Assembly (NCBI GenBank): GCA_017853245.1
Contig: JAFMJY010000007.1
Coordinates: 1-43,852 of the forward strand
Origin: Burkholderiales bacterium
GTDB lineage: Bacteria; Pseudomonadota; Gammaproteobacteria; Burkholderiales; Usitatibacteraceae
Reading direction: 5' to 3'
DNA length: 43,852 bases
Within the stretch, counting starts at the first letter, position 1. Each line of letters starts with the position of its first letter. Made by a program: the position numbers and the translations under genes. Of the stretch, positions 1-43,852 are shown one piece after another. The notes under the pieces are model-generated. The model saw only the letters and a program-made list of their open reading frames with translations. It ran no database searches and was not told the DNA's origin.

Positions 1-27
1 GAGTTCAGACGTGTGCTCTTCCGATCT
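1..27. other. Illumina TruSeq adapter remnant (not biological)
   Basis: The first 27 bases are the end of the Illumina TruSeq read-2 adapter in reverse-complement orientation, ending in the familiar GCTCTTCCGATCT. They are an untrimmed library artefact at a contig end. They create false peptides: MCSSDL reading rightward, and a C-terminal IGRAHV plus stop appended to glgC reading leftward. Real sequence begins at base 28. Confidence 0.97.
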
Positions 28-1000
28 CAATTGCCGACCCGCGCCGGCCGTCGAGGTCGTGCACGAATTTGGCCGGCGGCGTGATCTCCGCGTAGGTCCA
101 GATGGGCCAGTCCCGGTCGTAGAGGTCGAGCTCGGGCACCACGGCCGTGAGGTCAATGTTGGCTTCCCAGTAGGCATCGAGGGTTCCCACGTCCCGCCAA
201 TAGGCCTCTCCTTCGGCGCGCGACCGGACGCAGCTGTCCGAGAAGCGGTGCGCCACGGCCTTGGCGTTGGCAACCAGCCACGGAATGATGTCGTGGCCGA
301 AGTCCCGGTGCGAGTGCGGGTCCGCGGCATCGCGGCGCAGTTGCTCGGCAAGAGCCTGCCGCCGAAACGCGTAGATGCCCATGCTCGCGAGGCACCACCC
401 GGGGCGGCCAGGAATTTCCGGCGGGGTTTCCGGCTTCTCGAGAAACGAGAGGATCCGGCCCTCCGCGTCCACGTGCATGATCCCGAACCCTGACGCGTCC
501 TTCACGGGCACCTCGACACAGCCGACTGTGACGTCCGCGTCCGAGTTCACGTGCTGGACCAGCATGCGCTCGTAATCCATCTTGTAGATGTGGTCGCCGG
601 CAAGAACGACGACGAACTCCGGGGCGTACCCCGAGATGATGTCGAGGTTCTGGAAGACGGCGTCCGCCGTGCCGGCGTACCACTGGCTGTCGCCCAGCCG
701 CTGGCTCGCCGGGAGGATATCGAAGGACTCGTTTCGCACCGGCTGCAGGAAGTTCCAGCCCCGCTGCAGGTGGCGGATGAGGCTGTGGGCCTTGTATTGC
801 GTGGCCACCGCAATGCGACGAATGCCGGAATTGAGCGCATTGGACAGCGCGAAGTCGACGATGCGCGACTTGCCGCCGAAGTACACCGCCGGCTTCGCCC
901 GCCAATCCGTGAGCTCCAGCAGCCGGGTGCCGCGGCCACCCGCAAGGACGTACGCCATGGTCGAGCGTGAGAGCGGCGTCGAGTAGCTGACTTTTTCCAT
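28..1000 (-). CDS. glgC: Glucose-1-phosphate adenylyltransferase (ADP-glucose pyrophosphorylase), 3' end missing
   Basis: GlgC makes ADP-glucose from ATP and glucose-1-phosphate, the committed step of bacterial glycogen synthesis in the cytoplasm. The N-terminal nucleotidyltransferase domain is present: AGGRGTRL near residue 18, the GTADAV loop, [18 protein letters not shown] and [10 protein letters not shown]. About 324 codons are present, against roughly 420-430 in the family. The frame runs into adapter just after the PPAKFV segment, so the C-terminal left-handed beta-helix domain is lost at the contig edge, not by mutation. The ATG at 1000 is chosen because GGAGG lies four bases upstream; an open frame continues further upstream but overlaps glgB and has no conserved sequence. 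It is the last gene of a glgP-glgB-glgC run, 20 bases after glgB. Confidence 0.93.
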
Positions 1001-1020
1001 GGGGCCTCCGTGGGGCGGGC

Positions 1021-3210
1021 TCAGCCTTGCTCGGGCGCGAACCAGACAGCCGCCAGCGGCGGCAAGGTGAGGGTAGTCGAAAACGGCAGCCCGGTGGCGC
1101 CGATTGACTCGGCGCAAACACGGCCCGCGTTGCCGAGGTTGGAACCGCCGTAGTGGGCTCCGTTTGTGTTGAGGATTTCCTGCCAGTGGCCACCCTGGGG
1201 CAAGGCAACACGGTAATCGTGCCGGGGAACCGGCGTGAAGTTGAACGCAGCGACCACCGGGCGTGCGCCGTCGCCCCCGAAGCGGGCCCAGGCGAACACG
1301 GAACTCACGGCGTCGTCCACCACCAGCCAGCGAAAGCCTTCCGGCTCGCAGTCGCGCTCGTGCAGGGCGCGCTCGTCCCGGTACAGCCGGTTCAGGTCGG
1401 CGACGAGGCGCTGGGCGCCGGCGTGCCAGTCGATGCCAAGCAGGCTCCAGTCGAGCTCGGCGTCATGGTTCCACTCCCGTCCCTGGGCGAACTCCTGGCC
1501 CATGAAGAGGTGCTTCTTGCCCGGATAGGCCCAGAGAAAGGCGAGGTAAGCGCGCAGCCCGGCGAACTTCTGCCAGGCGTCCCCCGGCGAGCGGGTGAGG
1601 AGCGAGCCCTTGCCGTGCACCACCTCGTCATGGGAGATCGGCAGCACGAAGTTCTCGGACCACGCATACATCATGCCGAAGGTCATCTTGCTGTGATGCC
1701 ACGCGCGATGAACGGGGTCTTCGCGCAGGTAGGCCAGCGTGTCGTTCATCCAGCCCATGTTCCATTTGAAGCCGAATCCCAGGCCGCCGGACCACGTCGG
1801 GCTCGACACGCCAGGCCAGGCGGTGGATTCCTCCGCGAGCGTGATGACGCCCGGATAGGTGCCGTAGACCGTCTCGTTCAGCCGCTTGAGGAAGGCGATC
1901 GCCTCGAGGTTCTCGTTGCCGCCGTGGGCGTTGGGAACCCACTCGCCGGGCTTGCGGGAGTAGTCGAGGTAGAGCATGGAGGCAACGGCGTCGACGCGCA
2001 GGCCGTCGACGTGGTAGTGATCCAGCCAGTAGAGCGCGTTGGCGATGAGGTAGTTCGCCACCTCGCGCCGGCCAAAATTGAAGACGGCGGTGTTCCAATC
2101 GGGGTGAAAGCCCTGGCGCGGGTCCTCGTGCTCGTAGAGCGCGGTGCCGTCGAAGCGCGCGAGGCCGTGCTCGTCGACGGGAAAGTGCGCGGGAACCCAG
2201 TCGAGCAGCACTCCGACGCCCGCTGCGTGGCAGCGATCCACGAATCGGGCGAAACCCTCGGGGGCGCCGAAGCGGGCTGTGGGCGCGTAGAGCCCGATCG
2301 GCTGATAGCCCCAGGAGCCGTCCAGGGGATGCTCGCTCACCGGCATCAGCTCGACATGGGTGAATCCCTGCTCGGCCACGTACGGCACGAGCGACTCGGC
2401 GAGCTCGTCCCACGAGTACCAGCGGCCATCGGGGTGGCGGCGCCAGGAGCCTGCGTGGACCTCATAGATGGCCATCGGGAAGCGACGGGGGTCGCGGCGT
2501 GCGCGCGCCTTCATCCACGCCTCATCCGTCCACGGGAACGGCGCCGGGTTGGCGACCACGGAGGCGGTGGAGGGGCGAAGCTCCGCCTGGAAGCCCACCG
2601 GGTCGGCCTTGAGCGGCAGCAGTGTTCCCTGCGAGCCGATGACCTCGTACTTGTAGATCGTGCCGGCGCCGAGGCCGGGGGCAAAGATTTCCCAGACGCC
2701 GTTGTCCGCACGACGGCGCATGACGTGGCGCCGGCCGTCCCAGCCATTGAAGTCGCCCACCACGGAGACGCGGTGCGCGTTCGGCGCCCAAACGGCGAAG
2801 TGCGTTCCCGCCACGCCTTCGTGGGCCATCGCATGGGCGCCCAGTCGTTCGTAGAGGCGCGCGTGCGTGCCTTCCCCGAGGAGCCAATCGTCCATCGGGC
2901 CCAGCACCGGGCCGAACGCGTAGGGGTCTTCCGTCACCCAGCGCGTGTCGCCGCGGCGTGCCGCGAGGCGGTAGCGCTGGCGCTGCGCGAGCGCTCCCTC
3001 GAAGAAACCTGCGGGGTGTCGTAGCGTCAGCGAAGTCAGCACATGGCCAGCTTCGTCCACGGCGTCGAGCGACTCCGCGCCCGGGATGAACGCTCGCAGG
3101 CGCCAGGCGTCACCCTGGGGATGCAGCCCCAGCACCGAGAAGGGGTCCCCGTGGCGGCCATGGGCGATCGCGTCCACGACGCCGTCGGGCAGGGCCCGGT
3201 CCATGGCCAT
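1021..3210 (-). CDS. glgB: 1,4-alpha-glucan branching enzyme
   Basis: GlgB cuts alpha-1,4-glucan chains and re-attaches them as alpha-1,6 branches during glycogen synthesis. The 729-residue protein has the usual full architecture: an N-terminal GlgB domain (about 1-115), a CBM48 domain (about 125-220, GDFNGWDG), the GH13 barrel, and a C-terminal beta domain. The catalytic triad is visible as nucleophile D407 (GLRVDAV), acid/base E460 (TLAEEST) and D528 (PISHDEV), each two residues offset from E. coli numbering. The start is three bases after the glgP stop, so translational coupling is likely. A second in-frame ATG lies two codons downstream, and no strong Shine-Dalgarno site separates the two choices. 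Confidence 0.97.
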
Positions 3211-3213
3211 GGC

Positions 3214-5682
3214 CTAGGAGGCTCGCGGGGCCGTGCCCCAGATGTCGCGCCCGTACTCGGCGATCGTGCGGTCGGAGGAAAACCATCCCATCCCGGCGGT
3301 GTTGAGCACCGCGCAGCGCCACCACTGGGCGCGATCGAGCCAAAGCTGGGCCACCCGGCGTTGCGTCGAGCGGTACGCGTCGAAGTCCGCGCAGGCCATG
3401 AAGTAATCGCGGTGGCGCAACCCGTCAACCAGGTCGTGGTAGCGGGAGCGGTCGTCAGGCGAGAAAGCGCCGTCCTGCAGCGCGTCAAGCGCCTCGGCGA
3501 GTGCGGGGGAGGCGGCGATTTCCTCGGCCATGTCGAGCCCGCGGGACCGACGGGCCGCCACCTGTTCGGCCGTGAGGCCAAAGATGAACAGGTTCTCGGC
3601 GCCCACGTGGTCGCGCATCTCGATGTTCGCGCCATCGAGCGTGCCAATGGTGAGCGCGCCGTTGAGGGCGAGCTTCATGTTTCCGGTGCCGGAGGCCTCC
3701 ATGCCGGCAGTCGAGATTTGCTCGGACAGGTCCGCAGCCGGAATCACGGCTTCGGCGAGGCTCACGTTGTAGTTGGGCAGGAACACCACCCGCAGCAGGC
3801 CACGCAGCGCCGGGTCGTGGTTCACCACCCGCGCGATGTCGTTGGCCAGCTTGATGATGAGCTTGGCTTGGCGGTAGCCGGCGGCGGCCTTGCCGGAGAA
3901 AACCTTCACGCGCGGGACCCAGGGGCGGGTGGGGAAAGCGCGCATTTCGCTGTGCAGGGCAATGGTGTCGAGGAGGTTCAGCAGTTGCCGCTTGTACTCG
4001 TGCACGCGCTTGATCTGCACATCGAAGAGGGCGTCCGGGTCGACCGTGACGCCGCAGCGCTCGAGGACGACGCCCGCGAGCGCCACCTTGTTGGCGCGCC
4101 GAACGGCGGCAAAGCGCTCGCGAAAGGCCGCATCGTCAGCCAGGGAAGGCAGCGCCTGAAGCGGGCGAGCGTCATCCAGCAACGACGGGCCGAGCGCCTC
4201 GGTGAGGAGGGCCGTGAGGCCCGGGTTCGCCTGGAAAAGCCAGCGCCGGAAGGTGATGCCGTTGGTCTTGTTGACGATCCGCTCGGGGTAGAGCCCATGC
4301 AAGTCGCGAAAGACGGTCTTGCGCATGAGTTCGGTGTGCAGCGCCGAGACGCCGTTGACGCGTCGCGAGCCAATGAAGGCCAGGTTGCCCATTCGCACGT
4401 GTCGCGCATGGTCTTCCTCGATCAGCGACACGGCGGCGAGCAGCGCCGGGTCGTCCCGGCCCGAGGCCCGCAGGCCATCCAGGTGGTGGGCGTTGATGAG
4501 GTAGATGATCTGCAGGTGCCGCGGCAGGAGCCCCTGCATCAGCGGCACTCCCCATTTCTCCAGCGCCTCGGGCAACAGCGTGTGGTTGGTGTAGTGGAAG
4601 ACCGAGGTGGTGATGCGCCACGCCTCGTCCCAGGCAAACCCGTTTTCGTCCACCAGCAAGCGCATCAGCTCCGGTACCGCGATCGCCGGGTGAGTGTCAT
4701 TCAGCTGGATGGCTACATGGTCCGGCAGGGAGCGCAGGTCGCCGTGTTCGGCCTTGTGGCGGCGAAGCAGGTCCTGCAGCGACGCCGACGAGAAGAAGAT
4801 CTCCTGTCGCAGGCGCAGCTCGTGGCCCGCGGGGGTCTCGTCGCTGGGATAGAGCACCCGGGAGATGGCCTCCAGCCGAACGCGATCGGCAAGCGCGCCG
4901 ACATGGTCGCCGCGGTTGAAGTCCTCCAGCACGATCGGGTGATCCGCGCGCGCCGACCACAGCCGCAGCGTATTCACGTGCTTGCCGCGCCAGCCTGGGA
5001 TGGGCGTGTCGTAGGCAACGGCATTGACGCTTTCCGCCGGATGCCAGACGGAGCGAGGCTGCCCGTCGGGCCCGGGCACCTGGTCGACGTGCCCGCCGAA
5101 GCCCACCACATAGGAAACCTCGGGCCGGGGGAATTCCCAGGGATTGCCTCCCGAAAGCCAGCTCTCCGGCAGCTCGATCTGCCAGCCATCCTTCATCGCC
5201 TGGCGGAAGATCCCGTGGTCGTAGCGGATCCCGTAGCCATGCGCGGGAATGCCCAGCGTGGCGAGGCTCTCCATGAAGCAGGCAGCAAGCCGCCCGAGGC
5301 CGCCGTTGCCCAGCGCCGCGTCGGGTTCGACGGCGCGCACCCGCTCGTAGTCGACGCCGAGGCCCCCCAGCGCAGCGCGCGCGGCGTCGGCAAGGCCCAT
5401 GTTCGAAAGCGCGTCGTGCAGCAGGCGGCCGAGCAGGAACTCGAACGAGAAGTAGTAGACGCGCTTGCGCCGCTCCGCATAGGTCTCTCGCGTCGACTGC
5501 ATCCAGCGCTCGACGATGCGGTCGCGTGCCACGAGGGCCGTCGCCACGAACCAGTCGTGGTCCTGGGCATGCTCGGGGTCCTTGCCGACGGCGTAGACGA
5601 GCTTGTGCAGGATCGCATCCTGGAACGCGGGAACGCTCAGTGGCTCAGCGGGGCGCGGGGCCAAGGGTGAGTCCGGGCTCAT
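3214..5682 (-). CDS. glgP: Glycogen/maltodextrin phosphorylase
   Basis: This enzyme releases glucose-1-phosphate from the non-reducing ends of glycogen using phosphate and pyridoxal phosphate. The 822-residue length is normal for bacterial phosphorylases. The PLP-lysine motif EASGTGNMK is intact with the lysine at about residue 670, followed by NGALTIGTLDGAN. N-terminal family signatures are also present: YYFSFEFLLGR, LGNGGLGRLAAC and the GYGIRYDHG loop. The start ATG directly abuts the TAG stop of the upstream amidohydrolase with no intervening base. glgB follows after three bases. Breakdown (glgP) and synthesis (glgB, glgC) are therefore encoded on one strand with almost no spacing. Confidence 0.97.
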   Translation of the reverse strand: MSPDSPLAPRPAEPLSVPAFQDAILHKLVYAVGKDPEHAQDHDWFVATALVARDRIVERWMQSTRETYAERRKRVYYFSFEFLLGRLLHDALSNMGLADAARAALGGLGVDYERVRAVEPDAALGNGGLGRLAACFMESLATLGIPAHGYGIRYDHGIFRQAMKDGWQIELPESWLSGGNPWEFPRPEVSYVVGFGGHVDQVPGPDGQPRSVWHPAESVNAVAYDTPIPGWRGKHVNTLRLWSARADHPIVLEDFNRGDHVGALADRVRLEAISRVLYPSDETPAGHELRLRQEIFFSSASLQDLLRRHKAEHGDLRSLPDHVAIQLNDTHPAIAVPELMRLLVDENGFAWDEAWRITTSVFHYTNHTLLPEALEKWGVPLMQGLLPRHLQIIYLINAHHLDGLRASGRDDPALLAAVSLIEEDHARHVRMGNLAFIGSRRVNGVSALHTELMRKTVFRDLHGLYPERIVNKTNGITFRRWLFQANPGLTALLTEALGPSLLDDARPLQALPSLADDAAFRERFAAVRRANKVALAGVVLERCGVTVDPDALFDVQIKRVHEYKRQLLNLLDTIALHSEMRAFPTRPWVPRVKVFSGKAAAGYRQAKLIIKLANDIARVVNHDPALRGLLRVVFLPNYNVSLAEAVIPAADLSEQISTAGMEASGTGNMKLALNGALTIGTLDGANIEMRDHVGAENLFIFGLTAEQVAARRSRGLDMAEEIAASPALAEALDALQDGAFSPDDRSRYHDLVDGLRHRDYFMACADFDAYRSTQRRVAQLWLDRAQWWRCAVLNTAGMGWFSSDRTIAEYGRDIWGTAPRAS

Positions 5683-7149
5683 CTAACGGCCTCCGCACCA
5701 GGCGAGGAAGTTCAGGAACTCGCGCCGCGTGCGCGGGCCGTGGGTGACGAAGCCCGGGTCCGCGTGCTCGAGGTAGTTCCCGCGGTCGTGTGCCACCTTG
5801 TCCGTGGCGAGGTGCCTGTCGAGCACAGCCTGGGGAACCGGGTAGATCTTGAGCGCATTGAGGCCAAAGACCTTGCCGCGCAACGCCGGCGTGATTTCCG
5901 GGTAGCCGTGCTTGTCGCGCAGCGCAGGCGCAATCTGGAAGGTGCGGAACGCCTGGATCTGGTCCTGGGGCGAGCCGTACCAGATGCTGTCCGTGCCCCA
6001 CAGGACGTTGGTGTCGCCGACTGCCCGGAAGAGCTTGCCCAGCGCATGGGCGGCGGAATCAGGGTCGCGCATGAGGAACCGCCAGGTGGAACCGAGCTCG
6101 GCGTACACGTTCGATCCGGGCCTCACGCCGGCCTGCTGCAGGCTGGTGACGAGCGAATCGATGCCGTCCGTGCGCGCCGGGTCGTGCGGGCCCTCCGGCT
6201 TTCCGGCGACGAATCCGGAGTGATAGATCAGGAAATTCACATCCGGGAAACGCTTCGCCACGCGCCCGATATCGGCGCAGGTGGAGTGCTCATACGAGCG
6301 CTGGCCGAAGGGCAGGCCCTTGTGGATGGCGATCGTCTTCACGCCCAGCTTGCGGGCGCGCTCAATCATGGCGAGGCCGGGGTCATCGTCCATCCAGAAG
6401 CCCTTGCCGTCCGGGCCCCACTGCGTATACGTCTTCCACGCGCTCACCTTGTAACGGCTGGCGAGCTCGTCCATGCCCTCGAGGTCGCCCGGCTGGTTCG
6501 GGTTCACGCGCCCATGGAGATACAGCCGGTGCGTGCCGCCGAGCCTCTCGACGATGGCGGCGGTGGCGGCAGCCTCCTCGATGGTGAGCGGCTCGCCCTC
6601 GCGCGTGGAGGGCACGAAGGAGAGCACCATCAGGTCGGTGTCCGAATCCAGGAACACGTCCTTGATGAACTCGTCCGGCCCGATGCATTGCAGGTAGTCG
6701 CGCGTGCCCGGTCCTTTCGTGGGGCCGCAGGCTTCGGTCTTGGGCATGCGCAGCGGGCGGGCGCCATCCGGCAGGCGCTTGGTCCACGCGCCGCTCGGGT
6801 TCACGAAGTGGCCCTGCACGTCGAAGATGAACTCGCGCTTGTCCAGCGCCGAGCGGGCGAGCTGGTTGTCGAGGGCTGATTCCTTGGGAAGGTCAAACCA
6901 GCCTCCCGTTCTCCCCGCAGCCGCATAGGCTTCGTTCATGGCAAGCAGCGTCGCGGCGGCGCCGGTGGCGCTGGTGAGGAACGACCGGCGCGGGATCGCG
7001 AGGCGCTTGGCGTTGCGGTCAGCGGCCTCGCGGGCGAGCGCATTGGCGTAGTCGTGCACCGGCTCGAGCGGAATGGGCGCGAACTCGCCGTTCGACGTCG
7101 AGTCGAGCTTGATAGGCAAGCGGGCGCCGTGGGGGTCGCGCGAGGACAT
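5683..7149 (-). CDS. Tat-exported amidohydrolase-family protein
   Basis: This is a 488-residue metal-dependent hydrolase of the Amidohydrolase_2 type. A twin-arginine signal (IPRRSFLTS followed by an Ala-rich hydrophobic stretch ending near YAAAG) begins around residue 52, preceded by an unusually long hydrophilic N-region; this implies export of the folded enzyme. Likely metal and catalytic positions are visible: DVQGHF at the start of the barrel, AIHKG, IYHSG and GTDSIW. The first position of the usual HxH pair is Gln here. The ATG at 7149 sits 14 bases after the upstream dehydrogenase stop; a longer open frame extends into that gene but lacks support. The substrate cannot be read from sequence. 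Its position between an acyl-CoA dehydrogenase and glgP is odd. Confidence 0.85.
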   Translation of the reverse strand: MSSRDPHGARLPIKLDSTSNGEFAPIPLEPVHDYANALAREAADRNAKRLAIPRRSFLTSATGAAATLLAMNEAYAAAGRTGGWFDLPKESALDNQLARSALDKREFIFDVQGHFVNPSGAWTKRLPDGARPLRMPKTEACGPTKGPGTRDYLQCIGPDEFIKDVFLDSDTDLMVLSFVPSTREGEPLTIEEAAATAAIVERLGGTHRLYLHGRVNPNQPGDLEGMDELASRYKVSAWKTYTQWGPDGKGFWMDDDPGLAMIERARKLGVKTIAIHKGLPFGQRSYEHSTCADIGRVAKRFPDVNFLIYHSGFVAGKPEGPHDPARTDGIDSLVTSLQQAGVRPGSNVYAELGSTWRFLMRDPDSAAHALGKLFRAVGDTNVLWGTDSIWYGSPQDQIQAFRTFQIAPALRDKHGYPEITPALRGKVFGLNALKIYPVPQAVLDRHLATDKVAHDRGNYLEHADPGFVTHGPRTRREFLNFLAWCGGR

Positions 7150-7163
7150 GTTGGTCACCGGAG

Positions 7164-8102
7164 TCAGCGCTTCGAGGGAAAGGTGGGTAGCTCGGTTGCG
7201 ATGAGGCCGAGCGCGCCCTGGAGGATGCGCTCGTAACGGGCTCGTTCGGCGGTGGCGCTCTCCACCGTCCAATCGCGAAAGCCCGCGCCGGCCTTCATGC
7301 CCGTGCGCCCGGCCGCGACGCGATCGGTCAATTCGCGGGAGGGGCTGGCCGCGTTCGAGAGGGTTGGGTAGATGGTGGCTGCCGCGGCCGAATGAATATC
7401 CAGCCCCGCGTGGTCGCGCTGCAGCAGGGGCCCGGCGGCGAGATAGCGGAACCCGAAGCCGAAGCGCACCGCGGCATCGACGTCTTCCACCGTCGCCACG
7501 CCGGATTCCACCAGCGCCAGCGCCTCGCGGCCGAGCGCGTGCTGCAGGCGATTGGCGAGAAAGCCGGGGAGGTCCTTGCGAACCAGCACCGGCACCTTGC
7601 CGGTCTCGCGCATGAAATCGGTGAGCGCCTTCGCGCCTTCGGGATCGCTCGCCGCGCCGCAGACCACTTCCACGAGCGGAACGACGTGCGCGGGCATGAA
7701 GTAATGCAAGCCATAGGCGCGTTCGGGATGTGCAATGCCCTCGGCAATGGCGCTGATCGGAAAGCTGGAGCTGTTGCTGGCCAGCACCGTGTCGGGGCGG
7801 GTGCGCGAGGCGAGGTCACGGAAGAGGGCGCGCTTGAGTTCCAGCTTCTCGGGAATCGCCTCGATCACCAGGTCGACCGCAGCCCAGGACACGTCGTCGA
7901 GGCCCGAGCGCACAACGATGCGATTGATGTCCGGGCGTGGATCCAGTTGCGAGGCGCCGCGCTCGAGCCGCGCCCCTGCGCGCTCCCGCATCCCCGAATC
8001 CGGCTCGACAAGCTGGACGCCGTGCCTGGCGCGGGCCAGGGTCAGCGCAATGTCGGCGCCCATGGTGCCGGCACCGATGACGACGGGGTTCAGAAAGCGC
8101 AT
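7164..8102 (-). CDS. 3-hydroxyacyl-CoA dehydrogenase family protein
   Basis: This is a 312-residue stand-alone NAD-dependent dehydrogenase of the 3-hydroxyacyl-CoA/3-hydroxybutyryl-CoA family. The N-terminal Rossmann motif GAGTMGADIAL lies at residues 10-20. It is followed by the family stretches EAIPEKLELK and ASNSSSFPIS, the catalytic-His region GLHYFMPAHVVPLVE, and the C-terminal helical domain starting FLANRLQHALGREAL. The ATG at 8102 has AGGA seven bases upstream. It is probably soluble and could act on hydroxybutyryl-CoA or on another 3-hydroxyacid such as L-carnitine or L-gulonate relatives. It begins the tight minus-strand run leading through the amidohydrolase into glgPBC. Confidence 0.88.
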   Translation of the reverse strand: MRFLNPVVIGAGTMGADIALTLARARHGVQLVEPDSGMRERAGARLERGASQLDPRPDINRIVVRSGLDDVSWAAVDLVIEAIPEKLELKRALFRDLASRTRPDTVLASNSSSFPISAIAEGIAHPERAYGLHYFMPAHVVPLVEVVCGAASDPEGAKALTDFMRETGKVPVLVRKDLPGFLANRLQHALGREALALVESGVATVEDVDAAVRFGFGFRYLAAGPLLQRDHAGLDIHSAAAATIYPTLSNAASPSRELTDRVAAGRTGMKAGAGFRDWTVESATAERARYERILQGALGLIATELPTFPSKR

Positions 8103-8164
8103 GGGGCGATCCTGCCGAAGGGGTGGGCTCTATTGTCGCCCAGTGGGGCTTCCGGTGGCTTGCG

Positions 8165-8917
8165 TCAGGGCGCGGCGAGCAGCCAACTCCCCCAAGCGAT
8201 GTAGATCAGCCCCATGCCCACCACGGTCCGGCGGGTCCACTTGCGGAAAGACGCATCGGTCAGGCGATCCAGCACCCGGCGCGAGAGCGTGGTGCCGATG
8301 ACTGCGCAGGCAATCAGGACCATCGCGAGCTCGGCCTCGACGGTTCCTCGCTGGGCGCTGCCCACCAGGAAGCCGAAGTAGGCGATCTTGATCAGGTGCC
8401 CCATGCTCTGGGTGACCGCCTTGGTGGCGACCACGGTGCGGCGGTCCATCTGCGAGCGAACGAAGAATACGTCGAGGATCGGCCCCGAAATGCCGGCGAT
8501 GAGCTGCAGCGTCGTGCAGACGATGCCGCACAGCAGGGGATGGCCGCGACGGCGCACGTCGAGAACCAGCTTGGGCGGCAGCGCCAGCGCGAGGAAAGGC
8601 GTCACCCCCAGCACGATGAGCGCCTCGGCCTTGCTCGCCACGGCCTGGATGCCGATGAAGCAGCCCAGCGCGATGAGCGAGCCTGCCGCGATCCCGCCCA
8701 ACACCCGCCAGTCGATCTCGCGGCGCCACAGCACCGCGCGCCAGGCATTGGACGCGAGCTGGGTGATGCCGTGCAGGACCATGGCCTCGGGGACAGAGAG
8801 CAGCGCGAGGAGCAAGCCCATGAAGACCATGCCGCCCGCCATGCCGAGGATGCCTGAAATGAACGAGGTGACGAGGGCGCCGGCGACGAGGGTCGCGGTG
8901 ATGGCGAGCGTTGGCAT
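8165..8917 (-). CDS. TauE/SafE-family permease (sulfite exporter-like)
   Basis: This is a 250-residue polytopic inner-membrane protein. About seven or eight hydrophobic segments alternate with short charged loops. The first repeat contains the SGILGMAGGMVFMG stretch typical of the TauE/SafE (DUF81) family, and the second half contains AGISGPILDVFF. Characterised members export sulfite, sulfoacetate or similar organosulfur anions, but the substrate here is unknown. The ATG at 8917 is preferred over an in-frame TTG four codons upstream. It lies 62 bases upstream of the acyl-CoA dehydrogenase on the same strand and 47 bases from the divergent MFS gene. Confidence 0.85.
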   Translation of the reverse strand: MPTLAITATLVAGALVTSFISGILGMAGGMVFMGLLLALLSVPEAMVLHGITQLASNAWRAVLWRREIDWRVLGGIAAGSLIALGCFIGIQAVASKAEALIVLGVTPFLALALPPKLVLDVRRRGHPLLCGIVCTTLQLIAGISGPILDVFFVRSQMDRRTVVATKAVTQSMGHLIKIAYFGFLVGSAQRGTVEAELAMVLIACAVIGTTLSRRVLDRLTDASFRKWTRRTVVGMGLIYIAWGSWLLAAP

Positions 8918-8944
8918 GGGCTTCGCCAACGATACCGCAAGGCC

Positions 8945-8958
8945 GGGATTAGAATCCC
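8945..8958 (+). promoter_or_regulatory. Hyphenated palindrome containing a -10-like TAGAAT just upstream of the MFS gene
   Basis: GGGATT and AATCCC form a perfect 6+6 inverted repeat with a 2-base centre. The sequence TAGAAT (8950-8955) inside it fits a sigma-70 -10 box. It ends six bases before the MFS start codon, so a transcript from it would be almost leaderless. I see no convincing -35 element. Confidence 0.35.
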
Positions 8959-8964
8959 AGGGCC

Positions 8965-10179
8965 ATGTCCGCCACTGCTTCAGCCACCCGCTTCCGGGAG
9001 GACGCCACGGTCATCTCGCTCGTGGGGTTCGCCCACGGCACGTCGCACTTCTTTCATTTCCTGATTCCGGCATTGTCGCCGTGGCTGATGAGCGAATTCG
9101 GGCTGACTTTCACCGAGGTCGGTGCGGCCATGGGCGTCTTCTACGTCGTCTCCACGGCGGGCCAGGCAAGCGCAGGGTTTGTCGTGGACCGGGTCGGGGG
9201 CTTCAGGGTATTGCTGGCCGGGGTGGCCCTGCTGTCGCTCGCCGCGCTGGTTCTCGCCGCGGCCGGCAGTTACGAGGCGGTCGTGGCCGCAGCCGCGGTC
9301 GCCGGGCTTGGCAATAGCGTCTTTCATCCGGCGGACTTCTCGCTGATCAACCGGCGCGTGTCGGAGGAGCGCCTGGGCCCGGCGTTCTCGGTGCATGGCC
9401 TGTCGGGCAGCCTGGGCTGGGCCTCCGCGCCTGCGTTGCTGGTGGGCGTGGCAGGAGCGTGGGGCTGGCGGTCGGCCTCGGTGGTGGCGGCGTGCGTGGG
9501 CGCTGCCGCATTCGCCTTCCTGCTGCTCAACCACGGAACGCTTCGGCACAGCGCCGCCGAGGCCGCCCAGCGCCGGGAGCTGGGTAAGGGCGGCGTCTTC
9601 GCGTTCCTGCGCTCGCCTCTGGTGTGGATGTGCTTCGTGTTCTTCTTCTTCACCGTGATGGCTTTTGGCATCCTGCAGAACTTCGCCACGCCGGCGTTCC
9701 AGAAGAGCTACGGGGTGTCGCTCGCGCTCGCCACCACGGCGTTGACGGCCTACCTGCTCGGGTCGGCCACGGGCACCGGAGTGGGGGGCTTCTTCGTCCG
9801 CCGGGCACATGAGGAGCGGCTGGTGGGCGCCTCGCTTGCGCTGGTGGCGATGGGCGCGCTGCTGCTGGCAAGCGGCTCGACGCCAACCTGGGCGCTGGCG
9901 CCAGTGATGGCGGTGATGGGTTTTGCGGCGGGCTTCTCAGGGCCCTCGCGGGACATGCTGATCCGCCGCGCCGCCACGTCGACGTATGGCGCCGGGGCGT
10001 TCGGCCGGATCTCCGGGTTCGTCTACTCGGGTATCGATGCGGGGCTCGCCTGCGCACCGCTGCTCTTTGGCCCGCTGATGGATGCGGGCCGCCACGGGCA
10101 GACGCTTGCCGGGGTTGCGCTGCTGCAAGGCCTCGCCATTGCAACGGCCCTCACGGTGGGGACGCGCTCGCGCCGCTAG
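8965..10179 (+). CDS. Major facilitator superfamily transporter
   Basis: This is a 404-residue inner-membrane transporter with about twelve hydrophobic segments. The N-terminal HGTSHFFHFLIPALSPW segment and the loop-2/3 motif around DRVGGFRVLL are typical of MFS_1 proteins common in Burkholderiales and distantly like fosmidomycin-resistance-type exporters. The substrate is unknown. The ATG at 8965 is directly downstream of a TAGAAT-containing palindrome. Its TAG stop shares three bases with the stop of the convergent CBS gene (both lie in CTAG), so there is no room for a terminator between the two genes. Confidence 0.9.
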   Translation: MSATASATRFREDATVISLVGFAHGTSHFFHFLIPALSPWLMSEFGLTFTEVGAAMGVFYVVSTAGQASAGFVVDRVGGFRVLLAGVALLSLAALVLAAAGSYEAVVAAAAVAGLGNSVFHPADFSLINRRVSEERLGPAFSVHGLSGSLGWASAPALLVGVAGAWGWRSASVVAACVGAAAFAFLLLNHGTLRHSAAEAAQRRELGKGGVFAFLRSPLVWMCFVFFFFTVMAFGILQNFATPAFQKSYGVSLALATTALTAYLLGSATGTGVGGFFVRRAHEERLVGASLALVAMGALLLASGSTPTWALAPVMAVMGFAAGFSGPSRDMLIRRAATSTYGAGAFGRISGFVYSGIDAGLACAPLLFGPLMDAGRHGQTLAGVALLQGLAIATALTVGTRSRR

Positions 10180-10607
10180 CCGTTGATGTAACGGGACAAC
10201 TGCGCGATCGTGTCGTCCTGCGCGGTGATGATGTCTTTCACGATGTCGCGAAGCGAGATGAGGCCGACTACGTGGCCTGCCTCGATCACCGGCAGCTGCC
10301 GTATGTTCCTCGCTGTCATCAAGACGAGGCAGCCCCGAGTGCTTTCTGCCGGGCTCACGGTGATGACATCTCGAGTCATGATCTGGTCGACACGGTCGGC
10401 GGCTGGGTTCGAGCCCTGAAGGAAAATCTTCTTGGTCACATCGCGCTCGGAGACGATGCCGACGAGCTTGCTGTCCTCCATGACCACGACGGCGCCGACG
10501 TTTTCCCGGGCGAGGAGTTTCACCACTTCGATCACGGTGGCTGTCGGCTCCACGGTGAAGAGGCGGTGGGACTGGCTTACTTCAAGCAGTTGTTTGACAG
10601 TGCGCAA
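10176..10607 (-). CDS. Small tandem-CBS-domain protein (copy 1)
   Basis: This 143-residue protein consists almost entirely of two CBS motifs, about 8-60 and 75-130, forming one Bateman module. The conserved GIVSERD and GLISLRD ends of each repeat are visible. Such modules bind adenine nucleotides, S-adenosylmethionine or similar ligands and signal energy state; no effector domain is attached. The start is TTG at 10607, supported by AGGAG eight bases upstream. It is paralogous to the next gene upstream, same length and about 45% identical by eye, so this is a tandem duplication. The stop codon overlaps that of the convergent MFS gene. Confidence 0.9.
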   Translation of the reverse strand: MRTVKQLLEVSQSHRLFTVEPTATVIEVVKLLARENVGAVVVMEDSKLVGIVSERDVTKKIFLQGSNPAADRVDQIMTRDVITVSPAESTRGCLVLMTARNIRQLPVIEAGHVVGLISLRDIVKDIITAQDDTIAQLSRYING

Positions 10608-10685
10608 GACGGGGCTCCTGTAGGCGGGTGCCAGCGGCCGATTCAGTCGAGATGGTAGCTGAAGCGCGCCATGAGGGCGCGGTCA

Positions 10686-11117
10686 TCAGCTGTTGATGTA
10701 ATTCTGCAGTTGCGAGATGGTGAACTCGTGATCGGCCACCAGGTCGCCGACGATGTCGCGAATGGACACCATGCTCATCACCCGTTCGCCACCCCGTACC
10801 GGCAGATGGCGGATGCCCTTGTCGACCATCAGCGACATGCAGTCCCGGATGCTCGCCGTCGGTGGCACGCAGATGACGCTCGCGGTCATGATCTCCCGGA
10901 CTCGCGTGGAGTCGGACGAGCGTCCCTGCAGGATCACCTTGCGGGTGTAGTCGCGCTCCGAAAAAATACCGGTCAGGCGATCGCCCTCCATCGCTACCGC
11001 CGCGCCGACATCCTCCCGGGCAAGCACCTTGATCGCTTCCAGCACCGAATCGTCGGGAGCGACCCTTACCACGGGCCGCATCGACTTCACGCGCAACAGT
11101 TCCGCAACCGTCTTCAT
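10686..11117 (-). CDS. Small tandem-CBS-domain protein (copy 2)
   Basis: This is another 143-residue stand-alone Bateman module with two CBS repeats (GIFSERD and SMVSIRD ends). It is the upstream partner of the tandem pair. The ATG at 11117 is chosen over a longer open frame because AGGAG precedes it at a reasonable distance and the length then equals the paralogue. It lies 37 bases after the ETF:ubiquinone oxidoreductase stop, so it is probably cotranscribed with nadB, nnr and that gene. A role as a nucleotide or redox-state sensor for this operon is inference only. Confidence 0.9.
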   Translation of the reverse strand: MKTVAELLRVKSMRPVVRVAPDDSVLEAIKVLAREDVGAAVAMEGDRLTGIFSERDYTRKVILQGRSSDSTRVREIMTASVICVPPTASIRDCMSLMVDKGIRHLPVRGGERVMSMVSIRDIVGDLVADHEFTISQLQNYINS

Positions 11118-11154
11118 GCCTCGCGTCTCCTGATCGAGCGGCGCGCAGTGGCGC

Positions 11155-12795
11155 CTACATGTTCGGGTAGTTGGGCCCGCCGCCACCTTCGGGAGCGACC
11201 CAATGAATATTTTGCGTCGGGTCCTTGATGTCGCAGGTCTTGCAGTGCACGCAGTTCTGCGCGTTGATCTGCAAGCGGGAATTCTGCCCCTCGCGCACGA
11301 TCTCGTAAACGCCCGCCGGGCAGTAGCGCTGCTCGGGGGCGTCGTAGCGGGCGAGGTTGACGGCGATGGGAACCGAGGCGTTGCGGAGCGTGAGGTGCGC
11401 CGGCTGGTCCTCCTCGTGCGCCACGCTGGAGAGTGACACGGAGGTCAGCCGGTCGAACGTGAGCACCCCATCGGGCTTCGGGTAGTCGATCGGGCGGAAG
11501 GCGCTCGCGGGGCGGAGTTTCTCGTGGTCGGCTGCGGCGTGGTGCAGAGTCCACGGCGCCTTGCCGCGGAGCACTATCTGGTCGATCCCGACCGCGACGG
11601 CCCCGAGCCAAAGCCCGTTGGCCATCAGCGGCTTGAAGTTTCGGGCGCGGTGCAGTTCCTCGTGCAGCCAGCTCGCCTCGAACGCCTTGGGGAACGCCGT
11701 GAGCTCGTCCTGGGCCCGGCCCGCCGCCAGCGCTTCGTGCGCAGCCTCGGCCGCCAGCATGCCGGACTTGATCGCGGCATGCGAGCCCTTGATGCGTGCG
11801 GCGTTGAGGAAGCCCGCGTCGTCGCCCACCAGCGCGCCGCCGGGGAACACGAGCTTCGGCAGCGCCTGCAGCCCGCCCGCGTTGATGGCGCGCGCGCCGT
11901 AGGCGATGCGGCGCCCGCCTTCGAGCACCGACCGGTAGGCCGGGTGCGTCTTCATGCGCTGAAACTCCTCGTATGGGCTGAGATAGGGGTTCTCATAGCC
12001 CAGGCCGACCACGAGGCCTACGGATACCTGCCCGTTGGCGAGGTGGTACATCCATCCGCCGCCGTAGGTGTCGGAATCCAACGGCCAGCCGGCGGTGTGC
12101 ACGACGTGGCCGGGTCGGTAGCGGTCGGGCGCCACTTCCCAGAGCTCCTTGATCCCGAGCCCGAAGACGGCAGGGTCGCGTCCCTCACGCAGGCGATAGC
12201 GCTCCTGCAGGGATTTGCCCAGGTGTCCCCGGCAACCCTCGGCGAAGAGCGTGTACTTCCCGCGCAATTCGACGCCAGGCTGGTGTCGAGAAGTCTTCTC
12301 GCCATTCTTGCCGATGCCCATGTCGCCCGTGGCCACGCCGATGACGCGGCCCTGGTCGTCGTAGAGAACCTCCGCTGCAGCGAACCCGGGGAAGATTTCG
12401 ACGCCCAGCGCCTCCGCTTCCGTGCCCAGCCATCGACAGAGATTGCCCAGGCTTGCCGCGTAGTAGCCGTGATTCCGAAAGCAATCGGGGAGCAGCCAGT
12501 CGGGCACCCGACGCGAGCTATCCTCCGACAGAAACAGGAAGTCCTCCGACGTCACAGCTTGATCGAGCGGCGCGCCTTTCGCCTGCCAATCGGGGAAGAG
12601 CTCGGTGAGCGCGCGCGGGTCGATCACCGCGCCCGACAGAATGTGGGCGCCGATCTCGGAGCCTTTCTCGAGCACGCAGACGGTCGTGTCCCGGCCAGCC
12701 TGCGTGGCGAGTTGGCGAAGGCGGATGGCGGCTGCGAGGCCCGCGGGCCCGCCCCCCACCACCACCACGTCGTAGTCCATGATTTCGCGGGTCAC
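11155..12795 (-). CDS. Electron transfer flavoprotein:ubiquinone oxidoreductase
   Basis: This 546-residue enzyme passes electrons from reduced ETF (fed by acyl-CoA and sarcosine/dimethylglycine-type dehydrogenases) to ubiquinone at the membrane surface. The N-terminal FAD-binding motif VVVGGGPAGLAAA lies at about residues 11-23. The C-terminal [4Fe-4S] ligands are C492, C515, C518 and C521 (CVHCKTCDIKDP), all intact. A GTG start at 12795 is chosen because GGAG lies seven bases upstream and the resulting N-terminus, MTREIMDYDVV, resembles other bacterial members; the ATG five codons in lacks a ribosome site. It lies 33 bases after nnr. No etfAB genes are in the window. Confidence 0.94.
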   Translation of the reverse strand: MTREIMDYDVVVVGGGPAGLAAAIRLRQLATQAGRDTTVCVLEKGSEIGAHILSGAVIDPRALTELFPDWQAKGAPLDQAVTSEDFLFLSEDSSRRVPDWLLPDCFRNHGYYAASLGNLCRWLGTEAEALGVEIFPGFAAAEVLYDDQGRVIGVATGDMGIGKNGEKTSRHQPGVELRGKYTLFAEGCRGHLGKSLQERYRLREGRDPAVFGLGIKELWEVAPDRYRPGHVVHTAGWPLDSDTYGGGWMYHLANGQVSVGLVVGLGYENPYLSPYEEFQRMKTHPAYRSVLEGGRRIAYGARAINAGGLQALPKLVFPGGALVGDDAGFLNAARIKGSHAAIKSGMLAAEAAHEALAAGRAQDELTAFPKAFEASWLHEELHRARNFKPLMANGLWLGAVAVGIDQIVLRGKAPWTLHHAAADHEKLRPASAFRPIDYPKPDGVLTFDRLTSVSLSSVAHEEDQPAHLTLRNASVPIAVNLARYDAPEQRYCPAGVYEIVREGQNSRLQINAQNCVHCKTCDIKDPTQNIHWVAPEGGGGPNYPNM

Positions 12796-12828
12796 GAAGG
12801 CGCTCCGGTTGACGTGGGCGGGGGGCAG

Positions 12829-14295
12829 TCAGGGCGCATTCAGGATAGCCCGGATGGCCGCGGGCAATTCGCCGGCGGTCAGCCCCGCGGGGCCCCTGCC
12901 TTGGGCCACCAGCCGATCGGCCGCAGCGCCGTGAGCCCACACTGCGAGCTGCAACGCCTGCGTCGGGGCCATTGTCTGGGCGAGCAGCGCGCCGATGACG
13001 CCCGAAAGCACATCGCCCGTGCCGCCGCTCGCGAGCCCCGCATTGCCCGAGGCGTTGATCGCCCAGCTGCCGTTGGGGCTCGCGCAAACGCTGCCCGCGC
13101 CCTTCAACACCACTTCCGCGCCGAAGGTGCGCGACAACTCGGTCGCCGCGGCGACGCGATCAGCCTGGACCTCGGCCACGCTCACGCCAAGCAGGCGGGC
13201 CGCCTCGCCGGGATGGGGCGTGAGCAGCGTTGGCGCATGTCGACGCCGGAGGTCCGCGTGCGGCAGCGCGCGCTGGTGCGCGAGGGCGGTCAAGGCATCG
13301 GCGTCGAGCGCGAGGGGTTTGTCAGCGGCCAACAGGCGGGGCAGCACCTCGCGAGCGAAGGGGGAATCGGGCGCGCCTGCGCCGGGGCCTGCCACCAGCA
13401 CATCGGCGGTGAGCGCTTCGTCGAGCGAGCGCAGCAGGATTTCGGGTTGGGCCGGGTCGTAGGCTGGCGCCCCGGGGGCGAGGAGCGTGGCGTAGACCTT
13501 GCCGGCGCCCGCAAAAAGAGCGCCTCGGGCAGCGAGGATCGCCGCGCCCGCCATGCCCGCCGCCCCGCCGACCACGGCCACTGTGCCGAATGAGCCCTTG
13601 TGGCTGTTGGCTGCACGGAGCGGCAGGCGCTGCACAGTGGCGCGCGTGAGCAACACGCCGACGTTTCCCGGAAACAGCGCGTCGTCGATGCCGAGCGAAT
13701 CGACGTCGACCTGTCCCGCGTGATCCGGGCCGTTGCCGGTGACGAGCCCAGGCTTGCCGGCGATGAACGTGATGGTGTGCGCCGCTCGAACGGCCACGCC
13801 GTGAATGGCGCCGGTGTCCGCATCCAGGCCGCTCGGCACATCGATGGCGAGCGCGGGCGCGCGGCTTGCGTTGATGGCGATGACCGCATCACGGGCGCCG
13901 CCGCTCAATTCACGGCAGAGCCCGATACCGAAAAGGCCATCCACCAAGAGGGCCGCATCTTCCGGCAGGGTGCGCACGACGCCGCCGCCCTCCGCCAGAA
14001 AGCGAGCGCGAGCGGATGCGGCAACCGGGTCGCGAGTGCCACCTCCCAACGGTGCCCATACCAGCACGGGCGCACCGAGGGATAGGAGCTGGTCGGCGGC
14101 AACCCACGCATCGCCACCGTTGTTGCCCGGGCCGGCGACCAACGCAATCGGGCCACGCCGGCCGCGTGCGAGATCGAGCGCCCGCCGCGCCACCGCTCGG
14201 CCGGCCAGGGTCATCAACGGCGGGTGGGATCGGGGCGCTGCCAATGCTTCGACCTCGCGAAGCGCCGCCGTCAGCAGCAGGCGGGTCGGGCGCAT
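12829..14295 (-). CDS. nnr: Bifunctional NAD(P)HX epimerase / ADP-dependent NAD(P)HX dehydratase
   Basis: Nnr repairs hydrated NADH and NADPH: the N-terminal YjeF_N domain interconverts epimers and the C-terminal ribokinase-like domain dehydrates the S form. In 488 residues, the epimerase signatures AGPGNNGGD (54-62), DGLFGIGL and IDVPSGLDADTG are followed from about residue 221 by the dehydratase domain, with SHKGSFGTVAVVGG, LTPHPGEAARLL and ASGGTGDVLSG. Both domains look complete. The ATG at 14295 overlaps the nadB stop as TGATG, giving tight coupling. The same frame stays open for hundreds of codons upstream through nadB, but that is high-GC shadow. Pairing NAD synthesis with NAD repair is biologically sensible. 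Confidence 0.95.
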   Translation of the reverse strand: MRPTRLLLTAALREVEALAAPRSHPPLMTLAGRAVARRALDLARGRRGPIALVAGPGNNGGDAWVAADQLLSLGAPVLVWAPLGGGTRDPVAASARARFLAEGGGVVRTLPEDAALLVDGLFGIGLCRELSGGARDAVIAINASRAPALAIDVPSGLDADTGAIHGVAVRAAHTITFIAGKPGLVTGNGPDHAGQVDVDSLGIDDALFPGNVGVLLTRATVQRLPLRAANSHKGSFGTVAVVGGAAGMAGAAILAARGALFAGAGKVYATLLAPGAPAYDPAQPEILLRSLDEALTADVLVAGPGAGAPDSPFAREVLPRLLAADKPLALDADALTALAHQRALPHADLRRRHAPTLLTPHPGEAARLLGVSVAEVQADRVAAATELSRTFGAEVVLKGAGSVCASPNGSWAINASGNAGLASGGTGDVLSGVIGALLAQTMAPTQALQLAVWAHGAAADRLVAQGRGPAGLTAGELPAAIRAILNAP

Positions 14296-15947
14296 CACAC
14301 GCGCTCGGCAAGCGCCGCGGGCCGAGGCACAGGCTGACCGAAGGCGTGCGGGTGAAGCGGCAGCGGCGCGCCGGTGGTGGGCTGCAGCACGGTGTCGCGG
14401 GCCACGCCGAGCGTGTGGGGCCAATCGGTGCTGAAGTGCAGGCCGCGGCTCTCGTGGCGCAGGCGCGCCGAGCGAACGATGAGCTCCGCGGTGAGCACGA
14501 GGTTGCGCAGCTCCAGCAGGTCGTTGGTCACGCGGAAGTGAGCGTAGAACTCCTCGATCTCCGCTTGCAGCAGCTGGATGCGGTGCAGCGCGCGCTCCAG
14601 TCGCTTGTCCGTGCGCACGATGCCGACGTAGCTCCACATCGAGCGGCGGAGCTCGTCCCAGTTGTGGGCGATCACCACCTCCTCGTCGGCATTGGTGACG
14701 CGGCTCTCGTCCCAGGCGGGCAGGGCGGGGATGTCGCGTGGGGCTGCCGCGCGGATGTCGGCTGCGGCGGCCTCGGAGAACACCAGGCACTCGAGGAGCG
14801 AGTTCGACGCGAGGCGATTGGCGCCATGCAGCCCCGAGCAGGACACCTCGCCCAGCGCATAGAGGCCGGGCAGGGGCGTGCGCCCGGCGAGGTCGACGAG
14901 CAGGCCGCCGCACGTGTAGTGCGCGGCGGGCACCACCGGGATGGGCTGCCGGGTGATGTCGATGCCGAAGCCCAGACAGGTGGCGTGGATGTTCGGGAAA
15001 TGGCCGCGCACGAAGTCGGCGCCCTTGTGGCTGATGTCGAGGTGCACACAGTCCAGGCCGCGCTTCTTCATCTCGAAGTCGATGGCCCTTGCCACCACGT
15101 CGCGGGGGGCCAGCTCGCCGCGCGGGTCGTGCTCGGTCATGAAGCGCTCGCCGCCCGGCAGCTTGAGAAGCCCTCCCTCGCCGCGCACGGCCTCGGAGAT
15201 CAGGAACGACTTCGCGTGCGGGTGGTAGAGGCAGGTCGGATGGAACTGGATGAACTCCATGTTCGCCACCGGGCAGCCGGCGCGCCATCCCATGGCAATG
15301 CCGTCGCCAGTGGCGGTATCGGGGTTGGTCGTGTAGAGGTAGACCTTCCCCGCGCCCCCCGAGGCGAGGATGGTTGCGCGGGCGGCAAGGGTGCGCACAT
15401 GGCCCGCACGACGGTCAAGCACATAGGCGCCATGGCAGCGGTTGTCGGCAAGCCCGAGCTTCGCGCCCGTGATGAGGTCGACGGCGATATGCCAGTCGAG
15501 GATGGTGATGTTGGGGTGGGCCCGCGCCTGCTCGACCAGCGTGCCCTGGACGGCCGCGCCCGTCGCGTCGGCTGCGTGGACGATGCGGCGATGGCTGTGG
15601 CCGCCCTCGCGCGTGAGGTGAAGCTCGTCGCCGCCGATGCCCTCGCGCGTGAAGCGCACGCCGTGGCTCACCAGCCACTCGATCGCGCGCCGGCCGCCCT
15701 CGACCACGAAGCGAACCGTGTCGTCGTGGCAAAGGCCCGCGCCGGCAACATGGGTGTCGCGGGCGTGGCTGTCGAGCGAATCGTCGCTGTCCAGGACGGC
15801 CGCAATGCCTCCCTGGGCCCAGGCGGAGGCGCCGTCCATCAGCTCGTGCTTGGTCACGATCGCCACCCGGTGGGTGGGCGCCAGGCGCAGGGCGGCTGAC
15901 AGGCCTGCGAGGCCGCTGCCGATCACCAGGACGTCGAAGTGGGTCAA
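14295..15947 (-). CDS. nadB: L-aspartate oxidase
   Basis: NadB oxidises L-aspartate to iminoaspartate, the first step of de novo NAD synthesis, using FAD. The 550-residue protein shows the dinucleotide motif [13 protein letters not shown] at about 8-20, the [10 protein letters not shown] segment, EFIQFHPT and the active-site region [15 protein letters not shown], as in the succinate dehydrogenase/fumarate reductase flavoprotein superfamily. The best start is TTG at 15947, giving [10 protein letters not shown]; no in-frame ATG or clear Shine-Dalgarno site is visible. It is divergent from rpoE. nadA and nadC are not in the window. Confidence 0.93.
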
Positions 15948-15971
15948 GGAACGGGGCGTCGGGCCGGCGTT

Positions 15972-16000
15972 GGAACTAAACGCCTCGGGCGCAGTCTGTT
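15972..16000 (+). promoter_or_regulatory. Predicted sigma-E-type promoter of the rpoE operon
   Basis: A -35-like GGAACTA (15972-15978) is followed 16 bases later by a -10-like TCTGTT (15995-16000). This fits the extracytoplasmic sigma-E consensus GGAACTT-N16-TCTGA closely. It lies about 155 bases upstream of the rpoE ATG and points toward it. Autoregulation of rpoE from such a promoter is well known in E. coli and Pseudomonas; here it is inferred from the motif. Confidence 0.65.
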
Positions 16001-16050
16001 GGGCATGCTGGCGGCGACGCCGATCGCAACTCGATGAAAAACCTAACGTT

Positions 16051-16067
16051 TATAATACCGCAGTATT
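16051..16067 (+). promoter_or_regulatory. AT-rich TATAAT plus short inverted repeat in the nadB/rpoE intergenic region
   Basis: An AT-rich island in an otherwise GC-rich region carries TATAAT (16051-16056) overlapping the inverted repeat AATAC-CGCA-GTATT (16054-16067). It could be a housekeeping -10 box for rpoE or, on the other strand, part of a nadB promoter or operator. No good -35 element is present at 16-18 bases on either strand. Confidence 0.3.
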
Positions 16068-16153
16068 CTGGCAAGCCCTTCGTCGCGCCCCCCGTGGCGG
16101 TCCCCGCGATTGGGGTGGGCTCCACCTCCACCCATCGGGCGAATGCGGCGCGG

Positions 16154-16753
16154 ATGAGCGACAGGGAAATCGACCAGCAACTGGTCGAACAAGCGCAACG
16201 CGGCGACAAGCGCGCGTTCGAGCTGCTGGTCATCAAGTACCAGCGCAAGCTCGAGCGGCTCATTGCGCGCTTCGTGCGCGACCCGGCTGAAGTCGAGGAC
16301 GTCACCCAGGAAGCGTTCGTCAAGGCGTATCGCGCGCTGCCGTCATTTCGCGGCGACAGCGCCTTCTACACCTGGATTTACCGCATCGCCATCAACACGG
16401 CCAAGAATTACCTGGTCTCCCAGGGCCGCCGGGCGCCGACGTCGACGCCGTTCGACGCGGAAGAGGCGGAAGGCTTCGAGGATGCCGCGGGCCTGCACGA
16501 CATCAACACGCCGGAAAACGAGCTCATGTCCAAGCAGATCGCCCGAACCGTCAATGACGCGATCGAGGCGCTGCCCGAGGAGTTGCGCACGGCCCTCACG
16601 TTGCGGGAGCTGGACGGCCTCGCCTACGAGGAAATTGCCAAGGTGATGGATTGCCCGATCGGCACGGTTCGGTCGCGCATCTTCAGGGCCCGCGAGGCCG
16701 TGGCCGAGCGTCTGCGCCCGCAGTTGGGAACCAACAAGGATCAACGCTGGTAA
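16154..16753 (+). CDS. rpoE: RNA polymerase sigma-E factor (RpoE/AlgU family)
   Basis: This ECF sigma factor directs envelope-stress transcription. With the ATG at 16154 it has 199 residues, a length usual for betaproteobacterial RpoE, beginning MSDREIDQQLVEQAQ. Sigma region 2 is clear (FELLVIKYQRKL, AEVEDVTQEAFVKAYRAL, FYTWIYRIAINTAKNYL). Region 4 carries ALPEELRTALTLRELDGLAYEEIA and the GTVRSRIFRARE recognition helix. The reading frame is open upstream to an ATG at 16034, which would add 40 non-conserved residues. The gene heads rpoE-rseA-rseB-mucD-glutaredoxin and has a sigma-E-type promoter upstream. Confidence 0.96.
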   Translation: MSDREIDQQLVEQAQRGDKRAFELLVIKYQRKLERLIARFVRDPAEVEDVTQEAFVKAYRALPSFRGDSAFYTWIYRIAINTAKNYLVSQGRRAPTSTPFDAEEAEGFEDAAGLHDINTPENELMSKQIARTVNDAIEALPEELRTALTLRELDGLAYEEIAKVMDCPIGTVRSRIFRAREAVAERLRPQLGTNKDQRW

Positions 16754-16775
16754 GTATCGGCAAGGGAGTTCGAGG

Positions 16776-17258
16776 ATGACCCAGGAAATTTCGGAACTCA
16801 TGGACAGCGAGCTGGAAACCGGCAGGGCCGGGCGCGCGATCCGTCGCTGCTGCGGGGAGGACGGGTGTCGCCAGGATTGGCTCGCCTACCACGCAATCGG
16901 TGACGTCATGCGCGGCGGCGATGTCGCCGGAGCGCGCTCGACGCGCCGTATCCTGGACGCCATTCGCGAGGAGCCCACGGTGCTGGCGCCCCGTCGCCTG
17001 AGGCTCGCGGGGGCAGGGCGAGTGGCGCTGGCGGCGGCAGCCTCGGTCGCCACGCTGGCCGTCGTGGCCTGGATCGGCTTGCAGCAGCAGGCCCCGTCGA
17101 GCCCCTCGCTCGCCGCCAAGTCGTCGCTGCCCGGCGCGGCTGCGTTGCCGGCCTCCGAGGCGGTGCCCGGCGTGCAGGACTACGTCGTTGTCCACCGCCA
17201 GGTCCCGGCAGCAGATTTCTATCGTGCCGTGTCGGTGACGGAGGCGGTGCCGCGATGA
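16776..17258 (+). CDS. rseA: Anti-sigma-E factor RseA (MucA-like)
   Basis: RseA is a single-pass inner-membrane protein that holds sigma-E inactive until regulated proteolysis. The 160-residue protein has a cytoplasmic N-terminal sigma-binding domain (ISELMDSELE, then DWLAYHAIGDVMRG), a transmembrane helix at about 79-101, and a periplasmic tail. Three cysteines (C25, C26, C31) cluster in the sigma-binding domain, which I do not expect in ordinary RseA proteins. The ATG at 16776 is preceded by GAGG and GGAG. It starts 22 bases after rpoE, and its TGA overlaps the rseB ATG in ATGA. Confidence 0.88.
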   Translation: MTQEISELMDSELETGRAGRAIRRCCGEDGCRQDWLAYHAIGDVMRGGDVAGARSTRRILDAIREEPTVLAPRRLRLAGAGRVALAAAASVATLAVVAWIGLQQQAPSSPSLAAKSSLPGAAALPASEAVPGVQDYVVVHRQVPAADFYRAVSVTEAVPR

Positions 17259-18238
17259 ATTCAGCAAGGGCTGCCGTCGCCGCCGCCAGCTTCGTGGCGT
17301 GTTCAAGCCTCGCCGCGCCGCCAGGCGACCCGATCGACTGGCTTCAGCGCATCGTCACCGGCGCCCGTGAAACCACCTACACGGGAACGGTCGTGCATTC
17401 CGCAGGCAGCTCAACGGTCACGTCCCGCGTGATCCATGTGTTCCGCGATGGCAACGAGATCGAGCGCATCGAGTCGCTGGACGGGCCCCGACAGGAAATC
17501 GTGCGGGTCAACGACCACATCCAGTGCTTCCACCCGGACTCCAAGACCATTCGCACCGACAAGCGCGTGTCGGCGCGGTTCTTCCCCTCGCTGCTGCTCG
17601 CGCCGCCCGCGATGCTGGCCGAGAGTTACCACCTGCGCCTGGGCGGCATCGAGCGCGTCGCGGGCAAGGATTGCCAGTGGGTGATCCTCGAGCCGAGGGA
17701 TGACCTTCGCTTCGCGCATCGGCTCTGCGCGCACCTGGGCTCTGGCTTGCCCCTGCGCTCGGCAATGCTGGGGCCGCTGCCGCGACGCCAGGTTCTCGAG
17801 CAATACAGCTTCACCGACCTGAGGCTGGGCCGCGACGTTCCGGCAGCGGAAGTCCGGGGCACCTACGAGCCGCTTGCTGCCGACTGGCGCCGCGACCATC
17901 AGGCTGACGAGGAAGCCAAGCCCGCCGCGACCGGCTGGACGGTGCAGTCCCCGCCTCGCGGCTTCCGGCTCGTGCATGAGCTGCAGCGGAAGTTTCCAGG
18001 CCGTCCCCACGCGGTGTCCCAACTCGTCTATTCCGACGGGCTGGCGGCGCTGAGCGTCTTCGTCGAGCCCGCCGCCAGCCCGGCTGAATTGCGGGAGACG
18101 CTGACGCAGGACGGCGGGCTGTCGATCTACACGCGCCCGCTAGGCGACCTTCGGGTCACCGTTCTGGGCGAGGTTCCTGCTTCTGCCGTCCGGCAAGTGG
18201 GCCGCGGCGTCGTCCGGGCTGCCGTCAGCAGCCGTTGA
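17255..18238 (+). CDS. rseB: Sigma-E regulatory protein RseB/MucB
   Basis: RseB is a periplasmic protein that binds the RseA tail and shields it from proteolysis until mislocalised lipopolysaccharide or lipoprotein signals arrive. The 327-residue protein has a short N-terminal signal peptide (about 1-20, ending SSLAA). The two expected domains follow: a LolA-like MucB/RseB N-terminal domain (YTGTVVHSAGSSTVTSRVIH, IERIESLDGPRQEIVR, FFPSLLLA) and a C-terminal domain starting near GWTVQSPPRGF. It overlaps rseA by four bases. A strong small hairpin lies between it and mucD. Confidence 0.92.
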   Translation: MNSARAAVAAASFVACSSLAAPPGDPIDWLQRIVTGARETTYTGTVVHSAGSSTVTSRVIHVFRDGNEIERIESLDGPRQEIVRVNDHIQCFHPDSKTIRTDKRVSARFFPSLLLAPPAMLAESYHLRLGGIERVAGKDCQWVILEPRDDLRFAHRLCAHLGSGLPLRSAMLGPLPRRQVLEQYSFTDLRLGRDVPAAEVRGTYEPLAADWRRDHQADEEAKPAATGWTVQSPPRGFRLVHELQRKFPGRPHAVSQLVYSDGLAALSVFVEPAASPAELRETLTQDGGLSIYTRPLGDLRVTVLGEVPASAVRQVGRGVVRAAVSSR

Positions 18239-18242
18239 AGTT

Positions 18243-18261
18243 CCCCGCGCCTCGCGCGGGG
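18243..18261 (+). repeat. Perfect GC-rich hairpin between rseB and mucD
   Basis: CCCCGCGC and GCGCGGGG form a perfect 8-bp stem around a 3-base CTC loop, starting four bases after the rseB stop. No T-run follows, so it is not a standard Rho-independent terminator. It could moderate read-through or protect an mRNA end so that mucD is expressed at a different level from the regulators upstream. Confidence 0.6.
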
Positions 18262-18287
18262 CTAGTCCAACCCGAGAAAGCATCGCC

Positions 18288-19736
18288 ATGAAAATTCTCC
18301 TGTCATTTTTCGTCGCCGTCACCCTGGCCCTTGGGGTTGCCAGCGAGCCACACGCGCAGCCGGCTTCGTTCCCCAACTTTGCCGACCTGGTGGACAAGCA
18401 CGGCCCCGCGGTGGTGAACATCAACACGCAGGCGCGAGCCGGGCGCCCGAACCTGCCACCGGGCCTGTCGGAAGACGACCCCATGTACGAGTTCTTCCGC
18501 CGCTTCATGCCGCCGGGCCAGCCTGGCCCTCGCGGCCGGAATGACCGCTCGGAAAAGGGGGAGCCCCGCCGCGGCCCCCTGCGCCCGCAAGGCCTGGGCT
18601 CGGGCTTCCTGATCTCGGCGGATGGCTTCATCGTCACCAACGCTCACGTGATCGAAGGGGCGGAGGAAATCAACGTCCGCTTCACGGACAAGCGGGAGAT
18701 GAAGGCAAAGGTCATCGGCGCCGACAAGCGCTCCGACGTCGCCGTGCTCAAGGTGGAAGGCAAGAACCTGCCCTTCCTGAAGCTGGGCGACTCCAACTCG
18801 TCCCGTGTGGGAGAGTGGGTCGTTGCCATTGGCTCGCCCTTCGGCTTTGCCAACACGGTGACCGCGGGAATCCTCTCAGCCAAGAGCCGGGACCTTCCTG
18901 CCGACTCCACCGCGAGCGACGCGGTTCCCTTTCTGCAGACGGATGTCGCGGTGAACCCCGGCAACTCGGGAGGCCCGCTCTTCAACCTGAAGGGCGAGGT
19001 GATCGGGATCAATTCGCAGATCTTTTCCCGCACCGGCGCGTACGCCGGCATCTCGTTTGCCATCCCGATCGATTACGCCGCCAACGTCATCGACCAACTG
19101 CGCAACTCCGGGCGCGTGACCCGCGGCCGGATTGGCGTGGCCATCTCCAACGTGAGCAAGGACCTTGCCGATTCCCTGGGCCTGCCCCGAACGGACGGCG
19201 CAGTGATCGGCAACATCGAGGACGACTCGCCGGCTGCGAAGGCGGGCCTCGAGGTGGGCGACGTCGTGCTCAAGATCGATGGCCGCAGCATTGAGGGGTC
19301 GTCGGACCTTTCCCGCACGATCCGGGCCGTGCGCCCCGGCCAGAGGGTCACCCTTGGCATCTGGCGTGCCGGCAAGGCCCGCGATGTGGTGATTACGGTT
19401 GGCGAGTTCAAGGACGAGGAAGCGCCCAAGTCCGGGGCCTCGCGCAAGGAGGTCGCCAAGCCCGGAAAGCTCGGGATCGCCGTCGCGGAGGTGAGCCCCG
19501 AGTTGCGAAAGAAGCTCAAGGTGCAGGGCGGCGTGGCGGTCGAGGCAGTCGATGGCGTGGCACTCGCCGCCGGCATACAGCCGGGCGAGGTCATCGTGCG
19601 GGTCAACAACCAGGACGTGAAGGACGTGAAGACGTTCAACGAGGCCGTGGCGAAGCTCGACCCGAAAAAGCCGGTGGCGCTGCTGGTGCGCGATGAGAAC
19701 GGCACCCGATTCGTGACCCTGCGGGCGGAGGAGTGA
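18288..19736 (+). CDS. mucD: Periplasmic serine protease Do (MucD/DegQ type)
   Basis: This trypsin-like periplasmic protease/chaperone degrades misfolded envelope proteins and is a usual member of the sigma-E operon. In 482 residues, a signal peptide (about 1-24) is followed by the protease domain with catalytic triad H120 (TNAHVI), D150 (RSDVAVLKV) and S227 (GNSGGPLFN). Two PDZ domains follow (about 265-355 and 385-475). A Pro/Arg/Gly-rich linker at about 74-100 lies before the protease core, in the LA-loop region. The ATG at 18288 is preceded by GAGAAAG. Its TGA overlaps the GTG start of the glutaredoxin gene. Confidence 0.95.
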   Translation: MKILLSFFVAVTLALGVASEPHAQPASFPNFADLVDKHGPAVVNINTQARAGRPNLPPGLSEDDPMYEFFRRFMPPGQPGPRGRNDRSEKGEPRRGPLRPQGLGSGFLISADGFIVTNAHVIEGAEEINVRFTDKREMKAKVIGADKRSDVAVLKVEGKNLPFLKLGDSNSSRVGEWVVAIGSPFGFANTVTAGILSAKSRDLPADSTASDAVPFLQTDVAVNPGNSGGPLFNLKGEVIGINSQIFSRTGAYAGISFAIPIDYAANVIDQLRNSGRVTRGRIGVAISNVSKDLADSLGLPRTDGAVIGNIEDDSPAAKAGLEVGDVVLKIDGRSIEGSSDLSRTIRAVRPGQRVTLGIWRAGKARDVVITVGEFKDEEAPKSGASRKEVAKPGKLGIAVAEVSPELRKKLKVQGGVAVEAVDGVALAAGIQPGEVIVRVNNQDVKDVKTFNEAVAKLDPKKPVALLVRDENGTRFVTLRAEE

Positions 19737-19978
19737 GCCCCCGGCTGACGCTCATCAGCCGGGAGTACTGCCACCTCTGCGACGAAATGCGGGCGGCCCT
19801 GGAGCAGTTCCGGGGCCGCTACGACTTCGAGGTGGACGTGGTCGACGTCGACCGGGACCCGGCCCTCGAGGAGCGCTGGGGTGACAAGGTGCCCGTCCTG
19901 CTCGATGGCGAGCGGGAAATCTGCCGCTATTTTCTCGACCACGCCGCCGTCGAGGCGCGCCTGGGGCGGATGAAGTAA
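19733..19978 (+). CDS. Glutaredoxin-family thiol protein
   Basis: This 81-residue thioredoxin-fold protein has an N-terminal CHLC redox motif (residues 13-16) and a KVPVLL cis-proline segment, typical of the small glutaredoxin-like (DUF836) proteins encoded between mucD and lepA in betaproteobacteria. It probably reduces disulfides in the cytoplasm; its specific partner is unknown. The GTG at 19733 overlaps the mucD stop as GTGA and is preceded by a strong GGAGGA. A terminator follows directly, so it is the last gene of the sigma-E operon. Confidence 0.9.
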
Positions 19979-19995
19979 AATTCGGCTTTCCGGGA

Positions 19996-20022
19996 GGGCA
20001 CGTTCGGCGTGCCCTTTTCGTT
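19996..20022 (+). terminator. Rho-independent terminator after the sigma-E operon
   Basis: GGGCACG (19996-20002) pairs with CGTGCCC (20008-20014) around a TTCGG loop, followed by TTTTCGTT. A 7-bp GC-rich stem plus a T-run 18 bases after the glutaredoxin stop is a convincing terminator and separates the stress operon from lepA. Confidence 0.8.
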
Positions 20023-20025
20023 GAT

Positions 20026-20041
20026 GGGTGCCCCCGCACCC
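20026..20041 (+). repeat. Second small hairpin in the lepA leader
   Basis: GGGTGC and GCACCC form a perfect 6-bp stem around CCCC, beginning just after the terminator T-run and ending 20 bases before the lepA ATG. There is no T-run behind it. In a lepA transcript it would sit next to the ribosome-binding region and might affect initiation. Confidence 0.4.
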
Positions 20042-20061
20042 GCACCGGCCGCCGCCAGACC

Positions 20062-21855
20062 ATGCAGCGCATCCGCAACTTCTCCATCATTGCCCACATC
20101 GACCACGGCAAGTCGACGCTCGCCGATCGACTGATCGAGCGCACGGGTGGGCTTTCCTCGCGCGAGATGGAGAGCCAAGTGCTCGACTCCATGGACCTCG
20201 AGCGCGAGCGCGGCATCACCATCAAGGCGCAGACGGCGGCGCTGCATTACAAGGCGCGCGATGGGCAGGAATACCTGCTGAACCTGATCGACACCCCGGG
20301 CCATGTGGATTTCAGCTACGAGGTGAGCCGATCGCTCTCGGCTTGCGAGGGCGCCCTGCTGGTGGTGGATGCCTCGCAGGGCGTGGAGGCCCAGACGGTA
20401 GCCAACTGCTACACCGCCATCGAGCTGGGCGTGGAGGTGGTGCCGGTGCTCAACAAGATCGACCTGCCCTCGGCCCAGCCGGAGCGTGTGATCCAGGAAA
20501 TCGGCGACGTGATCGGCATCGATGCCACGGAGGCCGTGCGCTGCAGCGCCAAGACCGGCGAGGGCATCGACGAGGTGCTGGAGGCCGTCATCGCGCGCAT
20601 CCCACCGCCGCGGGGTGCTGTCGATGCCCCGCTCAAGGCGCTGGTGGTGGACTCCTGGTTCGACAATTACGTGGGCGTCGTGATGCTGGTGCGCGTGGTC
20701 GATGGCGAAATTCGCCCGAAGGACAAGGTCAGATTGATGGCCACCGGTGCCCTGCATCAGGTGGAGCAGGTCGGCGTCTTCGCCCCGAAGTCGGTGCAGA
20801 AGGAATCTCTGTCCGCGGGTGAGGTGGGCTTTCTCATCGCCGGCATCAAGGAGCTCAAGGATGCGAAGGTCGGGGACACGGTCACGCGCGTGGACCGGCC
20901 GGCCTCGGAGCCCTTGCCCGGCTTCAAGGAAATCAAGCCGCAGGTGTTCGCGGGCCTCTACCCGGTCGAATCGAACCAGTACGAGGCCCTGCGCGAGGCG
21001 CTCACCAAGCTGCAGCTGAACGATTCCAGCCTCAAGTTCGAGCCGGAAACCTCGCAGGCGCTCGGCTTTGGCTTTCGTTGTGGCTTCCTCGGCCTGCTGC
21101 ACATGGACGTGGTGCAGGAGCGGCTCGAGCGCGAGTACGACATGGACCTCATCACCACGGCCCCCACCGTGGTCTATCAGGTGGTCCTCAAGGACGGCAC
21201 GGCGATCGACATCGACAACCCGGCGAAGCTCCCGGACCCGTCGAAGATCGAGGAGATTCGCGAGCCGGTCATCCGCGCGACGATGCTCATGCCGCAGGAG
21301 TACGTAGGCCCGGTGATCACGCTGTGCACGCAAAAGCGGGGCGCGCAGGTGAACATGCAGTACGTCGGGCGCCAGGTCATCCTCACCTACGACATGCCCC
21401 TGAATGAAGTGGTGATGGATTTTTTCGACAAGCTGAAAAGCGTCTCGCGCGGCTACGCGTCCCTCGACTACGAGTTCAAGGAATTCCGGGGCGGAGACCT
21501 GGTGAAGCTCGACATCCTCATCAATGGCGACCGCGTCGACGCCCTGTCGCTCATCGTTCACCGCGAGAACGCCGTCTACCGCGGCCGGGACCTCGCCAGT
21601 CGCATGCGAAAGCTCATCCCGCGCCAGATGTTCGACGTTGCAGTCCAGGCGGCGATCGGGGCCAATGTCATCGCCCGGGAAAACATCTCGGCGTTGCGCA
21701 AGAACGTGCTCGCCAAGTGTTATGGCGGCGACATCACCCGCAAGAAAAAGCTGCTGGAGAAACAGAAGGCGGGCAAGAAGCGCATGAAGCAGGTGGGCTC
21801 GGTGGAAATTCCCCAGGAGGCGTTCCTCGCCATCCTGCAAGTGGAGGATCGCTGA
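20062..21855 (+). CDS. lepA: Elongation factor 4 (LepA), translational GTPase
   Basis: LepA is a ribosome-associated GTPase thought to act in back-translocation, initiation or 30S assembly. The 597-residue length is normal. G motifs are AHIDHGKST (about 11-19), [14 protein letters not shown] and the SAK-type CSAKTGEG. The LepA-specific C-terminal domain is complete, with [22 protein letters not shown] and [11 protein letters not shown]. The ATG at 20062 gives the family-typical start [19 protein letters not shown], although the Shine-Dalgarno site is weak. It begins a continuous run with lepB, whose ATG follows the lepA stop with no gap. Confidence 0.98.
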
Positions 21856-22830
21856 ATGCAGGGCGGGCTGGACTGGGAGCTGGTTGCCATGGTCGCTGGG
21901 GCGGTTTCGGCGGCGTTCATTGTCTGGGACGGGGCGCTGCGCAAGGGCGAGCGCTCCGACGCCGTGCGCGGCATTCTCGAGGTGGCGTGGCCGGTGCTCT
22001 TCATCGCCGCCATGGGGATGCTGCTCAAGTTCACGGATTTCGCGGGCGTCTTGCTGGCGGCGGGCCTCATCACCGGGGCGATCTGGGCCTACGACCGCGC
22101 GATGCTCGCGCCCAAGCGCGCCGAGGCCGACGCGGAGCCTGCGGTAGTCGACATGGCGCGGGCTTTCTTTCCCGTGATCGTCGTGGTGTTTCTCGCCCGT
22201 TCGTTCTGGGTAGAGCCGTTCAAGATCCCGTCGGGGTCGATGAAGCCCACCCTGCTGGTGGGCGATTTCATCCTCGTCAACAAGTACACGTATGGCATCC
22301 GCCTGCCCGTGGTCAATCGCAAGGTGATGGACGTCGGGGAAGTCAAGCGCGGGGATGTGGTGGTGTTCCGCTACCCCGTCGATCCCAGCCTCGATTACAT
22401 CAAGCGCGTCGTCGGGCTTCCGGGCGACGTGGTCGCCTACAACGGGCGGCAGATCTCGATCAATGGCACCCCCGTCCCATTCCAGCAAACTGGCACCTAT
22501 GCAGATGCGGACACGGGCTACATGAGGCTTCCGGTTTTCTCGGAGAAATTGGGCGAGAAGACCCACGCCGTCATGGTGGTTCCGCCCGAGCCGCCGGTGA
22601 ACCTGGCCGGCGTTCGCCAATTCCCGTCCCGGAACAACTGTGAATACAATGATTCCGGGTTCACCTGCCGCGTTCCTGCCGGCCATTACTTCGTGATGGG
22701 CGATAACCGGGATCAGAGCCTCGACAGCCGCTACTGGGGCTTCGTTCCGGACGATCACCTGAAGGGCCGCGCCTTCCTCGTATGGATGAATTTCGGTGAC
22801 TTCAAGCGGATCGGCAATGGCATCCAATGA
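21856..22830 (+). CDS. lepB: Signal peptidase I
   Basis: LepB is the inner-membrane protease that removes signal peptides from exported proteins. The 324-residue protein has an N-terminal membrane region with three or four hydrophobic segments (about 8-24, 43-58, 62-79, 103-116). The periplasmic catalytic domain carries nucleophile S128 (PSGSMKPTLLVGD) and general base K183 (YIKRVVGLPGD), then the MGDNRDQSLDSRYWG box. The start ATG follows the lepA TGA directly, with GGAGG eight bases upstream inside lepA. Its 3' end overlaps the DUF4845 gene by 14 bases. Confidence 0.97.
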   Translation: MQGGLDWELVAMVAGAVSAAFIVWDGALRKGERSDAVRGILEVAWPVLFIAAMGMLLKFTDFAGVLLAAGLITGAIWAYDRAMLAPKRAEADAEPAVVDMARAFFPVIVVVFLARSFWVEPFKIPSGSMKPTLLVGDFILVNKYTYGIRLPVVNRKVMDVGEVKRGDVVVFRYPVDPSLDYIKRVVGLPGDVVAYNGRQISINGTPVPFQQTGTYADADTGYMRLPVFSEKLGEKTHAVMVVPPEPPVNLAGVRQFPSRNNCEYNDSGFTCRVPAGHYFVMGDNRDQSLDSRYWGFVPDDHLKGRAFLVWMNFGDFKRIGNGIQ

Positions 22831-23215
22831 GGGCGCCCCTTCCCGCCGCCAGCGTCAGGGCCTCCCGCGGGAGCAGGGGGCCTCGCTGGTGCTCACCTTG
22901 CTGGGTTGGGGGATCGTTGCCATCGTGGGTGTTACCGCCGCCCGCGCCATACCCGCCTACGTTGAAGCAGCCTCCGTCAGGAAGCTGCTGAAGTCGATGG
23001 AACAGGCCGGCGAGACCAAGGGCTCCGTCCTCGAGATCCGGCGGGCGTTCGAGCGGCGAAACGTGATCGAGGGCATCACTTCCGTGACGGCCGACGACCT
23101 GGACATCACCAAGGAAGGCCGCGAGGTCGTCATCACGGCGTCGTGGTCGCGCAAGATTCCAATCGGCGGCAACGTGAATTTTTGCCTCGACTTCGTCGCC
23201 TCGAACCGGCAATAG
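22817..23215 (+). CDS. DUF4845-type single-pass membrane protein
   Basis: This is a 132-residue protein of the DUF4845 type found between lepB and rnc in betaproteobacteria. A basic N-terminus (SRRQRQGLPREQGAS) precedes one hydrophobic segment (about 24-45, LVLTLLGWGIVAIVGVTAARA), resembling a type II pseudopilin-like or signal-anchor arrangement. A small soluble domain follows. The function is unknown. The ATG at 22817 is chosen over an in-frame GTG seven codons upstream. It overlaps the end of lepB by 14 bases, and rnc starts three bases after its stop. Confidence 0.82.
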   Translation: MASNEGAPSRRQRQGLPREQGASLVLTLLGWGIVAIVGVTAARAIPAYVEAASVRKLLKSMEQAGETKGSVLEIRRAFERRNVIEGITSVTADDLDITKEGREVVITASWSRKIPIGGNVNFCLDFVASNRQ

Positions 23216-23218
23216 GGC

Positions 23219-23917
23219 ATGTCCCAGCCCCCCGGCAGTGACGGCCTGGCCGCGCTCGAGCGGCAGCTGGGGTACGTGTTTCGATCCCGCGCGCTCCTGG
23301 GCCGCGCGCTGACCCATCGCAGCTTCGGGTCCGACCATAACGAGCGACTCGAATTTCTCGGCGACGGCGCCCTCAACTTCGCCATCGCCTCGATCCTTTA
23401 TGAGCGCCACCCGGGCATGGACGAGGGGGACCTCTCGCGGCTGCGGGCGTCTCTCGTGCGACAAGGCACCTTGCATGAGATTTCCGTGGGTCTGGGCATT
23501 GGCGGCATGCTCAAGCTGGGCGAGGGAGAGCTTCGTAGCGGTGGGGCGGAGCGGCCCACCATCCTCGCTGACGCACTCGAGGCGGTATTGGGCGCCGCTT
23601 ACGTCGACGGGGGCTTCGACGTGGTCCGGGCGGCCGTCATCCACCTGTGGGGCCCCCGCCTCGAGCACGCCACGGGCGAGGCCCCAGCCAAGGACCCCAA
23701 GACGGCCCTGCAGGAGCGCTTGCAGGCGCGGCACCTGCCGCTGCCCGTGTACTCCGTGGTGGAGGTTCGGGGCGAGGCCCATCGGCAGGTCTTCAGGGTG
23801 CGCTGCGAAGTATCCGACCCGGCGGTGATGGCGGAGGGTGAGGGCGCCAGCCGGCGGTCGGCTGAACAGGCGGCTGCGCAAGCGGCGCTCGGCCAGCTGG
23901 CAGGAAAGGTTCGCTGA
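23219..23917 (+). CDS. rnc: Ribonuclease III
   Basis: RNase III cleaves double-stranded RNA in rRNA and mRNA processing. In 232 residues, the N-terminal catalytic domain shows the signature NERLEFLGDGALN and the second acidic cluster ADALEAVLGAAY. The C-terminal double-stranded-RNA-binding domain starts around KDPKTALQERLQ and ends with the SRRSAEQAAAQAAL helix. The signature has Gly-Ala (GDGAL) where Ala-Val or Ser-Val is commoner, but the acidic catalytic residues are retained. era starts one base after its stop. Confidence 0.97.
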   Translation: MSQPPGSDGLAALERQLGYVFRSRALLGRALTHRSFGSDHNERLEFLGDGALNFAIASILYERHPGMDEGDLSRLRASLVRQGTLHEISVGLGIGGMLKLGEGELRSGGAERPTILADALEAVLGAAYVDGGFDVVRAAVIHLWGPRLEHATGEAPAKDPKTALQERLQARHLPLPVYSVVEVRGEAHRQVFRVRCEVSDPAVMAEGEGASRRSAEQAAAQAALGQLAGKVR

Positions 23918-23918
23918 C

Positions 23919-24833
23919 ATGGCCACGTCTTCAGCCGCCGCCGCGCCCTCGGGCGAGCATCGCTCGGGGACCGTCGCCATCGTTGGACGCCCCAACGTGG
24001 GCAAGTCGACGCTTCTCAACGCCCTCGTGGGTGCGCACGTCTCGATCACCTCGCGCAAGGCGCAAACGACGCGCAACCGGGTTGTGGGGATCCGCACCGC
24101 GCCGGGGGCCCAGCTCAGCTTCGTGGACACGCCCGGTTTCCAGACGCGCTATGCCAACGCGCTCAACAAGGCGATGAACCGGGAGGTCAGTCGCGCGCTC
24201 GCCGATGTCGATGCCATTCTTCTGGTGGTGGAAGCAACCGGCTGGGACGAGCGTGACGACGCGATGCTCGGCCTCTTGCCGCCGGCGGCGCGCGTGGTGC
24301 TTGCGCTCAACAAGGTGGACCGCGTGAAGGATCGCCATGCGCTCGCCAGCCTGTTGGCGGCGTGCGGGGCCCGGCGCGACTTCGCGGCGCTGGTTCCCGT
24401 CAGCGCGGAGAAGGGGCGTGCGGTCGATGCGCTCGCGGCGGAGCTCGCTCGCTGCGTCCCGGAGGGCCCGCCTCTGCACGGGCCTGACGAAATCACCGAC
24501 CGCCCCGAGCGATTTCTCGCCGCGGAACTGGTTCGGGAAAAGCTCTTCCGATTGCTCGGCGAGGAGATTCCCTACGGCACGGCGGTTGTCGTCGACCAGT
24601 TCGAGCAGGAGGGCGCCCTGCGGCGCATTCATGCCACCGTGTTCGTGGATCGGGATTCGCACCGTGCGATGGTGATCGGCGCCCGGGGCGAGATGCTCAA
24701 GCGGATCGGCACGGAGGCGCGCGTCGGCATGGAAGCGCTCTTCGGCGGCAAGGTGTATCTCGAGCTCTTCGTCAAGGTCAAGCGAGGCTGGGCCGATGAC
24801 GAACGCGTGCTGCGCGACTGGGGCTTCGAGTGA
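23919..24833 (+). CDS. era: GTPase Era
   Basis: Era is an essential GTPase that binds the 3' end of 16S rRNA during 30S maturation. The 304-residue protein has G1 GRPNVGKST (23-31), the KAQTTRN switch I, G3 DTPGF and G4 NKVD. The C-terminal KH domain contains VIGARGEMLKRIGTEAR and ends near KRGWADDE. The ATG at 23919 is chosen over a longer frame reaching back into rnc. Its TGA overlaps the recO GTG start as GTGA. Confidence 0.97.
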   Translation: MATSSAAAAPSGEHRSGTVAIVGRPNVGKSTLLNALVGAHVSITSRKAQTTRNRVVGIRTAPGAQLSFVDTPGFQTRYANALNKAMNREVSRALADVDAILLVVEATGWDERDDAMLGLLPPAARVVLALNKVDRVKDRHALASLLAACGARRDFAALVPVSAEKGRAVDALAAELARCVPEGPPLHGPDEITDRPERFLAAELVREKLFRLLGEEIPYGTAVVVDQFEQEGALRRIHATVFVDRDSHRAMVIGARGEMLKRIGTEARVGMEALFGGKVYLELFVKVKRGWADDERVLRDWGFE

Positions 24834-25627
24834 CCAGCGCAGCGCCGGGGCCGGATCGTGGCTTCGTCCTGCATGCCTATCCCTACCGCGAAACCAGCCT
24901 CCTGCTGCAGCTCTGGACGCGCGGGCACGGGCGGTTTGCCGCCGTGGCGAAGGGGGCCAAGCGGGCCAAGGGCGCGGCAAAGGCGCTCTTGCTGCCGTTC
25001 GTGCCCCTCGACCTGTCCTGGTTCGGCCGCGGTGAGGTGAAGACCCTCAAGCTCGCGGAGCCCAACGGGCTTGCGTTGCCGCTGTCAGGGGGGGCGCTGA
25101 TGGCCGGCTTCTACGTGAACGAATTGCTGCTGAAGCTCATTCACCGCGACGACCCGCACGAAGGCCTGTGGGATGCCTACGCGGGTGCCGTGGAGTCGTT
25201 GCGGGCGCTGTCGCTTCGGGCGCTGGGGGTGCCTGGCCTGGTGGCGGCCGAGCCGGGCCTCGGCGAGCCACGCGCCGTGGAGCCCGTGCTGCGCAGGTTC
25301 GAGCTGGCGATGCTGAGAGAGCTCGGCTACGCGGCGGAGTTGGGCCGGGACATGTCAACGGGTGAGGCCATCGATCCCGCGCGCGACTACTGGTACGTGG
25401 CCGAGCGCGGGCCGGTCGCCTGGGACGGCGGGCCGGCGAGGGGGGATGCAGTAAAATTGCGCGGTCTGACGCTCATTCATCTCGAGCGCGGGGAGTTCGA
25501 TGATCCGCTCACCGCGTCACAGGCCAAGTCCCTCATGCGCATGCTGATCAACCGCTGCCTCAACGGGCAGGAACTCGCCACCCGGGCGCTGGTTCGCGAC
25601 CTTCAACGACTGGAGGACGCGCCGTGA
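24830..25627 (+). CDS. recO: DNA repair protein RecO
   Basis: RecO works with RecF and RecR to load RecA onto SSB-coated single-stranded DNA. The 265-residue protein has an N-terminal OB-fold ([34 protein letters not shown]) and a C-terminal helical domain ending with [16 protein letters not shown]. No zinc-ligand cysteines of the Deinococcus or Bacillus type are visible, as usual for proteobacteria. The GTG start at 24830 overlaps the era stop, and its own TGA overlaps the pdxJ GTG. Confidence 0.92.
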
Positions 25628-26385
25628 TCGAGCTGGGCGTCAACATCGACCACGTCGCGACCGTCCGGCAGGCCCGACGCACGTACGAGCCCGACCCGGT
25701 CTGGGCGGCCGTGGAGGCGCACCTCGGCGGCGCCGATGGCATTACGGTTCATCTGCGCGAAGATCGCCGCCACATTCAGGATGAAGACGTCCGGCGCCTT
25801 CGCGAGCTCACCCATATCAAGCTCAATCTCGAGATGGCCGCCACCGACGCAATGGTCGACTTTGCGCTCAAGGTGAAGCCGGAAATGGCGATGCTGGTGC
25901 CCGAGGGGCGCCAGGAGATCACCACCGAGGGTGGCCTGGACATCGTTGGCCAGGAGGCCCGAATCCGCGCGGTTGTGAAGCGGCTTGCCGATGCGGGCAT
26001 CGTCACCAGCGTTTTCATCGATGCCGATGGCGCCCAGGTCGAGGCGGCGGCTCGGGTTGGCGCACGTGTGTGCGAGGTGCACACCGGCCCCTACGCCCAC
26101 GTGTTCCACGCGCGCGGGCGCGATGCGGAGAGCCAGCCTGTGCTGGCAGAAATCGACAAGGTTCGTCGCGCTGGCGAGGCGATCCGGGGCCTGGGCATGC
26201 GCTTCAACGCCGGCCACGCGCTCAACTATGCGAACGTCGGGCCCGTCGCAGCCCTTGCGGGCGTGCGCGAGCTGCACATCGGTCATGCCATCGTCAGCCG
26301 CGCGGTGTTCGTTGGCATGCGGGAAGCTGTTCGCGAGATGAAGGCCTTGATGGTCACGGCCGCGCTGGGGGTCGCCAAGCCGTGA
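25624..26385 (+). CDS. pdxJ: Pyridoxine 5'-phosphate synthase
   Basis: PdxJ condenses 1-deoxyxylulose-5-phosphate with 3-amino-2-oxopropyl phosphate to form pyridoxine phosphate, the last ring-forming step of DXP-dependent vitamin B6 synthesis. The 253-residue TIM barrel carries the N-terminal [48 protein letters not shown], and the C-terminal [15 protein letters not shown] and [12 protein letters not shown] phosphate-binding region. The GTG at 25624 overlaps recO, and its stop overlaps the nagZ GTG. The expected acpS gene is absent downstream. Confidence 0.97.
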
Positions 26386-27407
26386 AGCTCGGGCCGGTGA
26401 TGGTGGACGTGGCGGGGCTGGAGCTCACGCGCAGCGACATTGAGCGGCTTCGGCACCCGATGGTCGGCGGAGTGGTCCTGTTCGCACGCAACTTTGCCGC
26501 GCCACTTCAGCTCCTGCAGCTGACCTCCGCGATTCGCGCGCTTCGAGCGCCTTCACTGCTGATCGCCGTGGACCATGAAGGCGGGCGCGTGCAGCGCTTC
26601 CGGAACGGCTTCACCCCCATTCCCCCAATGCGGGCCCTGGGCCGGCTCTTCGATCGTGATCCTCGCCAAGCGGTTGCGGCCGCCAGGGGATGCGGCTATG
26701 TGATCGGGAGCGAATTGCAGGCTCACGGAGTGGACCTCTCCTTCGCGCCTGTTCTGGACGTGGATTACGGGGAGTCCTCCGTGATCGGGGATCGAGCGCT
26801 GCATTCGGACCCCCTGGTCATCGCCAAACTTGCCGAGGCGCTGCAGGCGGGGCTTGGCGCCGCGGGCATGACCTCGGTGGGCAAGCACTTTCCCGGCCAC
26901 GGCTACGTGCGAGCAGATTCCCATTTGGAAATTCCCGTGGACGACCGCTCGCTCGCTGACATCCTTGCCGGCGACGTCGTTCCGTTCCAGCGCCTGGCGC
27001 GGGCGGGAATGGGCGGCGTGATGCCGGCGCACGTGATCTACCCGAAGGTGGACTCGAAGCCGGCCGGGTTCTCGTCGGTCTGGCTGCAGAAAATTCTGCG
27101 CAAGAAGCTCAAGTTCGACGGCGTCATCTTTTCCGACGATCTCGGCATGGAAGGCGCCAGCACCGCCGGCGGCATGGTGGCCCGCGCCAATGCAGCGCTC
27201 GACGCGGGCTGCGACATGGCGCTCATCTGCAACGACCCCAAGGCGCAGGACACCCTGCTCGAGGGGCTTGAGGCAAGGCCGATCGATGCGGCGCTGGCGC
27301 GGCGTCTCGAGCGCATCCGGGGCCGGGCCATCTCGGGCGATGGGCTTCGCGCCAGCGCCGCCTATCTCGACGCCAGCGACAAAGTCGCGCGCCTGCCCGC
27401 TCCCTGA
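26382..27407 (+). CDS. nagZ: Beta-N-acetylhexosaminidase NagZ (peptidoglycan recycling)
   Basis: NagZ is a cytoplasmic GH3 enzyme that removes GlcNAc from anhydromuropeptides during cell-wall recycling and can influence AmpC induction. With the GTG at 26382 it is 341 residues, the same length as E. coli NagZ, and starts with the conserved [12 protein letters not shown]. Key motifs are [13 protein letters not shown], the KHFPGHG...DSH catalytic loop (168-181) and the nucleophile D252 in IFSDDLGM. The start overlaps the pdxJ stop as GTGA. A much longer open frame upstream is out-of-frame pdxJ shadow. Confidence 0.95.
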
Positions 27408-27457
27408 TCCAGGGTTCGGGGGGCTGCGTCCTGTTCCGCGCCCACAGTATTTCCTCC

Positions 27458-29269
27458 GTGCCTGACACAGCGTTCGACCCCAAGGCCTTCGTCGCCGGGC
27501 TTCCCAACCGGCCTGGCGTGTACCGTTTTCTGAATGCGGCGGGTGAGGTGCTCTACGTCGGGAAGGCGCGGGAGCTCAAGAAGCGAGTGGCTTCGTACTT
27601 CCAGAAGGGCCCGGCGAGCCCGCGCATCGGTCTCATGGTCTCGCAAATCACCCACGCGGAGACGACCGTCACGCGCACCGAAGCTGAAGCCCTCCTTCTC
27701 GAGAACAACCTCATCAAGGCGCTGAGCCCTCGCTTCAACGTGCTCTTCCGGGATGACAAGAGCTACGGCTACATCCTCGTGACCGGCCACCGATACCCCC
27801 AGATCCGCTTCTACCGCGGCGCCCAGGCCAAGGAGAACCGCTACTTTGGCCCCTTCCCCAGCGCCTGGGCGGCCCGGGAGACCATCGGGCACCTGCAGAA
27901 AATCTTTCGGCTTCGCACCTGTGACGACACGGTGTTTGCACACCGCTCGCGGCCGTGCCTGCTCGCCCAGATTCACCGATGCTCGGCGCCCTGCGTGGGC
28001 GCGGTGGGCGAGGCCGAGTACGCCCGTGACGTGGAGCATGCAGCCCAATTCCTCCAGGGCCGGGAAACGGAAGTGGTGGAGGAAATCACCGCCAAAATGA
28101 ACGAGCTGGCCGAACGCCAGGAGTACGAGCAGGCCGCCCGTTTTCGCGACGAGATTCGCATGCTGCAACGGATCGTCTCGGGCCAGGCCGTGGAGTCCGC
28201 CGGGGCAAGGGATGCCGATATCGTCGCCGCCGTCGAGCGAGAGGGCGTCTGGGCCGTGACGCTCGCCATGGTGCGGGGCGGGCGGCACTTGGGCGACCGA
28301 TCCTTTCACCCTCAAAATGCAGCAGGCACCGACACCAGCACCGTATTGGAAGCGTTTCTCGACCAGCATTACGCCGCGCAGGCAGTGCCCGCGCGCGTGA
28401 TCGTCGACGGCGTGGAGGATTCGGCCAGCCTCACGCAGACGCTTTCGGAAGTCGCGGGCCGCCCCATCCAGGTGCTGACGCGGCCGCAGGGAGAGGCAAA
28501 GCTCTGGCTCGACATGGCGCGACGCAACGCCGAGCTGGCAGCCGTCACGAGGCTTGCGACCCAGGCGACCCAGGAGGCGAGGGCGGCGGCCCTCACGGCA
28601 TTCCTCGGCGCGGAAATGCCAGTCGGACGCATCGAATGCTTCGATGTCAGCCATACCATGGGCGAGGCGCCGATAGCCTCGTGCGTGGTCTACGACAAGG
28701 GCGCAATGCAGCCCGCCGAGTACCGACGCTACAACGTGCGCGACGTGCAGCCGGGTGACGACTACGGAGCCATGCGATTCGCGCTTGAAGCGCGCTACCG
28801 CAAGGTTGCCCAGGGCGACGGGCGCGTTCCGGACCTGCTGCTCATTGACGGCGGCGCGGGCCAGCTATCCGCGGCGGAAGCGGTGCTCGCGGACCTGGGC
28901 GTAGCGGGCTTTCTTGTCGTGGGGGTAGCCAAGGGGGAGGAACGAAAGCCCGGCCTCGAGCAGTTCTTCATTTCTGGCGAGCCCGAGCCGCGCCGCCTGC
29001 CGCCCGACTCGCCGGCGCTGCACCTCATCCAGCAGGTTCGGGACGAGGCCCACCGTTTTGCGATCACCGGCCACCGCGCGAAGCGTGGCAAGGCGCGGGT
29101 GTCGTCCCGGCTCGAGGACATCGGTTCCGTGGGCCCGAAGCGGCGCCAGCGCCTGCTGGCGCACTTCGGCGGCCTGCAGGGCGTCCTCGCTGCGAGCATC
29201 GAGGACTTGTCGCGCGTGGAAGGCATCAGCCGTAAACTCGCGGAACGCATTTACAACGAGCTTCACTGA
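27458..29269 (+). CDS. uvrC: UvrABC excinuclease subunit C
   Basis: UvrC makes the two incisions flanking a DNA lesion in nucleotide excision repair. The 603-residue protein has the GIY-YIG nuclease domain (about 15-95: GVYRFLNAAGEVLYVGKARELKKR), a UVR motif (about 200-235), the RNase-H-like 5' incision domain (IECFDVSHTMGE, LLIDGGAGQLSAA) and C-terminal helix-hairpin-helix motifs (HFGGLQGVLAASIEDLSRV). The GTG at 27458 gives the family-like start PDTAFDPKAFVAGL, but no Shine-Dalgarno sequence is visible. It lies 50 bases after nagZ and 10 bases before pgsA. Confidence 0.96.
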   Translation: MPDTAFDPKAFVAGLPNRPGVYRFLNAAGEVLYVGKARELKKRVASYFQKGPASPRIGLMVSQITHAETTVTRTEAEALLLENNLIKALSPRFNVLFRDDKSYGYILVTGHRYPQIRFYRGAQAKENRYFGPFPSAWAARETIGHLQKIFRLRTCDDTVFAHRSRPCLLAQIHRCSAPCVGAVGEAEYARDVEHAAQFLQGRETEVVEEITAKMNELAERQEYEQAARFRDEIRMLQRIVSGQAVESAGARDADIVAAVEREGVWAVTLAMVRGGRHLGDRSFHPQNAAGTDTSTVLEAFLDQHYAAQAVPARVIVDGVEDSASLTQTLSEVAGRPIQVLTRPQGEAKLWLDMARRNAELAAVTRLATQATQEARAAALTAFLGAEMPVGRIECFDVSHTMGEAPIASCVVYDKGAMQPAEYRRYNVRDVQPGDDYGAMRFALEARYRKVAQGDGRVPDLLLIDGGAGQLSAAEAVLADLGVAGFLVVGVAKGEERKPGLEQFFISGEPEPRRLPPDSPALHLIQQVRDEAHRFAITGHRAKRGKARVSSRLEDIGSVGPKRRQRLLAHFGGLQGVLAASIEDLSRVEGISRKLAERIYNELH

Positions 29270-29279
29270 GTCGACTGCC

Positions 29280-29861
29280 GTGCCGGTCAACCTGCCGCTC
29301 CTGCTCACCTGGCTTCGCATCATCGCCATCCCGCTGTTCGTGGCGGTGCTGTATTTCCCGGAGGAGTGGATCTCCGCCCCAAGGGCCAACATTGTCTCGA
29401 CCGCCATTTTCATCGGCGCGGCCGTGACCGACTGGGCCGACGGCTACCTCGCGCGACGCTGGAACCAGACAACCCGCTTTGGCGCGTTTCTCGACCCGGT
29501 GGCGGACAAGCTGATGGTGACCGCCGCCCTCATCGTCCTCGCCGAGAAGGGGCTGGTGGACCCGTTCGTGGCGCTCATCATCATCGGCCGCGAAATCACG
29601 ATCTCGGCATTGCGGGAGTGGATGGCGCAGGTGGGCCACGCGGGCAGCGTAGCCGTGAATTTGCTCGGCAAGCTGAAGACCATCACCCAGTTGGTTGCCA
29701 TCCCTTTTCTCCTTTTCGATGGCCAATTGCTCGGCTTGTTCCACACGAACCCGGTGGGCAGGGTCCTGATCTGGGTGGCCGCGATCCTGACCCTATGGTC
29801 CATGGTGGTGTACCTGCGCGCCGCCGTGGTGTCGGCCCGGTCGGCGTCGGGCCAGCGCTGA
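29280..29861 (+). CDS. pgsA: CDP-diacylglycerol--glycerol-3-phosphate 3-phosphatidyltransferase
   Basis: PgsA makes phosphatidylglycerol phosphate in the inner membrane. The 193-residue protein contains the full CDP-alcohol phosphotransferase motif D51-x2-D54-G55-x2-A58-R59-x8-G68-x3-D72-x3-D76, within four to six hydrophobic segments. The start is GTG at 29280, giving MPVNLPLLLTWLRI, the conserved N-terminus of the family. It follows uvrC by 10 bases. The uvrC-pgsA-tRNA-Gly arrangement is common in proteobacteria. Confidence 0.95.
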   Translation: MPVNLPLLLTWLRIIAIPLFVAVLYFPEEWISAPRANIVSTAIFIGAAVTDWADGYLARRWNQTTRFGAFLDPVADKLMVTAALIVLAEKGLVDPFVALIIIGREITISALREWMAQVGHAGSVAVNLLGKLKTITQLVAIPFLLFDGQLLGLFHTNPVGRVLIWVAAILTLWSMVVYLRAAVVSARSASGQR

Positions 29862-29911
29862 ACCGGCAGCCGCTTGAGCCGGCCTGAGTGGCGGCAGGCG
29901 TCAGGTTGGGC

Positions 29912-29917
29912 TATAAT
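29912..29917 (+). promoter_or_regulatory. -10 box of the tRNA-Gly promoter
   Basis: A consensus TATAAT lies 11 bases upstream of the tRNA-Gly first base, followed by a GC-rich stretch (TTCGGGTCCC) that resembles a stringent-control discriminator. No clear -35 element is present at the usual spacing. Confidence 0.6.
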
Positions 29918-29928
29918 TCGGGTCCCTT

Positions 29929-30004
29929 GCGGCAGTAGCTCAGTTGGTAGAGCGCAACCTTGCCAAGGTTGAGGTCGAGAGTTCGAGACTCTTCTGCCGC
30001 TCCA
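29929..30004 (+). tRNA. tRNA-Gly(GCC)
   Basis: This is a 76-base cloverleaf with acceptor GCGGCAG (29929-29935) pairing with CTGCCGC (29994-30000), discriminator T and encoded CCA. The D stem is GCTC/GAGC. The anticodon stem CAACC/GGTTG encloses TTGCCAA with anticodon GCC. The T loop is TTCGAGA. A terminator follows nine bases after the CCA. Confidence 0.97.
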
Positions 30005-30012
30005 GTTTCCCT

Positions 30013-30045
30013 TCGGGGGGAGGCCAGCCTCCCCCCGAGTCTTTT
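30013..30045 (+). terminator. Strong Rho-independent terminator between the two tRNA genes
   Basis: An 11-bp perfect stem (TCGGGGGGAGG pairing with CCTCCCCCCGA) with a CCAG tetraloop is followed by GTCTTTTC. It starts nine bases after the tRNA-Gly CCA, so tRNA-Gly appears to be terminated before tRNA-Cys. Confidence 0.85.
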
Positions 30046-30078
30046 CAGATCCCTGGTGCGCATTGCCCGGGGCCATCC

Positions 30079-30152
30079 GGCGGGGTGGCAGAGTGGTTAT
30101 GCAGCGGCCTGCAAAGCCGTGGACGCCGGTTCGATTCCGACCCCCGCCTCCA
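30079..30152 (+). tRNA. tRNA-Cys(GCA)
   Basis: This is a 74-base cloverleaf with acceptor GGCGGGG (30079-30085) pairing with CCCCGCC (30142-30148), discriminator T and encoded CCA. The anticodon loop CTGCAAA carries anticodon GCA on stem GCGGC/GCCGT. The T loop is TTCGATT. No promoter is obvious in the 33 bases after the preceding terminator, so it may rely on read-through. Confidence 0.96.
30141..30152 (+). repeat. 12-base direct repeat, copy at the tRNA-Cys 3' end
   Basis: The 12 bases CCCCCGCCTCCA at the 3' end of tRNA-Cys recur in the same orientation at 34169-34180, upstream of the CocE-type gene. The pair brackets about 4 kb of accessory-looking minus-strand genes. A tRNA-end integration scar is possible, but the match is short, GC-rich and lacks an integrase, so chance is a real alternative. 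Confidence 0.25.
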
Positions 30153-30380
30153 GATAAATCAGCCAGTTACAGCGACGAGATTTCGCGCTCGCGCGTTTTG
30201 CTCCACTGGCGCTCCACGTGACGCCATCAGCGGGGGCACGACGTTCAGCCCGGCTGGAAGCGACGGCTGTGGCGAATCAATCTGGAGCGCGGGGTAGCGA
30301 GTGGCGCCCGCGCGCAGGTCGATGGGGCGGGTGGACGGTCCCCTGTCCAATTAGGCACCGGAAAACACGGAACAGGCCTG

Positions 30381-32183
30381 CTACTGCAGGGGTTTCATCC
30401 CCCGGAAGAACTTGATGGCTCCGTCCAGAGACAAATTGTTCCTGACGTTATCGGGATACACCACGACATCCGGAATGCCGTCGTTGTCGAAATCGGCGAT
30501 CACCGACATGTACTTGTCGACGCGTTCCCTGGGCATCAATGTGAACTTTGTCAGGTCCCCCAGATTCAACTTCCTGAAGGTTTTGTCTTTCTGGTTGACA
30601 TAGACCTTCACGATTTCGGCAGCCGTCCGATTGGCGGTTGACGATATGCTCATCACCAGATCGTCGTACCCATCGTTGTTGACATCGATGCACTCCATCT
30701 TGGTATCGAGAAACTCCGTCTCGCCCTGGATGGCGAGCTTTTCCCGAGCCAGCTCCCTGCCGTCGCTCTTGAACCAGAAGCCCGTATGCTCGATTACTGA
30801 TTCGATGCTATCCATCGTAAGCTGAGATTGGCCCGCGTAAGGCTGCCGGAGGGCAGGAAAACTTGTCAGTCCGGCGATGAAGACTTCCCCGGCTCCATTG
30901 CGTACCGGGCAAAAGTTCTCGTTGCTGCCCGGGCCTCCACCCACGAGAATTTGCCTGTCTCCGTAGAGCGCGATATCGACAATTTTCCTGTCGCCCGAAT
31001 AGATGATCCAGGGCACATTGGTCGCGAGGACCTGTGTGATGTCTGGCTTGGCGACATTAGTGGGCAACCACGTGACGCCGCTCAGATAAAACCCCTCGGC
31101 AGCGAGGTACCCCCGGTAGGGGGTATGTTGAACCAGCCGGTTGCTCGGCTTTCCGCCGATGGATAGGAACCTGAAACCCCAGCCAGAGCTGGACGACATT
31201 GGGGGAAGAACTCCATCCTGGATTGTTGCGAGGCCCGAGCCGTTCCACATGTACTTGTTGTTCTGCTTGAACTCCCCCAAGTCGTTCGGGGTTCCTGCTG
31301 CGGTCACAAAGGGCTTGCCTAGCGGGTCGAAACCGTAACCGATACTTCCGTAGTACTTGCCCGCCCCGGCCTTATACATTCGGTACTTACCATTGGGCTG
31401 GCTGATGTAGCACACGACGTAGCCGCTCATGTCCGAACCAGCATCGAGGCTGCGCCCGTCTGCCTGGTTCGTCGAGTAACAGACATCCTGGCGGCCATCT
31501 TCGTTGAGATCCACCACGGCATAGAGAAATCCCGAACAGGATTGGCTGTCTCGGGTTCCCTCAATGAACTTCTCTGTGGCATCGACAAACTTGCCGTTCG
31601 CCCCCAATTCGTAGATGACCGTTTCGCTCTTGCACTTCTCCAGAACTTGCCCCTGATTGGCGACGTCCTGCCCAGGGCCCTTGCTCAGGGTCATCAGCAA
31701 TTCCGGCCGGCGATCGTTGTTCAGGTCCACCGCGACGGTTCCGTTAACCCTCGCGGCGAAGTAGTTGTAGTTGACTGGCCTGGATGGCTGGGCACTATCG
31801 AAAAACCAGTACTTGAGGGTCGGGTCCGGGAACGCTCCGGCAACCTCCTCAAGGTAAGGAAGCGCCGTGAAGGTCCCTGTGATGGTGCATGCTCCGGAGA
31901 TCGGGCCGGCGGTCAAGGTGGCGCCTGCGACACGGATGGCGCCGCAATTCGCACTATTACTCGTTGCACCCGAGAAGCCAAAGCCGGTGGCCGCCGCGAT
32001 CGAGCAGCTGGTCGTTCCACCACTGGGTACGGGGCTCGTACAGCTCAAGGTGCCGCCAGCGGAGCTCACACCAGTCACGGTGTAAGTGACGGCGGGCGGG
32101 GTGGTCTCCAATGGAGATCCCCCACCGCCCCCGCCGCAGGCGCTCAGGAAAAAGCACGCCCAAAGCGAAACTAACCTTTTCAT
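30381..32183 (-). CDS. FG-GAP/VCBS-like calcium-loop lipoprotein
   Basis: This is a predicted 600-residue outer-surface or periplasmic lipoprotein of unknown function. Signal peptide and lipobox are L13-S14-A15-C16, followed by a Gly-rich linker. Residues about 33-106 form a Cys-rich beta-type domain (C48, C60, C80, C99) resembling bacterial repeat domains. The rest is a likely beta-propeller with calcium-loop motifs DLNNDRRPE (153-161), DLNEDGRQD (225-233), DVNNDGYDD (500-508) and DFDNDGIPD (564-572). The ATG at 32183 has GGAG seven bases upstream. Base composition is clearly lower in GC than neighbours: hand counts of four 60-base lines gave 45-62%, against 78% in an era line. Recent acquisition is plausible. 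Confidence 0.82.
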   Translation of the reverse strand: MKRLVSLWACFFLSACGGGGGGSPLETTPPAVTYTVTGVSSAGGTLSCTSPVPSGGTTSCSIAAATGFGFSGATSNSANCGAIRVAGATLTAGPISGACTITGTFTALPYLEEVAGAFPDPTLKYWFFDSAQPSRPVNYNYFAARVNGTVAVDLNNDRRPELLMTLSKGPGQDVANQGQVLEKCKSETVIYELGANGKFVDATEKFIEGTRDSQSCSGFLYAVVDLNEDGRQDVCYSTNQADGRSLDAGSDMSGYVVCYISQPNGKYRMYKAGAGKYYGSIGYGFDPLGKPFVTAAGTPNDLGEFKQNNKYMWNGSGLATIQDGVLPPMSSSSGWGFRFLSIGGKPSNRLVQHTPYRGYLAAEGFYLSGVTWLPTNVAKPDITQVLATNVPWIIYSGDRKIVDIALYGDRQILVGGGPGSNENFCPVRNGAGEVFIAGLTSFPALRQPYAGQSQLTMDSIESVIEHTGFWFKSDGRELAREKLAIQGETEFLDTKMECIDVNNDGYDDLVMSISSTANRTAAEIVKVYVNQKDKTFRKLNLGDLTKFTLMPRERVDKYMSVIADFDNDGIPDVVVYPDNVRNNLSLDGAIKFFRGMKPLQ

Positions 32184-32520
32184 CTTGTCGCTCCGCAAGG
32201 TCTCGCGAGTCGCAAGCCAATTTTTACCACGCAATGGAGTTTCCAAGTCTACGCTGGCTCTCACGAGGCGTTAACGCCCCCTCAGCGGATGTGGATGGGC
32301 ATCCACCCAAACATGCACTGCCTCCTTAACGGATGGCAGGATCAGGAATGGATCACGGGCTACCGCTTGGCGCAACGGCACTCGCAACACGCAGACTTAT
32401 CTGGACGCGGGCAACGCGGCCGACGCCGAGTAACTGCCGAGGGCAAGGGTCGCGCTGATGAAGGAGGCTGCCAAGCGATCCATGGGGAACCTTCCCGGAC
32501 AAGCGCGATTTCTGAGGATC
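32184..32520. other. 337-base gene-free stretch
   Basis: This stretch separates the lipoprotein from the glutathione S-transferase and holds the lipoprotein promoter region. A perfect 12-base palindrome GGCGTTAACGCC lies at 32267-32278. Short open frames exist on the plus strand (for example one running into the antisense of the transferase), but none has a convincing start site or recognisable product. I see no RNA gene or repeat family in it. Confidence 0.6.
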
Positions 32521-33204
32521 TTAACGCCCCAAACGGTACGGCTCCTCGAAGTCCAGGAAATCTCTTTCGTTCAGCGCGCCGTCGATCCATGCCTTGACGG
32601 CACCGAGCTTGGCCACGCGGTCCATGTACTCGCGAATCGCCACAGGCACCGGGAGGCAGTACGTTTCCAGGCGCATGACCACCGGTGCGTAGAAGGCATC
32701 GGCGATGGTGAATTCGCCAAAGAGCATGGGTCCTCCATGCTCTCGCAGTAGGGCAGACCACATCTCGACGATGCGGGCCAGGTCGGCGCGCACGCGCGGC
32801 TTGTCACGCAGGGCGATGGCGCCGGCGTCGGGCAGGCTGGCTTCGATGTTCATGGGGCAATCCGAGCGCAGCGCTGAAAAGCCGCTGTGCATTTCCGCGC
32901 AGATGCTGCGTGCTCGGGCTCGATGCGCTGATTGCTGCGGCCAGAGTTGGCGGTCAGGAAATCGCTCGGCCAGATACTCGGCGATGGCCAGGGTGTCCCA
33001 TATAGCGAGAGCGCCATCGACGAGCACGGGCACTTTGCCCGCCGGGCTCAGTTCCGCCACCCGTTTCTTGAAGCGGGAATCGGGCGAGAAGCCATCGAAG
33101 CGCACCATGACCTCTTCGAACTCGATGCCTGACTGTCGCATGAGCACCCAAGAGCGCATGGACCACGACGAGTAGTTTTTGTTTCCGATATAGAGCTGGA
33201 GCAT
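32521..33204 (-). CDS. Glutathione S-transferase
   Basis: This is a 227-residue cytosolic glutathione transferase. The N-terminal thioredoxin-fold domain begins LYIGNKNYSSWSMRSWVLM, with the catalytic Ser/Tyr region at residues 10-16 and the cis-proline AGKVPVLVDG loop. An all-helical C-terminal domain includes the FTIADAFYAPVV N-capping box. The substrate is unknown; detoxification of electrophiles or cleavage of a thioether is likely. It is the third gene of a minus-strand trio, 34 bases after the unrecognised 158-residue gene. Confidence 0.93.
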   Translation of the reverse strand: MLQLYIGNKNYSSWSMRSWVLMRQSGIEFEEVMVRFDGFSPDSRFKKRVAELSPAGKVPVLVDGALAIWDTLAIAEYLAERFPDRQLWPQQSAHRARARSICAEMHSGFSALRSDCPMNIEASLPDAGAIALRDKPRVRADLARIVEMWSALLREHGGPMLFGEFTIADAFYAPVVMRLETYCLPVPVAIREYMDRVAKLGAVKAWIDGALNERDFLDFEEPYRLGR

Positions 33205-33238
33205 GGTGGTGATGGGTGCTCGTTGGCGATAGGGCCGT

Positions 33239-33715
33239 CTAGGAGCGAGGCTTGGGCAGGATATTCAAAGTGGCCTCGAGGACCTTTCGATCCTCCGGGT
33301 CCGGGAGCTGCGCTGTCAGCGAGTGCGCCGTTTCATAGTGGGATGTGTGAGCGACGGCGTCATGGTTGGCGGCCGCGACGTTAGCCGCCACCGCGTGGGC
33401 GAGGGCCACCTCCCAAGGCTGGGCAGTGCCCGATAGGAACACAGGCTGTGACGCAGCGAGATAGCGCGTCGCAGATCCCGCCAAACCCAGTAGTGCGTGC
33501 ACGTGTGCGAGCAGCTGTGCAGCGTGAGACCGCTGGCTTTCGTTGCCGACGATTCCCCAGAAGTGCATTGCCGCGTGGGCAGCGTGCAGCATCTCCTGAT
33601 CTTGCGCCGGCGTTCGCGAGGCAGCCTCCGTCAAGGCCCAAGCTCGATTATTAGCCTGGCCCGCGAGCCGTCGCTGCCAGATTGCCGTTTCCTCAGGCGT
33701 TGGCTTTTCAGTCAT
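33239..33715 (-). CDS. Unrecognised 158-residue helical protein
   Basis: I do not recognise this family. It is a soluble, Ala/His-rich, all-helical-looking protein without signal peptide, membrane segment or cysteines. It begins MTEKPTPEETAIWQRRLAGQANNRAW and contains several His-rich turns (HAAHAAMHFWGIV, HAAQLLAHVHALLG, HDAVAHTSHYETAH), suggesting a helical-repeat bundle of TPR-like size. The ATG at 33715 lies one base after the stop of the glutaredoxin-fold gene upstream, so the two are probably translationally coupled. A longer open frame runs through that gene but is shadow. Confidence 0.75.
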   Translation of the reverse strand: MTEKPTPEETAIWQRRLAGQANNRAWALTEAASRTPAQDQEMLHAAHAAMHFWGIVGNESQRSHAAQLLAHVHALLGLAGSATRYLAASQPVFLSGTAQPWEVALAHAVAANVAAANHDAVAHTSHYETAHSLTAQLPDPEDRKVLEATLNILPKPRS

Positions 33716-33716
33716 G

Positions 33717-34088
33717 TCAGTTTGGGCGCAGCATCCTGGCGAGCTCGCCGGATTCCCGAAGGGCGTTGAGATTCTCGAAGCCGCCGACGAGGACGCCTTT
33801 GACGAACACCATCGGGAACGTGGGCCAGCCCGCCCACATCTTGAGGGCGTTCCGACGCCGCCAGCCCGACAGGTAGCTGCCGTGCTCGATGTAATGGTGG
33901 GCGATCCCGGCTGAGCGCAGCAGGGCACACGCCTTTCGGGGGAACGGATTCCACCGCATGCCGATGACCACGACATCGTGGGCCTCGAGGGCTGCCTCGA
34001 CTTCCTCGACGAAACCGCGGTAGTGGTTGGCGACCCGCTTTCGAATGGCAGCGTGGAGACGATTTTCGGGAAGGATCAGTCGGCTCAT
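33717..34088 (-). CDS. Glutaredoxin-fold protein lacking the catalytic cysteine
   Basis: This is a 123-residue protein. An N-terminal helical extension (about 1-36) precedes a glutaredoxin fold: strand VVVIGM (39-44), active-site position NPFP (47-50), the RKACALL helix, the cis-proline block WPTFP (88-92) and the GSH-binding VGGFENL (101-107). The layout follows monothiol glutaredoxins, but where they have CGFS this protein has Asn-Pro-Phe-Pro; its only cysteine is C54, inside the following helix. It is therefore unlikely to be an ordinary thiol oxidoreductase; glutathione or Fe-S binding, or a scaffold role, is possible. The ATG at 34088 has GGAG nearby upstream. Confidence 0.85.
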   Translation of the reverse strand: MSRLILPENRLHAAIRKRVANHYRGFVEEVEAALEAHDVVVIGMRWNPFPRKACALLRSAGIAHHYIEHGSYLSGWRRRNALKMWAGWPTFPMVFVKGVLVGGFENLNALRESGELARMLRPN

Positions 34089-34130
34089 GGAGGGCTCCCA
34101 CGCTCAAAACATACGTCCATGCTACTCGCC

Positions 34131-34139
34131 GGGGGGGGG
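34131..34139. repeat. Nine-G homopolymer in a divergent intergenic region
   Basis: A run of nine G lies between the divergent glutaredoxin-fold and CocE-type genes, outside both coding regions as called. It might vary in length by slippage and alter promoter spacing, or it may reflect assembly error. Confidence 0.5.
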
Positions 34140-34168
34140 CTGCGCGGTCCAATGGCGCTCCGCGGACG

Positions 34169-34180
34169 CCCCCGCCTCCA
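34169..34180 (+). repeat. 12-base direct repeat, second copy
   Basis: This is the second copy of the 12 bases at the tRNA-Cys 3' end (30141-30152), in the same orientation and in an intergenic position. No integrase or further flanking similarity supports an attachment site. Confidence 0.25.
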
Positions 34181-34238
34181 ACGTTTCCTGCGTGACGCCC
34201 GTGTTGCCATTCCTCGGCCCGTGGCTGAATATCGCGGC

Positions 34239-36068
34239 ATGACCGACCGTGACGAATCCTCCCCGGCCTGGCGAGTCCCGCCGAGCGCCTACCTCGCCAG
34301 GCGCGAAGCGCCGTACCACGTCCCTCGCGACCCGATTTCCGTCTACGTCACCATGCGCGACGGCGTGCGGATCGCGGTCGACGCTTACCTGCCACGAGGC
34401 AGCGGCGCTCCTGCGGCTTTTCCCACGATCGTGATCGCCACGCCGTACTACCGGCGATTTCGCACGGAAGGCGAGGGCGTTGAGAATTCGCCGATGGCGT
34501 TTCGCTATCGGGATGCCTTCGTTCCCCGCGGATATGCCGTCGTCGTGATCGATGTGCGTGGCACGGGCGCGAGCTTCGGCAGCCGCGACTCGTTCCGCTC
34601 GCCCAAGGAGCGGGATGACTTCGGCGAGATCGCCGAGTGGATCGTCAGCCAGCCGTGGTCGAACGGCGCCATCGGGGCCACGGGCATCTCCTATCCCGGC
34701 GCGGCGTCGGTGTTCCTCGCGGGCACCGGCCACCCGGCGGTGAAGGCCATCGCGCCGCTCTTCGTCATCAACGAGATCTACGGCGACCAGCTCTATCCGG
34801 GTGGCATGTTGTCCAAGGTGTGGGTCGAGACGTACAACGATTGCATCGTCTCCCTCGACCACAATCGCACGAGCGAGCTGAAGAAATACGCCTACTTCAA
34901 GGATGACCGCTTGCGGGGCGTCGCGCCGGTGGATGCGGACCCGGATGGCGTGTTGCTTGCGCAAGCGATGGCCGAGCACAAGCAAAGCTTCAACCTGAAG
35001 GACGCTGCGGGAGAGTATTTCTACCGGGGCGAGGGGCTCGCCCACGATCCCGCCCTCACGCTTGAGGTGTGCAGTCCGTATCACTACTTCGACCACATCC
35101 GGCCGGATGTCGCGATCTACTCGGTTTCCGGCTGGTTCGACGGCTCGGGCTATAGCAATGCCACCATCAGCCGCTTCCTCACGCTCAATCGTGACCGACA
35201 CCATTTGCTGCTGGGCCCCTGGGACCACGGCGCGCGCACCAACGGGTCACCCTGGCGCGATGCGCAGGCGCCGGCGTTCAACCTGTTCGCGGAAGTGATT
35301 CGCTTCTTCGACCACTACCTCATGGGGTTGCCCACGGGCATGGACCAGGAGGCGAGGGTGCATTACTTCACCGTGCACACCGAGCGGTGGCAGTCGGCAC
35401 CGGATTGGCCGCCAGCCCCGCGCAATGCGCAATTGTTCCTGTCAAAGGGAAAGCTGGAGAGCCAGTCGCCCGCTCAACCATCCGCGGTCGAGTATCAGGT
35501 GGACTTCACCGTGACTACGGGGCGCCAGACCCGATTCGAGCGCCTGGGCCTGCAAGACGTGCCCGTCTATTACGGCGACTGGGGCGGGCGAGACGACGCA
35601 ATGCTTTGCTTCGAGACTGCGCCCTTCGAGCAGGACATGGAGCTCTCCGGCCATGTCATTGCGCATCTCACGGTGTCGTCGAGCGAGGCGGACGCGGCGG
35701 TGTTTCTTTATTTGAGCGAGGTGGATGCGCAAGGCAAGAGCCACTACGTCACGGAAGGGTTCCTCCGCGCGTTGCACCGGAAGACGGCCACCCCCCCGGA
35801 AAATTACCGATGCGATTGGACCTACCGGCGCTTCACCCGAGCTGATGCCGCTTTGATGAAGCCGGGTGAGCCTGAGGTACTCGAGGTGACGCTGCTGCCG
35901 ATCTCGTGGGCCTTCGCCAGGGGAAGCCGGCTGCGGCTTTCCATCGCCGGTGCGGATGCTCTGCACTTTCCCCAGGTGCCGCATGGCCGGCCGCCAAGGC
36001 TCACGATTCATTGCGGTGGTGCGAGGGGCTCGCGTCTCGCGCTGCCGCTCAGGCCTCGGCTAGACTGA
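34239..36068 (+). CDS. CocE/NonD-family hydrolase (X-Pro dipeptidyl-peptidase S15 type)
   Basis: This 609-residue serine hydrolase is of the family that includes cocaine esterase, glutaryl-7-ACA acylase and X-Pro dipeptidases. The alpha/beta-hydrolase domain has the nucleophile S151 in GISYPG, D301 in GWFDGSG and H330 in GPWDHG, a complete triad. The C-terminal jelly-roll PepX_C domain starts near residue 360 and includes LSGHVIAHLTVSSSEADAAVFLYL. No signal peptide is seen. The ATG at 34239 is the most conserved-looking start; the frame is open further upstream across the intergenic region. The ester or amide substrate is unknown. The Bug receptor gene follows after 52 bases. Confidence 0.9.
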   Translation: MTDRDESSPAWRVPPSAYLARREAPYHVPRDPISVYVTMRDGVRIAVDAYLPRGSGAPAAFPTIVIATPYYRRFRTEGEGVENSPMAFRYRDAFVPRGYAVVVIDVRGTGASFGSRDSFRSPKERDDFGEIAEWIVSQPWSNGAIGATGISYPGAASVFLAGTGHPAVKAIAPLFVINEIYGDQLYPGGMLSKVWVETYNDCIVSLDHNRTSELKKYAYFKDDRLRGVAPVDADPDGVLLAQAMAEHKQSFNLKDAAGEYFYRGEGLAHDPALTLEVCSPYHYFDHIRPDVAIYSVSGWFDGSGYSNATISRFLTLNRDRHHLLLGPWDHGARTNGSPWRDAQAPAFNLFAEVIRFFDHYLMGLPTGMDQEARVHYFTVHTERWQSAPDWPPAPRNAQLFLSKGKLESQSPAQPSAVEYQVDFTVTTGRQTRFERLGLQDVPVYYGDWGGRDDAMLCFETAPFEQDMELSGHVIAHLTVSSSEADAAVFLYLSEVDAQGKSHYVTEGFLRALHRKTATPPENYRCDWTYRRFTRADAALMKPGEPEVLEVTLLPISWAFARGSRLRLSIAGADALHFPQVPHGRPPRLTIHCGGARGSRLALPLRPRLD

Positions 36069-36120
36069 AGGCAAAGGCCGTCGTGATCGTCCCCATTCGA
36101 TTCTGCTCAAAGGAGAACCC

Positions 36121-37116
36121 GTGAGAGCCCTTCCCTCGTTTTGCCCCGCGCGCCGTGCTGCCATTGCATTCAGCGCCGCGGTGCTGGCGTTTCCCCTGAT
36201 CGCGGCCGCGCAGTCCGATTACCCCAGCCGTCCGATCAAGATCATCGTGCCATGGCCTGCCGGGGGAGCGACGGATAACGTCGCCCGGGTGGTAGCGCAA
36301 AAGATTTCGCCGGTTTTGAAGCAGCCCGTGGTGGTGGAGAACCGCCCCGGGGCTACGGGCACCATTGGCACCCAATCGGTCATCCAGTCGCCGGCCGATG
36401 GCTACACGCTGCTGTTCCTGGCAGCAAGCCTGCACACCTTCAGCCCGCATCTGATGAAGGACATGAAGTTCGACACCGTGTCTGACATCACGCCCATCTC
36501 CGTGAGCGTGCAGTTCCCGTATGTGCTGGCGGTGAATACGGACAGCCCGTACAAGACCGTAGGAGACTTGGTGAAAGCCGCCAGGGCGCAACCCGGCAAG
36601 CTCGCCTACGGCTCGTTCGGCGTGGGTAGCGGCCCCAATATCATCTCGGAGCTCTTCAAGCAGCAAACCGGCACCGACATCCTGCACGTCCCCTACAAGG
36701 GCGGGTCGCAGGTGACGGCGGCGCTGATGGGCGGCGAGATTCCCTTCATGTTCGACTCGCTACCCTCGCCTCTGGGGCAGATTCGCGGCGGCAAGTTGCG
36801 CGCGCTGGCAGTGACGGGCGCCACGCGCTCGTCGCTGGTTCCCGAGGTGCCGACGCTCAAGGAATCCGGCGTCAACATCGAGGCGATCATCTGGCTGGGC
36901 CTAGGTGGGCCGCCCAAGCTGCCGCCGGACGTGACGGCCAAGCTCTTCGATGCCATGAAGCAGATCTCTACGGACCCAGACCTTCAGAAGCGCATGGCCG
37001 ACATGGGCGCCGAGGCCACTGTGAGCAAGTCGCCCGAGCAATTCCGCCAGTTCATGCTCGCCGAGCGAGAGCGCTGGGGAAAGGTGATTCGCGAGGCGAA
37101 GATCTCGGCGAATTGA
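36121..37116 (+). CDS. Tripartite tricarboxylate transporter substrate-binding protein (Bug/TctC family)
   Basis: This is a 331-residue periplasmic solute receptor. A signal peptide (about 1-31, ending IAAAQS) is followed by the canonical Bug start YPSRPIKIIVPWPAGGATDNVAR. The ligand-binding and hinge motifs NRPGATGTIG, SPADGYTLL, HVPYKGG and FDSLPSPLGQIRGGKLRALAVT follow. The GTG at 36121 has GGAG seven bases upstream. No tctA/tctB membrane partners lie nearby, so it is an orphan, as is very common in Burkholderiales. Cotranscription with the upstream hydrolase suggests it may capture that enzyme's substrate or product, but this is inference. Confidence 0.93.
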   Translation: MRALPSFCPARRAAIAFSAAVLAFPLIAAAQSDYPSRPIKIIVPWPAGGATDNVARVVAQKISPVLKQPVVVENRPGATGTIGTQSVIQSPADGYTLLFLAASLHTFSPHLMKDMKFDTVSDITPISVSVQFPYVLAVNTDSPYKTVGDLVKAARAQPGKLAYGSFGVGSGPNIISELFKQQTGTDILHVPYKGGSQVTAALMGGEIPFMFDSLPSPLGQIRGGKLRALAVTGATRSSLVPEVPTLKESGVNIEAIIWLGLGGPPKLPPDVTAKLFDAMKQISTDPDLQKRMADMGAEATVSKSPEQFRQFMLAERERWGKVIREAKISAN

Positions 37117-37132
37117 GAGGATTCCCAGGCGA

Positions 37133-37849
37133 CTAACACGGGGCTGAGGGGCTCCGGTGCGCTGCCAATGTGCAGCGTTGCTGGCCTTGCGCGTCAAAGT
37201 TGCCAGGCTGCAGCCACGCCTCGAATGCGGCCTTGATCGCCGGCCAATCGCCATCGACTATCGCGAACCAGGCCGTATCTCGGGTTCGCCCTTTGTAAAT
37301 CATGTGTTGGCGGAAGATGCCCTCGAACTGAAATCCCAGTCGCAGGGCCGCGCGCCGTGATGGGGCGTTCAGGCTGTCGCACTTCCACTCGAAGCGCCGA
37401 TAGCGCAGGTCATCGAAGGCGCGCTTCATCAACAGAAACACCGCCTCGGTCGCGCCAGGTGTGCGCTGCAGTTTCGGTGAGAAGTTGATGTGGCCGACCT
37501 CAATCACGCCATTGGCGCGGTCGATGCGCATGAGGGACTCCACGCCTACCGCCTGGCCGGAATGCTTGTCGACGACGGCGTAGAACAGCGGGTCTTCCGT
37601 CGAAGCGGACTTCGCCACCCACTCCCGGAACGCCTCGCGCGTGCGCGGCTTGTCGGAGAAGAGGTAGGTCCAGTTTCGGCCCTCGGGATCGGACTCGTGG
37701 GCGGCAAAGAGCTCGTCCGCATGCCGCGCCGGGTCGAGCTGTTGCAGCCGAATGAAGCGCCCGTCGAGGGCAATTGGGTCGGGATACGGGCGGGCCGTCC
37801 AATTGGGGAGGGCGGGGCCGACGGGTTGCGGCGCGTTGGCATTCTTCAT
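37133..37849 (-). CDS. GNAT-family N-acetyltransferase (RimJ/RimL-like)
   Basis: This is a 238-residue Acetyltransf_3-type enzyme. The GNAT fold shows VGVESLMRIDRANGVIEVGHI (strands 3-4), the acetyl-CoA loop around QRTPGATEAVFLLMKRAF, and the later RFEWKCDSLNAPSRRAALRLGFQFEGIFR segment. Relatives acetylate amino groups of proteins or small molecules; the target here is unknown. Its ATG overlaps the stop of the upstream AraC-type regulator as ATGA, so the two are coupled. It converges on the Bug gene with 16 bases between stops. Confidence 0.9.
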   Translation of the reverse strand: MKNANAPQPVGPALPNWTARPYPDPIALDGRFIRLQQLDPARHADELFAAHESDPEGRNWTYLFSDKPRTREAFREWVAKSASTEDPLFYAVVDKHSGQAVGVESLMRIDRANGVIEVGHINFSPKLQRTPGATEAVFLLMKRAFDDLRYRRFEWKCDSLNAPSRRAALRLGFQFEGIFRQHMIYKGRTRDTAWFAIVDGDWPAIKAAFEAWLQPGNFDAQGQQRCTLAAHRSPSAPC

Positions 37850-38829
37850 CGGGTGGCCTTGCGTGCTTGCGTGGGGGTAACACCGTAGGCGGATCGGTAT
37901 CGACGCGTGAAGTGTGCCGCATCCGCGAATCCCGCCTCGGCGGCCACGTCGGAAACGGCGCGACCGGTCTCCAGCAGCAGTTGGTGCGCGTGTCGCAGGC
38001 GCAGCTGCCTCGCATAGGTGGCCGGGCTTACGCCCAGCTCGGCCCGGAACACGCGCTCGAGTTGCCGCACGCCGATTTTCAATTCCGCGGCCATGTCCGC
38101 CACCGACATGCGGCTATCGACGTTGCGCTCGAGAAGCAGCAGCGCGCGCCGCACCCAGACGTTCTGCGCGGTCTCCGTGCCAGCGGGCTGCGGCGTCGCG
38201 GAGGGCAGCGGTGCCTTCTCGATGAGGATGCGCAGTGCCTTGCGCGATTCCGCCTTGCCGACCTGGCGCTCGATCAAGTGCGCGGCGAGATGGGTCACGC
38301 TCGTTCCACCCGCGCAGGTGATGCGGTCTCGATCCGTGACGAAAAGCGGGCTTGAGGTGACCTCGTGCCGCGGAAACTCACGCGTGAACTCGCGGTAGTG
38401 AAACCAGCTCACGCACGCGCGGTAGCCATCCAGGAGGCCCGCACGCGCGAGGATGAAGCTGCCCGTGCACACGCCCGCCAGGGGAACGCGCTGCTGCGCG
38501 CAGCGCTTCAGGAATTTGATGAGGCGGGCGTCGATGCGTCGCCCGCCGCTGATGAGGCCGCCCACGACCACCACGATGTCGTGGCTCCCCGCTTCGTCCA
38601 GGCGAAGCGTGGGCGTCACTTCGACGCCGCAACTCGCCCGGATGGGCGCGAGGTCAGGCGAGAGCACCTCCCACTGGCAGCGCACAGGTCGGCTGCGATC
38701 GCCCTCGTCAGCCGCCAGGCGCAGGGCGTCCACGAACGAGGAGAACGCCACCAGCGTGAAGGAGGGCTGCAGGACGAATCCCACTCGCAGCGGGCGCGGG
38801 GCAGCGGGTTTGGGGGCGGCGTGACGCAA
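37846..38829 (-). CDS. GlxA-type AraC-family transcriptional regulator (GbdR/SouR-like)
   Basis: This is a 327-residue regulator. The N-terminal DJ-1/PfpI-like (GATase1) domain, about 14-190, has the nucleophile-elbow region [14 protein letters not shown]. The C-terminal AraC DNA-binding domain, about 220-327, contains [21 protein letters not shown] and the second helix-turn-helix [22 protein letters not shown]. This architecture is that of GbdR, CdhR and SouR, which sense glycine betaine derivatives, carnitine or sarcosine. Its divergent position beside sdaA-soxBDA strongly suggests control of those genes. The start is TTG at 38829, since an in-frame stop (TAG) lies just upstream; GAGA eight bases upstream may serve as ribosome site. 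Confidence 0.9.
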
Positions 38830-38891
38830 ACGGGCTATCTCATGTCGTAATTGGACAAGGTCGGCATTGTGCCCGATGGTTGAATCCTTCG

Positions 38892-38914
38892 CAGTCAGAC
38901 TCGAAGCCTGACTG
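38892..38914 (+). promoter_or_regulatory. Inverted repeat just upstream of sdaA
   Basis: CAGTCAG and CTGACTG form a perfect 7-base inverted repeat around a 9-base spacer. It ends seven bases before the sdaA ATG and overlaps the ribosome-binding region (GGGA at 38914-38917). It may be an operator for the divergent AraC-type regulator or an mRNA hairpin limiting sdaA translation. Confidence 0.45.
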
Positions 38915-38921
38915 GGAAACC

Positions 38922-40298
<1,377 letters not shown>

Positions 40299-40316
40299 GG
40301 CCCTGAGGAGAACGCG

Positions 40317-41567
40317 ATGTCCCGTTATTCGATATTTTCCCTGGCGCGGAACGCGCTCTCGTACCACGAGAACTGGTCGCGGGCGTGGCGCAGCCCCGAG
40401 CCCAAGCGCGAGTACGACGCGATCATCGTTGGCGGCGGTGGCCACGGCCTCGCGACCGCGTACTACCTGGCGAAGGAGCACGGCATCACCAACGTGGCCG
40501 TGCTCGAGAAGGGCTGGATCGGCGGCGGCAACACGGGCCGCAACACCACGATCGTGCGCTCGAACTATCTGTGGGACGAAGCCACGCACCTCTACGAGAA
40601 GGCGATGAAGCTCTGGGAGGGGCTCTCGCAGGACCTCAACTACAACGTCATGTTCAGCCAGCGCGGCGTGCTGAACCTGGGCCACACGCTGCAGGACATG
40701 CGCGACATCGAGCGGCGCGTGAACGCCAATCGCCTGAACGGCATCGATGGCGTGGTGCTGGACACGAAGGGGGTGAAGGAGATCGTTCCCATCATCAATG
40801 ACTCGCCCAACGCGCGCTACCCGATCCTCGGCGCTTCCTTTCAGCCGCGTGCCGGCGTGGCGCGCCATGACGCCGTCGCCTGGGGCTTTGCGCGCGGGGC
40901 GGACCAACGCGGCGTGGACATCATCCAGAACTGCGAGGTGAAAGGGATTCGCCGGGAGAACGGTTGTGTCGTCGGCGTGGAGACGAACAAGGGGTTCATC
41001 GCCTCGAAGAAAGTGGGCGTGGTAGCCGCCGGGCACTCGAGCGTCATCGCCAGCATGGCAGGCATCCGGCTGCCGCTGGAGAGCCACCCGCTGCAGGCGC
41101 TGGTGTCGGAGTCCATCAAGCCGTGCATTCCCACCGTGATCATGTCCAACGCCGTGCACGGTTACATCAGCCAATCGGACAAGGGCGACCTGGTGATCGG
41201 CGCTGGCATCGACTCCTACGTCGGCTACGGGCAGCGTGGCAGTTATTCGATCATCGAGGGCACGCTCGCCGCCATTGTCGAACTGTTTCCGACCTTGAGC
41301 CGCGTACGAATGAACCGCCAGTGGGGCGGCATCGTGGACGTGTGTCCCGACGCCTGTCCGATCATCAGCCTCACGCCGGTAAAGGGGCTCTACTTCAACT
41401 GTGGCTGGGGCACGGGCGGCTTCAAGGCCACGCCGGGCTCGGGCTGGGTGTTCGCGCACACCATCGCGCAGGATCGGCCCCATGAGCTCAATGCCGCGTT
41501 TTCGCTCGACCGCTTCTCGACCGGCCATCTGATTGACGAGCACGGCGCCGCTGCCGTGGCTCACTGA
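40317..41567 (+). CDS. soxB: Sarcosine oxidase, beta subunit
   Basis: SoxB is the catalytic flavoprotein subunit of heterotetrameric sarcosine oxidase, which demethylates N-methylglycine to glycine with transfer of the methyl carbon to tetrahydrofolate or release as formaldehyde. The 416-residue protein has the FAD motif [17 protein letters not shown] at about 36-52, [17 protein letters not shown], and H184 in [11 protein letters not shown], the probable covalent FMN attachment histidine by analogy with characterised tetrameric enzymes. The ATG at 40317 has GAGGAGA upstream. soxD follows after 11 bases. Confidence 0.96.
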
Positions 41568-41578
41568 GGAATCTCGCC

Positions 41579-41860
41579 ATGCTGATCCTTCATTGCCCCT
41601 GGTGCGGCCCCCGCAGCCAGACCGAGTTCGCCTACGGCGGCGAGGCGCACATTGCGCGGCCCCTGAGCCCCGAGTCCCTGTCGGATGCCGAGTGGGCCGA
41701 CTACCTGTTCATGCGCAAGAACCCCAAGGGCCGGCACCTGGAGCAGTGGGGCCACGCCATGGGCTGCCGGCGCTGGTTCAACGTCGAGCGGGATACCGCC
41801 ACCTACGCGATCCAGGGCTCCTACAAGATGGGCGAAGAGCCCCCGGGGGGGCAGCGATGA
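41579..41860 (+). CDS. soxD: Sarcosine oxidase, delta subunit
   Basis: SoxD is the small zinc-binding structural subunit of heterotetrameric sarcosine oxidase. The 93-residue protein carries the zinc ligands C6 and C9 (HCPWCG) and H59 and C63 (WGHAMGC), plus the conserved GEAHIARP and FMRKNPKG stretches. The ATG at 41579 is preceded by GAGGA. Its TGA overlaps the soxA ATG in ATGA. Confidence 0.96.
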   Translation: MLILHCPWCGPRSQTEFAYGGEAHIARPLSPESLSDAEWADYLFMRKNPKGRHLEQWGHAMGCRRWFNVERDTATYAIQGSYKMGEEPPGGQR

Positions 41861-43852
41861 ACGCGCAACGCTTTCGGCTGCCGAGTGGCGGGCGCGTCGA
41901 CCGATCGCGGCCAGTGTCGTTTCGCTTCAACGGCAAGCACTACGCAGGCTACGCTGGCGACACGCTTGCCTCGGCGCTGCTCGCCAACGGAGTCTCGATG
42001 GTGGCGCGAAGCTGGAAGTACCACCGGCCGCGCGGCATCGTTTCTGCGGGAGTCGAGGAGCCGAACGCGCTCGTGCAGCTGGAGGAGGGCCGGTACACGG
42101 TGCCCAACGCGCGCATGACCGAGACGCCGCTCTACGAGGGGTTGGTGGCACACAGTGTCAATGCGTGGCCCAGCCTCGACTGGGACCTGCTCTCGATCAA
42201 CAGCCTTTTCGCGAGGCTGATGCCGGCCGGGTTCTATTACAAGACCTTCATGTGGCCCAAGTCGTTCTGGATGAAGTACGAGCATTTCATCCGCAAGGCG
42301 TCGGGGCTGGGGCGGGCGCCGGAACACGTCGACCCCGACACCTACGACAAGACCAACGCCCATTGCGACGTGCTGGTGGTCGGCGGCGGGCCGTCGGGCC
42401 TCGCGGCAGCGCTCGCTGCTGGACGGACGGGTGCCCGGGTCATTCTTGCGGACAACGGCGAAGAGTTCGGCGGGCTGCTGCTCGATTTAGCCCGTGCCCG
42501 CATTGATGGCCGGCCTGGCGCGGAATGGGTTGCCAACGCCGTAGCTGAGCTCTCGCGCATGCCGGATGTGACGCTGCTTCCGCGCAGCACGGTCTTCGGC
42601 TACCACGACCAGAATTACCTCACGATCGCGCAGCGCCTCACGGACCATCTGCCGGTGGCTTCCCGGCGGGGCCGCCGGGAGCGGGTGTGGCGCGTGCGGG
42701 CGAAACGGGTGGTGCTGGCCGCCGGAGCCTTCGAGCGGCCGCTCGTGTTCGGCAACAACGACCTGCCCGGCATCATGCTCGCGTCCGCAGCATCGACGTA
42801 TTGCAACCGCTACGGTGTGCAACCCGGATCCCGGGCCGTCCTGTTCACCAACAACGATGGCGCATACGAGACGGCCCTCGACCTTCGGGCGGCGGGTATT
42901 CCTGTCGTGGCGGTGGACGTTCGCCACGCGCCGGTCGGCCCTGGTGTCGAGGCAGCTGCCGCGGTGGGCATCGAAATCATCCGCGGCTCGGTGATCACGG
43001 AAGCGCACGGCGGGCGTCGCGTGGATTCCGTGCGTGTTGCTTCGGTCGACGAACCGGGCGAGCGCATTACCGGCGGTGTGCGCGAGATCCGTTGCGACCT
43101 CGTTGCCACGTCGGGAGGCTGGAGCCCTGCCGTGCACCTGCACGCGCAATCGGGTGCCCGACCCCGTTTCGACGACGCGCGAGCCTGTTTCGTCCCGGGC
43201 ACGGCTCTTCAGGCCGAGCGCTCCGTGGGGGCCTGCAACGGCGCCTTCCAGTTGGCGGAGTGCCTCTCTGACGGGTTCGCGGCAGGGGCCGAGGCGGCTG
43301 TCCTCGCGGGACGCGCGGGCCATGCGGGCTCCCCGCCGCAATCGGGCGCTTCCGAGGGCCTTGCGTCGTCGCTGCAACCCCTATGGCTGGTTCCGGGCGA
43401 ACACCCGCCCGGGCGGGGACCGAAGCAGTTCGTCGATCTGCAGAACGACGTAGCAGCTGCGGACATCCTGCTTGCGGTGCGGGAAGGCTTTCACTCGATC
43501 GAGCACGTGAAGCGCTACACGGCGCTGGGCTTCGGCACCGACCAGGGCAAGCTTGGCAACATCAACGGCATGGGCATCGTCGCCCAGGCGCTGGGTCAGG
43601 ACATGGCGAGCACCGGTACGACGACTTTCCGGCCGAACTTCACGCCGGTGACCTTCGGCGCCATTGCCGGCCGGGAGATGGGCGACCTGCTGGATCCCAT
43701 TCGCCAGACGCCGATGCACGACTGGAACGTCTCGCGTGGCGCACCGTTCGAGAACGTTGGCCAGTGGAAACGGGCGTGGTACTACCCGAAGCCGGGAGAA
43801 GACCTGCACGCCGCGGTCAATCGGGAATGCCTCGCGGTTCGCAACGGCGTGG
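41857..43852 (+). CDS. soxA: Sarcosine oxidase, alpha subunit (3' end beyond window)
   Basis: SoxA is the large subunit that binds NAD and tetrahydrofolate. The frame is open from the ATG at 41857 to the window edge, 665 codons of an expected 950-1000. Visible are the N-terminal ferredoxin-like Fer2_4 domain without cluster cysteines (FRLPSGGRVDRSRPVSF, ASALLANGV, SWKYHRPRG), the NAD-binding VVGGGPSGLAAALA near residue 174, RVVLAAGAFERPLVF, and the linker leading into the aminomethyltransferase (GcvT-like) domain at about 630 onward, which is mostly missing. soxG, usually next, would lie outside the window. Confidence 0.95.
   Translation, partial: MNAQRFRLPSGGRVDRSRPVSFRFNGKHYAGYAGDTLASALLANGVSMVARSWKYHRPRGIVSAGVEEPNALVQLEEGRYTVPNARMTETPLYEGLVAHSVNAWPSLDWDLLSINSLFARLMPAGFYYKTFMWPKSFWMKYEHFIRKASGLGRAPEHVDPDTYDKTNAHCDVLVVGGGPSGLAAALAAGRTGARVILADNGEEFGGLLLDLARARIDGRPGAEWVANAVAELSRMPDVTLLPRSTVFGYHDQNYLTIAQRLTDHLPVASRRGRRERVWRVRAKRVVLAAGAFERPLVFGNNDLPGIMLASAASTYCNRYGVQPGSRAVLFTNNDGAYETALDLRAAGIPVVAVDVRHAPVGPGVEAAAAVGIEIIRGSVITEAHGGRRVDSVRVASVDEPGERITGGVREIRCDLVATSGGWSPAVHLHAQSGARPRFDDARACFVPGTALQAERSVGACNGAFQLAECLSDGFAAGAEAAVLAGRAGHAGSPPQSGASEGLASSLQPLWLVPGEHPPGRGPKQFVDLQNDVAAADILLAVREGFHSIEHVKRYTALGFGTDQGKLGNINGMGIVAQALGQDMASTGTTTFRPNFTPVTFGAIAGREMGDLLDPIRQTPMHDWNVSRGAPFENVGQWKRAWYYPKPGEDLHAAVNRECLAVRNGV

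Follow-up and report, generated by a model that had tools for sequence, protein, structure and literature searches.

Asparagine at the place of the nucleophilic cysteine in a conserved bacterial group of glutaredoxin-fold proteins

A cysteine defines the glutaredoxins, and a conserved branch of their fold that has lost this residue raises the question of what function remains once thiol chemistry is gone. The question is posed here by a 43,852-nucleotide stretch of DNA from a Burkholderiales bacterium, hereafter called the window, in which a gene for a 123-aa glutaredoxin-fold protein is followed by a gene for a 158-aa helical protein and by a glutathione S-transferase gene. Two matters have to be settled, namely what the altered redox site may still do and whether the three genes belong together, and the features on which both depend are the following.

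33717-34088, minus strand: glutaredoxin-fold open reading frame of 123 aa, a member of what is here called the NP group (ORF call and Pfam Glutaredoxin)
33939..33950, minus strand: codons for N47-P48-F49-P50, at the place of the CPYC/CGFS motif (sequence)
33813..33827, minus strand: codons for W88-P-T-F-P92 (alignment of 37 rows)
33780..33785, minus strand: codons for G102-G103 (alignment of 37 rows)
33713..33719, minus strand: stop/start junction TGA-C-ATG between the 123-aa and 158-aa genes (sequence)
33239-33715, minus strand: all-helical, probably TPR-like protein of 158 aa (AlphaFold2, TPR_12 in 4/27 members, PDB profile hits)
32521-33204, minus strand: glutathione S-transferase of 227 aa, a neighbour (GST_N_2, GST_C_2)
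Upstream of the 123-aa gene: a divergent neighbour encoding a Peptidase_S15/PepX_C hydrolase

The compact layout noticed in an earlier sequence-only reading is real: one base separates the stop codon of the 123-aa gene from the ATG of the 158-aa gene, and the transferase frame follows on the same strand as the latter after 34 bases. The transferase assignment rests on Pfam matches to GST_N_2 (53.3 bits) and GST_C_2 (36.5 bits), and the best NCBIfam model, PRK15113, scores 93 bits, below its cut-off of 150. Elsewhere in the window, genes for tRNA-Gly and tRNA-Cys lie at 29929-30152, an FG-GAP repeat protein (30381-32264) stands between them and the three-gene region, and an AraC-type regulator with a DJ-1/PfpI domain (37846-38856) adjoins a GNAT acetyltransferase (37133-37849). 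The two nearby tRNA genes raise the idea of a genomic island, for which convincing flanking direct repeats are lacking.

Fold and redox site of the 123-aa protein

At the level of fold, the 123-aa protein is a member of the glutaredoxin superfamily. It scores 29.7 bits with Pfam Glutaredoxin (PF00462), above the cut-off of 22.9, and its AlphaFold2 model (mean pLDDT 91.8) has the glutaredoxin fold with a helix at 48-59, only the N-terminal helical extension being of lower confidence. The first solved structure matched by the model is 3rhb, with Z 14.9 and an rmsd of 2.2 across 99 residues, and other glutaredoxins tie with it; Foldseek aligns the model with 3h8q_B at E 1.4e-07. Since the Pfam score exceeds its cut-off and the model matches solved glutaredoxins, the resemblance is not due to chance. 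No class within the superfamily can be assigned by profile, as the protein falls far below every NCBIfam class cut-off, the best being the Grx4 (CGFS) model TIGR00365 with 38.5 bits against the 117.1 required.

The motifs picked out in the sequence-only reading are all present: the redox site reads N47-P48-F49-P50, the WPTFP block occupies 88-92 and the Gly-Gly pair 102-103. The W88-P-T-F-P92 loop presumably holds the cis-proline of the glutathione site, as it does elsewhere in the family. Of the features expected of a functional CPYC or CGFS glutaredoxin, the Thr-X-Pro loop and the Gly-Gly of the glutathione site are thus retained, and the nucleophilic cysteine of the active site is replaced by Asn47; the only cysteine in the window protein is C54. 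The protein is a glutaredoxin by fold; among the functional glutaredoxins of the CPYC or CGFS class it cannot be counted, the defining cysteine being absent.

Relatives, conservation and paralogues of the NP group

Relatives of the 123-aa protein were gathered by whole-genome searches spanning the phylum of the window, its own genome included, in samples that overlap, and plasmids and phages were searched as further collections. NP glutaredoxins occur in 15/61 related genomes (matches above 120 bits), 22/300 genomes of the order, 8/369 of the class, one of them as a broken copy, and 5/398 of the phylum. The broken copy (genome G370, 1489-2014 of its locus, minus strand) is spread over two frames; intact copies exist elsewhere in the class. 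The phage collection gave no match, and among plasmids one from Loktanella, an alphaproteobacterium, carries an NP glutaredoxin. This is the one annotated copy found, and its plain label 'glutaredoxin' would mislead pathway reconstruction.

After removal of duplicate places (L037, L102, L103 and L106) and of the broken copy (L042), 37 distinct rows remained, the window's among them; two retained rows, L038 and L124, come from places where the search had flagged one stop inside the match. Position 47 is asparagine in all 37, position 48 is proline in 36, and position 50 is proline in 29 and valine in 8. Cysteine is missing altogether from 29/37 rows, and where it does occur, at 10, 54, 64, 86 or 104, it is never at the site. 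The sequence-only reading had named a homologue with a cysteine at position 47 as evidence against itself; there is none in the group (0/37), and only the distant CPYC and CGFS paralogues have one. The NP group is consequently a conserved bacterial group of glutaredoxin-fold proteins with asparagine in place of the nucleophilic cysteine in every row examined, and this fixed asparagine is its point of interest.

Other parts of the site are kept as well. W88, T90, P92, G102 and G103 are each present in 37/37 rows and P89 in 32/37; R79 and K83 are likewise invariant. An acidic residue, Asp or Glu, occupies position 106 in 35/37, the window copy having Asn there and Glu at 105. In all, Asn47 and 22 further positions are identical throughout the 37 rows. 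The residue after Thr-X-Pro is methionine in every NP row, as against glutamine in 19/19 CGFS and 11/11 CPYC rows, and the helix-3 glutamine of the CGFS rows is not kept. Aligned with the CPYC proteins of related genomes, the NP rows place N-P-F-P opposite C-P-Y-C with no gap; in a MAFFT alignment with CGFS proteins, the CGFS cysteine falls in an insertion that the NP group is without. Either way, no cysteine stands at the NP site. A further argument for inactivity, the loss of an activating lysine, was considered on the grounds that position 44 is methionine in 37/37 NP rows, and it was dropped because 10/11 CPYC rows of relatives have threonine in that column.

The relation to canonical glutaredoxins was addressed with an unrooted maximum-likelihood tree of 67 rows, comprising the 37 NP rows, 19 CGFS rows and 11 CPYC rows; the 30 canonical rows (loci L127-L156) were selected by motif pattern and represent the best-scoring loci, not all matches. 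In this tree, which is limited by few columns, a bootstrap that had not settled and one long row (L101), a branch supported at 97/96 separates the NP rows from all others, the CGFS rows are likewise set apart at 95/82 and the CPYC rows at 99/97, and the branch leading to the window copy is long (0.79). The genome of the window also encodes canonical glutaredoxins, of the CGFS (L128) and the CPYC (L148) type, and one of its contigs has matches to GshA (PF08886, 627 bits) and GshB (233 bits); GshA as modelled by PF04262 found no match in that genome. Given these canonical glutaredoxins and the GshA and GshB matches, the 123-aa protein is an extra, thiol-free paralogue.

What the thiol-free site may do

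Taken together, the kept pocket and the fixed asparagine point to a site that would hold its ligand non-covalently, the simplest candidate being glutathione or one of its derivatives. On balance, we hold it somewhat more likely than not that the NP protein binds glutathione or a similar molecule in this way and that the 158-aa protein and the transferase are mere neighbours. Such a protein would not act as a thiol enzyme at the usual site; its ligand would be glutathione or a related compound (GSSG, a peptide or a conjugate), and the side chain of Asn47, just ahead of helix 48-59, would stand in for the thiol. Its role could be that of a ligand carrier, a sensor or an adaptor. The ligand may, however, be something other than glutathione, because the glutamine after Thr-X-Pro has become methionine and the helix-3 glutamine is not kept. 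The long branch of the window copy and its Asn at 106, in place of the usual acidic residue, also count against this reading. The sequence-only reading had envisaged binding of glutathione or a metal cluster without thiol chemistry; its thiol-free element now extends to every row examined and glutathione binding stays plausible from the conserved residues, and its metal-cluster element is weakened, for reasons given below with the CGFS proteins.

The main rival to non-covalent ligand binding, possible though clearly the less probable of the two, is that the protein serves its protein partners as an adaptor or scaffold, with the former glutathione site surviving as a structural remnant. Complete or near-complete conservation extends to many group-specific positions beyond the classical site, the N-terminal extension included: R3, L6, G70, Y72 and W85 in 37/37 rows, H12 and W76 in 36/37. 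The kept site itself may serve folding or protein binding rather than glutathione. Against this, the presence of Asn47, the Thr-X-Pro loop and the Gly-Gly pair in 37/37 rows suggests that the pocket is in use.

Asparagine might also do more than occupy space. In glutathione transferases, a serine or tyrosine holds or activates the thiol of glutathione, and the fixed asparagine could play the corresponding part, in which case the NP protein would be a glutaredoxin descendant that works either as a transferase reduced to a single domain or as a sensor for glutathione conjugates. This we consider rather unlikely. A decaying gene, that is, a glutaredoxin that has lost its cysteine and is on its way to being lost itself, is more doubtful again: the window copy is divergent, as its long branch indicates, the G370 copy is broken and two more places have a stop inside the match, but Asn47 and the 22 further positions are fixed across several families and on an alphaproteobacterial plasmid.

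Neighbouring genes and comparison with known systems

The second gene of the region encodes a protein that the sequence-only reading had called histidine-rich and of no known family. The first description is apt for the window copy, with 11 histidines in 158 residues (7.0%, within a range of 3.1-7.7% among 27 aligned members); in the family at large only H47 is nearly fixed (26/27) and the other histidines vary, the invariant positions in the 27 rows being N23, W26, L43, A46, A48 and W53. The second description gives way to a probable assignment: the 158-aa protein is probably a member of a small, patchily distributed, TPR-like family. Taken singly, the window protein matches no Pfam family, TPR models included, at E 0.1 and no PDB chain at E 1, and faint matches to BON (E 0.19), TIGR02498 (E 0.024) and NF009700 (E 0.029), all far below their cut-offs, were set aside. 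At the level of the family, TPR_12 matches four of the 27 members, with a best E of 2e-05, and in the PDB the first hits of the 27-member profile are Pins/LGN TPR proteins, the best at E 4.2e-05, although the best rows contain no stretch that passes on its own. The AlphaFold2 model (mean pLDDT 96.7) has seven helices, and its structural neighbours are mostly TPR-type proteins; the match to 2hr2_B (Z 14.6, rmsd 2.9 over 143 residues) is tied with others and has a Z common for helical models. Foldseek found no match to the model at E 0.001, the first row being the designed helical protein 9k7u.

The family is widely scattered. One scan of named genomes yielded 58 loci, many of them in MAGs, with titles that range over Burkholderiales, Lysobacterales, other Proteobacteria, Planctomycetes, Eremiobacteraeota, Gemmatimonadaceae, Acidobacteria, Verrucomicrobia, Chthonomonas, Armatimonadetes, Chloroflexi, actinobacterial groups, WOR-3, Stahlbacteria and Thermoplasmata archaea. 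One locus titled as a Bifidobacterium breve MAG (L075, CALQBJ020000078.1) encodes a family protein 38% identical to that of the window; by eye it resembles an Acidobacteria copy (L073), and the title may reflect a mislabelled bin. In whole genomes the family is rare, occurring in 4/61 relatives and in 1/369 genomes of the class, namely that of the window, and it has no match in plasmids. The profile also matches 6/300 genomes of the order, five of them weakly and within longer open frames, so that these five were not counted as members; the frames (L119-L123, 301-598 aa, in five genomes) include a stretch distantly related to the 158-aa protein. The window copy is up to 63% identical to copies from other groups, as against 48-50% within its own genus, and of 11 window genes read in frame none has a lower third-position G+C (0.70, as against 0.73-0.88 for the other ten). 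Both the identity pattern and the low third-position G+C fit a separate acquisition of the 158-aa gene, which probably took place in the lineage of the window.

Whether the two proteins and the transferase work together, as a three-gene glutathione-dependent module, is a question that the layout invites, and the sequence-only reading had proposed as much. The genes share a strand and are separated by one base and then by 34, and the genome has GshA and GshB matches. Recurrence is nevertheless lacking, and this speaks against the proposal. At E 0.01, a search for glutaredoxins of any class around the 158-aa gene found none at its 58 named loci, of which 44/58 offer more than 1 kb on both sides and 39/58 more than 2 kb; conversely, when the 158-aa profile was run on 42 glutaredoxin loci (38 distinct places, mostly flanked by 1.5 kb), the window's own place gave the sole match. 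The pair accordingly recurs at 0/58 named loci and at 0/37 other glutaredoxin places. The sequence-only reading had itself named a lack of co-occurrence as evidence against its proposal, and the result comes near to that. Co-presence in genomes is suggestive only as long as the genome of the window is counted: among the 61 relatives, 3/4 genomes with the 158-aa family also have an NP glutaredoxin (P = 0.043), and with the window genome left out the figures are 2/3 against 14/60 (P = 0.13). In the two genomes other than the window's that have both genes, G007 and G018, these lie on different contigs, as does the NP glutaredoxin of G509 relative to a weak 158-aa match, for which the overlap without the window genome has P = 0.31.

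For the transferase there is one point in favour of the module and one against. At a single one of the 58 loci (L071, 12464-13438), a transferase 72% identical to that of the window lies about 4 kb from a 39%-identical 158-aa copy; at the other glutaredoxin loci the window's transferase has no relative. In flanks of mostly 1.5 kb, genes next to the NP glutaredoxins form clusters of at least three loci only within one genus each (overlapping frames aside, L009, L010 and L014, and L006, L109 and L111), and frames shared among neighbours of the 158-aa family read as shadow frames or synteny (Chloroflexi, Schlesneria) in the clusters checked, which were some of the total. The module is very unlikely, about as much so as gene decay. 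The 158-aa protein and the transferase are probably chance neighbours of the 123-aa gene, with no dedicated function in common, even if the three genes would perhaps be transcribed together.

The least credible reading, iron-sulphur cluster binding with glutathione after the manner of CGFS proteins, draws on the WP motif and Lys83, which the NP group shares with the CGFS rows, and on the Grx4 (CGFS) model as best NCBIfam match, far under its cut-off though it is, and is made unlikely by the absence of the cysteine that would carry the cluster, the ligand in glutaredoxins being the active-site cysteine, which is missing from 37/37 NP rows, 29 of which have no cysteine at all. Nor does the NP group possess the elongated loop between lysine and cysteine that, in a passage of PMC7138851, is described as typical of enzymatically inactive glutaredoxins.

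With the CGFS (class II, Grx4-type) proteins the NP group shares the fold, the WP before the Thr-X-Pro loop, R79, K83 and the Gly-Gly pair, and it differs from them in having no cysteine at the site, no elongated loop before that position, a methionine for a glutamine and an N-terminal extension. With the CPYC (class I, Grx3-type) proteins it shares the fold and a site that aligns free of gaps; unlike them, it has both cysteines replaced and WP instead of two arginines before the Thr-X-Pro loop. The 158-aa protein, for its part, probably has helical hairpins like those of the TPR-like Chlorobium tepidum protein CT2138 (2hr2), at an identity of just 11%.

Among the papers listed in a survey of open-access literature, at the level of titles and abstract openings, none concerns a glutaredoxin group with a fixed asparagine. 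Glutaredoxin-like proteins devoid of the active site have been in print since 2009, described in the section concerned as of unknown function (PMC2679010); like the NP group, these are single-domain proteins, some of them bacterial, that lack the redox motif. That section names neither sequences nor a fixed asparagine, so that sameness with the NP group cannot be told from it. Glutaredoxin-like proteins without an active site are, as such, already known; what the NP group may add is a conserved set in which, in all 37 rows, the place of the nucleophilic cysteine is held by asparagine.
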